A model generated the notes under the pieces. It worked only from the letters and a program-made list of their open reading frames with translations. It made no database searches and was not told the DNA's origin. A stretch of DNA of 64,000 nt, taken from Rhodothermus bifroesti (lineage in GTDB: Bacteria > Bacteroidota > Rhodothermia > Rhodothermales > Rhodothermaceae). Position 1 is the first letter of the stretch, and every line of letters starts with the position of its first letter. The stretch is from assembly GCF_017908595.1 (NCBI RefSeq), contig NZ_JAGKTL010000003.1, forward strand, positions 1 through 64,000, read 5' to 3'. Of this stretch, positions 1-64,000 are shown in pieces. The position numbers and the translations under genes are program-made.

Positions 1-77
1 TTCTGGGGTGTTGCGGGAGATTTTGGTGTCGGAGGGGGAGACGGTAGCTGTGGGTACTGTCCTGGCCCGCATCGCTA
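1..77 (+). repeat. Lipoyl-domain direct repeat, copy 1
   Basis: Bases 1-77 are identical, base for base, to 352-428 (offset 351 bases, 117 codons). Both encode the C-terminal half of a lipoyl domain. The repeat probably extends left of the window. Confidence 0.95.
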
Positions 78-1513
78 CGGAAGTAGAGGCCGAAGCTCCA
101 ACGCCTGCACCTACACCGCCCGCTTCTGAAGCAGCTTCGCTGGCAGAACGTGTGGAAGAACCCTCTCAGCCCAAACCTGCATCGGAGGCTGAAGAAGAGC
201 TGGTTGAGGTTGTGATGCCCAAGATGGGCGAGAGCATTACGGAGGGGACGGTGGTGACGTGGTTGAAGCGGGTAGGGGATCGGGTGGAGGTGGACGAGCC
301 GTTGTTGGAGATTGGTACGGACAAGGTGGATACGGAGGTGCCTTCTCCGGCTTCTGGGGTGTTGCGGGAGATTTTGGTGTCGGAGGGGGAGACGGTAGCT
401 GTGGGTACTGTCCTGGCCCGCATCGCTATTGGCGCAGCGGTCGAAGAGACGCAAGCGCGTGCACCCAAAGCGCCGCAACGCACAGTTGCTTCCCAACCCT
501 CCGCTCAGGCATCAGCACCCTCTGGTGATGGGGCTTCGGTCGCAACCCAGATTCCTCGCCGAGGCCCTGATGGCCGCTTCTATTCGCCCTTGGTGCGGTC
601 TATTGCGCAAAAAGAAGGGCTTTCGCCACAGGAACTCGCCTCGATTCCAGGTAGCGGCCGGGAGGGGCGCCTAACCAAGCAGGACCTGCTCCAATACCTC
701 GAGCAGCGCCGCCAGCAGGTGCGTCCGTCTGAGCCGGTAACGCCGCAACCCAAAGCTGCGCCGCAACCTGCCCCAGAAGTGGTGGCTGCAAGCGCTGAAG
801 GCCGCATCGAAATCATCGAGATGGATCGGATGCGGCAGCTTATTGCCGAGCACATGATCCGCTCCAAGCGTACAGCTGCGCACGTTACCTCGTTTGCCGA
901 AGTCGATGTCACCAATCTGGTTCGCGTGCGCGAGCGGAACAAGGAGCGTTTCCAGCAGCGTGAAGGTGTACCGCTTACGTACTTGCCTTTCTTTGTGCAG
1001 GCCGTGGTTGAAGCCTTGAAAGCCTATCCGCTTTTGAATGCCTCGGTCGAGGGTACGCGCATTCTGGTGAAAAAAGACTATCACATTGGGATTGCTGTGG
1101 CCCTGGGCACCACAGGCTTGGTGGTGCCGGTTATCCGCGATGCAGGCCAGAAGAACTTGGTCGGCTTGGCAAAAGCCATTGCTGACTTGACTTACCGGGC
1201 CCGTAATAAGCAGCTTCAACCCGACGAACTGCAAGGTGGCACGTTCACGATCACAAACGTCGGATCACTAGGCTCGCTGATGGGCACGCCGATCATTAAC
1301 CAACCTCAGGTGGCCATTTTGGCTACTGGGGCCATCAAAAAACGCCCTGTAGTGATCGAACATCCGGAACTGGGCGACGTGATCGCCATCCGGCACATGA
1401 TGTATCTCTCGCTTTCCTATGACCACCGCATTATTGACGGCGCACTGGGGGTTGCTTTCTTACAGAAGGTAGTGGACGTGCTGGAATCGATCCCTCCTGA
1501 TTTGGAACTTTAA
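2..1513 (+). CDS. 2-oxoacid dehydrogenase E2 (dihydrolipoamide acyltransferase), 5' truncated
   Basis: The lipoyl-bearing core subunit of a 2-oxoglutarate, pyruvate or branched-chain dehydrogenase complex. It transfers the acyl group from E1 to CoA in the cytoplasm. The reading frame is open from base 2, so the true start lies outside the window. What is visible is the tail of one lipoyl domain, an Ala/Pro-rich linker, a complete second lipoyl domain with the lipoylated Lys in GTDKVDTEVPSP, another linker, a peripheral-subunit-binding domain (FYSPLVRSIAQKEGLS) and the catalytic domain ending in the DHRIIDG active-site motif. The GTDKVDTEVPSP form resembles multi-lipoyl SucB/DlaT proteins, but the acyl specificity cannot be decided here. 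The two lipoyl domains share an unusually long identical DNA stretch. Confidence 0.93.
   Translation, partial: SGVLREILVSEGETVAVGTVLARIATEVEAEAPTPAPTPPASEAASLAERVEEPSQPKPASEAEEELVEVVMPKMGESITEGTVVTWLKRVGDRVEVDEPLLEIGTDKVDTEVPSPASGVLREILVSEGETVAVGTVLARIAIGAAVEETQARAPKAPQRTVASQPSAQASAPSGDGASVATQIPRRGPDGRFYSPLVRSIAQKEGLSPQELASIPGSGREGRLTKQDLLQYLEQRRQQVRPSEPVTPQPKAAPQPAPEVVAASAEGRIEIIEMDRMRQLIAEHMIRSKRTAAHVTSFAEVDVTNLVRVRERNKERFQQREGVPLTYLPFFVQAVVEALKAYPLLNASVEGTRILVKKDYHIGIAVALGTTGLVVPVIRDAGQKNLVGLAKAIADLTYRARNKQLQPDELQGGTFTITNVGSLGSLMGTPIINQPQVAILATGAIKKRPVVIEHPELGDVIAIRHMMYLSLSYDHRIIDGALGVAFLQKVVDVLESIPPDLEL
352..428 (+). repeat. Lipoyl-domain direct repeat, copy 2
   Basis: This is the second copy of the 77-base identical segment. 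Identity breaks at base 429, where the interdomain linker begins. Confidence 0.95.
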
Positions 1514-1620
1514 GGGGATACCCCATACTTGTTAACAGATCATTACATTTGTTCGGGTAGATTTCGTTCAATAAAGCGGTTAGCTCGACGTACGAAACCG
1601 CTGAGTGGTTGTTTGCGCGC

Positions 1621-3501
1621 ATGGGAGAAGCTGAACGGCAGGCCGCGTGGCATCAGTTTGTGCAGCACCTGCCGGTGGCCGCTGCCTTGCTAGATCAAGG
1701 GTTACGCTATGTGACCGTTAGCCCGCGCTGGTGCCAGGACTTTGGGCTGGATGCCGTGCAGGTGGCTGGTAAGCCCTATACCGTCTTGTTTGATGACACC
1801 GAGGGCTACTGGCAGCAGGCTTTTCAACGTGTCCTCCAACACCGTACTACCGAAGGGGCTGACGAAGCGGTATTGCGTCGGCAAGACGGTCGAACGTTCT
1901 GGGTCCGATGGTGCGCTCAGCCCTGCCCGCTGTCGCATGAGGCAGCCTCAGGGTTGATTCTGGTTTTGGAAGATCAGACAGAAGCGCATCAGGCCCGTAA
2001 GGCGTTGGCGTCTTCACAACATCTCCTGTCTAGCTTGCTTAGTGGTTTGCTTGAAGGGGTGATGGCTTTGCAGCCCATCTATAACCTGGAAGGGGAAGTG
2101 GTTGATTTTGTTTGGCTGCTGGCTAACCCACGTGCCCACCTGTTGCTTGGGCAAACCGAAACGCTCGTGGGGCAACGGCTGCGTAAGGTGCTGCCGGGCC
2201 ACCAGACGCTGGGGCTTTTTGCAGCCTATGCCCAGGTGGTGCGTACGGGAATACCTTTCCAGACCACCTTGTACTACGATCAAGATGGCATTCGTGCTTG
2301 GTTTCACCTCACAGCCACACCTTTGGAAGATGGGGTGGCTGTGATCTTTCGGGATGTCACCGAAGCCCTTCAAGCAGAGCAAGCGCTACGCGAACGCGAA
2401 CGCCTATTCCGCCTGCTGGCCGAAAACATGACAGATTTGGTCGGACTGCATGATGCCGAAGGTCGCTTTGTCTATGTCAGCCCTTCGGCAGAGCGCATTA
2501 CGGGCTATCCCCCAGAGGCTTTCATCGGCCAACATCTGGAAGCGTTTTGGCATCCTGAAGATCAAACCCGATGGGGAACGTTGCTGCAGCAGGTGCCTTC
2601 AGGAGAGCAGCCTGTTGCCCTGCTGCACCGCTTTCGCCATCAGAAAGGCCATTACATCTGGCTTGAGACGCATCTGAAAGCCATTCGCGATGAGAAAGGC
2701 CGCATTGTGCAATTGCAGACCAGCTCGCGCGATGTGACCGACCGGGTGCAGGCAGAGCAGGAACTAGCACAGCGTAACCGAGAGCTACAAGAGTTTGCCT
2801 ACGTGGCCTCGCACGACCTACAAGAACCGTTGCGCAAGGTACGGGCATTTGCTGAGCTGCTCAAAGAAGAATATACGCCCTTACTTAACGAAGAAGGGCG
2901 CTACTATCTAGAGCGCATGCACGACGCCGCAACACGCATGTCGCGCTTGATCGAAGACCTGCTTACGCTGTCGCGTGTGACAACCCAGGGACGGCCTTTT
3001 GAACGGGTCGATCTTAAAGCCGTGTTGGACCAAGTGCTGGTCGATTTGGAAGTCAGCATCGCGGAAACAGGAGCCCGCGTGCATTGTGAAGGCCACTGGC
3101 CGGTTATTGAAGCTGACCCGACCCAAATGCGCCAACTCCTGCAAAATCTTATCGGCAATGCCCTTAAGTTTCGCCATGCCGATCGCAGGCCAGAAATCTG
3201 GCTGCGCGCGCGCATCGAGGCGGCCGCATCCGGCGGATCCCTTTGTTATCTTGAAGTTCAGGACAATGGTATTGGGTTTGACGAGAAGTATCTGGACCGT
3301 ATCTTTTCGCCATTTCAACGGTTGCATAGCCGTGATCGGTATGCGGGTACGGGTATGGGACTGGCCATCTGCCGGCGTATTGTTGAGCGCCACCACGGTC
3401 AGCTGACGGCACGCAGCCGGCCGGGAGAAGGCGCTACGTTTTTGGTTATATTGCCGCTGCATCAACCTCCTATGGCTTCGTCTAGAAACCTGCCCGAATG
3501 A
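1621..3501 (+). CDS. Multi-PAS sensor histidine kinase
   Basis: A cytoplasmic sensor kinase of about 626 residues with no membrane segment. Three PAS-like modules come first (roughly residues 15-125, 140-260 and 265-385), followed by a HisKA domain with the phospho-acceptor His in VASHDLQEPLRKV. The HATPase domain shows N box NLIGNALKFRH, G1 DNGIGF and G2 GTGMGLAI. The dimerisation domain resembles those of phytochrome-type kinases, but there is no GAF/PHY chromophore region. A TTG at 1609 in the same frame would add four residues; the ATG at 1621 was preferred. The stop overlaps the next start by 4 bases (ATGA), so it is translationally coupled to the response regulator and probably phosphorylates it. 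Confidence 0.9.
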   Translation: MGEAERQAAWHQFVQHLPVAAALLDQGLRYVTVSPRWCQDFGLDAVQVAGKPYTVLFDDTEGYWQQAFQRVLQHRTTEGADEAVLRRQDGRTFWVRWCAQPCPLSHEAASGLILVLEDQTEAHQARKALASSQHLLSSLLSGLLEGVMALQPIYNLEGEVVDFVWLLANPRAHLLLGQTETLVGQRLRKVLPGHQTLGLFAAYAQVVRTGIPFQTTLYYDQDGIRAWFHLTATPLEDGVAVIFRDVTEALQAEQALRERERLFRLLAENMTDLVGLHDAEGRFVYVSPSAERITGYPPEAFIGQHLEAFWHPEDQTRWGTLLQQVPSGEQPVALLHRFRHQKGHYIWLETHLKAIRDEKGRIVQLQTSSRDVTDRVQAEQELAQRNRELQEFAYVASHDLQEPLRKVRAFAELLKEEYTPLLNEEGRYYLERMHDAATRMSRLIEDLLTLSRVTTQGRPFERVDLKAVLDQVLVDLEVSIAETGARVHCEGHWPVIEADPTQMRQLLQNLIGNALKFRHADRRPEIWLRARIEAAASGGSLCYLEVQDNGIGFDEKYLDRIFSPFQRLHSRDRYAGTGMGLAICRRIVERHHGQLTARSRPGEGATFLVILPLHQPPMASSRNLPE

Positions 3502-3956
3502 GTACTCCCGAGTCTGTTGTGATTCTCTTGGCCGATGATGACCCGGATGATCGGTTGCTGACCATTCGGGCCTTAAAACGTAGCCATTTGCGCAACGCCA
3601 TCTATACCGTTGAGGATGGCCAAGAGCTTATGGACTACCTCTACCGCCGCGGTGCTTATGCCGATCCAGCACGCTCGCCCCGGCCAGGCTTGATTTTGCT
3701 GGACCTGAACATGCCGCGCAAAGACGGCCGAGAAGCACTGCAGGAAATCAAGTCTGATCCTATGTTGCGCCGCATTCCTGTTGTTGTGCTGACCACTTCG
3801 GACGCAGAGACCGATATTGTGCGCAGCTATGATCTGGGCGTTAATGCTTTTGTCACCAAGCCTGTTACGTTTGATGGACTGGTACGGGCACTGCAGGTGC
3901 TGGGCGACTTTTGGTTTGAAATTGTGCGCTTGCCCCCCCAAACGAACCTGCCATGA
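3498..3956 (+). CDS. Rcp1-like single-domain response regulator
   Basis: A 152-residue stand-alone receiver domain with no output domain. The acidic pocket is LADDDPDD, the phospho-acceptor Asp lies in LLDLNMP, and the conserved Thr/Ser and Lys lie in VVLTTSD and VTKPV. The insertion between beta2 and alpha2 and the LNMP motif are typical of the Rcp1/CheY-like regulators that pair with phytochrome-type kinases. It overlaps the upstream kinase and the downstream hybrid kinase by 4 bases each (ATGA junctions), so the three are probably made together and pass phosphate among themselves. Confidence 0.92.
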   Translation: MSTPESVVILLADDDPDDRLLTIRALKRSHLRNAIYTVEDGQELMDYLYRRGAYADPARSPRPGLILLDLNMPRKDGREALQEIKSDPMLRRIPVVVLTTSDAETDIVRSYDLGVNAFVTKPVTFDGLVRALQVLGDFWFEIVRLPPQTNLP

Positions 3957-5854
3957 CGACGCCACTCCCGTTGGACGTCTTACTAATTGAGGATGACGAG
4001 GAGGACTATCACATCGTGCGGCGGTTGCTAGCGCGGGCAACCACGATTCGCTGCACCTTGCAGTGGTGCGCTACTTACGAAGAGGCGCTGCAGACGCTAC
4101 GCCAACGCCCCTTTGACGTTTGCCTGCTGGATTACCGGTTAGGATCTGAGGACGGATTAACCTTGCTGCGCACTATTCGTCGCGAGGGACTTGCGCTACC
4201 TGTGATTTTGCTTACCGGCCAGGGTGATGTGGCTGTCGATCTGGAGGCCATGGCTGCGGGGGCTTGGGACTATTTGGTCAAAGGCCAACTGGATGCCGCA
4301 CAGCTTGAACGTTCAATCCGCTATGCTGTCGAGCGCTTTCGGGCTGAAGAGCGCATTCTGGAGCAAGCAATGCTACTGGATGCGGCGCGCGATGCCATCT
4401 TGGCTGTTGATCTAGAAGGACGTGTGGTCTATGCCAACAGCAGCGCCGAACGGCTTACTGGTGAGAGCGCTGCGCAACTGCTTGGCCAGCCCATCCAGGT
4501 AGTGTGCAAAGGGGTTGAGTCCTCTGTGCTCACAGCTGCCTTAACGCAGGTAGTAACTGAGGGAAGCTGGAATGGTGAGCTGCTCATGCGTGTTCAAGAG
4601 GGCGAAGACCGCTTGCTTGAAAGCCGTTGGACGCTGGTACGTGATGCCTATGGTCGGCCGCGTTCCGTGCTCATCCTCTATACCGACATCACCGAACGCC
4701 GTCTGCTGGAGCAACAGTTTTTGAGAGCGCAGCGCATGGAAAGTATTGGTCGCCTGGTAAGTGGTATGGCGCACGACCTGAACAACCTGTTTGTGCCTAT
4801 TCTGCTTGGCGTGCGTATGCTGGAGCAAGACACCCTGGACTCCGACCGGCGCAAGCGTGCGCTGCACATGATTCAGCGAAGTGCCGAGCGTGGTGCTGAC
4901 CTGGTCCGGCAAGTGCTAGCTTTTGCCCGGGGTATGGAAGGCGAGCGCGTGCCGCTCGACGTTCGCGCCTTGATGGAAGAAGTGGCCCAGTTGCTGCAAG
5001 AGACGTTTCCTCGGTCTATTCAGATCGAAACCCGCTTCGACGACCAGCTTTGGCCTATCCGGGGTGATGCAACCCAATTGCAGCAAGTGCTGATGAACTT
5101 GTGTGTCAATGCACGGGATGCCATGCCCGATGGGGGACGGCTGCTCTTGGCAGCGGAAAACGTGCAGCTCGATGCCCATTATGCACGCCGCATCTTAGAA
5201 GCCCGTCCGGGGCCCTACGTGTGTTTAGCAGTCAGCGATACGGGCATAGGTATTCCTGCGGATGTACTGGACAAAATCTTTGAGCCGTTTTTCACTACCA
5301 AACCCGTAGGGAAGGGCTCTGGGTTAGGCTTGTCCACGGCCTACAGCATTGTGCGCAGCCATGGCGGCTTTATTGAAGTTCACAGCGAGCCAGGCCATGG
5401 GGCTACCTTTCGCGTATATTTGCCAGCCGAGCCCGAGGCAGCAACAGCTCCTGTGGCGGTTTCTACCCCAGCTTTCCGCGGTCGGGGTGAAGGTGTCTTG
5501 CTGGTCGATGATGAGCCTTTTGTGCTCGAGGCAGCGCGGGAAGCTTTAGAACAATTAGGTTATCGGGTGTTTACGGCGACCAATGGTCACGAGGCTGTCC
5601 GTTGTCTGGAAGTTCACGCAGGAGAAATCCAGGTTATGGTTACGGATTTGGTGATGCCTGAAATGGATGGATTGGGACTGATTCGTTTGGTTCGCGAGCG
5701 CTGGCCAGCTTTGCCCGTCATTGCTTCCAGCGGATTGCACGGTGGTCGGGCTGAAGCAGCCCGGCAAATCGGCGCGCGCGCCTTCTTGCACAAGCCATAC
5801 ACGGTTGAAAAGCTAGGCGCATTGTTGCACGAGGTGTTGCATGCAAGGTCATAA
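3953..5854 (+). CDS. Hybrid histidine kinase REC-PAS-HisKA-HATPase-REC
   Basis: A 633-residue soluble protein. The N-terminal receiver (residues 8-120) has acidic residues in LIEDDEED and the acceptor Asp in CLLDYRLG. A PAS domain (about 137-255) follows. The HisKA His lies in SGMAHDLNNLFVPI, a class that acts on full four-helix receivers. The ATPase has DTGIGIP and GSGLGLST, and a C-terminal receiver (about 520-630) has LLVDDEPF, VTDLVMPEMDG and HKPY. It is the third gene of a coupled cassette. With receivers at both ends it could take phosphate from the upstream kinase and relay it onward. No DNA-binding output domain is encoded in the cassette, so the final effector is unknown. Confidence 0.92.
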   Translation: MTTPLPLDVLLIEDDEEDYHIVRRLLARATTIRCTLQWCATYEEALQTLRQRPFDVCLLDYRLGSEDGLTLLRTIRREGLALPVILLTGQGDVAVDLEAMAAGAWDYLVKGQLDAAQLERSIRYAVERFRAEERILEQAMLLDAARDAILAVDLEGRVVYANSSAERLTGESAAQLLGQPIQVVCKGVESSVLTAALTQVVTEGSWNGELLMRVQEGEDRLLESRWTLVRDAYGRPRSVLILYTDITERRLLEQQFLRAQRMESIGRLVSGMAHDLNNLFVPILLGVRMLEQDTLDSDRRKRALHMIQRSAERGADLVRQVLAFARGMEGERVPLDVRALMEEVAQLLQETFPRSIQIETRFDDQLWPIRGDATQLQQVLMNLCVNARDAMPDGGRLLLAAENVQLDAHYARRILEARPGPYVCLAVSDTGIGIPADVLDKIFEPFFTTKPVGKGSGLGLSTAYSIVRSHGGFIEVHSEPGHGATFRVYLPAEPEAATAPVAVSTPAFRGRGEGVLLVDDEPFVLEAAREALEQLGYRVFTATNGHEAVRCLEVHAGEIQVMVTDLVMPEMDGLGLIRLVRERWPALPVIASSGLHGGRAEAARQIGARAFLHKPYTVEKLGALLHEVLHARS

Positions 5855-5885
5855 AAAAATACGGCCGCTTTAAGCAAAGCGGCCG
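5851..5885 (-). terminator. Intrinsic terminator downstream of clpP
   Basis: A 10-bp G+C-rich stem (5862-5871 pairing with 5876-5885, 4-base loop). Read on the minus strand it is followed by a T-rich run, the complement of the A-tract at 5851-5860. It lies between the convergent hybrid kinase gene and clpP. Confidence 0.85.
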
Positions 5886-5916
5886 CACATGGGTCTATGG
5901 CGAAGGAGGTGGGCGT

Positions 5917-6669
5917 TTACCCTTTGCTTTTGTCGCCTTTTTCTTTGTCGGGGGGGAGCTGTCCGTCGGGTGAAGGGAAAAACCCGCGGCGTGGCGTTAG
6001 GACGTTATCGACCAGGCCATATTTTTGCGCTTCAAAAGCGCCCATCCAATAGTCGCGATCCACGTCTTTGGCGATCTGTTCTTTGGACTGGCCGGTGTGG
6101 TAGGCAAGAATTTCGTTGAGGCGTTCTCTCATCTTGAGAATCTCGCGGGCGTGAATTTCAATATCCGTGGCTTGTCCTTGCACGCCTGTCATCCACGGCT
6201 GGTGGATCATGATGCGGGAGTTGGGGAGGGCTGCCCGCTTGCCCTTAACCCCAGCAGCCAGCAGCACCGCCCCCATCGAAGCTGCTAGCCCTACGCAGAT
6301 GGTGGCCACTGGAGGCGCAACGTATTGCATGGTGTCGTAGACCGCTAAGCCGCTATCAATTGAGCCTCCAGGCGAGTTAATATAGATGTTGATATCCCGC
6401 TCGGTGTCTTCGCTAGCTAAATACAGCAGCTGCGCTACAACCAGGTTAGCGATTTGGTCATTAATAGGCGTGCCGATAATGACAATTCGTTCCTTGAGCA
6501 AACGGCTGAAAATGTCGTAGGCGCGCTCACCGCGTGTGGTTTGCTCAATCACGATCGGCACTAGGGCGCCTACTGGGTAGCTTTGAAACGGCCCGCTGTA
6601 GATATCAGAAGGCAGCGTTAAGCTGCGAGAGAATTTAAGAAAGTCCTCTACAATCCGCCGGTCGGACAT
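5917..6669 (-). CDS. clpP: ATP-dependent Clp protease proteolytic subunit
   Basis: The serine peptidase that forms the tetradecameric ClpP barrel and degrades substrates unfolded by ClpX, ClpA or ClpC. Its 250 residues are longer than the usual 195-210. The nucleophile Ser is in [14 protein letters not shown] and the catalytic His in IMIHQPWM; the Asp lies further on (DVDRDYWMG). The extra length is an N-terminal extension of about 35 residues, possibly a propeptide, and a charged, probably disordered tail ([16 protein letters not shown]). It lies downstream of trigger factor on the same strand, the usual tig-clpP order, but no clpX follows; a terminator and a convergent kinase gene do. Confidence 0.96.
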
Positions 6670-6725
6670 GGTCGGCTAAGGCAATCGGGTTAGCAAAAAC
6701 GTCCTGCGCGGACAGGCAGGCGGTG

Positions 6726-8072
6726 CTACCGGGTTAATTCGCTTTGGGTTCCTGCACGCCGCGTCTTTCGGTATTCCAGGTAGGCCTGGCGGTCTAAGTT
6801 TTCTAAGCGGAACTGGGTGCTGAGCGTGTCGAAAACCTTACGGGTTAGCAGCCGATGGCGCACTTGTTCCATTAGACCAGGTACCGAAGCGTAGAATTGG
6901 CGCAGGGCGTTGGGGTCAAAGCCGCTGTCGGCTGCGGCTTGCTCGGCAAAGAAGGCGTCGAGGTCTTCGTCGGTAACGTGGAGCTGGAAGGTCTCCACAA
7001 CTTTATCGAAAATAAACATCCAACGGGCTTCTTGTTCTGCCAATGCCCGGTTGGTATGGCGAAAGGCGGTTTCGTCGAACCCTTCAGGCAGGCGGCCGCG
7101 GTTGCGCTGGCGTACGTCCTCCACAAATTGGTCCAGCACCATCTCGACAGCTGACTCCGGTACGGGAATAGGATGGAGGGCCAGCATGCGGTCCATAATT
7201 TCCTGCTCTAGGAGCTCACGTGCCTGACGATCCCAACGGGCTTGCAACTCACGGCGCAGAAGCTCGCGCAGCCCGGCTTCGTCCTGTGCAGCGCCACGGG
7301 TGATTTTTTCGATAAACGCTGCGTCCAGCTCCGGCAGCGCTCGTCGTTTGGCTTCGCGGACGTGCACTTCATACCGGTGGGTATGGGCGCCACCTGCTTC
7401 GTCCCCATGGGACAGTTCGACACGCAGCGTGTCGCCGGCTTTTTTGCCCAAAAGCGCCTGTCGGAGTTCAGCTTTGAGGCGCGGGTCATCCAAGAAAAAC
7501 GCGACGTCTTCTTCTTTTTCGCCAATGATCGGCATGCCAGTGGCGTCGTCCAAGCGCTGCAGATCCACCCGGGCAAAGTCGTCGGCTGTCAGACCAGCAT
7601 CTTGGGGCAGGTCCACCAGCGGGGCTTCTTCTTTGCGTAGGCGATGAATGGCCTCTTCGATCTCCTCGTCGGTGACCTGGTGCACCAAGTGCGGGAGTGA
7701 CTCTTCAGAAAGCGGCTTGAGGTCAAACTGAGGCCGCACGCCAAAGCGCAAAACGGCATGCAGGTCGGCATCCGGCTTGTAGTCTAGGCGCAGGATGCGG
7801 GGGCGTCCGACAACACGATAGGTGCCAGGTTTGAGCACAGCCGTTTCGAGCGCTTCGCGTATTTTGCGTTCAGCGAGCTCTATGGCAACCTCATCGCCAT
7901 AGCGTTGCTTGATCAGCGAAAGGGGAGCTTTGCCAGGCCGGAATCCCTTAAGCTGAACCCGATTGCGCAGTTGGCGCAGCAGTCGGTCCAGTTCTGGCTG
8001 CAGTTCTTCGGCAGGAATATGGAGCGTGAGTTCGTATTCGACCGAGCTGATCTCTTTGATTTCCGTATGCAT
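6726..8072 (-). CDS. tig: Trigger factor
   Basis: The ribosome-associated chaperone that binds nascent chains at the exit tunnel. Its 448 residues are within the family range. The N-terminal ribosome-binding domain contains the signature-like GFRPGKAPLSLIKQRYGD. It is followed by a divergent PPIase-type domain (about 160-245) with a long acidic insert, and by the helical C-terminal substrate-cradle domain. The PPIase domain does not look like a canonical FKBP active site, as is common in Bacteroidota-type trigger factors, so isomerase activity is doubtful. The gene is followed after 56 bases by clpP on the same strand. Confidence 0.93.
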   Translation of the reverse strand: MHTEIKEISSVEYELTLHIPAEELQPELDRLLRQLRNRVQLKGFRPGKAPLSLIKQRYGDEVAIELAERKIREALETAVLKPGTYRVVGRPRILRLDYKPDADLHAVLRFGVRPQFDLKPLSEESLPHLVHQVTDEEIEEAIHRLRKEEAPLVDLPQDAGLTADDFARVDLQRLDDATGMPIIGEKEEDVAFFLDDPRLKAELRQALLGKKAGDTLRVELSHGDEAGGAHTHRYEVHVREAKRRALPELDAAFIEKITRGAAQDEAGLRELLRRELQARWDRQARELLEQEIMDRMLALHPIPVPESAVEMVLDQFVEDVRQRNRGRLPEGFDETAFRHTNRALAEQEARWMFIFDKVVETFQLHVTDEDLDAFFAEQAAADSGFDPNALRQFYASVPGLMEQVRHRLLTRKVFDTLSTQFRLENLDRQAYLEYRKTRRAGTQSELTR

Positions 8073-8102
8073 TGCTTACGTGGGCTGAGGCCTGAGTACA
8101 TG

Positions 8103-8128
8103 AAAAAACGCCGCTCTATAGCGCGGCG
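8103..8128 (-). terminator. Intrinsic terminator of the TolB/barrel gene
   Basis: The inverted repeat CGCCGC (8109-8114) / GCGGCG (8123-8128) is followed, on the minus strand, by a run of six T (complement of 8103-8108). It lies 50 bases beyond the stop of the 8178-11435 gene and separates it from tig. Confidence 0.8.
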
Positions 8129-8177
8129 GGTTAGGCAGAGAGCCCTTTAAAGCAGGCTCCAAGCCGTGGGTTCCGGT

Positions 8178-11100
8178 TTAGAAGTCCAGCCCTACCGATA
8201 GGTAAAAGTGGCGGTTCCCAAAGCGACGGCCATCAAACGGCCAGGCAAAATCAAAGCGTAGCGGGAAGCCTAGGAGGATCGTGCGGAGCCCTATGCCTGT
8301 GGCAACGCGTAGGTCGTCCAACACCTGTTGTCCTTCAGTGGTACGACGAAAGAAAGTTAGGCGGCGGTTGGAAGGGCTGCCCCAGACTGTACCGACGTCT
8401 AAAAAGGCGGTGCCTTGCAAGTTGTAGAGGGGTAAAACGGGAAGTGGGCCTGGCAGCAGGGCTGCAATTAAGGGGAAGCGAAACTCGGCGTTCAGGAGGC
8501 CAAAGTAGGGCCCATTGAGCGTGTTAATGGCCGTTGCCCGCAAGGGCAAGACAGGAGTGGCGAAAACAAAGTCGGTCAGGTCTTCGATAGGGAAGCTATC
8601 AAAGTGTCGGTTAATCCAATTTTGAACGCCAGCAGAGTAAAAAAGCTGTGGTGTTGGGCCGAACGATGCCCCTCCGGCCAGGCGGACCGCCAGGCTGTAG
8701 AGCCCTCGCCCAAAGGACGTGTAGGTGCGTGCATCGGCCAGCAGCGTTAGGAATTGGATCTGGCGGCCGGCAACCAGATTGCCAGGACTGCCCGAGAGTT
8801 GCACCGCCAGCCGATGTCCGCCAATGGGTGCTAGCAGACCCGGCACGCTCACGTCTCGCGTGTAGGTTATTGCTGGATAGAGCAGCGAGCGCGTTAGCGG
8901 TGGGCGCTCAGGATTACCAATATCGGTTTGATTGACGCCCATGAGCGCCACATCGAGGTCAAAGCGCTCAAACTTATTGAAGGGGTAGCTGGCTTCCAGA
9001 TTCAGCCCGTAGTGGCGATAGCGGTAGAGGGTGCGAAGGGTATAGTCGGGCAAAAGACGGGCGATATGGTAGACGGCTACCGTCCAGTCGGTACGCCGAG
9101 GAAGGTAACTGTAGGCTATCACGTAGTCTGAATTCCGCAAGTCGACCAGCAGGTTGGTCGCTACCCAGAAGCGGTGGTTACCTAACATGTCGCTGAAGAG
9201 AATCTCTGTCACGCTCTGTACTCCATAGAGCATGTCGTACCCTGCGGCACCGTAGACCAAGTCGGGCGTGAAGTAAAGTCGATAGCGACGAGGTTGGTAG
9301 CGACCATTTTCGTCGCGGTTGTTCTCAGGCGTAAAAGGATCGGTAACCGTTCGGTAACCCCTATGGCGATGGCTGGCTTCATCAAAAGCCGAGCTAAAGA
9401 CGTAGTTGCGAAAGTCTACGCGCGACAGGCTGTAGGCGGTCAAGGAGTCCGTTGCCGAAGCCGCATTGCCCGAAGCATGTTGGTCTGTCGTAGCCATCAG
9501 GGTTTCCTGGGCGGGTAGGGGAAACGTTGGCAGGGGGGTGTTGGCTGCGCGTAAGAAGGGATTACGTTGCCGCAACGTAGCCGAAGCCACTGCCAGTGCT
9601 GGGGCAGGCGGGGTAGCTTGGCGCAGCTTGCGTTGCGCCCATACCGTAGGCGCCAGCGTGTCGCGCTCTCCCTTTCGCTCAAAGGGATCCTTGATCAAAT
9701 AGATTGAAGGAATGCCTTCGCGCAGGCTGACAACAGCGGCCTTGCGGCCATCGGCCGAGAGCGACAGTTGCTGAATGCCCACCACCAGGTCGGTTAGTGG
9801 CCGCTCTGCACCTGTACGCAGGTCTTTTTCGTAGAGGTTGGGGATGCCATTGCGGTCTGAGATGAACAAGAGGCGGTTTGGGTCGCTGCCAAAGCGGCCG
9901 CTGCGTTCATCCCAGCGCTCATGATGGGTAAGGCGCTCGAGGCGCACTGGGTCCAGATGCAGCAAATAGAGGTCGTAGCCCCGTTCGACCTGTGCCATAA
10001 GGGCATGGGGATTGCTAGGTTGCTGGCCAGGAGTTAGCTGATCGCCTCGGTCACTGTGGAAAACCAGTGCTTTGCCGTCTGGCCGCCAAGCAGGCTCATG
10101 GTCGCTAAAGACATCGTTGGTGTAGTTGATCACCTGGCCGGTGTGCAGGTCCAGTACGTAGATATCGCTTTGCGCTTTGCTTGTAGCCGAAAAAGCAATG
10201 CAGCGACCGTCGGGGCTCCAGGCCAGCGAGAGTATCTGCTCAACGCCAGGAATGCGGTGGTGTGTTTTTCGTCCTGTTTCTACATCAAGAATGGCAATCG
10301 CGTCTGATGGGCCACTTTTTACTGCCAGCGCAAGGAAGCGACCGTCGGGACTCCAGCTCAGGCCAGGGGTAAGAATACGCAAGCTTTCAAAGTCAGGGCT
10401 TGTTTGGCCCGCAACCAAGCGGCGCAGGATTTTCCCGTCGGTAGCACTGGCAAGGTATACGTCAAATAGACCGTTACGGGTGGTAATAAAAGCCAAACGA
10501 TCGCCTTGTGGCGTTAGGGCCGGGCTGGTGTTGTAATAGCCAGCATTGCGGGCGGTAAGTAACGGCCGTCCAATGTCATCAAGCTGCTCGCGCGCTGTAA
10601 GTTCAGGATAGTAGATTTCGCGCAAGGCCTGCTGCCAGCGCTCCGAGAGTTCCGCGAGCGATAGCCCCGTAGCCTGCCGAAAGCCGGTCTCGACGGAGTG
10701 CGTCAGCCGCACACGCTGCAGAATTTCGGCGATCTTTTCGCGGCCGTATTGGGTGGCAATATAGTCCCAAACGCTCTGACCACCTCGGTAAGCAAAATAA
10801 CCCGAAAGATACGGTATAGGCGCCAGGCGATCGTTCAAAATCGCCTCGCGCACATACATATCAGACTGCGCATCCCAACCTAAGGCAGCGTATTCAGCTA
10901 GACCTTCGTTGAACCAGAGTGGCAGCACCAGTTGCAGGTTGTTTTGTAAAATGGCTTGAAGCGAACCGCCGTAGAACATGTCGTTTAGCACGGCGTGGAC
11001 CAGCTCGTGGTGGACTACGCGGCGGTAGTCTCGGTAGTCGCCCATGAAGGGAACAGCAATCCGATTCTTAAAAAGCTCGGTTACGCCGCCAATGCCTTCG

Positions 11101-11435
11101 CTGTAATCGGGCAAATCGACAGCATTGGTGACGCTAAAGGCGTTGTGACTCGGATAGACGAGAATAGCAATGCGCTGAGAAAGTTCATACTGCAGCAAGG
11201 AAACCAGTTCCGCATAGGCCGCTTCAGCCGCCTCGGCTGTAAAAGTGGCCAGCTCGTAGCCTCCTTCGTAGTAGTAGATGTCAAAGTGCCGCGATTGGAT
11301 GTAGTACCACGTTGGCGTGTGGTAGTGAACGCGGTTTTTGCCAAAGCGGAAGTATTGCGCCTCTGCTTGGGGCAGCGTCAGCAGGAGCAAAGCCAATCCC
11401 GCAACCCAGCCGGTCCGCATGGCAGTGATGCGCAT
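8178..11435 (-). CDS. Secreted HExxH / TolB-propeller / outer-membrane beta-barrel protein
   Basis: A 1085-residue exported protein with a cleavable signal peptide (hydrophobic stretch ending LPQAEAQ). Part one (to about residue 270) resembles peptidase-MA-like gluzincins: HHELVHAVLNDM gives an HExxH zinc site and WFNEGLAEYAA a downstream Glu. Part two (about 280-580) is a chain of TolB/WD40-like PD40 blades (LSWSPDGRFLALA, LAWSPDGRCIAFS, PAWRPDGKALVFHSDRG). Part three (about 700-1085) is rich in alternating beta strands and ends in LSVGLDF, an outer-membrane barrel of the surface-antigen type. An ATG at 11420 is an alternative start. It is probably anchored in the outer membrane with the peptidase-like and propeller parts in the periplasm or outside. 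Its substrate is unknown. Confidence 0.85.
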   Translation of the reverse strand: MRITAMRTGWVAGLALLLLTLPQAEAQYFRFGKNRVHYHTPTWYYIQSRHFDIYYYEGGYELATFTAEAAEAAYAELVSLLQYELSQRIAILVYPSHNAFSVTNAVDLPDYSEGIGGVTELFKNRIAVPFMGDYRDYRRVVHHELVHAVLNDMFYGGSLQAILQNNLQLVLPLWFNEGLAEYAALGWDAQSDMYVREAILNDRLAPIPYLSGYFAYRGGQSVWDYIATQYGREKIAEILQRVRLTHSVETGFRQATGLSLAELSERWQQALREIYYPELTAREQLDDIGRPLLTARNAGYYNTSPALTPQGDRLAFITTRNGLFDVYLASATDGKILRRLVAGQTSPDFESLRILTPGLSWSPDGRFLALAVKSGPSDAIAILDVETGRKTHHRIPGVEQILSLAWSPDGRCIAFSATSKAQSDIYVLDLHTGQVINYTNDVFSDHEPAWRPDGKALVFHSDRGDQLTPGQQPSNPHALMAQVERGYDLYLLHLDPVRLERLTHHERWDERSGRFGSDPNRLLFISDRNGIPNLYEKDLRTGAERPLTDLVVGIQQLSLSADGRKAAVVSLREGIPSIYLIKDPFERKGERDTLAPTVWAQRKLRQATPPAPALAVASATLRQRNPFLRAANTPLPTFPLPAQETLMATTDQHASGNAASATDSLTAYSLSRVDFRNYVFSSAFDEASHRHRGYRTVTDPFTPENNRDENGRYQPRRYRLYFTPDLVYGAAGYDMLYGVQSVTEILFSDMLGNHRFWVATNLLVDLRNSDYVIAYSYLPRRTDWTVAVYHIARLLPDYTLRTLYRYRHYGLNLEASYPFNKFERFDLDVALMGVNQTDIGNPERPPLTRSLLYPAITYTRDVSVPGLLAPIGGHRLAVQLSGSPGNLVAGRQIQFLTLLADARTYTSFGRGLYSLAVRLAGGASFGPTPQLFYSAGVQNWINRHFDSFPIEDLTDFVFATPVLPLRATAINTLNGPYFGLLNAEFRFPLIAALLPGPLPVLPLYNLQGTAFLDVGTVWGSPSNRRLTFFRRTTEGQQVLDDLRVATGIGLRTILLGFPLRFDFAWPFDGRRFGNRHFYLSVGLDF

Positions 11436-11499
11436 TTTGACAAAACAAGCTCCTATCCTTGTAGGAAAGGCGGACCGTTAAGTTCCGTTGAAGGCTTAC

Positions 11500-12792
11500 T
11501 TAGGCCATACGCAGCCAGTGTAAGATTTCCCTAAAGGAAGGCTTTTGGCCGTACATTAGGATGCCAATGCGGTAAATGCGGGCACTGATCCAAATCGCCC
11601 CAATGAATGCGCCGACGAGCAGGCCATAGGCCAATAGTCCTTCCCACCACGGTACACCCCCTACGGCCAAACGCGCCACCATTAGAATAGGTGAAAAAAA
11701 CGGCACCAGCGAAAGAACAACCGAAAGCGAGGCCTGCGGGCTTTCGATCACATAGGGCATAAAAAGTACAGGAATCACGATAAGCAGTGTCAGCGGCAGC
11801 ATCAGGCCTTGGGCATCTTGCTGCTGGTCTACGGCCGAGCCTATGGCAGCAAACAGACTCGCATAGAGCAAGTAGCCGCTGATGAAAAATAAGATGAACC
11901 AGACGATAAGCAAGGGATCTAGTGCCGGCAGGCTGAGATGGGCGGTTTGCAGCACTTCTTCTGTAGAAGCAGTGAGGCCGAGCTGGGAAGACTGGGTGCG
12001 TAGCAAATGCGTCAGCAGCGGGCCAGCAGCCGCAGTCCCAGCCAAAAGCAGCAGCCCCCACAAGAGAAATTGCAGCAGGCCTAATGCGCCAATGCCCAGC
12101 ACTTTGCCCATCATCAAGTGAAGTGGACGGACCGAAGAAATCATCAATTCAACCACCCGGCTTGCTTTTTCGTCGATTACACCCTGCAGCACTACGCTGC
12201 CGTAGGCCAGTGTAGCACCGTAGATGAGAAAAGCCATAATGTAGCCAACAATCGAGTAAAACGCCGTACCGTCGGCTTCGGCACCGGTTGAAGAAAGGCG
12301 GTACAGGCGCAGGGGTACTTCGGCGCGTAATACAGTCACAAGCTCAGGGGGGACCTGAAGTTTCGCCAAGCGGGCTTCTTCGACGGATTTGTTGAGCAAG
12401 CGCTCCAGTTGCATTTGGAAGCTCAGGCCTAGACTGCTCTGGGCATACAGTTCGGCACTGCCACTGCCCTCCAGGAGCGAAGCAGGCAGTAAGAGATAGC
12501 CGTCGTAGCGTCCTGCCCGCACAGCAGCCTGAAGCGTGTCGGTCGGTAGCGTGACGGCCTCCAGGTGCAGCGTAGCTGGTGCCTGTGCTTGCATGCGTGA
12601 AAAAAGCTCTCCGCTCAGGTCTACAACAGCTAAATGACGCACCTCAGCACGGGTGCTGAGGTAGCTGACTACAGGAGGTACCAAAAGCAGGGCCAGCAAA
12701 AAGATCGGCGCCAATAGCGTGGTGAGCAGAAACATGCGGGTACGCACGCGCCGCACAAATTCGCTTTGCAGAATAGTCCAGATTTTATCCAT
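11500..12792 (-). CDS. ABC-2 type permease, NatB-like
   Basis: The membrane subunit of an exporter, 430 residues. One N-terminal transmembrane helix (LTTLLAPIFLLALLLVPPVV) is followed by a large extracytoplasmic domain (about 50-190). Five or more helices then lie in the C-terminal half, including the FYSIVGYIMAFLIYG and VLSLVPFFSPIL segments typical of the ABC2_membrane_3/NatB family. The stop-to-start distance from its ATPase partner is 9 bases. NatAB of Bacillus exports sodium, but many relatives have unknown substrates, so only ABC-2 export can be stated. Confidence 0.88.
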   Translation of the reverse strand: MDKIWTILQSEFVRRVRTRMFLLTTLLAPIFLLALLLVPPVVSYLSTRAEVRHLAVVDLSGELFSRMQAQAPATLHLEAVTLPTDTLQAAVRAGRYDGYLLLPASLLEGSGSAELYAQSSLGLSFQMQLERLLNKSVEEARLAKLQVPPELVTVLRAEVPLRLYRLSSTGAEADGTAFYSIVGYIMAFLIYGATLAYGSVVLQGVIDEKASRVVELMISSVRPLHLMMGKVLGIGALGLLQFLLWGLLLLAGTAAAGPLLTHLLRTQSSQLGLTASTEEVLQTAHLSLPALDPLLIVWFILFFISGYLLYASLFAAIGSAVDQQQDAQGLMLPLTLLIVIPVLFMPYVIESPQASLSVVLSLVPFFSPILMVARLAVGGVPWWEGLLAYGLLVGAFIGAIWISARIYRIGILMYGQKPSFREILHWLRMA

Positions 12793-12801
12793 GGCGCGGG
12801 C

Positions 12802-13710
12802 TCAGCTTGTAGCGTTGCGGACTAAGTGCTTAAAGATTTCCGAAAGTGGCGGCTCGGTGACCTCGAAGCGGTACAATTCGGGCACATGGGCCAGCGCTGT
12901 CTCCAGAATTTGGCGTGGTGAAGTGCCGTTGAGCAGTTCGATTTCGGCACGGTGGTGGCTTTGCGCAAGCAGACGAATACGCTGCTGACGAGCCAGCGCA
13001 CTTAAAAACGTGCCGTCGCCATCAAATTCCAGGACCACCGTGTTGCGTCCAAAGCGCTGCTTGATCTCGCGTAGGGGGCCTGCCGTTAGGATGCGTCCTT
13101 GGGCGATCAAGCAAATGTCGTCGCACAGCTGCTCGACCTGTTCCATGCGATGCGAGGCAAAAAGAATCGTGCGGCCCGCATCTTTGAACTCAGCAATGAT
13201 CTGCTGCAGCAGGTCGGCATTCAGCGGATCCAAACCGCTAAACGGCTCATCAAGGATCAACAGGCGCGGCTGGTGCAGTACGGCAGCGATAAACTGCAAT
13301 TTTTGCTGCATCCCTTTGGAAAGTGCCTCGGTTTTATGGGCACGCCAGCGGTCAAGGCCAAGGCGCTCGAGCCAGTAGCGGGCCTGCCGGTGGGCTTCGG
13401 CGGACGATAGCCCTTTGAGCCGTCCCAAATAGACCAGTTGCTCTTCCACGTAGAGCTTGCGGTAGAGTCCCCGTTCCTCAGGCAAATAACCCATGAGCGC
13501 TTGGCTCCAAGCGCCGACAGGCCGACCTTCAAACAGAATGCGGCCTTCATTAGGCAGTAAAATGGCCGCAATCATGCGTAAGGTGGTTGTTTTGCCCGCC
13601 CCATTCGGACCTAAAAGCCCTAAAATGCGCCCAGGCTGAGCCGTGAAGGAGACCTGCTGAACCGCTACGGTTGCCCCGTAGCGTTTGGTGACGTGGTCGA
13701 CGACAAGCAT
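12802..13710 (-). CDS. ABC transporter ATP-binding protein, NatA-like
   Basis: The cytoplasmic ATPase (about 302 residues) that powers the adjacent ABC-2 permease. Walker A is LLGPNGAGKTTTLRMI, the signature is the variant LSKGMQQKLQ, and Walker B is LLILDEPFSGLD, followed by the switch His in ILFASHRMEQVE. A C-terminal regulatory region of about 80 residues follows, as in NatA/CcmA-type exporters. The ATG at 13710 (MLVVDHVTKRYG) was chosen. An upstream in-frame TTG at 13743 would add 11 residues that do not fit the family N-terminus. Confidence 0.92.
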   Translation of the reverse strand: MLVVDHVTKRYGATVAVQQVSFTAQPGRILGLLGPNGAGKTTTLRMIAAILLPNEGRILFEGRPVGAWSQALMGYLPEERGLYRKLYVEEQLVYLGRLKGLSSAEAHRQARYWLERLGLDRWRAHKTEALSKGMQQKLQFIAAVLHQPRLLILDEPFSGLDPLNADLLQQIIAEFKDAGRTILFASHRMEQVEQLCDDICLIAQGRILTAGPLREIKQRFGRNTVVLEFDGDGTFLSALARQQRIRLLAQSHHRAEIELLNGTSPRQILETALAHVPELYRFEVTEPPLSEIFKHLVRNATS

Positions 13711-13766
13711 AATGCTGCGTGTAAACCCTAAAAACAATCCCAAGATACGGAAACGACGCGTTCAAG

Positions 13767-14072
13767 TTACAGCAATGGGAGTGTAGCAGGGGGAATGGGG
13801 ACCAAATATTCTTGAGAAAGTACGTCTTCGTGCACGCCAAACTGTCCTGTGCCTCGGAAGTCGACCGCTACATACGAACCTACAACGCGCTTGACTTCGC
13901 CGATGCCATAGTAAAGCGGCATCGGGCCATAGTAGACCAACTGGCCTTCCTGAAGTGGTTTTTTGTTGCGTGCCCGGCGATGATACGCAGGCACCACCGG
14001 AAGAAGCTCCAGGCGATAGGGACTAATGCGGCGCTGATTTTGCGCAGTTTCGCGTATTGGCTTCTTACTCAT
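13767..14072 (-). CDS. Small conserved-looking basic protein, possibly DUF3553-like
   Basis: 101 residues with a basic N-terminal third (MSKKPIRETAQNQRR) and a compact C-terminal part (QEGQLVYYGPMPLYYGIGEV, then KRVVGSYVAVDFRGTGQFGV). The pattern of Gly, hydrophobic and aromatic residues resembles small SH3-like barrels such as DUF3553, but this is a guess from appearance. It starts 57 bases upstream of the ABC ATPase gene on the same strand, so it could lead that operon. Function unknown. Confidence 0.6.
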   Translation of the reverse strand: MSKKPIRETAQNQRRISPYRLELLPVVPAYHRRARNKKPLQEGQLVYYGPMPLYYGIGEVKRVVGSYVAVDFRGTGQFGVHEDVLSQEYLVPIPPATLPLL

Positions 14073-14189
14073 AGCACCGTAGTATAGGCTACGGTCCGAC
14101 TCGTTTCAACGCGAAGGCTCCAGCAGGAGTTCAAAGAAACCTGTTCGCACAATTTTATGTTAACTTGGATGGCAACTGGCCGCCAGTGA

Positions 14190-14202
14190 TCCTAATTTAG
14201 GA
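14190..14202. promoter_or_regulatory. 13-base perfect palindrome in a divergent intergenic region
   Basis: TCCTAA-T-TTAGGA lies between the divergently transcribed genes at 13767-14072 (minus) and 14276-14575 (plus). It may be an operator for one or both. There is no independent support beyond symmetry and position. Confidence 0.3.
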
Positions 14203-14275
14203 ACGACAAGCCTTTCTTGACAGCGGCTTAAGGGCCGCGCCTCACCATGTGTCTAAGCAGCGGTAAACAGGAAAC

Positions 14276-14575
14276 ATGACGTATTATCGGGAAAAGATGA
14301 TCGATCGTCAGGTTGGGCGGAATGCGGAGCTGTTTGCGCAGGCAATTGCCCAACTGGAAACGCCGGAGAAGCGGTATCCCTATTTGCGCATTTTGGTTAG
14401 CCTCATCGAGCAGGCGCATCCGGAGTGGAACCAGGCTCCAAATAAAGATCGGCAGATTGCCCAGCTCATTTACCTTATGAGCAAGGGACAGCTGAATATG
14501 GACGAGGTGGCGGAGGTGGTGCGCGTTCGCGACGAAGAGCGGGGCTTTTTTTATGACGGGGAGCGGGCGCGCTGA
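14276..14575 (+). CDS. Small protein, probable DUF4290 relative
   Basis: 99 residues. The GRNAELFAQAIAQLETPEKR segment and the length resemble DUF4290, a small helical family of unknown function found in Bacteroidota, which begins with a YGRN-type motif and an acidic helix. The remainder is charged and helical and ends in GFFYDGERAR. An AGGA Shine-Dalgarno-like element sits about 5 bases before the ATG. The stop lies 3 bases from the convergent ruvC stop. Confidence 0.65.
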   Translation: MTYYREKMIDRQVGRNAELFAQAIAQLETPEKRYPYLRILVSLIEQAHPEWNQAPNKDRQIAQLIYLMSKGQLNMDEVAEVVRVRDEERGFFYDGERAR

Positions 14576-14578
14576 GCT

Positions 14579-15145
14579 TTAAAGCAGGCGCTCAGGGTGC
14601 TGGCGTAGGTAGCGGCTCCAGTCGGAGGTGCGGCGATGCAGGTGGGTATGGCAACGGTGTTGCCAGTGGCAGACGGCTACTGCTAGGGCATCGGAGGCAT
14701 CCAAGGACAACGTAGCGGGCAAGTCTAGCAAGGCCTGTATCATAAACCGCACCTGCTCTTTAGTAGCGTTACCTTGGCCGGTTAAGGCTTTCTTGACTTC
14801 CTTAGGGGTGTACTCCGTTACGGGAAGTTGGCGTACCAAGACAGCCAGCATGGCTGCGGCCTGCGCCCGTCCTAGTTTAAGCATAGACTGGGGATTGCGG
14901 CCGTAGACGGGCATTTCCAAGGCGCATTCGTCTGGGTGGTAGCGTTCAACCAGCGCGCCTATGGCCTCAAAAAGCCGAAGCAGGCGAAGGGGATGAGTTG
15001 CGTGCTCATCTAAGTGCACTACGCCTACCTCCAGCACGCGCGCGCGTTCGTCGACCACCTCCAGCACGCCGTAGCCTGTGTGGCGCGAGCCCGGATCGAT
15101 GCCCAGCAAAATCAGGGGACTGTTGGGGTTAGGCGATGGCGGCAA
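14579..15145 (-). CDS. ruvC: Crossover junction endodeoxyribonuclease RuvC
   Basis: Resolves Holliday junctions by paired nicking, acting with RuvAB in homologous recombination. The RNase-H-like fold is recognisable from LLGIDPGSRHTGYGVLE (first catalytic Asp), LEMPVYGRNPQS (catalytic Glu) and SLDASDALAVAVCHWQH (last two acidic residues). 188 residues. The only start that keeps the whole N-terminus is a TTG at 15145; a TTG at 15109 is an alternative nearer the family start. The start lies inside the 3' end of yebC (17-base overlap), so the two are cotranscribed. ruvA is in this window too, 16 kb away. Confidence 0.94.
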   Translation of the reverse strand: MPPSPNPNSPLILLGIDPGSRHTGYGVLEVVDERARVLEVGVVHLDEHATHPLRLLRLFEAIGALVERYHPDECALEMPVYGRNPQSMLKLGRAQAAAMLAVLVRQLPVTEYTPKEVKKALTGQGNATKEQVRFMIQALLDLPATLSLDASDALAVAVCHWQHRCHTHLHRRTSDWSRYLRQHPERLL

Positions 15146-15875
15146 GGGTAGCCTCGTCGAAGTTCAACGTAGTATAGAGATTCTGCACGTCTTGATGCGC
15201 TTCTAAGGCTTCAAGCAGCGCTATCACTTTTTTGGCCTCTTCAGGCGGCAAGGTGACCGTGGTTGTCGGAATGCGTTCGAGCTCGGCTGCTTTAGGTTCA
15301 ATACCGGCCTGCCGGAGGGCTTCGAGTACGGAGGCAAACGTTTCGACCGGCGTGGTCACCACGAACGTATCTTCGTCACGCGTAAGATCTTCGGCGCCAG
15401 CTTCGGCCACCAACTCAAAGAGCGCAAGCTCATCGTGCCCTTCAGCAGGAATTTCGATGACGCCCTTGCGCTCAAACAAATAGGCTACCGAGCCAGGCTG
15501 TCCTAGGCTGCCGCCTGCTTTGCTGAACAAGTGCCGCAGCTCCGAAACCGTGCGGTTGGTGTTGTCGGTTAGCGCCTCGATAAAGATCGCCACGCCCCCT
15601 GGTGCATAGCCTTCGTAGGTGACTTCTACGTATTCTTCCCCTTGGATTTCGCCCGTGCCACGTTTAATAGCACGTTCGATATTTTCCTTGGGCATGTTTT
15701 CCGCCCGGGCTTTTTCGATAGCATGGGCTAGGCGTGGGTTCAAATCTGGGTCCCCACCGCCTTCTCGGGCGGCTAGCGTGATGTCGCGGGAAAGCCGCGC
15801 CCAGACTTTGGACTTACGGGCATCGACAACGGCTTTCTGTCGTTTGACCTTCGACCACTTATTGTGTCCTGCCAT
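15129..15875 (-). CDS. YebC/PmpR family protein
   Basis: 248 residues beginning MAGHNKWSKVKRQKAVVDA, the hallmark start of the YebC/PmpR (TACO1) family. Family members are described as DNA-binding regulators and as ribosome-associated factors that help translate proline stretches. Further family features are GGDPDLNPRLAHAIEKARAE, then NMPKENIERAIKRGTGE, and the acidic middle domain. The ATG at 15875 was chosen, since in-frame codons upstream do not belong to the family. It sits upstream of ruvC with overlapping ends, a classic yebC-ruvC arrangement. Confidence 0.94.
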   Translation of the reverse strand: MAGHNKWSKVKRQKAVVDARKSKVWARLSRDITLAAREGGGDPDLNPRLAHAIEKARAENMPKENIERAIKRGTGEIQGEEYVEVTYEGYAPGGVAIFIEALTDNTNRTVSELRHLFSKAGGSLGQPGSVAYLFERKGVIEIPAEGHDELALFELVAEAGAEDLTRDEDTFVVTTPVETFASVLEALRQAGIEPKAAELERIPTTTVTLPPEEAKKVIALLEALEAHQDVQNLYTTLNFDEATLAAIA

Positions 15876-15950
15876 ATGTCTATACGCGGAAAAAGCTGCT
15901 TGTCCATAGAAAAAACGCAGCCAGCGCACTTTTGGGTTCCCGATCCGGGA

Positions 15951-18900
15951 TCAGGCAGCGTTGGCTTGGGCTGTTGGATCATAGGCCAGTTGGGGCGCTA
16001 GCCATCGTTCGACCTCTTCGACGGACATGCCTTTGCGCCGAGCATAATCTTCGATTTGGTCCATGCCCAGATGTCCTACGTTGAAGTAGGATGCTTCGGG
16101 ATGGGCCAAGTAGTAGCCGCATACTGAAGCAGCTGGATGCATGGCCAAGTGTTCGGTCAGCCGAATGCCGGTGTGGCGTTCAGCGTCGAGCAGGGCCCAA
16201 AGCGTCCACTTTTCTGTGTGGTCAGGGCAGGCCGGGTAGCCGGGAGCTGGACGAATCCCACGGTAGCGTTCGGCGATGAGCGCTTCGTTGGTGAGTCGCT
16301 CGTCGGGGGCATAGCCCCATAGCTCACGCCGGACGCGTTCATGAAGCAGCTCCGCAAACGCTTCGGCCAAGCGATCGGCTAGCGCTTTGGCCAGGATGGC
16401 TTGATAGTCATCGTGGGCGCGCTCGAACCGATCGACCAGCTCTTCTAGTCCATGGCCAGCAGTTACAGCAAAGGCCCCGATGTAATCTTGGCGACCGCTT
16501 TCTACAGGTGCTACGTAGTCTGCCAAAGCGCGGTTAGGTTGACCGGAGCGTTTGGGCGTTTGCTGGCGCAAGAAATGGAGCACGGCCTGCACTTCGCTTC
16601 GCGCCTCGTCTGTAAAGACCAGCACGTCATCTCCCTGGCTATTGGCGGGAAAGAGTCCCACTACACCATGCGCTTCAAGCCAACCCTGCTCAATGATTTC
16701 GTCTAGCAGTCGGTTGGCATCGGCAAACAGGCGTCGGGCCTCAGCGCCTTTTTCTGGATCGTCCAGGATGCGGGGATACTTGCCCCGCAGTTCCCAAGCC
16801 TGGAAGAACGGCGTCCAGTCGATGTAGCGTCGGATTTCGGCCAATGGGAAGTTGCGCATGATGGTCAGGCCCAAGTGTTTGGGCCGTGTGATGGGTACGG
16901 CTGACCAATCGCAGGTAAAGCGGTTAGCGCGGGCTTCTTCGATGGTTAGGAGACGTTCGTTTGTGCGGCGACTGTGTCGTTGGCGGAGCGCTTCGTACTC
17001 CCGGCGGATGTCTTCCACGAAAGCACTTCGACGGAGGGGGTCGGTTAATGCACTCGCAGCGGGCACAGCCCGAGAGGCATCAAGCACATGCACCACAGGT
17101 GCATGGTAGCAGGGAGCAATCTTTAGGGCTGTGTGCAACTTTGAGGTTGTGGCTCCCCCAATAAGCAGAGGTGTGTCGAAGCCGGCACGCTCCAGTTCGC
17201 GGGCTACATGTACCATCTCGTCAAGACTGGGCGTGATCAGACCACTTAGGCCAATCAGGTCTACCTGGTGGTGACGTGCCTCCTCGAGAATGCGGTCGGC
17301 AGGCACCATCACGCCCAGATCGATTACTTCAAAGCCATTGCACTGGAGTACGACACCCACGATGTTTTTGCCGATGTCGTGCACATCGCCTTTGACTGTG
17401 GCCAGCAGAATGCGGGCTCTAGGACGCACATCCCCCAAGCGCTGCTTTTCGGCCTCCAGATAAGGCACCAGGTAGGCCACCGCCTTTTTCATCACGCGTG
17501 CACTTTTGACGACCTGCGGCAGAAACATCTTACCGGCGCCAAACAGCTCGCCTACAACGTTCATGCCGTCCATAAGCGGCCCTTCGATCACAGCCAACGG
17601 CGAGCCGTACTTTTGACGCGCTTCCTCAACGTCTTCCTCGATAAATTCCGTGATACCTTTGACGAGGGCGTGGCGTAGGCGGGCTTCGACAGGTTCTTGG
17701 CGCCAGGCTAACGTTGCTGCTTCAGCTGCGTCGTTTGTTTGTTGCGTGAGCGTTTCGGCCAGTGCAATAAGCCGTTCGGTAGCATCTGGGCGCCGATCAA
17801 AGAGTACGTCTTCAATGCGTGCGCGCAGCTCGGGATCGATCGCTTCATAAATGCCAAGCTGCGCAGGATTGACAATGCCCATATCCATTCCGGCCTGCAC
17901 GGCGTGATAGAGAAACACCGTATGCATGGCCTGGCGCACCGTTTCATTCCCGCGAAACGAGAACGACAGGTTTGAAATGCCGCCCGAAACACGGGCGTAA
18001 GGTAGGTTCGCTTTAATCCAACGCGTGGCTTCCAGAAAGTCGATGGCATATCGATTATGCTCAGGAATGCCGGTTGCCACGGCGTAGATGTTCGGATCAA
18101 AAATAATGTCCTCCGGCGGGAAGCCAACCTCTTGAGTCAGAATGCGGTAGGCACGCTGGCAGATGGCTATGCGACGCTGGAGCGTGTCGGCTTGTCCTTG
18201 CTCGTCGAAGGCCATGACGATGAGGGCTGCCCCATATTGGCGCACGCGACGGGCGCGTTCTTTGAACACTTCTTCTCCGTCTTTAAGCGAAAGCGAGTTG
18301 ACAATCCCCTTGCCTTGTAGACACTTGAGCCCGGCTTCAAGCACTTCCCACCTTGAAGAATCGATTACAACCGGCACGCGTGCGATCTCGGGTTCGGCCG
18401 AGATCAGATGCAAAAACGTGGTCATAGCCTGCACGCTGTCGAGCAAGGCTTCGTCCATGTTCACGTCGATCATCTGCGCGCCGTTTTCGATTTGCTCACG
18501 CGCCACATCGAGGGCTTCTTCGTAACGGCCTTCGCGGATGAGTCGGGCAAAGCGACGGGAGCCGGTGACGTTTGTGCGTTCGCCGATGTTGACAAAGTTT
18601 AACTCGGGCCGAAACACAAGGGGCTCTAGCCCTGCAAGGCGCAGCGTGCGGGGCACCTCGGGAATGCGGCGGGGTGGGAGACCCTCTAGGGCTTCGGCAA
18701 TGGCCCGAATGTGTTCTGGGGTTGTGCCGCAGCAGCCGCCGGCCAAGTTGAGCCAGCCCTCGCGGGCATAGTCGGCAAGCTGCGCTGCCATGTAGTCGGG
18801 TGTTTCTTTATACTGGCCAAGCGCGTCGGGTAGGCCTGCATTGGGATAAAGGCTGGTAAAGACGGTAGCCGTTCGGGCCAGTTCCTCGATGAAGGGGCGC

Positions 18901-19652
18901 ATTTGGCCAGAACCAAGTGCGCAGTTGAGGCCGACCGATAGGAGGTGGGGCATGTGTGCGATGGAGATCCAAAACGCCTCGGGCGTCTGGCCCGACAGCG
19001 TGCGGCCGCTTTGGTCGACAATCGTGCCTGAGACCATCACAGGGACGGCCTGGCCACGCGTCTGAAACGCTTCTTGAATCGCAAACAGGGCCGCTTTGCA
19101 GTTGAGTGTGTCAAAAACGGTCTCGACAAGCAAAACGTCGACACCTCCATCAAGCAGCCCACGTACCTGTTCGCGGTAGGCGGCTACCATCTCGTCGAAG
19201 GTGACGGCGCGGTAGGCGGGGTTGTTGACGTCGGGTGAAATCGAGAGCGTCTTGTTGGTGGGACCAATAGCACCTGCCACAAAGCGAGGGCGTTCAGGGG
19301 TGCGTCGCGTGTATGCTGCGGCAGCTTCGCGGGCTAGGCGGGCTGCTGCAACGTTGAGCTCATAGACGAGGTGCTCCAGGCCATAGTCGGCTTGGGAAAG
19401 AGCATTAGCATTGAAGGTATTGGTTTCAATGAGGTCGGCACCGGCCTCAAGATAGGCGCAGTGGATGTCGCGGATGAGCTCGGGCTGCGTTAGAACCAGC
19501 AAGTCGTTATTTCCCCGAAGGGGCTTGGGGTGATCGGCAAAGCGCGCTCCCCGAAAGGCTTCCTCCGAGAGCTGGTGACGCTGGATCATGGTCCCCATGG
19601 CCCCGTCGAGGATTAAAATGCGCTGTTGCAGCAACCGGGCAAGCTCGTGCAT
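15951..19652 (-). CDS. metH: Cobalamin-dependent methionine synthase
   Basis: Transfers the methyl group of 5-methyltetrahydrofolate to homocysteine through methylcobalamin. At 1233 residues it is full length with all four modules. The homocysteine domain has zinc-binding Cys in [12 protein letters not shown] and [12 protein letters not shown]. The folate domain is marked by [16 protein letters not shown]. The B12 domain has the cobalt-ligand motif GDVHDIGKN and later the GLSGLITPS and [11 protein letters not shown] segments. The C-terminal reactivation domain has [16 protein letters not shown] for AdoMet binding. Only 83 bases separate the start from the typA stop upstream, too short for a cobalamin riboswitch. 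It may be read through from typA. Confidence 0.97.
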
Positions 19653-19735
19653 AAAACAGGGCAGATTTGTTCAAACAAAAAATCGTACGTGCATCACACG
19701 GCCGCTTCTGAGGCATGTTCCAATGACGCCACCCG

Positions 19736-21577
19736 TCAACTTCCCACAGCCTGCTGCCGGAGGGCTTGGCGCTTCCGCTCGTGTGGATCGAGATAGCGTT
19801 TGCGTAGGCGGATGGCTTTAGGGGTTACTTCAATCAGCTCGTCTTCGCGGATGAACTCGATGGCTGCTTCGAGAGAAAGCTTGCGAGGCGGCACCAGCTT
19901 TTCAAAGCCTTCGGCCGTCGAAGCGCGCATGTTGGTGAGTTTCTTCTCGCGGGTGATGTTGACTTCCAGGTCGCCTTCCCGGCAGTGCTCGCCCACAATC
20001 ATGCCCGTATAGACTTCATCGCCAGGTTCAACAAACAGCTCGCCGCGTTCCTGAAGGTTCAGCATAGCATACGCTGTTACGCGTCCCGGTCGGTCGGCCA
20101 CCAGGGTGCCGGTGGCTCGATGCGTGATAGGGCCTGCCCAGGGGCGGTAGCCGTCAAAGAGATGATGGAGCAGTCCGGTCCCCTTGGTGTCGGTCAGGAA
20201 TTCGCTTCGATAGCCGATGAGGCCGCGGGCGGGCATCTCGAACTCGAGCCGAACGCGCCCGGTGCCATGGTTAATCATTTTGACCAGCACGCCACGCCGC
20301 ATGCCTAGCTTTTGGACCACAACGCCCATGTATTCCTCTGGCACGTCAATCAGCACGCGCTCGTAGGGTTCATGCAGCTTACCGTCGATCTGGCGCGTGA
20401 GCACACGCGGCTGGCCCACTGCAAGCTCATAGCCTTCACGACGCATCTGCTCGATCAGGATCGCTAATTGCAGCTCGCCCCGACCGTAGACAAGGAAAGC
20501 ATCGGGCGAATCGGTTTCTTCCACACGGATTGCCAGGTTGTTTTCAGCCTCTCGGAGCAGGCGTTCACGCAGGTGGCGGGAAGTCACGTACTGGCCTTCA
20601 CGACCGGCAAAGGGGCTGTCGTTGATCCGAAACTCCATTGAGAGTGTCGGCTCGTCAACATGCAGGGGCGGTAGCGGCTTGGGATTATGGGCATCCGTGA
20701 TGGATTCGCCCAATCCAATACCCTGCATGCCGGCTACAGCCACAATGGCTCCAGGCCCAGCCCATTCAATTTCGACGCGCTGCAGTCCCTCAAACTCGAA
20801 GAGCGCATTTACCACCGCAGGCGTCTGGCGGCCGTCACGGTGGCAGAGCAGTACGCGCTGACGGTTTTGGAGCTTGCCCTGCACGATACGTCCAATGGCC
20901 AGCGGTCCACGGTAAGGATCGGGCTGCACATGGGTAACCAGCATCTGGAGGGGCGCATCAGGATCACCCTGGGGCGGTGGAATATGGGTGAGGATGGCTT
21001 CAAAAAGCGGGCGCAGGTCCGTCAGCGGAGCCTCAGGGTCAAGGGTGCAGCGCCCTTCTTTGGCTATGGTGTAGAGGACAGGAAAGTCCAGCTGCGCTTC
21101 GGTAGCATCCAGATCGATAAACAGATCGTAGATCTCGTCGAGCACCTGGCGCGGACGGGCATCTTGGCGGTCAATTTTGTTGATCACTACAATCGCCGGA
21201 AGCCCCAGGGCCAGGGCTTTTGAGAGCACAAATCGTGTCTGCGGCAATGGGCCTTCGGCGGCATCGACCAGGAGCATGATGCCATCGACCATAGCTAGCG
21301 TGCGCTCGACCTCACCACCAAAGTCGGCGTGGCCAGGCGTATCGACAATGTTGATCTTAACGCCTGCATACCAGATGGCCGTGTTTTTGGCCATAATCGT
21401 AATCCCCTTCTCGCGCTCCAAATCAAGCGAGTCGAGCACGCGTTCCTGGACCTCCTGGTTGGCGCGGAAAATACCGCTTTGCCAGAGCATGGCATCGACC
21501 AGTGTCGTTTTGCCATGGTCGACGTGAGCTACGATAGCGATATTGCGCAGCGGATAACCCATGTGGCCATTGGACAT
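19736..21577 (-). CDS. typA: Ribosome-associated GTPase TypA/BipA
   Basis: A translational GTPase related to EF-G and LepA that acts in ribosome assembly and stress or cold adaptation. 613 residues. P-loop [15 protein letters not shown], switch [17 protein letters not shown], and NKIDRQDAR for guanine recognition, followed by domain II, the EF-G C-terminal-like domain, and the TypA-specific C-terminus (ANMR-type segment [22 protein letters not shown]). An ATG 15 bases inside (21562) is an alternative start. The next gene on the strand is metH. Confidence 0.96.
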
Positions 21578-21732
21578 TACTTCCCAACAAGGACTTGACG
21601 GTTAACGTGAGCCCCTTACTTGCGCCTATGCTCAAGAAAGGTTCCACCTGCTGCAATACTTCGCAAATTGTGGCGCTTGCTCTCAGAAGGGCTGCGCTCT
21701 GCGCGTGCGATACCGCTAGTGTTCTAGGTGGC

Positions 21733-22638
21733 TTAGTGCTGCCCTTCGGGGGTTGGCGGCAGGGTTTGTAGAAAGGCCCAGAGTGCCCGGATTTCAACGT
21801 CTGTCATCTGCGAGGTAAACCGGACGGGCATGTACTGCAGGTTGAGGGTTGAGCCATCAGGGCGTTTTCCTTCCCGCAACGCGCGGAAGAAGTCGGTTTC
21901 AGTCCAGGTGCCCAAACCTGTGGCTGGATCGGGTGTCAGGTTGGCAGCGGGAGGCCACTCTGGTGGCGCCCCAGGAATGGGGCCACCGCTAAAGCCATGG
22001 CCATGGCAGCCGCTACAAGAGGTGGCTAGGTAAGCACCATAAGCAGCTGTAGGCTCAGGAGTCATGGTAGGCGGATGGGGTGCGCTATGGTTAATCAACC
22101 GCGCTGTAAGCAGCAGTGGAAAGTTTCCTTGGAGGTGTAGTAGGCGGCCTAAAGGCCCAATGCGGATAGGGATCGTGGGTCGGTCAACTGGAGGTAAATG
22201 CCTCACGTAGGCTATGAGGGCCGTTAGGTCTTCATCGCTAAGCTGGTTAAACTCAACAGCCGGCATGAAACGCAGCGGTTTGCCGTCGTTGCGGACACCG
22301 TGCCGAACAGCGCGTTCCCAGTCCGCTACAGTGAGTACTGCGCCGCGACCGCCGCGCGTTAGGTTAGGACCAGCATAACGCCCCATCATAGGATCATCGA
22401 TAAAGATCTGCCCGCCAAAGTCGGCACCATGACAGTCGCTGCATCCCCGAATTGTAGCCACATGTCGCCCGTGCGCTAGGGTGGCCGAGTCGGCGCGCAG
22501 CGTAAGATGGACCTCATGCAGCGTGTAGGATTGGCGTAGATGTAAGGAAGTGATCAAATAAACAGCGCTTAATCCCATTAACAATAACCCAACCAATACG
22601 CCAACCCCTCCGCCCAATAGATACAGGGTGCGTGCCAT
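21733..22638 (-). CDS. Membrane-anchored dihaem c-type cytochrome
   Basis: 301 residues. An N-terminal hydrophobic segment (about residues 8-30) anchors or exports it. Two class-I cytochrome c domains follow, each with a CxxCH haem site (CSDCHGADFGG and CSGCHGHGFSGG) and a likely axial Met (FMPAVEF and YMPVRF) ahead of a repeated C-terminal helix (LTALIAYVRHLPP; IRALWAFLQTLPP). The two halves are internal duplicates. It resembles the cytochrome subunits of periplasmic dehydrogenases, but no dehydrogenase gene is adjacent, so its redox partner is unknown. Confidence 0.88.
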   Translation of the reverse strand: MARTLYLLGGGVGVLVGLLLMGLSAVYLITSLHLRQSYTLHEVHLTLRADSATLAHGRHVATIRGCSDCHGADFGGQIFIDDPMMGRYAGPNLTRGGRGAVLTVADWERAVRHGVRNDGKPLRFMPAVEFNQLSDEDLTALIAYVRHLPPVDRPTIPIRIGPLGRLLHLQGNFPLLLTARLINHSAPHPPTMTPEPTAAYGAYLATSCSGCHGHGFSGGPIPGAPPEWPPAANLTPDPATGLGTWTETDFFRALREGKRPDGSTLNLQYMPVRFTSQMTDVEIRALWAFLQTLPPTPEGQH

Positions 22639-22859
22639 AAGCGTCCGTCCGTTATAGTTTGAGGCAACCCCTGCCTGGCTAAGACCAAACTGAAAGGCTC
22701 AAGGGACAAAGGCGATCAACACGAGACCTTCGTGCTTGACCTTAGGACTTGCCAAGCACAACATTTCTAAAATAAAACCTAGCATCATCTGTTTACCCAA
22801 TGATTTTAGCTTAAAATAAAATGGAAATAACAACTTATTTCTTTAGATCAAATGAGCAA

Positions 22860-22892
22860 TTTGGATTAGTCCTGTTTGTGCCGATACCTTTG
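22860..22892 (+). promoter_or_regulatory. Candidate Bacteroidota-type promoter of the ECF-sigma operon
   Basis: TTTG at 22860-22863 and TACCTTTG at 22885-22892 are separated by 21 bases. They match the TTTG / TAnnTTTG pattern known for primary-sigma promoters in Bacteroidota. The implied start of transcription is near 22899, 17 bases before the sigma-factor ATG. The surrounding 277-base intergenic region (22639-22915) is markedly A+T-rich and holds no other clear feature. Confidence 0.45.
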
Positions 22893-22915
22893 AGGCACGA
22901 TAACGTGAGCCGTCC

Positions 22916-23503
22916 ATGACGCATATTCTTGTAGCGCTGCTGCTCCTAGCCCAGCAGGGCCCAGGGGAAGAACTCGATGATCCAGAGCTGGCTCGACGCA
23001 TTCGCCATGGAGATCAGCAGGCCTTCCGGCTGTTTTTCGAGCGCTATCACGCGTTTCTGTTGCGCTATCTAGAGCGTATGGGGTTGCCCGTTGAGGTAGC
23101 CGAAGACGTTGTGCAGCAGGCTTTTGTGATGATATGGGAGCGGCGGGCGCAGATCGATCCCACGCGGTCGCTGCGGGCTTTCTTGTTTCGGATTGGACAC
23201 AATCGTGCCTTGAATTATTTCCGAGATACTCGGAGGCTGATTTCTGTAACCACCGTGCCTGAAATGGCCGATCCGGGGTGCTCTGCGGAGCAGCAGGCCG
23301 ACGCCTTTTGGCTTGAGCAGCGCCTGCAGGCCGCCATTGCGCGGCTTCCGGCGCGACAACGGGCTGTTTTTGAGCTCTGCTTTTTGCAGGACCTTACCTA
23401 CCGTGAAGCAGCCGAAGTACTGGGCATTCGCCCTAAAACCGTAGAAAATCACATGGCGCAGGCCCTTCGGCAGCTTCGGGAAGCGCTGGCCGCTTTCTTG
23501 TGA
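22916..23503 (+). CDS. ECF-type RNA polymerase sigma factor
   Basis: 195 residues with region 2 (ELARRIRHGDQQAFRLFFER through FRIGHNRALNYFRDTRR) and region 4 (LPARQRAVFELCFLQ, then LTYREAAEVLGIRPKTVENH), as in FecI-like sigma factors of Bacteroidota. The N-terminus is unusually hydrophobic for a sigma factor (MTHILVALLLLAQQG). No better in-frame ATG exists before the conserved region, so either this is real or translation starts at a non-ATG codon near the GEELDD segment. It heads a plus-strand run with a FecR anti-sigma factor and a TonB-dependent receptor, the usual surface-signalling trio. Confidence 0.9.
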   Translation: MTHILVALLLLAQQGPGEELDDPELARRIRHGDQQAFRLFFERYHAFLLRYLERMGLPVEVAEDVVQQAFVMIWERRAQIDPTRSLRAFLFRIGHNRALNYFRDTRRLISVTTVPEMADPGCSAEQQADAFWLEQRLQAAIARLPARQRAVFELCFLQDLTYREAAEVLGIRPKTVENHMAQALRQLREALAAFL

Positions 23504-23584
23504 TCCTGGGATAGGGGAAAACGGCCAGTGCTGTGTATAGCAGGTAGCAACAGACCAGCCTGTTGTATCGGGTAAACTTGTAAC

Positions 23585-23592
23585 AAGGAGGT
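23585..23592 (+). promoter_or_regulatory. Strong Shine-Dalgarno site of the lipoprotein gene
   Basis: AAGGAGGT lies 5 bases before the ATG at 23598. It is a near-perfect complement of the 16S 3' end and clearly stronger than the sites of most neighbouring genes. It suggests the lipoprotein is translated much more heavily than the sigma factor upstream. Confidence 0.75.
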
Positions 23593-23597
23593 GTACT

Positions 23598-24515
23598 ATG
23601 AAACGCTTCCAGAGCGGACTGGCACTGCTACTGCTGGTGTCGCTGGCAGCTTGTGATGTGCTGCAGCACACAGATACCCAAACGCTGAGCGACGAAGAAG
23701 CCGCAACGGTTGCTACCATTGTGGCGCAGTCTCTAGCCGATCAGAGCGACGGACTAGTGACGGATTTTTACGAAGCAACGGCGACGTTTGACCGTAGCGG
23801 CATGTACTACATGGGTGGTGCGGCAGGTAAAGACGGCGCGTTGGTTCAGGATCCTCGGCCTTGGCGGGGTATGCGTCGCAACTTCCAGCTCAGCTACGAC
23901 TCGACTACGGGTGTGCACACCCTTTCGTTTCTGCATGAGGTTGATCACCCTGTCTTTCATAAGTCGATAGAAGCGCGGCTGCAGTACATTTTCAAAGACA
24001 CAGCAGGGCAGTTTATTGCCCGGCCGCGCGCTGAGGCCGACCGCATCGCCACGATCGACTTCGAGGGCTACCGCCGAGGCGAAGTGTCGCAGCAGACGCC
24101 TGCAGGCAATAGGCGCAGCTCGTCCTTCGAGCGGCGGGCAACTTGGCACGTTGAAGGCCTCGAGGCCGAAAGCGACACGATCCTGTTTATGGGTGAGCAA
24201 ACCTATTCGGGCACGTTCCACTTGATCAACGTACAGGGCCGGGAAGTCGAGCGCGTATTTTCTGGCCAACTGGTGACCGATGGCCCCATTAAGATCGCTA
24301 AGCCTACCACAAACGAGGCATTGGAATACCGGGCCTACGGCACCTTGGCTTATCAACTGCAGCTTGTGATGCGGGTAAACGGGCGTGAGCAAACGCGCAC
24401 TGTAGAGGGGACGATCGAGCTCAATGGCGACGGATCGGCGCTGCTTCGCTTTTTCGGCACGCGGCAAGCCTACCGCATCGTGCTAGGTACTGGTGAGGTT
24501 GAGCCGCTTTCTTAA
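23598..24515 (+). CDS. Uncharacterised lipoprotein between sigma and anti-sigma genes
   Basis: 305 residues. A signal peptide ends in a lipobox (LLVSLAAC) with the lipidated Cys at about residue 19, so it is a membrane-anchored lipoprotein. The mature part is rich in beta strands and acidic and polar residues (for example YYMGGAAGKDGALVQDPRP, TYSGTFHLINVQGREVERVF). I recognise no known domain. It sits 94 bases after the ECF sigma gene and 41 bases before fecR, interrupting the normal sigma/anti-sigma pair, and has a very strong ribosome-binding site. It may be a ligand-binding or cell-envelope output of the system. Confidence 0.8.
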   Translation: MKRFQSGLALLLLVSLAACDVLQHTDTQTLSDEEAATVATIVAQSLADQSDGLVTDFYEATATFDRSGMYYMGGAAGKDGALVQDPRPWRGMRRNFQLSYDSTTGVHTLSFLHEVDHPVFHKSIEARLQYIFKDTAGQFIARPRAEADRIATIDFEGYRRGEVSQQTPAGNRRSSSFERRATWHVEGLEAESDTILFMGEQTYSGTFHLINVQGREVERVFSGQLVTDGPIKIAKPTTNEALEYRAYGTLAYQLQLVMRVNGREQTRTVEGTIELNGDGSALLRFFGTRQAYRIVLGTGEVEPLS

Positions 24516-24556
24516 AGCTTCCGGGACGGGCATCACCCCCCCAAACCAATTTTGCG

Positions 24557-25519
24557 ATGAATCGTGAGGCTACATTAGCGCAACGTATTGGGCAGCTTCG
24601 AGAGGCAGGTCGGCCTTTAGCGTCTGATCCGGAGCTGGCAGCAGATCCGCTGATGCAGGTGCTGCTACGGTTTCAGGCTAGGCAAGTGCCTAAGGTCGAA
24701 GTAGCACGGCAAGAGCGCATTTGGCAGCAGGTGGTGCGCCGTATGCAGCGACCGGCAGCTGACCGACTACCACGTGTGGGCTTCAGGCGTCGCCGCATGA
24801 TTTGGCGTTGGGCGCTTAGCGTAGCGATGGTGCTTCTGGCAGTAGGGCTGGGCTGGTGGTTGTCTGCAGGACGCAAGGCGGAGCCGGTGCTGGTAGCTTC
24901 GGCCGAAACAGCGATGCAGGCCTATAGGGCTCCAGATGGTTCGCGCGTCACGCTTCGCCCGCACTCAAGACTGTATCAAGTGGTAGCTTCGGAAACGGTG
25001 CTGCACTACCGGCTAGAGGGTGAGGCGTTTTTCGAGGTAGTGCCTCGTCCCGAGCGTCGCTTTCAGGTGGAGGCTGGTCCGGTGCATGTAACCGTACTCG
25101 GCACACGGTTTAACGTACGCACCTGGGGAGGCGTTGAAGTCTTTCTAGAAGCCGGAAGGCTTGAGCTGCAAGGGCCAAGGGGGCAGCGGCAGGTGCTGAC
25201 AGCAGGCCAGCGCGTCCGCCTAACCGCTAATGGACGCCTCACAGCACCGGAGCGGGCTTCCGCTGAAGTGTACCTGGACTGGCTACAAGGGCGATTGACG
25301 TTTGCGCAGCAGCCAGCTGCTCAAGTTGTCACTGAGTTGGCTTACCACTTTGGCGTGCAGATTACGTTGCCCGAGCCGTATGCAGCCCAGACGCTCAGCG
25401 GTACGTTGTTGCTAGAGGATCTGGAACAAGCTTTGCAGGACTTGGGTCGCGTCTTGGGTGGTCACTTTGTCGCGGTTGCACCAGCGCATTATCGCTTTGA
25501 AGCTGATGGGGATCGTTAA
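24557..25519 (+). CDS. FecR-family anti-sigma factor
   Basis: 320 residues. A cytoplasmic N-terminal part (about 1-85) would bind the sigma factor. One transmembrane helix follows (WALSVAMVLLAVGLGWWLSA), then the periplasmic FecR domain (YRAPDGSRVTLRPHSRLYQV, VTVLGTRFNVRTWGGVEVFL) and a C-terminal STN/DUF4974-like module (LTFAQQPAAQVVTELAYHFG). In the Fec paradigm the periplasmic part contacts the signalling domain of the cognate TonB-dependent receptor. Here that receptor follows with a 14-base overlap. Confidence 0.92.
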   Translation: MNREATLAQRIGQLREAGRPLASDPELAADPLMQVLLRFQARQVPKVEVARQERIWQQVVRRMQRPAADRLPRVGFRRRRMIWRWALSVAMVLLAVGLGWWLSAGRKAEPVLVASAETAMQAYRAPDGSRVTLRPHSRLYQVVASETVLHYRLEGEAFFEVVPRPERRFQVEAGPVHVTVLGTRFNVRTWGGVEVFLEAGRLELQGPRGQRQVLTAGQRVRLTANGRLTAPERASAEVYLDWLQGRLTFAQQPAAQVVTELAYHFGVQITLPEPYAAQTLSGTLLLEDLEQALQDLGRVLGGHFVAVAPAHYRFEADGDR

Positions 25520-28133
25520 GCCTGGGCTTGCTTTAAGCGGATTTTTACTGATAGCCCTTGGGGTGCAGGCGCAACCAGTGAGGTACCACGAAGCACCGCT
25601 GCGCCAGGTGCTCGAGGAGGTGGCCGAGCGCACCGGATATGCCGTGCTTTACCGCGATGCCCTGGTCGAAGGGCGCACGATCTCGCTACAGACTACCTCG
25701 GCAAAGCTGATTGAAGCGTTGGCCGATGCCCTAGCTGAGCAGGGGTTAAAGCTAGAAATCGATCCCAACCGCCGGCAACTGCTGGTAACAGAAGCTCGGA
25801 GGCGGATCGTTACCCTAAGTGGCGAGGTGCGTGATGCACGAAGTGGAGCGCCTTTACCCTATGCCACCGTTGCCTGGCATGCAGATGCAGCACTTCAGGG
25901 CACAATGGCCGACGCCGAGGGCCGGTTCCGCGCTATGCTCACGGTACCAGAAAGGCAGGATACGCTGCGGCTGCGGGTATCGTACGTAGGCTACGTGCCA
26001 CAGACCGTGACCGTAGGGATACGAGAAAAAGCTATTGTAGTACGCCTGGTGCCGGAGGAAAAAGCCCTGCCCGCTGTGGTGGTTATCGGAAGCGCAAGTC
26101 GGTTGGATGGGGTCGATACCAGCTGGCAGCGGCTCATTCGACCCGAGCGCTTTGCGCCCTTTGGCGAACCTGGAGCAACACGGGCACTCCAGGCCCTGCC
26201 TGCTGTTGGCTTAACTATTGGCCTGACCAACGGGCTCAACGTACGTGGCAGCCAAACCGACGGATTTCAGCTTCTGCTCGATGGCATGCCTATCTATCAC
26301 CCCACCCATCTTTTTGGATTATTTGATGCCTTTAATGCCGATGCACTTGAGGCGGTTGGATTCTACTACGACGTGGCGCCCGTGGTCTATGCCGCACCAC
26401 CTGGGGGAACCTTGGCCTTTGCCACACGCGCTGGAAGCCGGGATCGGCTTCATGCCACGGCAGGCCTGAGCAACGTAGCTGGCAGGCTTTTGCTCGAAGG
26501 GCCTCTGCCTGGCCAGCAAGGCAGCTGGCTTGTTGCCGGCCGCCATGCACTGATCGGATGGCTCGACTGGCCAGGGAATGCCAAGCTGCTCGCCTATGGC
26601 TTGGATGTAGCCCGCCCAACCAGCCCTTTGCCTTCCCAGGCTGTCGACCTGGAAGCGCGTCTGCTAGAGCGCGGACCAGTGGCCGGCGCTTTTTATGATC
26701 TGCATGGCAGCCTGCTGCTCGACGAAGCACGCTGGCGCCTTCGATTGAGCGGCTATGCAGGAGCCGATGAGGCGCAGCAGCAAGCCTATCGGCTTATGCC
26801 CGATTGGAGTCTGGCAGGTCCCTTAAGTAGCACTCCTCGCTGGCAACCCGTGGCTACGCGCCAAAGCTGGGCTAACCGTGCTTTAAGCCTGCAAGCTTCT
26901 TACTGGCTTTCAAGCAGCTTGCGGCTGCACACCACGTTAGGCATGGCAGCCTACCAGAGCACCTATGCCAAAGACGATTTTCTGTATACCCTCTCAGGGG
27001 GCAGCTTGCAAAAATTTTTTCGACGTTTAGCACCTTTCGCATATCGTAACGCATTGCATGAAGGGCGCTGGGAACAGGCGGTGGACCTTGGGCAACAGGC
27101 TGGCATTTGGACCCTAGGCGCTGCGCTACAGGTGGTTTCGCTTTCGTACACAGAAAGCTCTGCACTACGCCTTAAGCCCTTTGTAGTCAAGCAGCATGTG
27201 CTCAACATAGACGGCTTTGGACAATATGAAGGCACGCCTCATCCATGGGTTAAGCTACTGAGTGGCGTGCGGCTGCATACCTTTGCAACCGGTGCACAAC
27301 TGCGGCTATCCCCACGCGTGCATCTGACGCTGCATCCCTATGGGTTTTGGTCTGTAGGCGTAGCGCTTAGCCGCAACTATCAATTTCTCCACCGCCTGGC
27401 TTTCCGAAATACAAACAGCACAGGCGTCTGGCTTTTGACAGAATCCAAGCAGCCACCTACCGCGGTCGACAACCTAAGCCTGGGCATGCAGCTCCGCCCT
27501 GGGAAAACGCGTTTTTCGCTAGATGCCTATGCACGGTATCTAAAGCATCTCTGGCAGCATGAGGTAGAGGTTCCCGTCTATCTTGTTACGCGCGACCGAG
27601 AAACAGCTATGCCCTGGCTGACCGACGTCGAGGCCCAAGCCCATGGCCTGGAAGTGTTGCTGCTACAACCCTTAGGGCCTTTGGAGGCTACGTTAGGCTA
27701 TTCCTTAGCCCGCATCCAAATGCGCCATCCTGCAATCCTCAATGGGGCTTGGTATCCTGCCCCTTGGGATCGTCGGCATCAGCTTCGCGCATATCTAGAT
27801 GTGCCCCTTTGGTCCGGGGGCGCACTCGCGTTGGCCTGGTTTGCCGCTTCTGGAGCACCAAATACCGAAAGCTTTACCGATCCAGCCCAGCCTAAACGGC
27901 TGGGACCCTATTATCGCTTGGACTTGACGCTCTTCAGTCGCCACGCTGCTGGACCCGCAACACTTGAAGTGCGCCTGGGCGTGTTTAACCTCTTCGATCG
28001 GGCTAATCCTTGGTACCGTGAACCCATGCTGGTGCTAACCGGACCGCGCTTGCCCCGACGCTTCGACTTTGTGCCGGTCGATGTGTATGACCTGGGCCGC
28101 CAAGCTTCGATTGACTTTACCCTTCGCTTTTAA
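25506..28133 (+). CDS. TonB-dependent receptor with N-terminal STN signalling domain
   Basis: About 875 residues, outer membrane. A signal peptide (LALSGFLLIALGVQAQ) is followed by an STN (secretin/TonB N-terminal) domain (about 20-95) and a carboxypeptidase-regulatory-like beta-sandwich (about 100-190: VTLSGEVRDARSGAPLPYAT). The plug domain shows GLNVRGSQTDGFQLLLDGMP, and a 22-strand-type barrel ends LGRQASIDFTLRF with the terminal Phe usual for Bam substrates. The STN domain plus adjacent FecR and ECF sigma genes argue that ligand uptake also induces the operon. The ATG at 25506, inside the fecR 3' end, gives a proper signal peptide. The ligand cannot be inferred. Confidence 0.9.
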   Translation: MGIVKPGLALSGFLLIALGVQAQPVRYHEAPLRQVLEEVAERTGYAVLYRDALVEGRTISLQTTSAKLIEALADALAEQGLKLEIDPNRRQLLVTEARRRIVTLSGEVRDARSGAPLPYATVAWHADAALQGTMADAEGRFRAMLTVPERQDTLRLRVSYVGYVPQTVTVGIREKAIVVRLVPEEKALPAVVVIGSASRLDGVDTSWQRLIRPERFAPFGEPGATRALQALPAVGLTIGLTNGLNVRGSQTDGFQLLLDGMPIYHPTHLFGLFDAFNADALEAVGFYYDVAPVVYAAPPGGTLAFATRAGSRDRLHATAGLSNVAGRLLLEGPLPGQQGSWLVAGRHALIGWLDWPGNAKLLAYGLDVARPTSPLPSQAVDLEARLLERGPVAGAFYDLHGSLLLDEARWRLRLSGYAGADEAQQQAYRLMPDWSLAGPLSSTPRWQPVATRQSWANRALSLQASYWLSSSLRLHTTLGMAAYQSTYAKDDFLYTLSGGSLQKFFRRLAPFAYRNALHEGRWEQAVDLGQQAGIWTLGAALQVVSLSYTESSALRLKPFVVKQHVLNIDGFGQYEGTPHPWVKLLSGVRLHTFATGAQLRLSPRVHLTLHPYGFWSVGVALSRNYQFLHRLAFRNTNSTGVWLLTESKQPPTAVDNLSLGMQLRPGKTRFSLDAYARYLKHLWQHEVEVPVYLVTRDRETAMPWLTDVEAQAHGLEVLLLQPLGPLEATLGYSLARIQMRHPAILNGAWYPAPWDRRHQLRAYLDVPLWSGGALALAWFAASGAPNTESFTDPAQPKRLGPYYRLDLTLFSRHAAGPATLEVRLGVFNLFDRANPWYREPMLVLTGPRLPRRFDFVPVDVYDLGRQASIDFTLRF

Positions 28134-28247
28134 GCCGCATCGATCACGGCAATTCCCGCAAGTAGTCTAAAAAGGCTAGCTTTTAAAAAACTTGTTTCAC
28201 CGACGATAAACAAACAAAGAAATTTTGTGCTTTTGCTGTCGCCTGGT

Positions 28248-29261
28248 ATGCTGAACTCGATCGTGTCGCGCTGGATGCTTTATGGGACGTTGTGGATGGT
28301 AGCTGTGGGCTCAGGGTATGCCCAGGATGCTCCACTGCCTGAAGACCTGACAACGCTGGGTCCAGAAGAATTGTTAGCGCTGGAGCTCATTCCTATCGAT
28401 GTCCTAGGAGCCCATATTCATCCTAAGGGGGTTTGGATGGCGGGATATCGCTTTGGGTCTATGCACATGAAACCTGCGCATGGCCTTCACGATCGCGCCT
28501 ATGCGTTAGAGCCCAAAGCGATGCACACAGGTATGCATATGGTAGAGGCGATGTACGGCATAACGGACCGTCTGACCTTGGCAGCAATGCTGAGCTACCA
28601 GCGCAGCATCCTACGCCTGCAAACGACAGAAGGCATGCGTTATAGAATCACGGCTTCTGGGCTGGGGGATGTGCAGATAGCGCTCCACTATGCGCTTCGC
28701 GCCAGCATGGTACATTATCTGACAAGCTTTGCAGGGCTTTCTTTGCCAGTGGGCAGGGTTAATCTATGGAGCGACAGGCTGCCGCGACCGCTTCCCTACG
28801 CCATGCGACCGGGTTCAGGTACCTGGGATATGCTCATAGGACTTGCCAGCATCCATCGCCTAAAGGACTGGAATCTAGGGGTACATGGAGATGCCTTATG
28901 GCGTATCGGTAAAAACACCTACGGCTATCGTCTTGGGCACCGGATACATGCCGGCGCTTGGGCTACCTATCGGCTATGGTCTTGGCTGGCCTTTACAATG
29001 CATGTAGATGGCCATCTCTTAGGTGACGTAAGTGGCCGGGATGCACGCTTGGATCCCCACGTGAGCCCAATGGACGACCCGGCGCTTCAAGGCGACCGTC
29101 ACGTAATGGTTCAGCCCAGCATCAACATCTACCTTCCTAAAGGACCGCTACGGGGTATGCGATGGGCGCTTCACCTAGATTTGCCGCTAAAGGTATGGCA
29201 CGAAACTGCCGCGATGGAGATGCATCGGCAATGGATCTTGGCTTTACAATGGGCATGGTAA
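28248..29261 (+). CDS. Met/His-rich outer-membrane transporter-like protein
   Basis: About 337 residues with a signal peptide (LYGTLWMVAVGSGYAQ). The mature protein is predicted beta-barrel, with repeated amphipathic strands resembling the 'transporter'/MetA-pathway-of-phenol-degradation family. A striking segment near the N-terminus is dense in Met and His (HIHPKGVWMAGYRFGSMHMK, then MHTGMHMVEAMYG), as seen in proteins that handle copper or other soft metals. The ATG at 28248 was chosen for its signal peptide. It follows the TonB receptor by 114 bases and overlaps yfiR downstream. The metal link is inference. Confidence 0.75.
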   Translation: MLNSIVSRWMLYGTLWMVAVGSGYAQDAPLPEDLTTLGPEELLALELIPIDVLGAHIHPKGVWMAGYRFGSMHMKPAHGLHDRAYALEPKAMHTGMHMVEAMYGITDRLTLAAMLSYQRSILRLQTTEGMRYRITASGLGDVQIALHYALRASMVHYLTSFAGLSLPVGRVNLWSDRLPRPLPYAMRPGSGTWDMLIGLASIHRLKDWNLGVHGDALWRIGKNTYGYRLGHRIHAGAWATYRLWSWLAFTMHVDGHLLGDVSGRDARLDPHVSPMDDPALQGDRHVMVQPSINIYLPKGPLRGMRWALHLDLPLKVWHETAAMEMHRQWILALQWAW

Positions 29262-29803
29262 GGCAACAGTTTATTGCCTGTGCCTTGTTTATAGGCATCC
29301 TTGTGGGCCCTGTGCTTCCGCAGGAAGCACCTTCATGGGAAGTGCGGGCTTACCGCATTAAGGCTGCTTTCCTGTACCATTTTGCACAGTTTAGCAGCTG
29401 GCCAGAGGACGTTTTTACAGGGCCCCAGGCGCCGTTGCGGCTGTGCATCCTCGGAGAGGATCCTTTTGGTGAGGCACTCCAGCAACTGGAAGGGAAAACG
29501 GTACGAAACCGTCCGCTGGAGATTGTGCACCTCGCAGCAGGTGCCTCGGCGTTGACATGCCATGTTGTTTTTATGGGACGCATGCCTGATGCTGTGCTAC
29601 GGGAGACGCTATCGCAATTGCAAGGGCGACCTGTGTTGAGCATAGGCGAGCAGGAAGCGTTTTTGAAGCAGGGTGGCATCATTCGGCTATTTACGCATAA
29701 AAACAGGGTTCAATTTGAGATCAATTTGGCAGCCCTACACCGGTCAGGATTGCAGCTTAGCTCGCGGGTAATTCGGCTAGCGCAGCTGTACAAAGAAAAG
29801 TAA
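29249..29803 (+). CDS. YfiR-family periplasmic protein
   Basis: About 184 residues with a signal peptide (FIACALFIGILVGPVLPQ). The mature protein matches the YfiR/DUF4154 pattern: YRIKAAFLYHFAQFSSWPED, LRLCILGEDPFGEAL, and the C-terminal FTHKNRVQFEINLAALHRSG. In Pseudomonas, YfiR is a periplasmic repressor of the membrane diguanylate cyclase YfiN. Here the next gene, 4 bases downstream, is a membrane histidine kinase instead, so YfiR probably governs that kinase. The start overlaps the previous gene by 13 bases; an ATG at 29255 is equally possible. Confidence 0.9.
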   Translation: MGMVRQQFIACALFIGILVGPVLPQEAPSWEVRAYRIKAAFLYHFAQFSSWPEDVFTGPQAPLRLCILGEDPFGEALQQLEGKTVRNRPLEIVHLAAGASALTCHVVFMGRMPDAVLRETLSQLQGRPVLSIGEQEAFLKQGGIIRLFTHKNRVQFEINLAALHRSGLQLSSRVIRLAQLYKEK

Positions 29804-29807
29804 CGCC

Positions 29808-31268
29808 ATGAAGCTGCTAGACCATTGCTCCTTGAGAGCCCAGCTTATTGGGATTGTGCTTGTGACCTGCGCGGCCATCTTATTCGTAAATGCCGGGCTA
29901 TTTGCCCTCTATGACCTAGCACAGTTTCGGCAGGCAAAGGAAAACGAGCTGTCTGTCTTAGCCCAGGTGATTGGTGAGCACAGCGTGGCAGCTTTGGTGT
30001 TTCAAGATGCAGAAGCTGCTACAGCTTCACTGGAAGGGTTGCGCACCATTCCTTACGTGCAGCTAGCTGTACTGTACACCCTATCTGGGCAGCCCTTTGC
30101 CTGGTATTTACCCGGGGAATTGCGCTCAGGCTTGCCTGCGCGTGTCCCAGAGCCGGGATACCGAGAGGGGGTGTTGCACTACGTGGCGCCGGTGTACTGG
30201 GATGGACAGCCTCAGGGCTATGTTTATCTGGCGGCTTCGCTTGCGGACTGGCGCGACCGTGTGCGGAATTATGCCACAATAGGAAGCATAGTATTGTTGT
30301 TTTCGTTGGGGATAGGGTTCCTGTTACTCTCCCTGTTGCAACAGCGGGTAAGCCGGCCGCTGGCCCAACTGGCTGATGCCTCGCAACAGGTAGCAACCTC
30401 CTACGACTACACCATTCGCGTGCCTGTTGAAGGTCCTCAGGAGCTGCAGAAGCTGGCCGCAGCGTTTAACGAAATGCTCAAGCGGGTGCAGGAACACCAG
30501 GCAGTGCTTGTTGCCGCTAAGGAAGCAGCTGAGGAAATGTCTCGCCTAAAGAGCACGTTTCTCGCCAACCTGAACCACGAAATTCGCACTCCACTGGCCG
30601 GCATTTTGGGATATGCTCAGATTCTGCAAGAAGTGCTTGAGAACCCAGAGCAGCGCGAAATGGCCCAGATTATTGAACAAAGTGGCCGAAGGCTATTAGA
30701 TACGCTGGATGCGCTGCTTTACTTGGCCTGTTTAGAGGCTGGTACCGTTCGGGTGCAACATCAACCCCTGGACGTAGTCGCTGCCACGCAGCAGGTTGTG
30801 GCCGAGCTCCTTCCTATGGCTCAGGCGAAAGGCCTAACGTGTACTGTGCACAGCACGGCGCCCCAGCTTGAGTTCTGCGTTGATGCTGGGCTTTGGGAGC
30901 GCCTGGTTAAAAGCCTGGTGCACAATGCGATTAAGTTCACGCAGGCAGGCTATGTTCGGGTTTTGCTGGATAGCGATGAAACGACCGCGCAGCTTCAGGT
31001 CATCGATACTGGGATTGGTATTCCTGAAGAAGCGCAAAGCATGATCTTTGAGGCATTTAAGCAGGTTTCGGAGGGGCTAACGCGCGACTATGAAGGTAGT
31101 GGCTTAGGCTTAGCGATTGTGCAGCGGATTGTACGGCTGCTGGGCGGCCAAATCTATGTGGAAAGCCAGCCAGGCGTAGGAAGCATATTTACGGTTATTC
31201 TTCCGCGTTGCCGTGAAGTGGAAGAGGTCAAACCGCTGTCGGCCTCTGCTATAGTGGGCCGCACCTAA
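29808..31268 (+). CDS. Membrane sensor histidine kinase with CHASE8-like periplasmic domain
   Basis: 486 residues. TM1 (LIGIVLVTCAAILFVNAGLF) and TM2 (IGSIVLLFSLGIGFLLLSLL) flank a periplasmic domain of about 110 residues whose VIGEHSVAALVFQDAEAATA segment resembles the CHASE8 domain of YfiN. A HAMP linker (RPLAQLADASQQVATSYDYT), HisKA (NLNHEIRTPLAGILGYAQIL, acceptor His) and HATPase (LVHNAIKFTQAG, DTGIGIPEEA, GSGLGLAIV) follow. It has no receiver domain and no adjacent response regulator, so its target lies elsewhere. It overlaps the convergent ruvA stop by 4 bases. Confidence 0.9.
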   Translation: MKLLDHCSLRAQLIGIVLVTCAAILFVNAGLFALYDLAQFRQAKENELSVLAQVIGEHSVAALVFQDAEAATASLEGLRTIPYVQLAVLYTLSGQPFAWYLPGELRSGLPARVPEPGYREGVLHYVAPVYWDGQPQGYVYLAASLADWRDRVRNYATIGSIVLLFSLGIGFLLLSLLQQRVSRPLAQLADASQQVATSYDYTIRVPVEGPQELQKLAAAFNEMLKRVQEHQAVLVAAKEAAEEMSRLKSTFLANLNHEIRTPLAGILGYAQILQEVLENPEQREMAQIIEQSGRRLLDTLDALLYLACLEAGTVRVQHQPLDVVAATQQVVAELLPMAQAKGLTCTVHSTAPQLEFCVDAGLWERLVKSLVHNAIKFTQAGYVRVLLDSDETTAQLQVIDTGIGIPEEAQSMIFEAFKQVSEGLTRDYEGSGLGLAIVQRIVRLLGGQIYVESQPGVGSIFTVILPRCREVEEVKPLSASAIVGRT

Positions 31269-31867
31269 GCGCCCTGCTCGCGTAGGGCTAGGCGAATGAG
31301 CTCTTCGGCCGATTGCAGTCCAGGGTGCTCGCGCAGCACTTTGCGCAGGCTGCGTTCGGCTGCGGCTCGCGGAAGGCCCAAGGCTTCCAGTGCAGCCAAG
31401 GCGTCAGCTCGGGCTTGGGTGCGCACGTCGTCTGCACCAACTGGTGCTAGCTCCGCTACGTCCAGCAAAGCCAATCGATCCCGCAGTTCTACAATCAGGC
31501 GTTCAGCCGTTCGGGGGCCTACGCTTGGGATGCGCGTGAGGGCCTGTTTATCTCCTGCGAGGATAGCTTCGCGAAGTTGGGCAGGAGGGAACGTAGAGAG
31601 CGCCGCCAGGGCTAGGCGGGGGCCGACGCCTGTTACGCTGAGCATGACCTCAAACAATGCGCGCTCAGCTTCTGTGGCAAAGCCGAACAGCATCACCGCG
31701 TCTTCCCGCAGGTAGAGATGGGTTAACAGGTGCACCTGTGCTCCCACTTCAGGCAGCACCTCATAGGTCGACGTAGGGATGAGGAGGCGATAGCCAATGC
31801 CCTGCACGTCGACCACGACTTCGGTAAGCTTCTTGGTAGCTAATTTGCCTGAAATGTAGGTAATCAT
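31265..31867 (-). CDS. ruvA: Holliday junction branch migration protein RuvA
   Basis: 200 residues. RuvA tetramers bind the four-way junction and load the RuvB helicase. It begins MITYISGKLATKKLTEVVVD with the OB-fold (GIGYRLLIPTSTYE), then tandem helix-hairpin-helix motifs (LLSVTGVGPRLALAALS-like and LTRIPSVGPRTAERLIVEL) and the flexible C-terminal RuvB-contacting domain. The start overlaps the nadE stop by 4 bases, so it is the downstream gene of a nadE-ruvA unit. Confidence 0.96.
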   Translation of the reverse strand: MITYISGKLATKKLTEVVVDVQGIGYRLLIPTSTYEVLPEVGAQVHLLTHLYLREDAVMLFGFATEAERALFEVMLSVTGVGPRLALAALSTFPPAQLREAILAGDKQALTRIPSVGPRTAERLIVELRDRLALLDVAELAPVGADDVRTQARADALAALEALGLPRAAAERSLRKVLREHPGLQSAEELIRLALREQGA

Positions 31868-33579
31868 GGGGTGCGTTCAGGCTGGGTTTGCAACGCAGCA
31901 GCATGGTTGCGTCGCACTTCTTCCAGTACGGCCCGGTTCCAGTGCATCACAATGGGCAAGCGGCGCCCGATGCCAAAGGCTTTGCCAGTGACCCGCAAGC
32001 CTGGGGGGACCTGACGGCGCTTGTACTCGTTGCGGTCGACGCGGCGCAAAATATCGGCTACCAGGGTGCGGTCAAGTCCAGTTGCCGCTACGATCTCATC
32101 CACTTCTTCTCGGTATTCGATGTAGCGCTGAAGGATAACGTCCAGCACTTCGTAGGGCGGAAGCGTATCGGTATCTTTCTGGCCTGGGCGCAATTCAGCC
32201 GAAGGAGGTTTGGTCAGGGTGCGTTGGGGGATGAGCTCGCGGCCTGCCCGCGCATTGATATAATAGGCCAGTCGATAGACCTGCGTTTTGTATACGTCGG
32301 CCAGCACAGCCAGGCCCCCGTTGGTGTCGCCATAGAGCGTAACATAGCCAACAGCCATTTCGCTTTTGTTTCCTGTGGAGAGCAGCAAATAGCCAAACTT
32401 ATTCGATAAAGCCATAAGCGTTAGGCCGCGCACGCGTGCTTGGATGTTTTCTTCGGTTACGTCTTCGGGCAAATCGTCAAAGACCGGATGTAGCATGGTG
32501 CGGAATGCTTCAACAGCAGGCATGATGGGGATGACGTGAAATGCGATCCCCAAGTTTTCCGCAAGTTGACGAGCATCTTCGACCGATTCTGGTGAGGAAT
32601 ATTTCGAGGGCATGGCTACACCCACTACGCGCTCAGGACCTAGGGCAGTGACAGCAAGTGCGCAGGTGACCGCTGAATCGATACCCCCTGAGAGTCCCAG
32701 CACGACTTTAGAAAAAGCGCCTGTTTTGAAAAAATAATCCCGCAGGCCTAGGACCAAGGCATCGTGCAAGTCTTCAATGTCCGTGCGGTTGCGTACGTAA
32801 GCTGCGTAAGAAGCCTCGGTATCCCAAATCAGCAAGGTTTCTTGGAACGAAGGGGCACAGCACCAGAGCGTTCCATCGGGGGCATGGACGCGACTGTCGC
32901 CATCGAAAATCAGTTCAGTGTTGGCCCCCACCTGGTTGACGTATACAAACGGCACGTGGTGTTTGCGGCAGATTCCTGCGATGAGGCGGTTGCGCAACGC
33001 GTGTTTGCCGATGGAAAATGGTGAAGCACTGATATTCACGAAAAGGTCAATGCCCTGAGCGGCGAGTTCATCGATGGGATTTTCTTCGTAGAGGTGGTAA
33101 GGTGCCCAGTCCTCATTATTCCACATATCCTCGCAGATGTGCAGCCCTAAGCGCAGACCACGCCAGTGGATTACCGGTTGAGGAGGGGCAGGCTCAAAGT
33201 AGCGATACTCGTCAAACACGTCATAGGTGGGCAGCAGCCGTTTGGCTACTTTAGCTACAATGCGGCCGCCTTCCAGAAGCAGCGCTGCGTTAAACAGGCG
33301 TTTGCCCACAGGGCTTTCATTAGGCACTGGGGCGCCGACGATGACGCCCAGCGCGGATGGCACCTCTAGCGCGACGGTCTCGACCGTGTGAGCGACAGCC
33401 TCAATGAAAGCGGGCATGTCGAGCAAATCCTGCGGCGGATAGCCCGAGATGCACATCTCTGGAAAAATGACCAGCTCGGCGCCTTGTTGATAGGCTTGGT
33501 GCGCGTAGTGGACGATCTTGCGCCGGTTGCCTTGCAGGTCGCCGACGATGGGGTTAATCTGAGCCAGCGCAATCTTCAT
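31864..33579 (-). CDS. nadE: Glutamine-dependent NAD+ synthase
   Basis: 571 residues. The last step of NAD synthesis: amidation of nicotinate adenine dinucleotide using ammonia from glutamine. The N-terminal nitrilase-type glutaminase carries Glu (VIFPEMCISGYP), Lys (KRLLPTYDVFDE) and Cys (LGLHICEDMWN). The C-terminal synthetase carries the PP-loop LGLSGGIDSAVTCALAV and the STGNKSEMAVGYVTLYGD segment. Both active sites look intact. It is coupled to ruvA by a 4-base overlap. Confidence 0.96.
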   Translation of the reverse strand: MKIALAQINPIVGDLQGNRRKIVHYAHQAYQQGAELVIFPEMCISGYPPQDLLDMPAFIEAVAHTVETVALEVPSALGVIVGAPVPNESPVGKRLFNAALLLEGGRIVAKVAKRLLPTYDVFDEYRYFEPAPPQPVIHWRGLRLGLHICEDMWNNEDWAPYHLYEENPIDELAAQGIDLFVNISASPFSIGKHALRNRLIAGICRKHHVPFVYVNQVGANTELIFDGDSRVHAPDGTLWCCAPSFQETLLIWDTEASYAAYVRNRTDIEDLHDALVLGLRDYFFKTGAFSKVVLGLSGGIDSAVTCALAVTALGPERVVGVAMPSKYSSPESVEDARQLAENLGIAFHVIPIMPAVEAFRTMLHPVFDDLPEDVTEENIQARVRGLTLMALSNKFGYLLLSTGNKSEMAVGYVTLYGDTNGGLAVLADVYKTQVYRLAYYINARAGRELIPQRTLTKPPSAELRPGQKDTDTLPPYEVLDVILQRYIEYREEVDEIVAATGLDRTLVADILRRVDRNEYKRRQVPPGLRVTGKAFGIGRRLPIVMHWNRAVLEEVRRNHAAALQTQPERTP

Positions 33580-33641
33580 AGATCGGTTTCATGCAAACCA
33601 CAACCGCTGCACACGCCGCAGCTGCTTGTTGCGTTCCCGCG

Positions 33642-34382
33642 CTATAGTGCGCGCTGGGCTGGGATAGCCTCCAGCTCAGCCATAAGGCGAGGCAAGTCGT
33701 CGGTGCTGGCCAAGACATGAGCGGCACCGCGCTCGCGCAGCAGCGCAGCGTGTTGGGATAGGTCCAGATACGGTGGAACGACCCCAATGGGGATCAACCC
33801 AGCTGCTTGGGCGGCTTCCATGTCGTCGACCGAATCCCCTACGTATACAGCCCTTTCGGGAGCCACAGGCAATCCGGCTGCTTCTAACATGGCCAGTGCC
33901 CGTTGTAAAGGAAAGGGATCGGGTTTGCCGCGCCCATCCTGATGCTCCATCGCTACCAGCAGCGGAAAGTAGGGGCGCCATCCAAAGCGTTCCAGTGTCC
34001 AGCGGGCTTCGGCCTCTGGCCTACCGGTTACGATACCTAAGATATACCCTTGACGACGGAGTTGGGCTAAGGTCTGCGTGCCTACCAATGGGGGTTCTTG
34101 GGCAATAAAGCCATCCCAGTGCTCGCCGCGATAGCGCCGTTGAAATTCAGCGACAACGCGGCTTAGCGGAACCTGTATGCCAAGATCGAGAATCAGCGTA
34201 TGCGTTAGCTTCCAGTCGTTGTTAAAACCCCCAGCGTTTTTATAGCGCTGAATTGTAGCGGGCGTGATTTTGTGGCCGGTGAAGTGTTCTACGGTTTCTT
34301 CAATGGCGCGCCGATAGGAACGGGACACATCGACCAGCACGCCGTCTAGGTCAAACAAAACAGCCTTTATGAGGGGGGGCAT
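33642..34382 (-). CDS. HAD superfamily hydrolase (subfamily IA)
   Basis: About 246 residues. Motif I is LFDLDGVLVDVSRSYRRAIE with the nucleophile Asp, motif II is IVTGRPEAEAR, the motif III Lys is in GRGKPDPFPL, and motif IV is AVYVGDSVDDMEAA. The cap is the helical type of phosphoglycolate-phosphatase relatives. The VDVSRSYRRAIEETVEHFTG segment resembles the small HAD-SF-IA-hyp1 group, whose substrate is not known to me. The ATG at 34382 was chosen over upstream in-frame codons. It lies 62 bases upstream of nadE on the same strand. Confidence 0.88.
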   Translation of the reverse strand: MPPLIKAVLFDLDGVLVDVSRSYRRAIEETVEHFTGHKITPATIQRYKNAGGFNNDWKLTHTLILDLGIQVPLSRVVAEFQRRYRGEHWDGFIAQEPPLVGTQTLAQLRRQGYILGIVTGRPEAEARWTLERFGWRPYFPLLVAMEHQDGRGKPDPFPLQRALAMLEAAGLPVAPERAVYVGDSVDDMEAAQAAGLIPIGVVPPYLDLSQHAALLRERGAAHVLASTDDLPRLMAELEAIPAQRAL

Positions 34383-34464
34383 ACGCCTTTGGGATTTTGC
34401 ATCAGACCAAAACACGCCTAAGATAAATTAAAAAAGGTATGGAAGCGCTTTTTGTAGAGAATTT

Positions 34465-34504
34465 AAAAAGAGGCTTCCTGCGTGATAGGGAAGCCTCTTT
34501 TTTT
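34465..34504. terminator. Strong bidirectional intrinsic terminator beside rho
   Basis: A 14-bp perfect stem (34465-34478 pairing with 34489-34502, 10-base loop) is flanked by A and T runs so that it can work on both strands. It lies 14 bases beyond the rho stop on the minus strand and separates rho from the HAD gene. Confidence 0.92.
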
Positions 34505-34517
34505 GTCTAGCGTCGGC

Positions 34518-36143
34518 TTAGGAGTTCATCGTGATCAGAAACTCGTCGTTGCTCCGCGTACCGCGCATCTTTTCAAGGAGGAAGGTCATGGCTTCGATCG
34601 CGTCCATGTCGGCCAGGATCTTCCGGAGTAGCCAGATGCGCTGCAGTTTAGCTTCGGGAATGAGCAGTTCTTCGCGGCGCGTACCCGATTTAATCAGATG
34701 GATTGCTGGGAAGATGCGGCGATCGGCCAGTTGCCGGTCGAGCACCAGTTCCATGTTGCCCGTTCCCTTGAATTCTTCAAAGATGACTTCGTCCATGCGG
34801 CTGCCTGTTTCAATGAGCGCTGTGCCAATGATGGTCAGGGAGCCGCCTTCTTCGACGTTTCGGGCTGCGCCAAAGAAGCGTTTAGGCCCACGCAGTGCTC
34901 CAGCCTCAATACCGCCCGAGAGCGTTTTGCCTGTGCTAGGAGCTACGGCGTTGTGTGCCCGTGCCAGTCGCGTGATTGAGTCCAGCAAAATTACCACATC
35001 CTGCTTAGCTTCCACCAGGCGTTTGGCTTTCTCGAGCACGATGTCGGCTACTTCGACGTGGCGCTCGGGATCCTGGTCGAAAGTGGACGAGATCACTTCG
35101 GCCTTGACGTTGCGCTCCATGTCGGTTACTTCTTCTGGCCGCTCGTCGACCAGGAGGATGATCAGATAGACTTCGGGATGGTTGGCCGTGATGGCATTAG
35201 CGATTTTTTGGAGCAGGATGGTTTTGCCGGTTTTGGGTGGGGCTACGATAAGGCCGCGTTGCCCTTTGCCGATCGGCGCAAACAAGTCTAGAATGCGCGT
35301 GCTGTACTCGTTAGGCGTGGTTTCCAGGCGCAGCTGTTCGGTGGGGTAGAGCGGCGTTAAATAGTCAAAGCTTTGCCGCTCTTCCATTTCGCTGGGGGGG
35401 CGGTTATTGACTTTGTGCACCTGGATAAGCGCAAAGAAACGCTCACCCTCTTTAGGAGGACGTACCAGGCCTTCGATGGTATCGCCCAGACGCAAGCTAA
35501 AGCGCTTGATTTGCGAAGGCGAGACGTAGATGTCGTCGGGACTAGGCAAGTAGTTATACTCCGAAGAGCGCAAGAAGCCGTAGCCATCGGGCATGACTTC
35601 AAGCACACCGCTTTTGACAATCATGCCCTCGAGCTCGGTCTTGCTCGGGTCGTAGGTGGCCATGTATTCAGGCCGCCCTTCGTAGATACGCCGTCGCCGC
35701 TCGTCGCGCTCTGTGCGTCGCGTTTCGGTCCAGTTATTTCGGCGGGGACGGCGCTCGCGCCACTGGCGCCGGTCCTCACGGTAAAGGTCCGTGCGTTCGG
35801 CAGCAGCAGCTTCAGTTTCCTCATCTGGGGTATCGACCGCCTCTTCGGCTATTTCTGACGGGGCTAGGGGAGGCTCACTCGAAGTCCCATCTGAAGCTTC
35901 AGCCTCTAGGTCTGCTTGAGGCGGGGTTGCGGTTTCTGCGGTCGTGGTTTCTGCAGGTGAAGTTGCCGCAGGGCTCCGGCGGGAAGTTCCGTTGGGACGT
36001 CCTGCTTCGGCTTCTGCCTGGGCCTCTAGAATACGATAAATCAAATCCTGTTTGCGAAGCGTGGAATACCCCGTAAGGCCCAGCGCGCGTGCTAGTTCAC
36101 GCAATTCGCCAATCTTTTTGGCCTGTAGCTCTGAGATTTTCAT
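34518..36143 (-). CDS. rho: Transcription termination factor Rho with disordered insert
   Basis: 541 residues, about 120 more than E. coli Rho. The N-terminal Rho_N helical domain ([20 protein letters not shown]) is followed by a low-complexity insert (about residues 45-165), first rich in Ala/Thr/Glu/Pro and then in Arg/Glu (RREDRR-like repeats around [18 protein letters not shown]). The RNA-binding cold-shock domain comes next ([20 protein letters not shown]). The RecA-type motor has Walker [13 protein letters not shown], Walker [17 protein letters not shown] and the Q/R loops. It terminates transcription in an RNA-dependent way and may autoregulate. A strong intrinsic terminator follows the gene. 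Confidence 0.97.
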
Positions 36144-36342
36144 GCAAGGAAAAGCGGTTTACCTAATGCTTGGGCAGTTATGTGTGGTGTTATTGCGCCT
36201 ATTGCTTTGGAGGGCTTAACAAGCGTGGCCGTTCTCTCAAGAAGGGCAGACCAGCAAACGCTGGGATCCGCACGACCACCATAAGCAAAATAGAAAGTTT
36301 TTGGGCAAAATCAACAGGAAATCTTGCGTATTTCGGCAAAAT

Positions 36343-37665
36343 TTAACGTGGTACAAGGCTTAAAGCCGCAGCTTTCGACTCCCAAAGACTTGCCGGAAGA
36401 CCGGCTACGACCTGATGGGAGCCTGTGATGAGCACGGCATCGGTAGGCTGCAAATGCTGTTGTAGCAACGCCCAGCCTTCTAAGACGGTTCCCGCCCCGA
36501 GAACGTGCCCACCGGCTTGGTGCACTAGGTCAACAAGGGCGTTTGCTGGCCAAGCCCGATGGCTTTCCAAAGCGACGACATAAACGGCAAAACCAGCAGC
36601 AACCAATTGGTGGGCCATGGTGGCAGCATCTTTGTCACGCAAGGCGCCCCAAAGCGCATACCGCTGGCCTGCGATAGGATATTGCGCAAGCGTGGCTAAG
36701 ACAGACGCCAGGCCGTCCGGATTGTGGGCAACGTCGGCCACAACCAAGGGACAGGTACGCAGCACGTCAAAGCGGCCCCGCAGGCCACTCAGCCGGCACA
36801 CATCGCGTAAGCCTTCCGTCACTGCTGTGGGGTGATGTGCAACTTCGGGCAGCACCAGCTCGGCTGCTCGCAACGCTAAAAGGGCGTTGGCGACTTGATG
36901 TCGTCCCGGCAGTCCTATCTGCAACCCTTCGTAATGGCGCAGCGGCGTATGCACGTTCAGGTGTGTGAGGGGTGGCGCCTCGCTGACGAGTTCGTAGCGC
37001 ACTTCATCCCAGAGCAAGTGATAAGGCGCCCCGTGGGCTGCAGCGACTTCGCGCACTACGGCCTGCACTTCGGGCTGAAGGGCCGAGGTAAGCACGGGAA
37101 TACCCGGCTTGATAATGCCTGCTTTTTCACGGGCAATGGCCACTACCGTGTCGCCCAGCAGGTCGGTATGGTCTAGCCCAATCGAAGTAATGATGGCTAG
37201 CCGCGGCAGAAGCACGTTGGTCGCATCAAGCCGTCCCCCCAACCCTACCTCTACAACAGCCAGCGCTACCTGTTGCTCGGCAAAGTACAAAAAACTCAAA
37301 GCGACGGTCGCTTCAAAGAAACTAGGGCGCACTTGCTCGAAAAGATCGCGATAGCGGACCACGGCCGCTTTCAGCCATGTTATGGGTGCAGGCTGGCCAT
37401 CAACGCGCATGCGTTCGGTAACTTGCCATAGATGGGGTGATGTGTGCAGACCTACCCGATAGCCAGCCGACCGTGCAATGGCTGCTAGAAATGAGGCCGT
37501 AGAGCCTTTTCCATTGGTGCCGGCAATATGCACGCTAGGGTAAGCCTGGTGCGGCTGCCCCATCGCTTCAAGCAAAACCCGAATACGTTCTAGCCCCGGC
37601 TGATAGGCATCAGCGCCTTGGTCCGCAAACCGAGGTAAAGCCTGCAGATAAGACAGCGGATCCAT
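36343..37665 (-). CDS. folC: Folylpolyglutamate synthase / dihydrofolate synthase
   Basis: 440 residues of the Mur-ligase-like FolC family, which adds glutamate to (dihydro)folates in the cytoplasm. ATP site HIAGTNGKGSTASFLAAIA, omega-loop HTSPHLWQVTERMRVDG, and metal/folate region VEVGLGGRLDATNVL with SIGLDHTDLLGDTV. The C-terminal domain shows VVADVAHNPDGLASVL. It is divergent from the YceI gene. No clear feature was seen in the 199 bases between it and rho. Confidence 0.95.
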   Translation of the reverse strand: MDPLSYLQALPRFADQGADAYQPGLERIRVLLEAMGQPHQAYPSVHIAGTNGKGSTASFLAAIARSAGYRVGLHTSPHLWQVTERMRVDGQPAPITWLKAAVVRYRDLFEQVRPSFFEATVALSFLYFAEQQVALAVVEVGLGGRLDATNVLLPRLAIITSIGLDHTDLLGDTVVAIAREKAGIIKPGIPVLTSALQPEVQAVVREVAAAHGAPYHLLWDEVRYELVSEAPPLTHLNVHTPLRHYEGLQIGLPGRHQVANALLALRAAELVLPEVAHHPTAVTEGLRDVCRLSGLRGRFDVLRTCPLVVADVAHNPDGLASVLATLAQYPIAGQRYALWGALRDKDAATMAHQLVAAGFAVYVVALESHRAWPANALVDLVHQAGGHVLGAGTVLEGWALLQQHLQPTDAVLITGSHQVVAGLPASLWESKAAALSLVPR

Positions 37666-37684
37666 AAAACCTTTCTACAAGATG

Positions 37685-37696
37685 TTGTTGCAACAA
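37685..37696. promoter_or_regulatory. 12-base palindrome between folC and the YceI gene
   Basis: TTGTTGCAACAA, a perfect palindrome, lies 20 bases from the folC start in the divergent region. It is a possible operator, supported only by its symmetry and location. Confidence 0.3.
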
Positions 37697-37741
37697 GTTT
37701 ATGATATTCTTCAAACCAAGATTCGGCGAGGCTGCGTAAAC

Positions 37742-37747
37742 TATAAT
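37742..37747 (+). promoter_or_regulatory. Candidate -10 element for the YceI gene
   Basis: A perfect TATAAT hexamer lies 24 bases upstream of the ATG at 37772. No good -35 hexamer is visible at the usual distance. Confidence 0.35.
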
Positions 37748-37771
37748 GGTTTCACCAAACCAGGGTGCCCT

Positions 37772-38389
37772 ATGCGTACCGTTTACTTGTTTTTACTGCC
37801 CGCGGTGCTTTTTGTGGCCGGCTTGAGCCTGCCGTTCGATACGCCCCAAAAATCCGAAGTTCGAAGCTGGTCCATTGACAAGTCGCACAGTTCAGTAGGC
37901 TTTCGGGTGCGGCACTTGGGTATTAGCTATGTCAATGGGGTGTTTACAGATTACGACGCGACATTGCAATTTGACCCGGCGGACCTCAGCACGCTGAAAA
38001 CGTCGGCCACCATTCGCGTGGCCAGCATCAACACGGGCATTGAGCGCCGCGACAACCACCTGCGTTCGGCCGACTTTTTCGATGCTGAACGTTATCCGGA
38101 AATTCGCTTTGTCAGCAAAGCGGTCCGGAATCTTCAGGGCAATCGGTTTCAGCTGGTAGGGGATTTGACGATCAAGGGGGTTACGAAAGAGGTGGTGCTG
38201 GATGTCGAGTTTTTAGGTACGGCGCAAGGCATGCAGGGTGAGCAGCGCGCAGCCTTTACCGCGCGGGGCACAATTGACCGTTTTGATTTCGGGCTGCAGT
38301 GGAACCGACTGACCGAGGCTGGGGGCGTTGTGGTTGGACGTGAAGTTACGCTGCTTATTGACCTCGAAGTGGTGCAGGAAAACGTTTGA
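37772..38389 (+). CDS. YceI-family periplasmic lipocalin-like protein
   Basis: About 205 residues with a signal peptide (VYLFLLPAVLFVAGLSLPF). The mature domain is the YceI fold that binds polyisoprenoid-type lipids in a beta-barrel: WSIDKSHSSVGFRVRHLGIS, the RRDNHLRSADFFDAERYPEI signature, and LTIKGVTKEVVLDVEFLG. The natural ligand and physiological role are not established for most members. It is monocistronic, closed by a strong terminator within 25 bases of its stop. The ATG at 37772 was chosen because it gives the signal peptide directly. Confidence 0.9.
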   Translation: MRTVYLFLLPAVLFVAGLSLPFDTPQKSEVRSWSIDKSHSSVGFRVRHLGISYVNGVFTDYDATLQFDPADLSTLKTSATIRVASINTGIERRDNHLRSADFFDAERYPEIRFVSKAVRNLQGNRFQLVGDLTIKGVTKEVVLDVEFLGTAQGMQGEQRAAFTARGTIDRFDFGLQWNRLTEAGGVVVGREVTLLIDLEVVQENV

Positions 38390-38410
38390 AATTGCGTTAT
38401 GACCAGCAGG

Positions 38411-38450
38411 AAACGCCCGGCCCTAAGCGGGTCGGGCGTTTTTGTTTTGC
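38411..38450 (+). terminator. Intrinsic terminator of the YceI gene
   Basis: The stem AAACGCCCG (38411-38419) / CGGGCGTTT (38433-38441) continues inward through a G-T pair and CCC/GGG, followed by TTGTTTT. It lies just after the YceI stop and upstream of purQ. Confidence 0.9.
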
Positions 38451-38524
38451 CGTCGAACCCTGTTCTAGCTCAAGCGTTGCAGGGAGCGTCTAGGGTCTGT
38501 CGCTTTGATCAACTGTATCGCCTT

Positions 38525-39232
38525 ATGGCTGTCCGCTTTGGGGTGCTGGTTTTCCCTGGTTCTAATTGTGACCATGACGCTTATCATGCGGTAAAGCATG
38601 TAGCTGCACAGGAAGCGCGCTTTATCTGGCATAAAGAGACCCGTTTAGGAGATGTGGATGTAGTGATTGTGCCAGGCGGTTTTGCCCATGGGGACTATTT
38701 GCGCCCAGGAGCGATTGCGCGTTTTTCACCGATCATGCAGGATGTGATCCGTTTTGCCCGCGATGGAGGCCTGGTGATTGGCATTTGCAATGGATTTCAG
38801 ATCCTGTGTGAAAGCGGCCTGTTGCCAGGTGTTTTACTGCGCAATGCTTCGCTTCGCTTTGTCTGCAAGTACGTGCACGTGCGTGTAGAGCAAACCGACA
38901 CGCCTTTCACCAATGCCTTTACGCCTGGGCAAGTGCTGCGCATTCCGATTGCGCATGGTGAAGGCAACTATTTTGCGCTGCCCGAAGTGCTCGAGCGTCT
39001 AGAGGCAAACGGTCAGGTTGTTTTTCGGTACTGCGAGCCCGATGGTCGCGTTACTGAAGCAGCCAATCCCAATGGCTCGATGCACCATATTGCGGGTATC
39101 GTCAATGAGCAGCGGAATGTGCTTGGCCTCATGCCCCATCCAGAGCGGTGCGTCGAGGCGCTTTTGGGGAGTGCGGATGGTTTAGGTATCTTTCAGTCGC
39201 TTATCCGGCACGTAGCTGGCGTACCTGCGTGA
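38525..39232 (+). CDS. purQ: Phosphoribosylformylglycinamidine synthase subunit PurQ
   Basis: The glutaminase subunit (235 residues) that feeds ammonia to PurL in step four of purine synthesis. Class-I amidotransferase motifs: [18 protein letters not shown], oxyanion/nucleophile [25 protein letters not shown], and the catalytic His-Glu in MPHPERCVE. The ATG at 38525 was chosen because the open frame upstream runs through the preceding terminator. Neither purS nor purL is adjacent. Confidence 0.95.
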
Positions 39233-39236
39233 AGCT

Positions 39237-40517
39237 TTATAGCAGCCAAGCAAAAAGTAAGGCAGGAAGCGCATAAGCAAAGAGTCCTGCCATAAGTGGG
39301 CGGCGCAATGCGTGGGCGCCTAAGATCCAGATCAAGGCGGTTTGTACGATCAAATTGGTTACCAGGGCAATACTTAAGGCCTGGGCAACTACGGAGATAG
39401 GGAGTGCAGGATTGTGGCTTAGTTGGGCTAGGGAGACGGCGATAGCATTGAGGCCAGCCAGGCTGCCCAGTAGCGCTGAGAGATACAGCCCAGAGGCGCC
39501 AAGATGGAGTCGAGCGGCGTGGGTCAAAAGCAGTACTAGGGCGTAGAGCAGGCCAAAAAGTAACGCGGGTTTAAGCGCAAAAGGATTTTGCAGGGCGGTA
39601 GGGGCTTCTGCGGCCTGCGTGGTGCTTTGGCGGTACAACCAGAGGCTATAGAGTCCGCCAATCCCTAAGGCTGCTCCCAAGGGTAGAGCCAGGTGGCCTA
39701 AAAGCGCTGGTGAAAGCACGGCCACAATCAAAACCAGCCGCACCAGTAGCGCTGCCCAACCCAGGAGCAGGGCTGCGGCTATGCCCGTAGGCGGGGCCGC
39801 CTCTTCCCGACTTTTACGACTCAGGCTCAACGTCAGCGCGGTGCTCGAGGCTAACCCACCGACAAAGCCAGTGACGCCTAAGCTCCGCGGCGCGCCCAGG
39901 AGCTTATCCAGCACATAACCTAAAAAGCTTAAGGCAGATACAAACACTACCATAAGCCAGATTTCGCGGGGCACCAGTACATCTAAGGGTGGGGGGCCGT
40001 AGCTACGGTCGGGCAGCAATGGGAGCAAGACGGCGGTAATCAGGCCAAACTTGAGCGTGGCAAAGACGTCTTCACGTGAAATGCGCTCGGCCAAGAGGCG
40101 TGTTTGGGGCTTAAGGGCAAGCAGCCAGGTCAGAGCTACCCCTATTGCAGCTGCCAGAACCAGTTGGTTGTGGTAGCAAAGCAGTCCGATCAAAAATGTG
40201 AGTAGCGCGGCTATTTCTGTTGTAAGGCCAATGTCGCCGCGCTGCGCGCCAATGAAGTGCGCTATACTTAGCAGCGCGCCGACAGCAGCTAACGTCAACA
40301 GTACAATCCAAGGGGTCTGGAGCAGCTCAGCCGCTAGCCCCGAAATTGCTCCTAGTAGACAGATGAGCGTAAAAGTGCGGGCACCGGCAAACAGACCTGC
40401 GCGAGCATTTTGCTCCTGTCGGTGAGCAAATTCTCGCTGCAGACCGATCATCAATCCAATGGCCAGCGCAGCGCTCAGCCGTAAGGCCAGCGCAGCAAAC
40501 GACGGGGAAGGTTCCAT
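39237..40517 (-). CDS. MgtC/SapB and DUF4010 family membrane protein
   Basis: 426 residues with about twelve hydrophobic helices. The N-terminal part carries the MgtC-type signature ALAIGLMIGLQREFAHR and GARTFTLICLLGAI. The C-terminal half, containing LGVTGFVGGLASSTALTLSL, is typical of DUF4010. MgtC proteins are tied to magnesium limitation and F-ATPase control in pathogens, but the function of the long DUF4010 form is not established. The stop lies 4 bases from the convergent purQ stop. Confidence 0.88.
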   Translation of the reverse strand: MEPSPSFAALALRLSAALAIGLMIGLQREFAHRQEQNARAGLFAGARTFTLICLLGAISGLAAELLQTPWIVLLTLAAVGALLSIAHFIGAQRGDIGLTTEIAALLTFLIGLLCYHNQLVLAAAIGVALTWLLALKPQTRLLAERISREDVFATLKFGLITAVLLPLLPDRSYGPPPLDVLVPREIWLMVVFVSALSFLGYVLDKLLGAPRSLGVTGFVGGLASSTALTLSLSRKSREEAAPPTGIAAALLLGWAALLVRLVLIVAVLSPALLGHLALPLGAALGIGGLYSLWLYRQSTTQAAEAPTALQNPFALKPALLFGLLYALVLLLTHAARLHLGASGLYLSALLGSLAGLNAIAVSLAQLSHNPALPISVVAQALSIALVTNLIVQTALIWILGAHALRRPLMAGLFAYALPALLFAWLL

Positions 40518-40604
40518 AGGGGCGTCCAGTTAGGCAGAATCCATCGATCTATTGTAACGTAGACGCTGTGTTATGCATGAATATCCCAAACAAAGTGCCG
40601 TTTT

Positions 40605-41216
40605 ATGTTTATCGAAACCCCTTGGACTACGCTGCTGCTGGTGTTGAACCTTTTGATTAGCGGCTATGCGCTGCTGGTAGATCCAGCGCTGATTGACCGG
40701 CTAGCGTTTCGCCCAGCACACATTTTGCGGGGACGCGAATACTACCGGATGATTACCGCAGGATTTGTACACGTCGGCTGGGCGCATCTGTTGTTTAATA
40801 TGATTACCCTTTTCTTTTTCGGGCGTCCTATGGAGGTGCTCTTAGGTCCAGTACGCTTTCTGTTGATTTACTTTGGCGCTGAGCTTGCAGCCCATGGCTT
40901 TTCACTTTGGTTGCACCGCAACCGGCCTATGTATGCCGCTGTAGGTGCTTCGGGTGCTATTAGCGGTCTCCTGTTTGGCTACTGCCTGTTTTTCCCGTTT
41001 GACCGGATTTACCTGTTCTTTTTTCCCGTTGGCATTCCGGCTGTCGTGTTTGCGATAGGGTACGTGGTGCTTTCGATTTATGCTGTGCAGCGCGGTGTTC
41101 AAGACGGAGGTATTGCTCACGAGGCCCATTTGGGCGGTGCTCTTGGGGGATTGCTGTTGACGTTATTGCTAGAGCCGCAGGCTCTAACAATCTTCCTTCG
41201 ACAACTTGGACTGTAG
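40605..41216 (+). CDS. Rhomboid family intramembrane serine protease
   Basis: 203 residues with about six transmembrane helices. The fold is marked by MITAGFVHVGWAHLLFNMIT (conserved His/Asn), the catalytic Ser in AVGASGAISGLLFG, and the catalytic His in HEAHLGGALGGLL. It is expected to cleave substrate transmembrane helices in the inner membrane. The two catalytic residues are present, so it is probably active. It appears monocistronic. Confidence 0.9.
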   Translation: MFIETPWTTLLLVLNLLISGYALLVDPALIDRLAFRPAHILRGREYYRMITAGFVHVGWAHLLFNMITLFFFGRPMEVLLGPVRFLLIYFGAELAAHGFSLWLHRNRPMYAAVGASGAISGLLFGYCLFFPFDRIYLFFFPVGIPAVVFAIGYVVLSIYAVQRGVQDGGIAHEAHLGGALGGLLLTLLLEPQALTIFLRQLGL

Positions 41217-41263
41217 AAAAAGTGCTGCTAGGACTGGCATTCGTTGAGGAAACCAGATAACTT

Positions 41264-41285
41264 AACCTATTAAGTAAACGGTAAA
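41264..41285 (+). promoter_or_regulatory. Candidate uronate-regulon operator upstream of uxaC
   Basis: AACCTAT (41264-41270), four bases, then TAAACGGT (41275-41282). The identical spaced pair occurs before the TRAP operon at 55211. It can also be read as an imperfect inverted repeat TTAACC-N12-GGTAAA. It ends 22 bases before the uxaC ATG, where it would overlap the core promoter or leader. Confidence 0.55.
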
Positions 41286-41304
41286 ATCTACATATTGCTC
41301 AACG

Positions 41305-42741
41305 ATGGAACCCTTGCAGTTACATCCTGATCGTTATTTTGACCCAGACCCAACGGTTCGGCGTATTGCACGGGAGCTTTACGAGGAAATGCGCACTTTC
41401 CCGTTGGTGTGCCCGCACGGACATGTAGATCCTGCCCTACTTGCCACCAACGAACCGTTTCCTGAACCTACATCGCTGATTATCAAGCCGGATCATTACA
41501 TCTTTCGGCTGCTCTACTCTCAAGGCATTCCACTAGAAGCACTGGGCATTCCACGGCAAGATGGGCAGCCTGTAGAACAGGATCCTCGCAAAATCTGGCA
41601 AATTTTTGCGGAGCACTATTATCTCTTCGCGGGTACGCCTACAGGCGCCTGGCTCGACTACGAGTTTGCCGAAGTGTTTGGTGTGCCCTATAAGCTTGAT
41701 GGCACCTCAGCACAGTATGTCTATGATCACATTCTGGAGCGTTTGCAGTCTCCTGAATATCGGCCTCGCGCGTTGTTTGAACGCTTCAATATTGAAATCC
41801 TAACCACTACAGATGCAGCTACCGATACGCTGGCTTACCATCAGGCCATTCAGGCATCGGGCTGGCCAGGACGCGTGGCTCCGTGCTTCCGGCCGGATGC
41901 GGTTTTCAAAATTGCCCGTCCCGACTGGCGGGAGCAGCTGCAGCTGCTGGCGCAACGTTGCGGCTTTGCCATCACAAGCTATGAAGATTTTATTCGAGCG
42001 CTAGAGGACCGGCGTGCCTTTTTCAAAGCAATGGGGGCTTTTGCGACCGACCATGCCGTGCTGGTGCCCCGTACACATCGGCTTGAGCCCGAACAGGCCG
42101 AGGCCCTCTTTCAGAAAGCGCTGCAAGGTAGGGCAACCGAAGCGGATCAGGCCGATTTTGAAGCACACTTGCTTATGGAAATGGCCCGTATGAGCCTAGA
42201 AGATGGCTTAGTGATGCAGATCCATGCCGGTGCCTTCTATAACCATAACACCTACCTCTACGAACGCTTTGGACCCGACAAGGGTGGAGATATTCCCGTG
42301 CAGACAGAGTTTACCTACAATCTGCGGGAGTTGCTGGTCACCTACGGGAATGACCCGCGGCTGACGGTGGTTGTTTTTACCCTGGATGAATCTACCTACG
42401 CGCGGGAATTGGCACCGCTGGCTGGGCACTACCCAGCGCTTAAGATTGGTCCGGCCTGGTGGTTTCACGACAGCATCGAAGGCATGACGCGCTATCGGCA
42501 ATGGATTACGGAAACGGCCAGTATCTACAATACGGCTGGCTTTAACGACGATACGCGGGCATTCTGCTCGATTCCAGCGCGGCATGACCTGGCGCGGCGG
42601 GTAGATGCCAACTTTTTAGCCACCCTGGTTGCCCGCCATATCATCGATATGTCGGATGCCCGGCGTATGGCGCGGGCGTTGGCCTATGATCTGGTCCGAA
42701 AAACCTACCGGCTCGACGAGCGCATTCCAGCTGCTGCCTAG
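41305..42741 (+). CDS. uxaC: Glucuronate isomerase (uronate isomerase)
   Basis: 478 residues. Isomerises D-glucuronate to D-fructuronate (or galacturonate to tagaturonate), the entry step of the Ashwell pathway. It belongs to the amidohydrolase-like UxaC family: metal-binding His in VCPHGHVDPALLA, DYEFAEVFGVPYKLD, MQIHAGAFYNHN, and the RYRQWITETASIYNTAGFND segment with C-terminal FCSIPARHDLARRVDANFLA. It is followed after 29 bases by a cupin-type isomerase gene. A motif shared with the TRAP/kdg operon lies just upstream. Confidence 0.95.
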   Translation: MEPLQLHPDRYFDPDPTVRRIARELYEEMRTFPLVCPHGHVDPALLATNEPFPEPTSLIIKPDHYIFRLLYSQGIPLEALGIPRQDGQPVEQDPRKIWQIFAEHYYLFAGTPTGAWLDYEFAEVFGVPYKLDGTSAQYVYDHILERLQSPEYRPRALFERFNIEILTTTDAATDTLAYHQAIQASGWPGRVAPCFRPDAVFKIARPDWREQLQLLAQRCGFAITSYEDFIRALEDRRAFFKAMGAFATDHAVLVPRTHRLEPEQAEALFQKALQGRATEADQADFEAHLLMEMARMSLEDGLVMQIHAGAFYNHNTYLYERFGPDKGGDIPVQTEFTYNLRELLVTYGNDPRLTVVVFTLDESTYARELAPLAGHYPALKIGPAWWFHDSIEGMTRYRQWITETASIYNTAGFNDDTRAFCSIPARHDLARRVDANFLATLVARHIIDMSDARRMARALAYDLVRKTYRLDERIPAAA

Positions 42742-42770
42742 AGGGTTCTTCGTAAAAGCTCAGCAAAGCC

Positions 42771-43712
42771 ATGGTACCTCCACGTGACATTGGTCCTTTT
42801 GTAACGACGGAGCCCACCTCGCCTGAGCGGCGACGGTTAACAGGACGGGCGGTTGTGCCTGGCCAAGAGGCTTTACGTACGGTAGAACTCTTTGATGCTC
42901 GACCAGTAGTCAATCGCCGAGAAGCCATCATTACTGGAGAAAATTCTTCGTTTCGGTATTTGCGGTTTGCGCGGATTGCACTGGTGCCTGAGGCACCTGG
43001 CTACAGGCCCATTACGGTGCAGCTAGGCGATACAGAAGAGGCGGTTTTTTACGTCAACCGCGGCCGGGCGCGGCTAATGGTAGCCCGTCAAGCCTACGTC
43101 TTGGGTAAAGGTGACGTGCTGTATGTGGGCCTGGGGCAGCACGTAACTGTGGAGGCCGATGGCCCTTTAGCCGACATTAGCGAGTTTCGGGCCATCGATT
43201 GCCACACGGCTTATCCTGTGCAGCTGGTGCGCCATGCCGAGATCGAAGGGACGCCGCTAGCTGCCGATTTGGGGCGCAAGCGGCCCATGACGCAGCGGAC
43301 CGTCTACAAGCTTGTCGACCAAAACGTGCAGGCTTGCCGGTTGCTTTTTGGCGACACCTATCTCGCACAGCCCGGGGGTGTGGGCAGCTATCCTCCACAT
43401 TTCCACGGACCCGATGGACCTTACGGATTGGGCGATCGCGCTAAGGAGGAAATCTACCACTTTCGTTGTGAAAGCGAGATTCCTGGCGACACGCCCTTTG
43501 TGCTGCAAAACTGCGCTCGTCCTGGTGAACCGGTTGGGGCATACGTGCACATTTTTGACGAGCAGGCCATCAACGTCACGCCTGGCTACCATGATACGAT
43601 AGCACCACCGCCAGTGCACTTTATGTTTACCTGGTGCCTAGGGGCCTACACCGAAGGCCACCGGGACTGGTCAGAGATTTACAACCGGCCAGGCTATGAA
43701 AACGAGTGGTGA
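42771..43712 (+). CDS. KduI/IolB-like cupin isomerase
   Basis: 313 residues with two cupin-like halves. Likely metal ligands are in the C-terminal half: SYPPHFHGPDGPYGLGD with the HxH pair, then EEIYHFR (Glu) and a later His (VHFMFTWC). This matches the 5-deoxy-glucuronate isomerase (IolB) / 5-keto-4-deoxyuronate isomerase (KduI) superfamily. No inositol genes (IolCDE) are near; the neighbour is uxaC, so a uronate-type substrate is more likely. An exact assignment as KduI or IolB is not justified by sequence reading alone. Confidence 0.75.
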   Translation: MVPPRDIGPFVTTEPTSPERRRLTGRAVVPGQEALRTVELFDARPVVNRREAIITGENSSFRYLRFARIALVPEAPGYRPITVQLGDTEEAVFYVNRGRARLMVARQAYVLGKGDVLYVGLGQHVTVEADGPLADISEFRAIDCHTAYPVQLVRHAEIEGTPLAADLGRKRPMTQRTVYKLVDQNVQACRLLFGDTYLAQPGGVGSYPPHFHGPDGPYGLGDRAKEEIYHFRCESEIPGDTPFVLQNCARPGEPVGAYVHIFDEQAINVTPGYHDTIAPPPVHFMFTWCLGAYTEGHRDWSEIYNRPGYENEW

Positions 43713-43721
43713 AGAACCACG

Positions 43722-46100
43722 TTAGGAAGTAAGCTCCAAGGCAAGCGTTCGCAGCACCGAGGCTCCACTGTGTTCGTCCGTGACACGCACTTCAAGCAGG
43801 TAAGCACCGGGATCCACCTGGCGCACGTCGAGCTCGGCATGCTCGGCTAGGATGGTGCGGGTGTCTTCGTGCGTACTCTTGAGGCGTAGCACAGGGCGGT
43901 CGTCGCTGCCAAACAGGCCCAGGAACTTCTTGCGTGGTTTGGTCGGGCGCAGGGTGTACTCGACGGTATAGCGCGTGCGCTGCTGGCCATTAGGCGTAAG
44001 GCCGTAAATTTCGAAATAGAGAAACACCGCTTGGCGTACGGAAAACCGGCGCAACGGATTAGGCCACAGGTGCCAGCCATTGCGATCGAAACGGCTTTGA
44101 CCGCTGGAGGGCTCCATGCGCCAGGCGGGCAAAAGATCGCTCATCTGCAATCCGGGTCCACTTAAATCAGGCACCTTTAAGGCAAAGCGCACGCTTCCTT
44201 GCAGGCGTTCTGCCTCGAGCGAGCGGCCGTGCAGCGTGGCCTGGTAGGTACCTGGGCGCAGCGTTACGGTGACAAAGTCATTGATTGCGGCTGTAGGATC
44301 GGGAAGGATGGGAATATTGCGCCGCTGGGTTTGAGCAACAAGCGGCTGCCAGGCCGAATCGTGTACCGCAAACCCCAGCTCAGCTGGGGTGTACCCTCCA
44401 CTTTTACCCGTCACTTCGCGGAAAGGAGCCGCTGGCAGCGCGTAGTAAATTTCGATGCGCGTGTAGCCACTGTCGCCCCGGAATGCCAGCGGGAGGGCTT
44501 CAAGCGGCAACACCACTAGGTTGCGTGGCCATTGATACCGGTCTGAGCTGAGGCCCTGTCGATAGGTGGTTTGGCTTTGGGCGACCATCTCTTCACGCAA
44601 CTCGGCAAGCTCTAGGGCGGTCGGCTGAGGCGGCCGCAGTCCAGCTTCGACCTCCCATTTGGTGCGCAGCGTGCTCATGATGCGCGAGTAGGGCGGTCCC
44701 CAGATTTCCCGATCTTCGATCATCTGGGCATTGGCCAGCACGGGCGTTAGCCGCCAGTTGTTGCCTGTGGCGCCTTCGTCGATAACAAAGTGAAAATCCA
44801 TGCGTGGGTTATAGTAGCGCCACGATTCGTTAGGGACCCAGCCCATGGCAAATTCCCGCTCGCGCGACACTGATCCAGCGCGGAAGGTGTTGATTTCGCC
44901 CCGTACGGTCACAATGCGCTCGTCGGGCGCGCCATAGCGCAGATAGATGAGGCCTTTGTCATTGAATTCGCGATTGAGCGCGTAGGTGACGGGTAGCTCC
45001 AGCTCACCAAACTTATCGGGGTCGTTATGCCATAGGCGAGGGCCATCGTAGGCATAGTCCCGTTCAGCCACCAGCAACCTATGGTAGTGCTCAATAAGGC
45101 GCAGATTGATCGAGCGGCCGGGCATAGGGTCGCGACGTTCCCAGAAGGCCCGAAAGAAGGCCTGGTATTCAGCTGGTGTTTGCAGGCGGCGATAGGTTTC
45201 GAGTTCCTGGGCGGTGAAAATATACTTGCAATCCTCAAAGACAAAATGCGCGCCTAGGGGGCGATCGATGGAGCCGATGGCGCGGTCGATCAGGGCCTGC
45301 ACCGAGTCGGGCCGGTTTAGGGCAGTCCAGATGCGGGCGCGGGCCAAGTAAATGGCTTGAGGAGGCCAAGCAAACCCAGGATGGACTAAAGCGGCAAAGG
45401 CGGCATCCGCTTCTCGAAGCTGCCCTTTGCGACGCAGAACTTCAGCTGCAAAAAAACGGGCATAGTCTGTGGGATGTGTGGCTAGCCAGCGGCTTGCTTC
45501 GTCCAGGTTGGTATGGTTCAAAAAGGAATGGTAAATCCGAAAAAGGCCGATGGCGGGCTCGTCAAGGTCTGGACGCAGCCGTAGTTGGGCTTCGGCTAGG
45601 GCAATGGCCCGAGCGTAGTTGCTGTCCTGCCGGTAAAGCAGGGCGTATTGGTAGAGCACATCGCGGTAGAGGCTGTCACGCTCCAGAATCCACTCAAAAT
45701 GACGCCGTGCCTCACGGCGGTGCGTGGCCTGAAAAGGCGTCTGGTACTGAGCACGTTCGCGCTCGCTGATGGCCAAAAAATAGCGTGCAGCCAGGCTATT
45801 GGAGTCGATTTGCAGTGCTTTACCAGCCCAGTCGCTGGCTTCACGCCAGTTTTCGCGCACCATGGCTAGGCGTGTTAGGCCCAAATAAGCCGGCAGGTAG
45901 CGTTGGTCGAGAGCCAACGCCTCACGATAGGTCTTTTCGGCTTCCCGATAGCTTCCTCGCGCCAGCCAAGCATCCCCTTCGTCGACCAGCTGCGCTGCCG
46001 ATTGGGCGTGTACTTTGCAGCTTAGGATCAATGCCCCTAGTAGAAGCATTCCACGCCAGCACCAATTCCCAGAAAAGGCCCGTTGCATGGTGGTAAGCAT
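43722..46100 (-). CDS. GWxTD-domain protein with N-terminal TPR repeats
   Basis: About 792 residues, exported (hydrophobic signal GMLLLGALILSCKVHAQ). Residues to about 280 form TPR-like helical repeats (AEKTYREALALDQRYLPAYL; ASDWAGKALQIDSNSLAARY). The next region carries the GWxTD-type domain (FFRAFWERRDPMPGRSINLR; INTFRAGSVSREREFAMGW), followed by beta-rich C-terminal modules. The GWxTD family is confined mostly to Bacteroidota/Chlorobi-type phyla and close relatives, and its role is unknown. The start is uncertain between 46100 and 46088. The stop lies 9 bases from the convergent cupin isomerase. Confidence 0.82.
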   Translation of the reverse strand: MLTTMQRAFSGNWCWRGMLLLGALILSCKVHAQSAAQLVDEGDAWLARGSYREAEKTYREALALDQRYLPAYLGLTRLAMVRENWREASDWAGKALQIDSNSLAARYFLAISERERAQYQTPFQATHRREARRHFEWILERDSLYRDVLYQYALLYRQDSNYARAIALAEAQLRLRPDLDEPAIGLFRIYHSFLNHTNLDEASRWLATHPTDYARFFAAEVLRRKGQLREADAAFAALVHPGFAWPPQAIYLARARIWTALNRPDSVQALIDRAIGSIDRPLGAHFVFEDCKYIFTAQELETYRRLQTPAEYQAFFRAFWERRDPMPGRSINLRLIEHYHRLLVAERDYAYDGPRLWHNDPDKFGELELPVTYALNREFNDKGLIYLRYGAPDERIVTVRGEINTFRAGSVSREREFAMGWVPNESWRYYNPRMDFHFVIDEGATGNNWRLTPVLANAQMIEDREIWGPPYSRIMSTLRTKWEVEAGLRPPQPTALELAELREEMVAQSQTTYRQGLSSDRYQWPRNLVVLPLEALPLAFRGDSGYTRIEIYYALPAAPFREVTGKSGGYTPAELGFAVHDSAWQPLVAQTQRRNIPILPDPTAAINDFVTVTLRPGTYQATLHGRSLEAERLQGSVRFALKVPDLSGPGLQMSDLLPAWRMEPSSGQSRFDRNGWHLWPNPLRRFSVRQAVFLYFEIYGLTPNGQQRTRYTVEYTLRPTKPRKKFLGLFGSDDRPVLRLKSTHEDTRTILAEHAELDVRQVDPGAYLLEVRVTDEHSGASVLRTLALELTS

Positions 46101-46190
46101 TTTTGAAGTTATGTTAAGAATTACCTTGTGCTTTGCTGAAAGCTCCCGCAAACTGGCAAAAAATCACTGCTTGTTGTATTGTTGAATTGT

Positions 46191-46200
46191 CACTCGAGTG
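46191..46200. promoter_or_regulatory. 10-base palindrome upstream of the 6PGDH gene
   Basis: CACTCGAGTG, a perfect palindrome, lies 17 bases before the ATG of the 6-phosphogluconate dehydrogenase gene. It may be an operator or chance. Confidence 0.2.
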
Positions 46201-46217
46201 TGTAGCCCTGTAGCGCT

Positions 46218-47129
46218 ATGGAACTGGGAATGATTGGACTGGGACGCATGGGCGCAGGCATGAGTCGGCGGCTGCATCGGGCAGGTGTGCGCGTAGTAGG
46301 CTATGACCCCGACATAGAAGCGCGAACCCGTTTAGCCCAGGAAGGGATCGAAACCGTAGATCGACCAGAAGCTTTGGTCGCTACCTTAGCTCCTTCACGT
46401 ATCCTATGGTTGATGGTGCCAGCCGGAAATACGGTCGATCAGGTACTGGAAACGCTGGCGCCGCTGCTTGCAGTAGGGGATCTGATTGTGGAAGGCGGTA
46501 ATTCTTACTACCGAGATACGCTGCGTCGTGCCGAAAAGCTACAAGCACAGGGACTATTGTTTGCCGATGTGGGCGTTTCTGGTGGCCTTTGGGGCGAGAC
46601 CCACGGCTATGGCCTTATGGTTGGCAGCTCTCCGGAAGCAATGACCCGGCTGCGGCCGATCCTGGAACGCCTGGCCCCAGCACCTGATCGCGGATGGGTG
46701 CATGCCGGACCTGTAGGCGCTGGCCACTTTGTCAAGATGGTGCACAACGGCATCGAATATGCCCTGATGCAAGCCTATGCTGAAGGATTTGGACTCTTAA
46801 AAGCGAAAGCTCCTTTTCAACTCGACCTGGCTGCTATTGCTGAAGCATGGCGTTACGGCACCATCATCCGAAGTTTTCTGCTTGACCTCATCGCTGATGT
46901 TCTCCGAGAAAACGCTACACTGGCCGACGTAGCGCCAGTGGTGGCTGACTCAGGCGAAGGGCGCTGGACCGTCCAAGAAGCTGTCGATTTGGGCGTGCCC
47001 GTCGATACCATCGCAGCTGCACTGTTTCGCCGCTTTGCAAGTCAGGACCCAGAGCACTATGGAGATCGCTTACTGGCTGCTTTGCGCCATGCCTTTGGCG
47101 GTCACGCCGTGCAACGTGCCGGAGCATGA
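46218..47129 (+). CDS. 6-phosphogluconate dehydrogenase, short (GndA/YqeC-like) form
   Basis: 303 residues, the short form of the family that normally uses NAD+, against about 470 for classical Gnd. Rossmann motif MELGMIGLGRMGAGMSRRLH, substrate and catalytic segments VEGGNSYYRDTLRRAEKL, DVGVSGGLWGETHGYGLMVG and HFVKMVHNGIEYALMQAYAE (catalytic Lys), and the C-terminal EGRWTVQEAVDLGVPVDTIA. It oxidatively decarboxylates 6-phosphogluconate to ribulose-5-phosphate. No zwf gene is adjacent. The family signature is clear. A role in the neighbouring uronate pathway is possible but not shown. Confidence 0.9.
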   Translation: MELGMIGLGRMGAGMSRRLHRAGVRVVGYDPDIEARTRLAQEGIETVDRPEALVATLAPSRILWLMVPAGNTVDQVLETLAPLLAVGDLIVEGGNSYYRDTLRRAEKLQAQGLLFADVGVSGGLWGETHGYGLMVGSSPEAMTRLRPILERLAPAPDRGWVHAGPVGAGHFVKMVHNGIEYALMQAYAEGFGLLKAKAPFQLDLAAIAEAWRYGTIIRSFLLDLIADVLRENATLADVAPVVADSGEGRWTVQEAVDLGVPVDTIAAALFRRFASQDPEHYGDRLLAALRHAFGGHAVQRAGA

Positions 47130-47305
47130 ACACACCAAGCTTCAAGTTGTGCCTCTATGTGGATCCTAAAACAGCTTGCCAGGCTACCGCAGAGCACCTG
47201 GCGCATGTCCTGCACGCTCGTCAACAAGGCACCCCCAAGCCGTATGCTGCAGGCAGTGAGGGACCTAGAGGACGGCACCGCATCTTGGAGTCCGGACACG
47301 TATAG
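47126..47305 (+). CDS. Possible 59-residue small protein or gene remnant
   Basis: An ATG overlapping the stop of the 6PGDH gene (ATGA) opens a 59-residue frame. It begins FKLCLYVDPKTACQATAEHL followed by an AHVLHARQQG stretch, then becomes Gly/Pro/Arg-rich and stops at 47303-47305. The first 35 residues resemble the opening of 6-phosphogluconolactonase or glucosamine-6-phosphate deaminase proteins (a helix of the form xxxAAEHLAxxL). Beyond that the similarity vanishes. It could be a truncated devB/pgl remnant, a genuine small protein, or chance. Confidence 0.3.
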   Translation: MNTPSFKLCLYVDPKTACQATAEHLAHVLHARQQGTPKPYAAGSEGPRGRHRILESGHV

Positions 47306-47331
47306 CGTCGAAACGCTCATCAAGGCAGACC

Positions 47332-47799
47332 ATGACCCCAGAATACTTTATTCGGAAGGTGATCGTATCCGCTCAGGAGAACGTCCGGCGCGGGGGTGGT
47401 CCCTTTGCTGCCCTGGTCGTACACCATGGGGAGATTCTAGCCCTAGGCACCAACCGGGTAACCACCGACAACGACCCAACGGCACATGCAGAAATCGTGG
47501 CTATCCGCGAGGCCTGTCGTCAGCTGGGCCACTTTCAGCTTACCGGATGCGACTTATACACGTCCTGTGAACCCTGTCCAATGTGCCTAGGGGCCATCTA
47601 TTGGGCACGACCAGCACGGGTTTTCTACGCTGCCACGCGCTACGAAGCAGCTCGTGCCGGCTTCGACGATGCATTTATCTATGAAGAGCTGACGCGACCG
47701 GGTCCTGAGCGCCGCATTCCACTCATCCATGTCCCCGACGAAACCGCCTGGATGCCCTTTCAAGCCTGGCTTGACCACCCCGATCGCAAGCCTTATTGA
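47332..47799 (+). CDS. guaD: Guanine deaminase
   Basis: 155 residues of the CDA superfamily that hydrolyse guanine to xanthine. The zinc site is THAEIVAIREAC-like (HAE in DPTAHAEIVAIREA) plus SCEPCPMCLGAIYWARP. The C-terminal part (ARAGFDDAFIYEELTRPGPE, then PFQAWLDHPDRKPY) follows the Bacillus GuaD pattern closely and differs from tRNA adenosine deaminases. Its last 7 bases overlap the convergent regulator gene. Confidence 0.9.
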   Translation: MTPEYFIRKVIVSAQENVRRGGGPFAALVVHHGEILALGTNRVTTDNDPTAHAEIVAIREACRQLGHFQLTGCDLYTSCEPCPMCLGAIYWARPARVFYAATRYEAARAGFDDAFIYEELTRPGPERRIPLIHVPDETAWMPFQAWLDHPDRKPY

Positions 47800-48446
47800 G
47801 CTTTCAATGTCATAGGTGGGTTAAACGTATACGTACAGGCCGGACTGCCTTCGGGAATGTAGGCTACACGGCTGGTAGGCAGCCCCAACACGGCCTCAAA
47901 GAAACGCGCTTCCAAATAGCAAGGAAGTCGGGTATGCCGGACCGTTTCCGTGAACGGACAGTTGCATTCGCGAATCTCTAAACCTTGATCGTTGACCACA
48001 AGCTCGGGCATAAAACCTTCCTCTTCCAAAAAATCCCGCACCACGCTCAGTCGCGCTTGAAGCGTATGTGCCTCGTGCTGCGCTAGACGCCGCTCGATCT
48101 CCTGCAGACGCTCTTCCCAAAACTTCCGAAAGAAACGTTCTAAGAGCGCTTCGCCAGCCTCCTGCTTTAGGAATTGCAATAGCCGACCTAGAAGTATAGC
48201 ATCGCGATTGGGAAAAAGCTGGACGCCAGTCCTTGTGAGTCGGTAAAGCAAGCGCGGCCGGCCACGTCCATGGCGCTCCATAACATGCTGCACAAGCCCG
48301 TCTCGCTCAAGTTGGGTTAGATGCTCCCGAAGCGTCGGCCGCCTCAGTCCAGTAGCTGCTTCTGCTTCGCTCAGCGTAAGCTGCCCGCGACGCTTGAGCA
48401 AGTCTAGAAGCTGTTGCTTGGTATCCGAATGCAAAACTAATCCCAT
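47793..48446 (-). CDS. SufR-like Fe-S-sensing transcriptional regulator
   Basis: 217 residues. The N-terminal winged helix has TKQQLLDLLKRRGQLTLSEA, the recognition region GLRRPTLREHLTQLERDGLV and the wing RHGRGRPRLLYRLT. The C-terminal domain carries four Cys in the SufR arrangement: ECNCP, then LPC 13 residues later and SPACTY near the end. These could bind a [4Fe-4S] cluster and so sense NO, oxygen or cluster supply. It is divergent from the DUF2249/ric/DUF59/fdxA run, across 150 bases that hold an inverted repeat and a good promoter, so it most likely controls that run and itself. Direct evidence for a cluster is lacking. Confidence 0.85.
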   Translation of the reverse strand: MGLVLHSDTKQQLLDLLKRRGQLTLSEAEAATGLRRPTLREHLTQLERDGLVQHVMERHGRGRPRLLYRLTRTGVQLFPNRDAILLGRLLQFLKQEAGEALLERFFRKFWEERLQEIERRLAQHEAHTLQARLSVVRDFLEEEGFMPELVVNDQGLEIRECNCPFTETVRHTRLPCYLEARFFEAVLGLPTSRVAYIPEGSPACTYTFNPPMTLKAQ

Positions 48447-48466
48447 TTGAAGCCCCCTGCAGGATG

Positions 48467-48580
48467 CTACTTAAAACTAAACGTTCTCGAAGGTTGTGTC
48501 AATAAAAAAGATTTTTTCCTTCTAAAACTTGACATGGCTCCCTGGTATTTCTACATTTAATCGTGTTTTGTCTTAAATAG
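48467..48580. promoter_or_regulatory. Divergent operator: long inverted repeat flanking the promoters
   Basis: CTACTTAAAACTAAAC (48467-48482) and GTTTTGTCTTAAATAG (48565-48580) are inverted copies matching at 13 of 16 positions. One lies near the regulator's start and one at the expected transcription start of the plus-strand run. The layout suggests two binding sites of the SufR-like protein. Confidence 0.5.
48529..48559 (+). promoter_or_regulatory. Candidate promoter of the nitrosative-stress gene run
   Basis: TTGACA (48529-48534), a 17-base spacer, then TACATT (48552-48557). The downstream box also reads TACATTTA, close to the Bacteroidota TAnnTTTG element. The implied start near 48564 falls at the right arm of the inverted repeat. 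Confidence 0.6.
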
Positions 48581-48596
48581 ATCTGCTACGTTAATT

Positions 48597-48839
48597 ATGG
48601 CAATGCAGACCGAAAGAACGCTAGACGTGCGGCCGATCCCGCCGCGCGAAAAGCATGCAACGATCTTTGCTACGTTTGATGCGCTGGCACCGGGTGAAGC
48701 TTTTGTACTGGTGAACGATCATGATCCGCGGCCTTTGCGCTACCAGTTTGAGTTTGAGCGAAGCGGGCAGTTTACCTGGGAGTATCTGGAGCAAGGGCCA
48801 GAAGTTTGGCGCGTAAGGATCGGACGCACGGCCTCATGA
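48597..48839 (+). CDS. DUF2249 domain protein
   Basis: 80 residues, the whole of one DUF2249 domain: LDVRPIPPREKHATIFATFD, GEAFVLVNDHDPRPLRYQFE and the terminal VWRVRIGR. These small TusA-like folds are often encoded beside hemerythrin, NnrS and denitrification genes; their biochemical role is unknown. It is the first gene of the run. Its stop overlaps the next start (ATGA). Confidence 0.88.
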   Translation: MAMQTERTLDVRPIPPREKHATIFATFDALAPGEAFVLVNDHDPRPLRYQFEFERSGQFTWEYLEQGPEVWRVRIGRTAS

Positions 48840-49507
48840 AGCTGCTGCTGAGTAGCGATGCGTTGCCAACGGCCTCGCTCGAGGTGCTAGGCGAAGCCTG
48901 TCGGCGCAAGGCACTGGCCGGACTGGAGTTAGTGCTCGGGTGTGGCCAGGGTCACCACTATGAGGCCTTGCGTTGCCCTGTTGAAGCTGGCGATGAAGTG
49001 GTCGTGCCACGGGTGCCTATTTATTGGCTAGCGCTACCGGGCCGCCCACGCCTTAGTGAACTCATGACTTGGGCTGGCGAAGCGCATCGGCTGGGTGCTG
49101 GCTTGTTGCTTTGGGAACCAGTCGAAGAATTGCCCCGGCCGGTTCGGGTAGCACTAGTGCATGGAAGTGATCCGGCTGCATTGGCTTTGGCGGTTCACTG
49201 GGCCCAAAGCCAGGGTGTGCATACTTGCTATCAGCCAGAGCCGGAGGTGCTGCGCCAGGGCGGTTGGGAGGCGGTTTTGCGGCAAACCCTGCCTACACTG
49301 GCCCATGTGCGCCTACCGGGCAGCGGTCCTGAGGGCCAAACCGCTGATGCGCCCACGGGCGTAGGCGCCTTGATGGCCCATCTAGCCCTAAAGGCCTATA
49401 AGGGCACCGTAGCCCTGATTCCTTCACGCCTTGAGCAGCTGCCGGCTTGGAAAGCTTGGCTACTCCGCCGTCGCGGTTGGGGTTGTGGTACCGCAACGGT
49501 TTGCTAA
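48836..49507 (+). CDS. Unrecognised protein, possibly TIM-barrel (xylose-isomerase-like)
   Basis: 223 residues, soluble. Alternating strand/helix periodicity, an AGLELVLGCGQGHHYEAL segment, and a C-terminal HVRLPGSGPEGQTADAPTG followed by a KAYKGTVALIPS strand recall sugar-phosphate isomerase/AP-endonuclease-type TIM barrels, though the protein is short and the usual metal ligands are not evident. A Cys pair lies at the extreme end (GWGCGTATVC). It is translationally coupled to the DUF2249 gene (ATGA). I cannot assign a function; its position ties it to the Fe-S repair run. Confidence 0.7.
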   Translation: MKLLLSSDALPTASLEVLGEACRRKALAGLELVLGCGQGHHYEALRCPVEAGDEVVVPRVPIYWLALPGRPRLSELMTWAGEAHRLGAGLLLWEPVEELPRPVRVALVHGSDPAALALAVHWAQSQGVHTCYQPEPEVLRQGGWEAVLRQTLPTLAHVRLPGSGPEGQTADAPTGVGALMAHLALKAYKGTVALIPSRLEQLPAWKAWLLRRRGWGCGTATVC

Positions 49508-49545
49508 GCTGCTTGCATTTGTTGGACCTACATCGTCTTACGCTT

Positions 49546-50256
49546 ATGCATCCTTTACTCAGCAAGACCCTTGGAGAGCTGGTTGCTGCCGACGAGCGGC
49601 GGGCAGCACTCTTTGACCGCTTGGGGCTGGATTACTGCTGTGGCGGGAGGCGCACGTTAGAGGTGGCCTGTCGCCAGCGCGGCCTAGATCCAGCCTCGGT
49701 TGCGGCTGTGCTGGAGGCTTTGGAGACTACGGAAACTTTGAAAGAGCCCGCTGCCGACTGGCAGACGCGGCCGCTGGCTGAATTGATCGACTACATTGTG
49801 CGCACGCATCATGCCTACCTGCGGCGGGAGCTGCCGCGCCTAAGTGCATTGATGGAGCGGGTTGCGCAAGTACATGGCCACCAGAGCACTTGGCTGCATG
49901 AAGCCCAGAAGGTTTTCGGGCAGCTCAAGCTAGAACTCGAGGCGCACCTGCGTAGCGAAGAAGAAGTAATCTTTCCTTTGATTCAAGCGCTAGAGCAAGG
50001 CGAGGTTTTGGCAGCTGCTGGGCTGGAGGCAGTGCTCGCGCAGGCCGAATCTGAGCACAATGCAGCAGGGGAGGCGCTCGACCGGCTGCGCACGCTTTCC
50101 GACAACTACCGTGTGCCCGAATGGGCCTGCAGCAGCTTTCAGGCGCTTTTGGAAGGCCTGGCCCAGCTCGAAACCGATATGCATCGCCATGTGCATCGGG
50201 AAAACAATGTGCTGTTTCCTAGAGCACGCCGTTTGATGGCAAGGCCTACCACCTGA
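49546..50256 (+). CDS. ric: Iron-sulfur cluster repair di-iron protein Ric (ScdA/YtfE/DnrN)
   Basis: 236 residues. The N-terminal ScdA_N domain carries the YCCGG motif (FDRLGLDYCCGGRRTLEVAC). The C-terminal hemerythrin-like domain provides His/Glu iron ligands (RTHHAYLRRELPRL, HLRSEEEVIFPLI, AESEHNAAGEAL, MHRHVHRENNVLFPRA). Ric proteins restore Fe-S clusters damaged by nitric oxide or peroxide and may release iron or reduce NO. The ATG at 49546 was chosen; it gives the family N-terminus. It sits third in the run and is its clearest functional marker. Confidence 0.95.
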   Translation: MHPLLSKTLGELVAADERRAALFDRLGLDYCCGGRRTLEVACRQRGLDPASVAAVLEALETTETLKEPAADWQTRPLAELIDYIVRTHHAYLRRELPRLSALMERVAQVHGHQSTWLHEAQKVFGQLKLELEAHLRSEEEVIFPLIQALEQGEVLAAAGLEAVLAQAESEHNAAGEALDRLRTLSDNYRVPEWACSSFQALLEGLAQLETDMHRHVHRENNVLFPRARRLMARPTT

Positions 50257-50293
50257 TGCGGTCTGGTGCGTTCGGGTTGAAAAACGCTGCGAG

Positions 50294-50617
50294 ATGAGCA
50301 CGCCTGTACCATCCCGACTCGAGCTGGTCGACCGCCTGCGCTTGGTGATCGATCCAGAAGTCGGGCTCAACATTGTAGATCTTGGATTGATTTACGATCT
50401 ACAGGTATCGCCTGAAGGTACCGTGGAGATCAAGTTGACAATGACCACGCCGGCTTGCCCAATGTCGAGTTATATCAAACACGAAGTAGGTAAGGTGCTG
50501 CAGCGCACCCCAGGCATCCGACGAGGTATTATTGAACTGGTCTGGGATCCCCCTTGGTCGCCCTACATGATCGACCCGGAAGTGCGGCGTTACCGTTTTC
50601 CTATGTATGCACGCTGA
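50294..50617 (+). CDS. DUF59/MIP18 family Fe-S assembly factor (SufT-like)
   Basis: 107 residues of the MIP18/PaaD/SufT family: RLRLVIDPEVGLNIVDLGLI, IKLTMTTPACPMSSYI with the conserved Cys, and VWDPPWSPYMI. Members help mature Fe-S proteins in the cytoplasm. It lies between ric and the second DUF2249 gene, which agrees with a cluster-repair role. Confidence 0.93.
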   Translation: MSTPVPSRLELVDRLRLVIDPEVGLNIVDLGLIYDLQVSPEGTVEIKLTMTTPACPMSSYIKHEVGKVLQRTPGIRRGIIELVWDPPWSPYMIDPEVRRYRFPMYAR

Positions 50618-50630
50618 AAGGCAACCCACT

Positions 50631-50918
50631 ATGGCCAATCAAATTCCAACGTTTTTGGCAACGTTGCCGGCATCGCACTTTGTAGAACTGGACGTGCGGC
50701 CGATCCTGCGCAGCGGCGGTGAGCCGTTTACACTGATCATGGAGACAGCAAGCCGTGTTCCTCCCGGTCACGTACTGCGCCTTCGGGCTACGTTTAAGCC
50801 GGTGCCTCTTTTGGGCGTCATGCGTGTCAAAGGCTGGGCCCACTGGATCGCGCACGGTGAAGGAGATGACTGGGAGGTCTGGTTTTATCGCTTAGACGAC
50901 TTCAAAAACGCAACATAG
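50631..50918 (+). CDS. Second DUF2249 domain protein
   Basis: 95 residues with the DUF2249 pattern ([49 protein letters not shown]). It is divergent from the first DUF2249 protein of the run, so this is not a recent duplication. The ATG at 50631 is preceded by a GAAAGG-type ribosome site. An upstream ATG at 50607 would overlap the DUF59 gene. Confidence 0.85.
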
Positions 50919-50926
50919 GACGTGCT

Positions 50927-51292
50927 ATGCCCTACGTCGTCACCGAACCCTGCATTAACTGCAAATACACCGACTGCGTCGAAGTATGCCCGGTGGATGC
51001 CTTCTACGAAGGACCGAATTTTTTGGCGATTCACCCGGATGAGTGCATCGATTGCAATGCTTGCGTGCCGGTCTGCCCTACAGAAGCGATTTATCCGGAA
51101 GACGAGGTGCCAGAAGCATGGGCACACTACATTGAATGGAATCGCTATCTTGCTGCGCAGTGGAAAGCTCAGGGGTTTAACATTACGGAAAAGAAAGATC
51201 CGCTGCCGGATGCTGAAGCCTGGCAACACCGGCCCAAGTCGGAGAAAGATATTTTGACCTGGGACCTGCGAGAGGCCTCGTCAAATGCGTAG
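50927..51292 (+). CDS. fdxA: Ferredoxin FdxA (3Fe-4S / 4Fe-4S)
   Basis: 121 residues. The N-terminal dicluster domain has [18 protein letters not shown] (Cx2C-x4-C-x3-CP) and [16 protein letters not shown]. The long C-terminal tail ([20 protein letters not shown]) is typical of the Azotobacter-type FdxA/7Fe ferredoxins. It is a small electron carrier, plausibly the donor for the repair or reductive activities encoded around it. It overlaps the CopD-like gene by 8 bases. Confidence 0.95.
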
Positions 51293-51785
51293 CTGGTACT
51301 TGTTTTCGGTTTGGCTTCATCTTCTGGCGGCTGCGATCTGGATCGGATCGATGGTTTTTCTGGGGGCCGCCGTGATACCCCTGTTGCGCAAACCGGAATT
51401 TCTGCCTGTGCGTACGGCGATGCTCTACCAGCTTGGCCTGCGTTTTCGTTGGTTAGGTTGGATTGTACTAGGCGTGCTGCTGGTGACGGGTATCCTCAAC
51501 GTTGGCTTTCGCGGCTACACGTGGGCGGATTTCTGGCAAGGGACGCTGTGGCAAGGGCCCTGGGGACGTATGCTGGCCTGGAAGCTTGTGCTGGTGTTGC
51601 TTGTGATGGTCATGAGTGCCGTGCACGACTTTTACTTGGGACCGCGCACAATGCAGCTCCTAGCGCGCGGCGAAGCCTCAGCTGAAAACCTGCGGCGCAC
51701 GGCCAGCTACTTAGGACGACTGATGACGCTGTTGTCCTTAGCCATCCTGGCACTGGCGGTGTTGTTGGTGCGCGGAGGTGTTTAA
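51285..51785 (+). CDS. CopD-like four-helix membrane protein
   Basis: 166 residues with four hydrophobic helices. [40 protein letters not shown] and the paired His residues in helices 1 and 3 fit the CopD/DUF2214-like group of inner-membrane proteins that may bind haem or copper. It overlaps fdxA (8 bases) and precedes the cupin by 9 bases. Confidence 0.75.
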
Positions 51786-51794
51786 TCCAAAACG

Positions 51795-52190
51795 ATGAAA
51801 GCCATGGATCCCTTTATCCTAAAGGCAACCGAAAGGGTACAATTTGCACGCGACCGGTTTCAGCCAGTCCCGTTGGTCCAAAACAATCGGCTTAAGGTGC
51901 AACTTATTGGTTTTGAGCCCGGGCAGCAAATTCCTTTGCACACGCCGGGCGTAGACTTGGTGCTAACCGTCTTGCAAGGGCATGGGCTGGTCATTGCCGG
52001 AGAGAAAGAGGGGGTTGTGGGACCAGGATCAGTGATTTTTGTGCCGGCAGGCGTTGCTCGAAGCGTTCGGGCGCATACGCGCCTGGTAGCGCTAGCGGTA
52101 GTTTCGCCACCCCCTACGGCATCCGATCACGTAGAAGTAGAAGCTGCTCTGGAGCGGGCTGAAATGACTTCTTTTGATTGTTCATCGTAA
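51795..52190 (+). CDS. Small cupin-domain protein
   Basis: 131 residues forming one cupin barrel: FEPGQQIPLHTPGVDLVLTV (motif 1, with only one clear His) and GPGSVIFVPAGVARSVRA (motif 2). The usual HxH pair is reduced to IPLHTPG, so metal binding is uncertain. Cupins like this are common in nnrS/ric clusters. Its stop codon lies inside a hairpin that also includes the next start. Confidence 0.8.
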   Translation: MKAMDPFILKATERVQFARDRFQPVPLVQNNRLKVQLIGFEPGQQIPLHTPGVDLVLTVLQGHGLVIAGEKEGVVGPGSVIFVPAGVARSVRAHTRLVALAVVSPPPTASDHVEVEAALERAEMTSFDCSS

Positions 52191-52203
52191 AAATACGATG
52201 AAC
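52180..52203 (+). promoter_or_regulatory. Perfect hairpin joining the cupin stop and DUF488 start
   Basis: GTTCATCGTA (52180-52189), AAAA loop, TACGATGAAC (52194-52203). The 10-bp stem contains the DUF488 ATG (52198-52200) and most of the cupin stop. An alternative stem TACGA (52194-52198) / TCGTA (52206-52210) is mutually exclusive with it. This could make DUF488 translation depend on ribosomes finishing the cupin gene. Confidence 0.55.
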
Positions 52204-52587
52204 ATTCGTATTAAACGTGTTTATGAGCCGCCGGCAGTCGAGGATGGGTTTCGGGTTCTGGTGGATCGGCTTTGGCCACGCGGATTAAAGAAAAGCGCTG
52301 CCGCGCTGGATGCCTGGCGCAAGGATATGGCCCCCAGTGATGCCCTGCGGCGCTGGTTTGGTCATGATCCGTCGCGTTGGGAAGCCTTTCGGCGTCGGTA
52401 TGAGGCCGAGCTGGAGGCGAACCCAGAAGGTGTTCGCTGGCTGCTTGAGCAAGCTCAGCGAGGACGGCTGACGCTGTGCTACAGCGCAAAAGACGCGGAG
52501 CACAACCAGGCCGTAGTGCTGCGGGATTATCTGCTGCGCAAAGCGTTGGAGAAGCCGCAATGCGGATACAGCGCTTCCCGTTTATAG
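52198..52587 (+). CDS. DUF488 family protein
   Basis: 129 residues. MNIRIKRVYEPPAVEDGFRV, LVDRLWPRGLKKSAAALDAW, RRWFGHDPSRWEAFRRRYEA and LTLCYSAKDAEHNQAVVLRD match DUF488 (YeaO-like). No enzymatic activity is established; the family is frequent in redox and metal stress contexts. The start is buried in a hairpin. Its 3' end overlaps the NnrS-like gene by 28 bases. Confidence 0.88.
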   Translation: MNIRIKRVYEPPAVEDGFRVLVDRLWPRGLKKSAAALDAWRKDMAPSDALRRWFGHDPSRWEAFRRRYEAELEANPEGVRWLLEQAQRGRLTLCYSAKDAEHNQAVVLRDYLLRKALEKPQCGYSASRL

Positions 52588-53651
52588 CTTTGGGTATGGT
52601 TGCCCTACTGACCGGCCTAGCTGCGGGGTTGGAGCGGCTGGGGTGGCGGTTTGGGGTAGATGTCACGTGGGCCTTGCTTCACGGGCCGCTTATGGTGGCA
52701 GGGTTTTTTGGCACGTTGATTAGCCTAGAACGGGCTGTTGCCCTGGACCGTCGTTGGGCCTACGCAGTCCCCCTGCTGTGTGGTCTGGGTGCTGTGCTGA
52801 CTTTAGCGAAAAGTCAGCTTGTGGGAGCGTTGTTACTTACGCTAGGCAGCCTGGGGCTGATAGGAATCTTTGGCGCAGCACTGCATATTCAGCGCGCGTC
52901 GTTTTTGCTGGTTATGGCAGCTGGAGCGGTTGCGTTGAGCGTGGGCAATGTCGCCTGGTTTTGGGGGCAACCTGTACCCTTGGTTGTGCTGTGGTGGATG
53001 GCGTTTTTGGTGCTGACGATTGCGGGTGAGCGGCTTGAACTTAGCCGCATGCTCTTGCACGGCGCGCACGTGGAGCGCTGGTTTTTAGGTATTGTTGGCC
53101 TATTGGGATTGGGATTGGTGCTAAGCTTTGTCAATGCGCCGCTTGCCTGGCGCCTTACGGGAGGTGGGCTACTGCTGCTGGCCTTTTGGCTATTGCGCTA
53201 CGATGTGGCTCGGCATACGGTACGTCAATCCGGATTGACGCGCTTTATCGCTTGGTGTCTGCTGCTGGGCTACGGCTGGCTAATGGTAGGGGGGATGGTC
53301 ATGCTCTATAGGGGGCAGCTTGTAGCCGGTCCCTGGTACGATGCCGCACTGCATGCTATATTTGTAGGATTCGTTTTTAGCATGGTGTTTGGCCATGCGC
53401 CGATCATTTTTCCTTCGGTGTTAGGCGTGCCGGTGGCTTACCGACCATTTTTCTACGTTCATTTGACCTTGCTGCATGGGGCGCTCCTCGTCCGGATTAT
53501 AGGCGACGTGGCCGGATTGTGGGCGTGGCGGCGATGGGGTGGGTTGCTGAATGCAATGGCGATTGTACTTTTTCTCGCCGTTACCCTGATCACAACGTGG
53601 GTAGCGCAGCGGCAGCTGCGTGCACAAGCGACGTCGGATACGTATGCCTAA
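52560..53651 (+). CDS. NnrS-like multi-helix membrane protein
   Basis: About 363 residues with some eleven transmembrane helices. Conserved-looking His in LLHGPLMVAGFFGTLISLER, AALHAIFVGFVFSMVFGHAP and YVHLTLLHGALLVRI resemble the haem- and copper-binding NnrS family, which is linked to nitric-oxide tolerance and denitrification. The match is to the pattern rather than full family identity, so NnrS-like is used. The ATG at 52560 starts within the DUF488 gene, and the stop overlaps the next gene by 8 bases. Confidence 0.75.
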   Translation: MRIQRFPFIALGMVALLTGLAAGLERLGWRFGVDVTWALLHGPLMVAGFFGTLISLERAVALDRRWAYAVPLLCGLGAVLTLAKSQLVGALLLTLGSLGLIGIFGAALHIQRASFLLVMAAGAVALSVGNVAWFWGQPVPLVVLWWMAFLVLTIAGERLELSRMLLHGAHVERWFLGIVGLLGLGLVLSFVNAPLAWRLTGGGLLLLAFWLLRYDVARHTVRQSGLTRFIAWCLLLGYGWLMVGGMVMLYRGQLVAGPWYDAALHAIFVGFVFSMVFGHAPIIFPSVLGVPVAYRPFFYVHLTLLHGALLVRIIGDVAGLWAWRRWGGLLNAMAIVLFLAVTLITTWVAQRQLRAQATSDTYA

Positions 53652-54066
53652 ATTGTCGCGTTGGTATGTAAAAACAGCCTTAGGGTACCTGGCGCTGGCG
53701 CTGCTTTTGGGCGTAGCGCTGGTTTGGCCCACCGAAACGGCTGGATGGCGCGTCTGGCAAGGCCTTTTTTGGCCCGTCTGGATTCACCTGCTAACGGTAG
53801 GCTGGCTGACGCAACTGATTTTTGGGGTGGCATTTTGGCTTTTCCCTCGGCACTCGCGCATGCGGCCTTACGGTCCGCAGCAGTTAGCCTGGACCGCCTA
53901 TCCGCTGCTGAATGCAGGCATCCTGCTGCGGCTTTTTGCCGAGCCAGCTATTGCCTGGACGGCATCGCCCCTATGGCGGGGCCTTGCGGGACTTTCGGCT
54001 GCATTTCAGTGGGTAGCGGGAACGTTAATGGCTGTGTATCTATGGACTCGGGTCAAGCAGCGCTAA
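53644..54066 (+). CDS. Four-helix membrane protein A, oxidase-subunit-I-like helix
   Basis: 140 residues, four hydrophobic helices. Helix 2 reads WIHLLTVGWLTQLIFGVAFW and ends in LFPR. The His, Gly-Trp and LFPR pattern recalls a haem-binding helix in haem-copper oxidase and nitric-oxide reductase subunits. The full catalytic His set of such enzymes is absent, so it cannot be an oxidase alone. It may bind haem or form a complex with its neighbours. It starts 8 bases inside the NnrS-like gene. Confidence 0.7.
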   Translation: MPKLSRWYVKTALGYLALALLLGVALVWPTETAGWRVWQGLFWPVWIHLLTVGWLTQLIFGVAFWLFPRHSRMRPYGPQQLAWTAYPLLNAGILLRLFAEPAIAWTASPLWRGLAGLSAAFQWVAGTLMAVYLWTRVKQR

Positions 54067-54069
54067 GCT

Positions 54070-54507
54070 ATGCCGCGCGTAAGCTATTGGATGGTTCGGC
54101 TAGCCCTCGTGCATCTGTTTTTGGGCTTTACGGTAGGAGCCTGGCTGCTGCTCTACAAGGCACAGTGGCTAGCAGGCATTCCGGGCTTGCGGGCGTTGCA
54201 TGTGGAGCTGGTGCTGTTAGGCTTTATGGTGCAACTGGCCGTGTCGGTAGCTTGGTGGATCCTGCCGCGCGTGCGTGGTGAACGTCCCGCAGATCAAGGC
54301 GCTTGGATAGCCGGTGTGCTGTTTACGCTGGGCGTGTGGTTCGTTGGCCTTGGGGCTGTCGGTAGCATTCCGAAACTTCAATGGGCTGGCCGTATTCTTG
54401 AATTGATGGGCCTTATGGGTTGGGCGCGATTGCTCTGGCCTAGAATCCTGGCCGCTAACCGCCACCATGCAGCACAGCCGGAAGGCACCAGCTCTGAGGC
54501 ACCGTAG
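54070..54507 (+). CDS. Four-helix membrane protein B, paralogue of the preceding gene
   Basis: 145 residues with four predicted helices and a polar tail. Helix 2 contains HVELVLLGFMVQLAVSVAWW followed by ILPR, matching the helix-2 pattern of the gene just upstream. The two genes look like an ancient tandem duplication. Three bases separate them. The stop overlaps the next possible start (TAGTG). Function unknown; a role with NnrS-like haem chemistry is inferred from context only. Confidence 0.7.
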   Translation: MPRVSYWMVRLALVHLFLGFTVGAWLLLYKAQWLAGIPGLRALHVELVLLGFMVQLAVSVAWWILPRVRGERPADQGAWIAGVLFTLGVWFVGLGAVGSIPKLQWAGRILELMGLMGWARLLWPRILAANRHHAAQPEGTSSEAP

Positions 54508-54974
54508 TGGACGTTGCGTTTGAAACCTACTTAGCAAATCCCATGGAAACCTATTTCTTATCCCTACCCGAGCGACAGCAGCGGGCTCAAGCTTTGCTAG
54601 GGTCGTCGCGGCAAGCTTTGGAATTGGCCTGGCAAATGCAGCAGCAAGGTCAATGGGCCGAAGCAGCTGCGCAGACGCTCCAGGCACTCAAGCAGGCGCT
54701 GCAAGCGTTTCTGCTGTTCCACAACGCGTCTTTGCCCGAAGATGCTTCGCTGCGGGATTACTGGCGAAGGGCTGTACCCTTGGCCAGTAGTCTAGAACTG
54801 TTTGCAAACCGCACGGAAATGCTGGAAGCTTTGGTGGCTGCACTGACCGACGGTCGCGTGCCTTCGGTTGCCGAACGCGAGGCCGTTCGTGCAGCCTGGT
54901 ATGTAGCCCGTAACACGCTCACTACCCTGCTGGGCGAATTACCCGCCTCACTGCATCCCGAAAGCAGCACGTAA
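54507..54974 (+). CDS. HEPN-like helical protein ending the run
   Basis: 155 residues, almost all alpha-helical. QALELAWQMQQQGQWAEAAA, the LQALKQALQAFLLFHN stretch, and a later LELFANRTEMLEALVAAL recall HEPN domains, which occur in nucleotide- or RNA-acting proteins, though the RxxxxH ribonuclease motif is not seen. A GTG at 54507 overlapping the upstream stop is used; an ATG at 54543 (METYFLSL) is the alternative. It is the last gene before a 285-base intergenic gap. Confidence 0.6.
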   Translation: MDVAFETYLANPMETYFLSLPERQQRAQALLGSSRQALELAWQMQQQGQWAEAAAQTLQALKQALQAFLLFHNASLPEDASLRDYWRRAVPLASSLELFANRTEMLEALVAALTDGRVPSVAEREAVRAAWYVARNTLTTLLGELPASLHPESST

Positions 54975-55163
54975 CTTGCCGTATCTTTCCTGTGCTCCCG
55001 GGGGTGTAGTGTCTTACCTAATCGCCACGATAGTCGCTTCCGGCCTGGTCTGCTATCGGTTATTCTGATTTTTGGCAAATTTGATGTTCGCTTCGGCCAA
55101 CCTGTCAGGGTGCAAAGGCCGTTCACACTCCTCTTTCAAAACCCAACATTGACCTGCCCCCTT

Positions 55164-55187
55164 AAAAAATTGGGCCCTGGCGGGCCC
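55164..55187 (-). terminator. Terminator-like hairpin in the gap before the TRAP operon
   Basis: GGGCCC (55172-55177) / GGGCCC (55182-55187) with a 4-base loop is followed, on the minus strand, by six T. No minus-strand gene precedes it, so it may end antisense transcription or simply insulate the TRAP promoter. The rest of the gap 54975-55163 shows nothing I can assign. Confidence 0.35.
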
Positions 55188-55193
55188 TTGGCC

Positions 55194-55233
55194 TTGACAG
55201 AAAAGGATATAACCTATAGCTTAAACGGTTAAG
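55194..55233 (+). promoter_or_regulatory. TRAP operon promoter/operator with the shared uronate motif
   Basis: TTGACA (55194-55199) is followed by AACCTAT (55211-55217), four bases and TAAACGGT (55222-55229), the same element as before uxaC. Its 3' half forms CTTAA-ACGG-TTAAG (55220-55233), a symmetric site with a central CG as in LacI-type operators. It ends about 30 bases before the dctP ATG and overlaps the likely -10 region, as expected for a repressor site. Confidence 0.55.
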
Positions 55234-55259
55234 TCACCACTTGAGCTGTGTACGCGTCG

Positions 55260-56240
55260 ATGCGTTTTGCCTTGCTTTTGGTTAGCACCCTGCTGGGGGG
55301 GATGCTTTCTGGTTGTGCTTCCTCGCACGACGACGAGCTGGTGTTGCGTTTGGCGCATGCTTTAGGGCCTACGCACTCTGTGCATCAGGCTATGGTGTAC
55401 CTAGGTGAGCGGTTGGAAGAAAAATCTGGTGGTCGAATACGTGTAGTGGTATACCCTAGTCAACAGTTGGGTTCGGAGCGGGAATTGTTGGAACTGATGC
55501 AGATTGGCAGCCTGGCTATGGCCAAGGTGTCGGCGGCGGTTTTAGAGGGTTTTGTGCCCGAGTATCAAGTTTTCAATCTGCCCTATTTGTTTCGGGACGA
55601 CGCGCATCGCTTTAAGGTGCTAGAAGGACCCATCGGTCAGGAATTGCTTCGGGCGGGTGAGCGCGTACTTTTGCGTGGCCTGTGCTACTATGATGCCGGC
55701 AGCCGGAGCTTTTACACGGTAACGCGGCCGATTTACACGCCTGACGATTTGCGGGGGTTAAAGATTCGCACGCTTGAAAGCCCTTCGCAGATTCAGATGG
55801 TTAATCTCATGGGGGGCTCGGCCACACCCATTCCCTGGGGAGAGGTGTTTACAGCGTTGCAACAGGGGATTGTTGACGGCGCTGAAAACAATCCGCCTTC
55901 GTTTTACCTGTCGCACCACTACGAGGTCGCGCGTTTTTATACGCTCGACGAGCATACCTCTATCCCCGATGTGCTGCTCATTAGCCTGCACGTGTGGCAT
56001 CGGCTTACGCCGCAGCAGCGGCAGTGGGTACAAGAGGCGGCTTTGGAGTCTGCCGAGTATCAAAAGCAGCTTTGGAAGCAGTCGACAGAGGAAGCGCTCC
56101 GAGCTGTAGAAGAGGCGGGGGTGCAGATCATTCGTCCAGATAAGCAAGCTTTTGCCGAGAAAGTTGCGCCCATTTACGCGCAATACCGCACGCAGCCCGA
56201 CCTGTATCAACTGATCGAACGCATTCGCGCAGTGGAGTGA
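55260..56240 (+). CDS. dctP: TRAP transporter solute-binding lipoprotein DctP
   Basis: About 326 residues. A lipobox (LLGGMLSGC) makes it a lipid-anchored periplasmic binding protein. The DctP fold is evident from HALGPTHSVHQAMVYLGERL, SGGRIRVVVYPSQQLGSERE, DDLRGLKIRTLESPSQIQM (with the Arg that usually grips the substrate carboxylate) and QQGIVDGAENNPPSFYLSHH. A carboxylated sugar such as a uronate is the likely ligand, given the operon. The ATG at 55260 was chosen over a GTG at 55248. Confidence 0.92.
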   Translation: MRFALLLVSTLLGGMLSGCASSHDDELVLRLAHALGPTHSVHQAMVYLGERLEEKSGGRIRVVVYPSQQLGSERELLELMQIGSLAMAKVSAAVLEGFVPEYQVFNLPYLFRDDAHRFKVLEGPIGQELLRAGERVLLRGLCYYDAGSRSFYTVTRPIYTPDDLRGLKIRTLESPSQIQMVNLMGGSATPIPWGEVFTALQQGIVDGAENNPPSFYLSHHYEVARFYTLDEHTSIPDVLLISLHVWHRLTPQQRQWVQEAALESAEYQKQLWKQSTEEALRAVEEAGVQIIRPDKQAFAEKVAPIYAQYRTQPDLYQLIERIRAVE

Positions 56241-56241
56241 C

Positions 56242-56748
56242 ATGGATCGCCTCAAACGCCTGATCGACCAGTTGCTGGCCATCTTGGTCATTGTCATTAT
56301 GGCCGTACTGGTGCTGGACGTCATCTGGCAGGTTTTTACGCGTTTTGTGCTGCGTAATCCTAGTTCGTATACAGAAGAGCTTGCGCGTTTTCTGCTTATC
56401 TGGTTGGGATTACTGGGCGGGAGCTATGCCGCCGGTCAGCGCCTGCATCTGGCGGTAGATTTGCTGCCCATGCGCTTGCAAGGGCGGCGTCGCAAGCAGC
56501 TAGCGTTGGTCATTGAAGCCTGCATGTTAGCTTTTGCCTTGCTGCTTATTGTGGGTGGGGCCCGTTTGGTGTGGCTGATGTTGTACCTTGGACAGACTTC
56601 AGCAGCCCTTCGGGTACCATTGGGTTATGTTTATTTGGCTTTGCCGCTCAGTGGCGTACTTATCGGATTTTACGCGGTCTACCACCTGTGGCGAGGTATG
56701 CGTGAACTTCGCGCGGGTGTGTCGGATGCAGCGGCCTCATCGGACTAA
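56242..56748 (+). CDS. dctQ: TRAP transporter small permease DctQ
   Basis: 168 residues with four transmembrane helices and the DctQ signature RNPSSYTEELARFLLIWLGL. It forms the small membrane subunit that pairs with DctM. One base separates it from the dctP stop and 15 bases from dctM, so the three are cotranslated. Confidence 0.93.
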   Translation: MDRLKRLIDQLLAILVIVIMAVLVLDVIWQVFTRFVLRNPSSYTEELARFLLIWLGLLGGSYAAGQRLHLAVDLLPMRLQGRRRKQLALVIEACMLAFALLLIVGGARLVWLMLYLGQTSAALRVPLGYVYLALPLSGVLIGFYAVYHLWRGMRELRAGVSDAAASSD

Positions 56749-56763
56749 ACTACCCAAACGCTT

Positions 56764-58065
56764 ATGGAGTGGGTTGCGGTTCTGATCTTGATTGTCTCGT
56801 TTGCGCTGCTGCTGATCTTGGGAGTACCGATTGCGGTGTGCATCGGGCTGGCAACAATCTTGACGATGCTGCCCAGCATGCCGCTCATGCCGGCTTTAAC
56901 AACCGAGGCGCAGCGTATTGCCACGGGACTGGACTCCTTTACTTTGCTCGCGATTCCTTTTTTTGTGCTGGCTGGACATTTGATGAACCGGGGAGGAATT
57001 GCAAAGCGGCTGGTGAATTTTGCCGAAGCGGCCCTAGGAATGCTTCCGGGGGCCCTGGCGCATGTGAACATCTTAGCGGCCATGCTCTTTGGGGCCATTT
57101 CGGGCTCGGCGGCTGCAGCTGCTTCGGCTCTCGGTAGTATTATAGGACCGCATATGGTCCGTGAGGGCTACGACAAAGGCTATGGCGTGGCGGTCAATGT
57201 GACCTCAGCTACTACGGGATTACTTATTCCGCCGAGCAATATTCTCATTGTGTATTCCCTGGCTTCTGGTGGGACTTCGATCGCTGCGTTGTTTCTGGCC
57301 GGATATATCCCAGGAATCCTGTTAGGTCTGTTCTTGATGGGGGTAGCAGGCTGGATTGCTTGGAAACGACGCTACCCCATAGCTGGCCGACCCAGCTTGC
57401 GCCGGCTTTGGACAACGTTCTGGGAGGCCGTGCCTAGCATGATGCTGCTGGTGATCGTCATTGGTGGGATCATTGCCGGCATTTTTACGGCAACTGAGGC
57501 TGCTGCTGTGGCTGTCGTGTATGCTTTACTTCTGGCACTGCTTTATCGTGAGCTGCGGTGGCGTGAGCTTCCAAGCGTTTTGCTAGAGGCCTCGACAACT
57601 ACAGCCATCGTCCTGTTTTTGATTGCCACTTCGATGGCCATGTCTTGGATTTTGGCCTATGAAGAGATCCCGCAACGGGTAAGTGAGGCCTTGCTTACGC
57701 TAACGCATAACAAGCTCCTTATTCTTTTGATCATCAATTTCATCTTGCTGGCTGTGGGTACGTTTATGGATATGACGCCAGCTGTGCTGATCTTTACCCC
57801 GATTTTTCTGCCTGTAGCGCTGAGTTTGGGTATCGATCCGATTCACTTTGGGATCATCATGGTGCTCAACCTTTGCATTGGGCTGTGCACGCCGCCTGTG
57901 GGCACGGTCCTGTTTGTGGGACTAAGCGTGGCACAGGCTTCGATGACACGCGTGCTCCCATCCTTGTTGCCTATGTACGGCGCGATGATTATTGCGTTGC
58001 TTTTGGTTACTTACCTGCCCGAACTGAGCCTGTGGTTGCCTCGGATTTTTGGATACGTGAACTAA
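56764..58065 (+). CDS. dctM: TRAP transporter large permease DctM
   Basis: 433 residues with about twelve helices. DctM features include [60 protein letters not shown] and the C-terminal [20 protein letters not shown]. It is the sodium- or proton-coupled channel subunit. The gene is followed after 16 bases by the mannonate dehydratase gene, tying transport to uronate catabolism. Confidence 0.95.
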
Positions 58066-58081
58066 ACCTACTGCAGCAGCT

Positions 58082-59290
58082 ATGAAAATCGTTGATGGGA
58101 AGGTCTTTGTCTGTTCTCCTGGCCGCAACTTCGTTACGCTCAAGCTTTACACCGACGAGGGGATCTATGGTCTGGGCGATGCTACGCTCAACGGCCGTGA
58201 ATTGGCGGTGGTTGCTTACTTGGAAGACCATGTGATTCCCTGCCTGATTGGGCGCGATCCGTTTCAGATCGAAGACATTTGGCAATATTTGTATCGTGGT
58301 GCTTACTGGCGGCGAGGCCCGGTGACCATGAGTGCCATCGCTGCCGTTGATATGGCGCTTTGGGACATTAAGGGCAAGGCGCTAAATACGCCCGTCTACA
58401 ATTTACTGGGTGGGCCCAGCCGCTACGGCGTGATGGTCTACGGCCACGCCAGCGGCAACGATATCGAAGAGGTAGTCGACGAAGTAGGACGCTATTTGGA
58501 GATGGGCTACAAGGCTGTCCGTGCCCAGTGCGGCATTCCCGGATTGCCGAGTACCTACGGCGTTGGCCGAGGTAAGCTCTTCTACGAACCGGCCGAAAAA
58601 GGCCTGCCCCCGGAAAACATCTGGTCTACTGAAAAATACCTGAACTTTATCCCTAAGCTGTTTCGGCGGCTGCGCGATGTGTATGGCGATGAGGTGCACT
58701 TGTTGCACGACGTGCATCACCGCCTGACCCCGATCGAAGCAGCCCGGCTCGGCAAAGAACTAGAGCCTTACCACCTGTTTTGGCTAGAAGACCCTGTGCC
58801 GGCCGAGCTGCAAGAGGGGTTCCGCTGGATTCGCCATCATACGACTACACCCCTAGCGGTGGGCGAGGTTTTCAACACCATTTACGATGCCCATTTGCTG
58901 ATTACCGAACAGCTTATTGATTATTTGCGGACGTCGGTTTTGCGCGGTGGAGGCCTCACCCATATGCGTAAGGTGGCTGCATTGGCCGAGCTCTATCACG
59001 TACGTACAGGCTTTCACGGCGCTACTGATCTTTCGCCCATCACCATGGCGGCAGCGCTGCACTTCGATTTGTGGGTACCCAATTTTGGGATTCAAGAATA
59101 CATGCGGCATACACCCGAAACCGACGAGGTTTTTCCCCATGCCTACTTCTTCAAAGAAGGCTACCTGCATCCAGGGGATGCTCCGGGTTTGGGTGTAGAC
59201 TTCAACGAGGAGCTAGCTAGCCGTTATCCTTATGTGCGGGCGTATTTGCCAATCAACCGTAAAGAAGACGGCACAATGTTTAACTGGTAA
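58082..59290 (+). CDS. manD: D-mannonate dehydratase, enolase superfamily (ManD)
   Basis: 402 residues. Dehydrates D-mannonate to 2-keto-3-deoxygluconate. The sequence closely follows the ManD pattern of the enolase superfamily: [20 protein letters not shown], the [20 protein letters not shown] segment, Asp and His in [11 protein letters not shown], metal Glu in FWLEDPVP and [11 protein letters not shown], and the terminal DGTMFNW. It is the enolase-type analogue of UxuA. It directly follows the TRAP genes and precedes KDPG aldolase. Confidence 0.93.
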
Positions 59291-59296
59291 GTTGCT

Positions 59297-59941
59297 ATGC
59301 GACACGAAATTGTAGCCGATCTAATTGCACGGGGTGCGGTGGCTGTGATTCGAATGACCGATACCGAACGGCTGCTGCGTGTGGTTGAAGCCATTTGTGC
59401 CGGGGGCGTGACGGCTATCGAGATTACGATGAGCGTGCCGCGAGCCTTTGAAATGATCGAAACGGTTGTTCGGCAGCTGGGCGACGCGGCGCTTGTAGGT
59501 GCCGGAACGGTACTCGATGCCGAAACAGCCCGGCTGGCTATTGCTGCCGGCGCCCGTTATGTGGTCAGTCCGGTCTTTAAACCCGAAATCATCCAGACAG
59601 CGCATCGCTACGACGTCCCTGCACTGCCTGGAGCTTTTACGCCAACCGAGATTTTGGCTGCGCACGAAGCCGGAGCCGACATCGTGAAGGTTTTCCCTGC
59701 CGACGTAGTCGGCATGGCCTTCTTCAAGGCGATCAAGGCGCCCATGCCACAACTGCGGTTAATGCCTACAGGGGGTGTAACGCTCACCAACGCAGGCGAC
59801 TGGCTACGGGCTGGGGCCTGTGCCGTGGGCGTGGGTAGTGCATTGCTGGACCAGAAAGCGATTGCTGAAGGACGCTGGGAAAAACTGACCGAAAATGCCC
59901 GTACGCTTATGGCAAGCATTAGACAAGCCCGTGCTGCATGA
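59297..59941 (+). CDS. eda: KDPG / KHG aldolase
   Basis: 214 residues. Cleaves 2-keto-3-deoxy-6-phosphogluconate to pyruvate and glyceraldehyde-3-phosphate. Class-I aldolase motifs: GGVTAIEITMSVPRAFEMIE, VGAGTVLDAETARLAIAAGA, VSPVFKPEI, the Schiff-base Lys in GADIVKVFPADVVG, and MPTGGVTLTNAGDWLRAG. It lies 6 bases after manD and 20 bases before kdgK. Confidence 0.95.
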   Translation: MRHEIVADLIARGAVAVIRMTDTERLLRVVEAICAGGVTAIEITMSVPRAFEMIETVVRQLGDAALVGAGTVLDAETARLAIAAGARYVVSPVFKPEIIQTAHRYDVPALPGAFTPTEILAAHEAGADIVKVFPADVVGMAFFKAIKAPMPQLRLMPTGGVTLTNAGDWLRAGACAVGVGSALLDQKAIAEGRWEKLTENARTLMASIRQARAA

Positions 59942-59961
59942 ACCCAATCTAAAGATGTGCT

Positions 59962-60990
59962 ATGAAAGTCGTTACTTTCGGTGAGATCATGCTTCGGCTC
60001 TCTACGCCAGGCTTTACGCGCTTTGTGCAGGCTGCCTCGTTTGACGTAACCTTTGGCGGTGGCGAGGCAAACGTGGCCGTTTCGCTGGCCAACTACGGCC
60101 TGGAAAGCTATTTCGTCACCAAGTTACCGAAGCACGAAATCGGCCAGGCGGCTGTGAATCACCTGCGTCGCTTTGGCGTGCATACCGACTACATCGTGCG
60201 GGGAGGCGAGCGTATCGGGATTTATTTTCTGGAAACTGGTGCCAGTCAGCGCCCCTCTAAGGTGATCTACGATCGCGCGGGTGCTGCCATTACCACGCTG
60301 GCAGCAGGGGAAATCGACTGGGAACGTGTATTCGAAGGGGCACGCTGGTTTCACTGGACCGGTATTACACCAGCGTTGGGGGAAACGGTACGGGAACAGC
60401 TCCGCCTGGCCTGCCAGACGGCCCGTCGGGCAGGCGTAACCATCAGTGCCGACCTGAACTACCGGGCCAAACTCTGGAGCGTTGAGGAAGCGCAGCGCGT
60501 CATGCGCGCGCTCATGGAGTACGTGGACGTATGCATTGCCAACGAGGAAGATGCTGAAAAAAGCCTTGGCATCAAGCCCAAAGGCGTAGATGTGGAGACG
60601 GGAAAGCTCGACGAGGCGGCTTACGCGGAGCTGGCTCAGGAGCTTAAGCAAACGTTTGGCTTTCAGGCTGTAGCCATCACGTTGCGTGAAAGCTTTTCGG
60701 CCTCAGTCAACGGCTGGAGTGCGTTGATGGTGGATGACCGGGACTGCCGCAGCCCGTACCGCTCGCGTCGCTATGAAATCCAGCTTGTCGATCGTGTGGG
60801 CGGTGGGGATGCCTTTGCCGGTGGGTTGATCTACGGGCTACTCACCAAAAACGATACGCGACAGGCTTTGGAATTTGCCGTGGCTGCCTCGTGCCTTAAG
60901 CAAACCATCCCTGGTGACTTCAACCTGGTCAGTGCCGATGAGGTTGAAAAGCTGGCACGTGGGGTCGGCTCGGGCCGCGTCGAACGCTAA
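59962..60990 (+). CDS. kdgK: 2-keto-3-deoxygluconate kinase
   Basis: 342 residues of the PfkB/ribokinase family. [40 protein letters not shown] and the anion-hole/catalytic motif [17 protein letters not shown] support the call. It phosphorylates the dehydratase product to KDPG, which eda then cleaves. It is last in the operon; a hairpin follows its stop by 28 bases. Confidence 0.93.
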
Positions 60991-61017
60991 ACTCCAAGGC
61001 CCAAAAGGCGGAACGCT

Positions 61018-61053
61018 AAGGCGACGGACCGGCGTTTGACGATCCGTCGCCTT
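61018..61053 (+). terminator. Hairpin after kdgK, probable terminator
   Basis: An 11-bp perfect stem (61018-61028 with 61043-61053), 14-base loop, then ATTCGATTT. The T-tract is weak, so termination may be partial or Rho-assisted. Confidence 0.55.
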
Positions 61054-61075
61054 ATTCGATTTGCGTCCAAGAACC

Positions 61076-61729
61076 ATGTCGCTGCCTGTTACAGCCGTTG
61101 TGATTCACTACCAGACCCCCGATCTGGTAGACTTAGCCGTTCGCTCTTTTCGGCAGTGTTATCCGGAGGTGCCGCTCTTAATTGTGGACAACGGCTCGCA
61201 GGATCACTCCCGCCAGGTCATTGAAGCTTTGATCACCACCGTTGGCGGTCCTACACAAGCACTTTGGATGCCCCGGAATCTGTATCACGGGCCGGCCATG
61301 CATCGAGCCATGGAGGAAGTCGATACCCCGTACGTGTATTTTTTTGACAGTGATACTGAGACGCATCGCGGGGGATTTCTAGAGCCTATGATCGCGGCAC
61401 TAGAGGCCGACCCAATGGCTTACGGGGCTGGGCGTGTAGTGACGGTCGACCGACGCCGCGGTTTCCGAAAGCCTGAAGGCATGCCCGTGCTTGCTACACC
61501 CTACATGCTCTTGCGGCGCGTGTTGTATTTCCGACTGCCTCCTTTTATCCATCATGGACTGCCGACCATCGAAAACTTTCGGGCAGCTGAGCAGGCAGGC
61601 TATCACCTACTCCCCTTCCCTATTGAGACCTATGTGCACCACTTAGGGCGAGGTACGGCCGGTCGCTACGGTTATGGACTGGGTTGGCGTAGCCGCTTAG
61701 CCTATCTGCTTGAACGACTAGGACTTTGA
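61076..61729 (+). CDS. Family 2 glycosyltransferase
   Basis: 217 residues, GT-A fold, somewhat short. AVVIHYQTPDLVDLAVRSFR, LLIVDNGSQDHSRQVI and the DxD-type FFDSDTETHRGG place it in GT2, near the TPR/rhamnosyl-like short members. There is no membrane helix. The donor and acceptor sugars are unknown, and no other polysaccharide genes are adjacent. The ATG at 61076 was chosen; the upstream frame runs through the preceding hairpin. Confidence 0.85.
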   Translation: MSLPVTAVVIHYQTPDLVDLAVRSFRQCYPEVPLLIVDNGSQDHSRQVIEALITTVGGPTQALWMPRNLYHGPAMHRAMEEVDTPYVYFFDSDTETHRGGFLEPMIAALEADPMAYGAGRVVTVDRRRGFRKPEGMPVLATPYMLLRRVLYFRLPPFIHHGLPTIENFRAAEQAGYHLLPFPIETYVHHLGRGTAGRYGYGLGWRSRLAYLLERLGL

Positions 61730-61800
61730 GCTTTAACCCTCTTGTTTTCTAGGAAGGATGTGGCCATCTTAAGGGACACCCGCGAACCTTATTCAGGGGT

Positions 61801-62706
61801 ATGGCCATGCGCTACTGGAGCTTACTGGTTGCTGGAGGTGGGGCAATCCTTATAGCTTGCCAACTTACGCCCAATCCTAACGTCACGCGCTGGACCTTGG
61901 TTGAGCTATGGCAGCTACACGACAGCTTAGCCCGACCCGAGTCGGCGCTGTTTGATGCAGCGTCTGGGGTGATCTATGTATCGAACATAAACGGTGGGCC
62001 CCTCGAGAAAGATGGAAACGGCTTTATTAGCCGCATCTCGCCTGAAGGTAGGTTGCTTGAGGCCCGATGGGTAAGCGGATTGCATGCACCCAAAGGTATG
62101 GCACTTAGCCGAGGGCACCTTTACGTGGCCGACATCGACACCCTTGTTGAGATCGACGTGGCCACAGGACAGATTACGGCCCGTTATGGTGCACCGGGAG
62201 CCCGTTTTCTTAACGATGTCACGGTTGATACGACCGGAAACGTCTACGTGTCCGATTCGCAAACGCACCGCATCTACCGATTGCAAGGCGATGCGATGGA
62301 AGTCTGGCTCGAGTCGCCGCTGCTGCGTTCCCCCAACGGACTCTATGCCCTCCCGACCTATCTGGTGGTAGCTGCTGCAGACAACCGTGCTGAAAATCCC
62401 GGAGCGCAGCGCTATTTACATGCCGTTTTCTATGCCGAACGCACCATACGTCCTTTCGGCGCTACACGGCCGCTTGGGGGACTTGATGCTGTTGAACCGG
62501 CTAATGGCGGATTCTTTTTGTCTGACTGGGGAGCAGGCCGCCTCTTCTTCTATGACGTGACGATCGACTCCCTCCAACTATTGGCCGAAATCAGCCAAGG
62601 TACGGCCGATTTCGACTATGTACCCGAGCAACAACGGCTTTACGTGCCCGTGATGATGTCGGACCGGCTCATAGCCTATGAGGTCAGGCCAAGCAAAGAA
62701 GAGTAG
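61801..62706 (+). CDS. SMP-30/NHL-like beta-propeller lipoprotein
   Basis: 301 residues. A signal ending in a lipobox (GGAILIAC) is followed by a six-bladed-propeller pattern: GVIYVSNINGGPLEKDGNGF, LYVADIDTLVEIDVATGQI, TVDTTGNVYVSDSQTHRIYR. Relatives include gluconolactonase-like SMP-30 proteins and NHL proteins. The metal-binding residues of true lactonases cannot be confirmed by eye, so enzymatic activity is open. Confidence 0.82.
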   Translation: MAMRYWSLLVAGGGAILIACQLTPNPNVTRWTLVELWQLHDSLARPESALFDAASGVIYVSNINGGPLEKDGNGFISRISPEGRLLEARWVSGLHAPKGMALSRGHLYVADIDTLVEIDVATGQITARYGAPGARFLNDVTVDTTGNVYVSDSQTHRIYRLQGDAMEVWLESPLLRSPNGLYALPTYLVVAAADNRAENPGAQRYLHAVFYAERTIRPFGATRPLGGLDAVEPANGGFFLSDWGAGRLFFYDVTIDSLQLLAEISQGTADFDYVPEQQRLYVPVMMSDRLIAYEVRPSKEE

Positions 62707-62782
62707 CGTTCTACATGAGTTTTCTCGGCCTCTTTAGAAGGGTTTTTGTGTCCTAGACGGTGCGTACCGGTGGAGAGCAAAC

Positions 62783-62815
62783 AAAAAAGCCGTGCTCAAG
62801 CAACACGGCTTTTTT
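62783..62815. terminator. Bidirectional terminator between lipoprotein gene and tRNA-Pro
   Basis: A 12-bp perfect stem AAAAAAGCCGTG (62783-62794) / CACGGCTTTTTT (62804-62815), 9-base loop. The A and T flanks let it serve the plus-strand lipoprotein gene and the minus-strand tRNA. Confidence 0.92.
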
Positions 62816-62819
62816 AGGG

Positions 62820-62893
<74 letters not shown>

Positions 62894-62974
62894 AATACGT
62901 AGATCCCAAATATACACCAAATTGCCTTGGGGTTCCAGGGTGAAATAGGTCTGGCTGCCTAAGTTCAAAGCGAA

Positions 62975-64000
62975 TTAATCGCTGTCACCAAACTGGGCGT
63001 ACATGGCTTCGATGAGTTCGGCATATTGCGCTTCGATCTGTCGGCGGCGGGGTTTAAGGGTAGGTGTAAGCAAACCATTTTCTACAGTGAACGGCTCGCG
63101 CAGCAGGCGAAAGGCTCGGATGCGCTCGTGGGCTGGCGCTTGGCGATTGTACTGGCGCAGGCTGTGCTCAAATAGCCCCAAAACTTGGGGGTGAGAAAGC
63201 AGTGCTTCATCGTCCGTCACAGAGAGGTTTTGCGATTGTGCATATTGGCGGAGTGCTTCGAAGTCGGGCACAATCAGCGCAGCCAAAAATTCTCGCCCCT
63301 CACCTAGGACGACAATCTGGTCAATCCAGGGCTCCTGCTTCAGCTTTTCCTCAATAGGCCCAGGGTAGATGTTTTTGCCCCCGCGCGACACGATCATGTG
63401 CTTGATGCGGTCGGTAATCACCAAATAGCCCTGATCAAAGCGACCGACATCGCCGGTGTGGAACCAACCATCAGCATCAAACACTTCGGCCGTGGCCTCT
63501 TCATTGTTCCAATAGCCCTTCATCACATTTGGGCCTTTGACCAGGATTTCGCCTTCTTCCGTACTCAGGTTGCTGGGGTAGTCGTCGCCTGAAAGCTGGC
63601 CCACAATAGCGCCATCGCTGAGCCGTTGGATGGCGATGGTGACGCCGGGAAGCACCCATCCCACGGTACCAAAGCGCGGTCGATCCATAGGATTGACGGT
63701 AAGCACCGGTGCGGTTTCTGTGAGGCCGTAACCTTCGATGATGGTAATGCCAGCAGCCAAGAAAAACTCACCAATATGTTTGGGCAGTGCTGCCCCGCCT
63801 GAGACAGCAAAGCGCAGCTTACCTCCTAGGCGTGCATGCAGCTTCTGGAAAACCAGTCGATGCGCCAGGCGGTGTTGCGCCTGCAAAAAAGGCCCAGGCG
63901 TACGGCCGGCAAGACGAAGTTCGGCCACCCGACGACCCACCGAAAGCGCCCAGTTGAAGATTTGCCGGCGCAGCGCAGGGCCTGCTTCGATCGCTTTGTG
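62975..64000 (-). CDS. Long-chain acyl-CoA synthetase (AMP-forming), 5' part outside window
   Basis: The C-terminal about 341 residues of an AMP-dependent fatty-acid:CoA ligase that activates long-chain fatty acids. The frame stays open to the window edge (FNWALSVGRRVAEL region), so the true start is beyond 64000. Visible motifs are RFAVSGGAALPKHIGEFF, the ATP/AMP motif GYGLTETAPVLTVNP, GWFHTGDVGRFDQGYLVITD and DRIKHMIVSRGGKNIYPGPI. The form is that of FadD15-like/LC-FACS proteins of Actinobacteria and Bacteroidota. Confidence 0.93.
   Translation of the reverse strand, partial: HKAIEAGPALRRQIFNWALSVGRRVAELRLAGRTPGPFLQAQHRLAHRLVFQKLHARLGGKLRFAVSGGAALPKHIGEFFLAAGITIIEGYGLTETAPVLTVNPMDRPRFGTVGWVLPGVTIAIQRLSDGAIVGQLSGDDYPSNLSTEEGEILVKGPNVMKGYWNNEEATAEVFDADGWFHTGDVGRFDQGYLVITDRIKHMIVSRGGKNIYPGPIEEKLKQEPWIDQIVVLGEGREFLAALIVPDFEALRQYAQSQNLSVTDDEALLSHPQVLGLFEHSLRQYNRQAPAHERIRAFRLLREPFTVENGLLTPTLKPRRRQIEAQYAELIEAMYAQFGDSD

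Follow-up and report, generated by a model that had tools for sequence, protein, structure and literature searches.

In Rhodothermus bifroesti, the gene for a SufR-like regulator and a run of Fe-S repair genes diverge from a shared intergenic region of 150 bp (65% A+T), which raises the question of what site in this region might serve to control them. We analyzed the locus within a stretch of 64,000 nucleotides, hereafter the window. A first-pass annotation had singled out an inverted repeat at 48467-48580 that spans the divergent promoters, and had read it as a sign of autoregulation together with repression of the run.

The inverted repeat across the divergent promoters

48467-48482, no strand: arm 1 of the inverted repeat, CTACTTAAAACTAAAC, which overlaps the regulator -10; pairing not kept
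48474-48479, minus strand: putative regulator -10, TAGTTT (AAACTA on the plus strand), kept in 6/6 aligned species
48497-48502, minus strand: putative regulator -35, TTGACA, 17 bases from the TAGTTT -10
48529-48557, plus strand: run promoter, TTGACA-N17-TACATT, kept in the alignment, with a weaker -10 in L004
48565-48580, no strand: arm 2 of the inverted repeat, GTTTTGTCTTAAATAG, at the presumed transcription start of the run, just past the run -10

The repeat exists as described: the coordinates and 16-bp length of the arms, their 13/16 pairing, and the 82 bases that separate them all prove exact, and the TTGACA-N17-TACATT promoter is present at 48529-48557, in a scan for which 0.9 such sites are expected by chance across the 1.8 kb searched. 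Arm 1, which had been placed near the start of the regulator, more precisely overlaps the putative regulator -10 (AAACTA, 48474-48479). While this geometry and the promoter stand, the repeat is no better than chance expectation. A pair with at least 13/16 matches arises in 12/300 dinucleotide shuffles of the intergenic region, and a pair as good is found in 21/852 overlapping 150-bp slices of the window (among slices with at least 58% A+T, 1/6 hold a comparable pair), where both shuffle and slice rates are uncorrected for other arm lengths and for the pair having been picked out.

By the annotation's own reckoning, arms that are not kept at orthologous loci would refute its reading, and this is the case. 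In the aligned columns of six intergenic regions, pairing is 6, 5, 7, 9, and 6 of 16 in L002-L006, compared to 13 in the window, so that no more than 5-9/16 is retained in 5/5 congeners. Mean pairwise identity across the six species is 78% for arm 2 and 65% for arm 1, versus 92% for the block between the promoters. On this alignment, each arm is partly kept for its own reason, while the pairing between them is not kept, and the 16-mer repeat is most likely a coincidental pairing of the regulator -10 with sequence transcribed early in the run. That the repeat itself is the operator, with two dimers or half-sites ~100 bp apart bridging the DNA, has the 13/16 pairing in the window in its favor, but because this pairing drops in all five congeners, and with the chance rates and a -10 element that accounts for arm 1 also against it, we consider it very unlikely and reject it.

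A second conserved stretch (48558-48580) lies directly after the run -10 and overlaps arm 2. In the run sense, it reads GGTGTC...TTTTGTCC in the congeners, and GGTGTC is present in L007 too; it could be an early-transcript element or a second regulatory element.

The regulator and the Fe-S repair run

47793-48446, minus strand: SufR-like winged-helix regulator of 217 aa (open reading frame; ArsR-type HTH; C161, C163, C176, C204)
48597-48839, plus strand: DUF2249 protein, encoded first in the run (PF10006, E 2.4e-34)
48842-49507, plus strand: conserved protein of 221 aa with no assigned family, kept in L023, L024, and L027
49447-50256, plus strand: RIC, a YtfE/ScdA-type di-iron Fe-S repair protein (TIGR03652, 241.7 bits, above the cut-off of 204.7)
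50294-50617, plus strand: DUF59/SufT-like Fe-S assembly protein (PF01883; below NCBIfam cut-offs)
50607-50918, plus strand: second DUF2249 protein (PF10006)
50927-51292, plus strand: FdxA-type ferredoxin (NF045490, 142 bits, cut-off 135)
51285-52587, plus strand: CopD/DUF4149 membrane protein, cupin, and DUF488 protein (Pfam matches; same order in L023)

The RIC assignment is supported by the presence of both ScdA_N and hemerythrin domains in addition to the TIGR03652 score; its true start is probably inside the 49447-50256 frame. The 221-aa product has no Pfam or NCBIfam match. It sits between DUF2249 and RIC in L023 and L024 and after DUF2249 in L027, and comparable coding sequence is found after a copy of the regulator in L116. 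The gene order of the run is the same in L023, with the exception of an extra DUF2249 gene after RIC. In L025, the first DUF2249 protein, the 221-aa protein, FdxA, and DUF488 have no match, which puts RIC first there. Three adjacent membrane-type proteins at 52551-54507, which lack Pfam and NCBIfam matches, are probably the far end of the run; the trio is kept in L023 and L025, and its first member is also found in L044-L046. An NnrS label for 52551-53651 was dropped for want of Pfam or NCBIfam support.

Of the 6 other Rhodothermus genomes, 5 encode a close ortholog of the regulator. The regulator and RIC occur together in 6/7 genomes of the genus; the seventh, G005, lacks both, but it is a draft of 92% completeness in which absences could be gaps. 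Across the phylum, 34/394 genomes have a match to the regulator at 1e-20 or better. Ortholog neighbors include RIC, DUF2249, and FdxA genes: at least one run gene is found in 22/22 neighborhoods and RIC in 15/22, where the 22 are part of the collected loci and include two that were each fetched twice (L026/L033 and L028/L035). The distant paralog loci L031 and L032 have no run gene. In L039 (7501-9687) and L040 (7501-9689), genes whose sequence looks like that of cytochrome c nitrite reductase NrfHA are divergent from the regulator and its RIC gene. One contig, CANLSR010000002.1, carries two regulator copies ~55 kb apart (L034 and L037), one beside DUF2249/FdxA and the other beside a molybdopterin oxidoreductase and RIC.

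The regulator is SufR-like in the wide sense, combining a winged helix at its N-terminus with cysteines spaced x12/x27 in its C-terminal part. Its full-length match to the SufR equivalog model TIGR02702 is weak (58.7 bits) and does not reach the cut-off of 178.8. The four cysteines (C161, C163, C176, and C204) are invariant in 10/10 aligned orthologs. The predicted structure (mean pLDDT 79, pTM 0.57) suggests that the winged helix is followed by a middle region of helices and a small C-terminal portion of alpha/beta type. A fold search with this model yields 29 PDB matches (E ≤ 0.001), mainly winged-helix DNA-binding proteins, with TM-scores by query length of at most about 0.3 and no informative PDB match for the C-terminal domain. 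NsrR is an Rrf2-type protein, a family different from that of the regulator here, which has no Rrf2 domain among its Pfam matches (E ≤ 0.001). The likeness to proteobacterial NsrR would be one of role; the available parts of two papers describe NsrR as a repressor of the RIC gene (ytfE/dnrN) in the nitrogen-oxide response (PMC1274295, PMC9268430).

Cyanobacterial SufR (Synechocystis sll0088) shares the winged-helix N-terminus and the cysteine-bearing C-terminus with the regulator, along with the weak full-length match, and is described, in the portions of text available, as repressing both a divergent operon and itself (PMC13421787, PMC8593673). It differs in cysteine pattern (C-x12-C-x13-C-x14-C, compared to C-x1-C-x12-C-x27-C here) and in gene context, as the regulator here is next to RIC/DUF2249 and has no linkage to a suf operon, with sufB located at G000:C4:93333-94724 and the regulator on C3. 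The cyanobacterial SufR box is given as CAAC-N6-GTTG in the same partial texts (PMC8593673, PMC13421787). This motif is absent from the intergenic region in all six species; the earlier remark that the sequence does not resemble this box holds, and we reject the box as the operator.

In M. tuberculosis, the actinobacterial SufR Rv1460 has the x12/x27 spacing, such that C163/C176/C204 here correspond to C203/C216/C244 there, and a DUF59/SufT gene belongs to the operon under control in M. tuberculosis and at our locus alike. The two differ in that Rv1460 controls suf biogenesis whereas the run here consists of Fe-S repair genes, and in the extra cysteine C161 of the present regulator. From the sections available, Rv1460 needs C203, C216, and C244 to complement its deletion, while the cysteine variants all still repressed a reporter equally (PMC6034842). 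The 4Fe-4S form of M. tuberculosis SufR is described as repressing, with repression lost on NO or ROS or on cluster loss, and SufT as binding SufR, again in partial text (PMC9045647). By analogy with these proteins, the C-terminal cysteines of the regulator would hold an Fe-S cluster.

A conserved block between the two promoters

48497-48534, no strand: conserved inter-promoter block, comprising a back-to-back pair of TTGACA -35 boxes and their 26-bp spacer
48506-48523, dyad centered at 48514.5, GG-N6-YC on the minus strand: preferred candidate operator, whose axis recurs in L039 and L040 under TTGACA anchoring; permutations mixed
48508-48530, minus strand: alternative dyad AAGnTTT-N9-AAAnCTT, scoring about equal to the preferred axis

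Read on the minus strand from 48534 down to 48497, the block is TGTCAAGTTTTAGAAGGAAAAAATCTTTTTTATTGACA. Its 92% mean identity over the six species corresponds to 32/38 invariant columns, a conservation that is in part simply that of the -35 boxes; as an internal control, identity is 51% over the 32 columns that separate arm 2 from the block in the alignment. The block is kept in L005 although the first run gene differs there (RIC first in L025/L005). It is placed so that a single dimer bound there could extend over both -35 boxes.

Within the block, the degenerate dyad GG-N6-YC lies seven bases from the regulator -35. It forms a perfect 6+6 dyad in L004 (AAAAGG-AAAAAA-CCTTTT) and 4/6 pairs in the window (AGAAGG-AAAAAA-TCTTTT), and one of its pairs is G-C in L005 and L006 and A-T in L003 and L004. 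Related stretches are found upstream of orthologs in L007, L034, L009, L010, L041-L043, L056, and L108, and 15/15 tabulated sequences have the core G-C pair. In the Balneolales loci L039 and L040, the regulator TTGACA is preceded by the palindrome AACGGTNNNTACCGNTT, again with a seven-base gap between CC and TTGACA, and when these two are anchored on TTGACA alone, the best or joint-best dyad axis is the one proposed for Rhodothermus. The palindrome has one copy in each of three genomes, although 14 fixed bases are rare anyway, so that this count speaks only to the absence of other exact copies.

Permutation of alignment columns gives a mixed picture for sequences that were chosen and aligned by eye. 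With 13 sequences, the best axis is reached by 495/2000 permutations (482/2000 on the inner part), compared to 1110/2000 for the six Rhodothermus alone, 113/2000 with one sequence per clade, and 168/1000 with clade weighting. With L034 added (placed one base off the other sequences at TCAA), the best axis is reached by 149, 153, 94, and 4 of 400 at 5, 7, 9, and 12 pairs and is that of 48508-48530 at 7, 9, and 12 pairs; the preferred axis (48506-48523) is reached by 174, 346, 208, and 23 of 400. With L039/L040 added, the symmetry is reached by 52, 68, 40, and 2 of 500 at the same pair numbers. Here the second axis (48508-48530) scores alike, and only the longest form (12 pairs) stands out. These tests leave out L038, which has no TTGACA for anchoring, and loci with no such element seen upstream: L008/L035, L036, L037, L054, L055, L057, L110, L114, and L115, the distant relatives L011 and L074-L076, and Balneolaceae loci with another gene close upstream of the regulator (L044-L046, L058-L073). 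The distant relatives L012-L022 were also omitted, with their upstream regions unread. The block is well supported on these comparisons; the operator axis within it is less certain, and we take 48506-48523 as the most likely candidate.

The form of the second axis, CAAGNTTTN9AAANCTT, was also scanned for in 8 genomes at up to one mismatch. Outside the regulator region, zero-mismatch matches consist of one in G000 and one at G006:C20, the latter being a second contig of the same locus. The lone G000 match adjoins a gene that reads as MerR-type, and its CTTGTAG...CTACAAG resembles a MerR-type site. Three of the one-mismatch G000 matches were inspected, and 3/3 are inside long reading frames; another one-mismatch match is at G000:C5:109674. 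A multi-target regulon in G000 for this motif is rejected, as the inspected matches are a MerR-like site or lie inside reading frames. In the draft genome G006, the same intergenic region occurs with a small difference on two contigs (L082 on C20 and L026 on C159), so the duplicate is a strain variant or an assembly overlap.

The block could alternatively be kept purely as a promoter, with two -35 boxes and shared A/T-rich upstream elements for RNA polymerase, with regulator binding at another site, or none here. The TTGACA boxes at both ends, the A/T-rich middle, and a dyad that is not significant in most tests are what this reading would predict. It does not readily account for a 26-bp spacer that is nearly invariant base by base, beyond A/T-richness, with GG and CTT kept, nor for the similarly arranged element that precedes orthologs in other families and has G/C-rich sequence in place of the A-tract. 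We regard a promoter-only block as rather unlikely.

Proposed control of the run

We propose, as an evenly balanced judgment, that a SufR-like dimer on 48497-48534 represses its own gene and the DUF2249-RIC-DUF59-FdxA run until its cluster is damaged, with the inverted repeat being due to chance. In this proposal, a dimer of the adjacent regulator, its C-terminal cysteines holding an Fe-S cluster, would bind the central block and block RNA polymerase at both -35 boxes, such that the regulator gene and the run would both be repressed. NO or oxidants would damage the cluster, the protein would release the DNA, and Fe-S repair would be switched on, with the run repairing Fe-S centers. The DUF59 protein may help to reload the sensor, by analogy with SufT-SufR binding in M. 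tuberculosis. In this scheme, binding of the regulator to DNA, its cluster, repression as the direction of control, and NO as the signal are inferred.

The wider idea of the first-pass annotation, autoregulation plus repression of the run, gains support even though its arms are not borne out as the operator: a single regulator for both is favored because the SufR-like regulator is divergent from the run and co-present with RIC, and because a conserved element spans the -35 boxes. The conservation of the block, the loss of the repeat, the gene family, and the gene association are observed. In favor of our proposal are the retention of the block despite a changed first gene, the Balneolales palindrome on the same axis, and the 2/500 permutations at 12 pairs. 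Counting against it are the weak symmetry at 5, 7, and 9 pairs, a second axis that scores alike, the many orthologs with no recognizable element, a SufR model match far below the cut-off, and the Rv1460 cysteine variants that still repress a reporter.

The regulator may also act from the block with another signal or sign, as a metal or thiol sensor, an apo-form binder, or an activator like some Fe-S regulators. In favor of this, ArsR-type proteins with cysteines are often metal sensors, and the regulator is known from its sequence. A site between two -35 boxes nonetheless suits repression of both genes, the run is an Fe-S damage gene set, and the cysteine spacing is that of SufR, and we judge this reading to be improbable.

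Returning to repression by a cluster-bearing dimer, we extend the proposal more tentatively, with the balance somewhat against it, to a SufR-like branch in Rhodothermus and relatives up to Balneolales that would act as an Fe-S (probably NO) sensor controlling RIC-DUF2249-FdxA through its own operator, GG-N6-CC, between or beside the -35 boxes. DUF2249 genes are described in partial text as going up in haloarchaeal denitrification (PMC11218638). In searches of open-access full text, no report of a SufR-type regulator of RIC genes was recognizable from the titles and abstract openings of the papers listed, and the name SufR is absent from a 2005 survey of nitrogen-oxide regulons (PMC1274295) and from a review of RIC (PMC9268430).

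The inverted repeat as first described is ordinary, and what is plausibly new here is a SufR-like regulator with a conserved inter-promoter element before Fe-S repair genes. A vague 114-bp feature is replaced by an exact 38-bp footprint target. If the proposal is true, SufR-type regulators would not be confined to suf biogenesis, and the same type of sensor would tie Fe-S damage to repair instead of biogenesis in lineages with a little-studied NO response.
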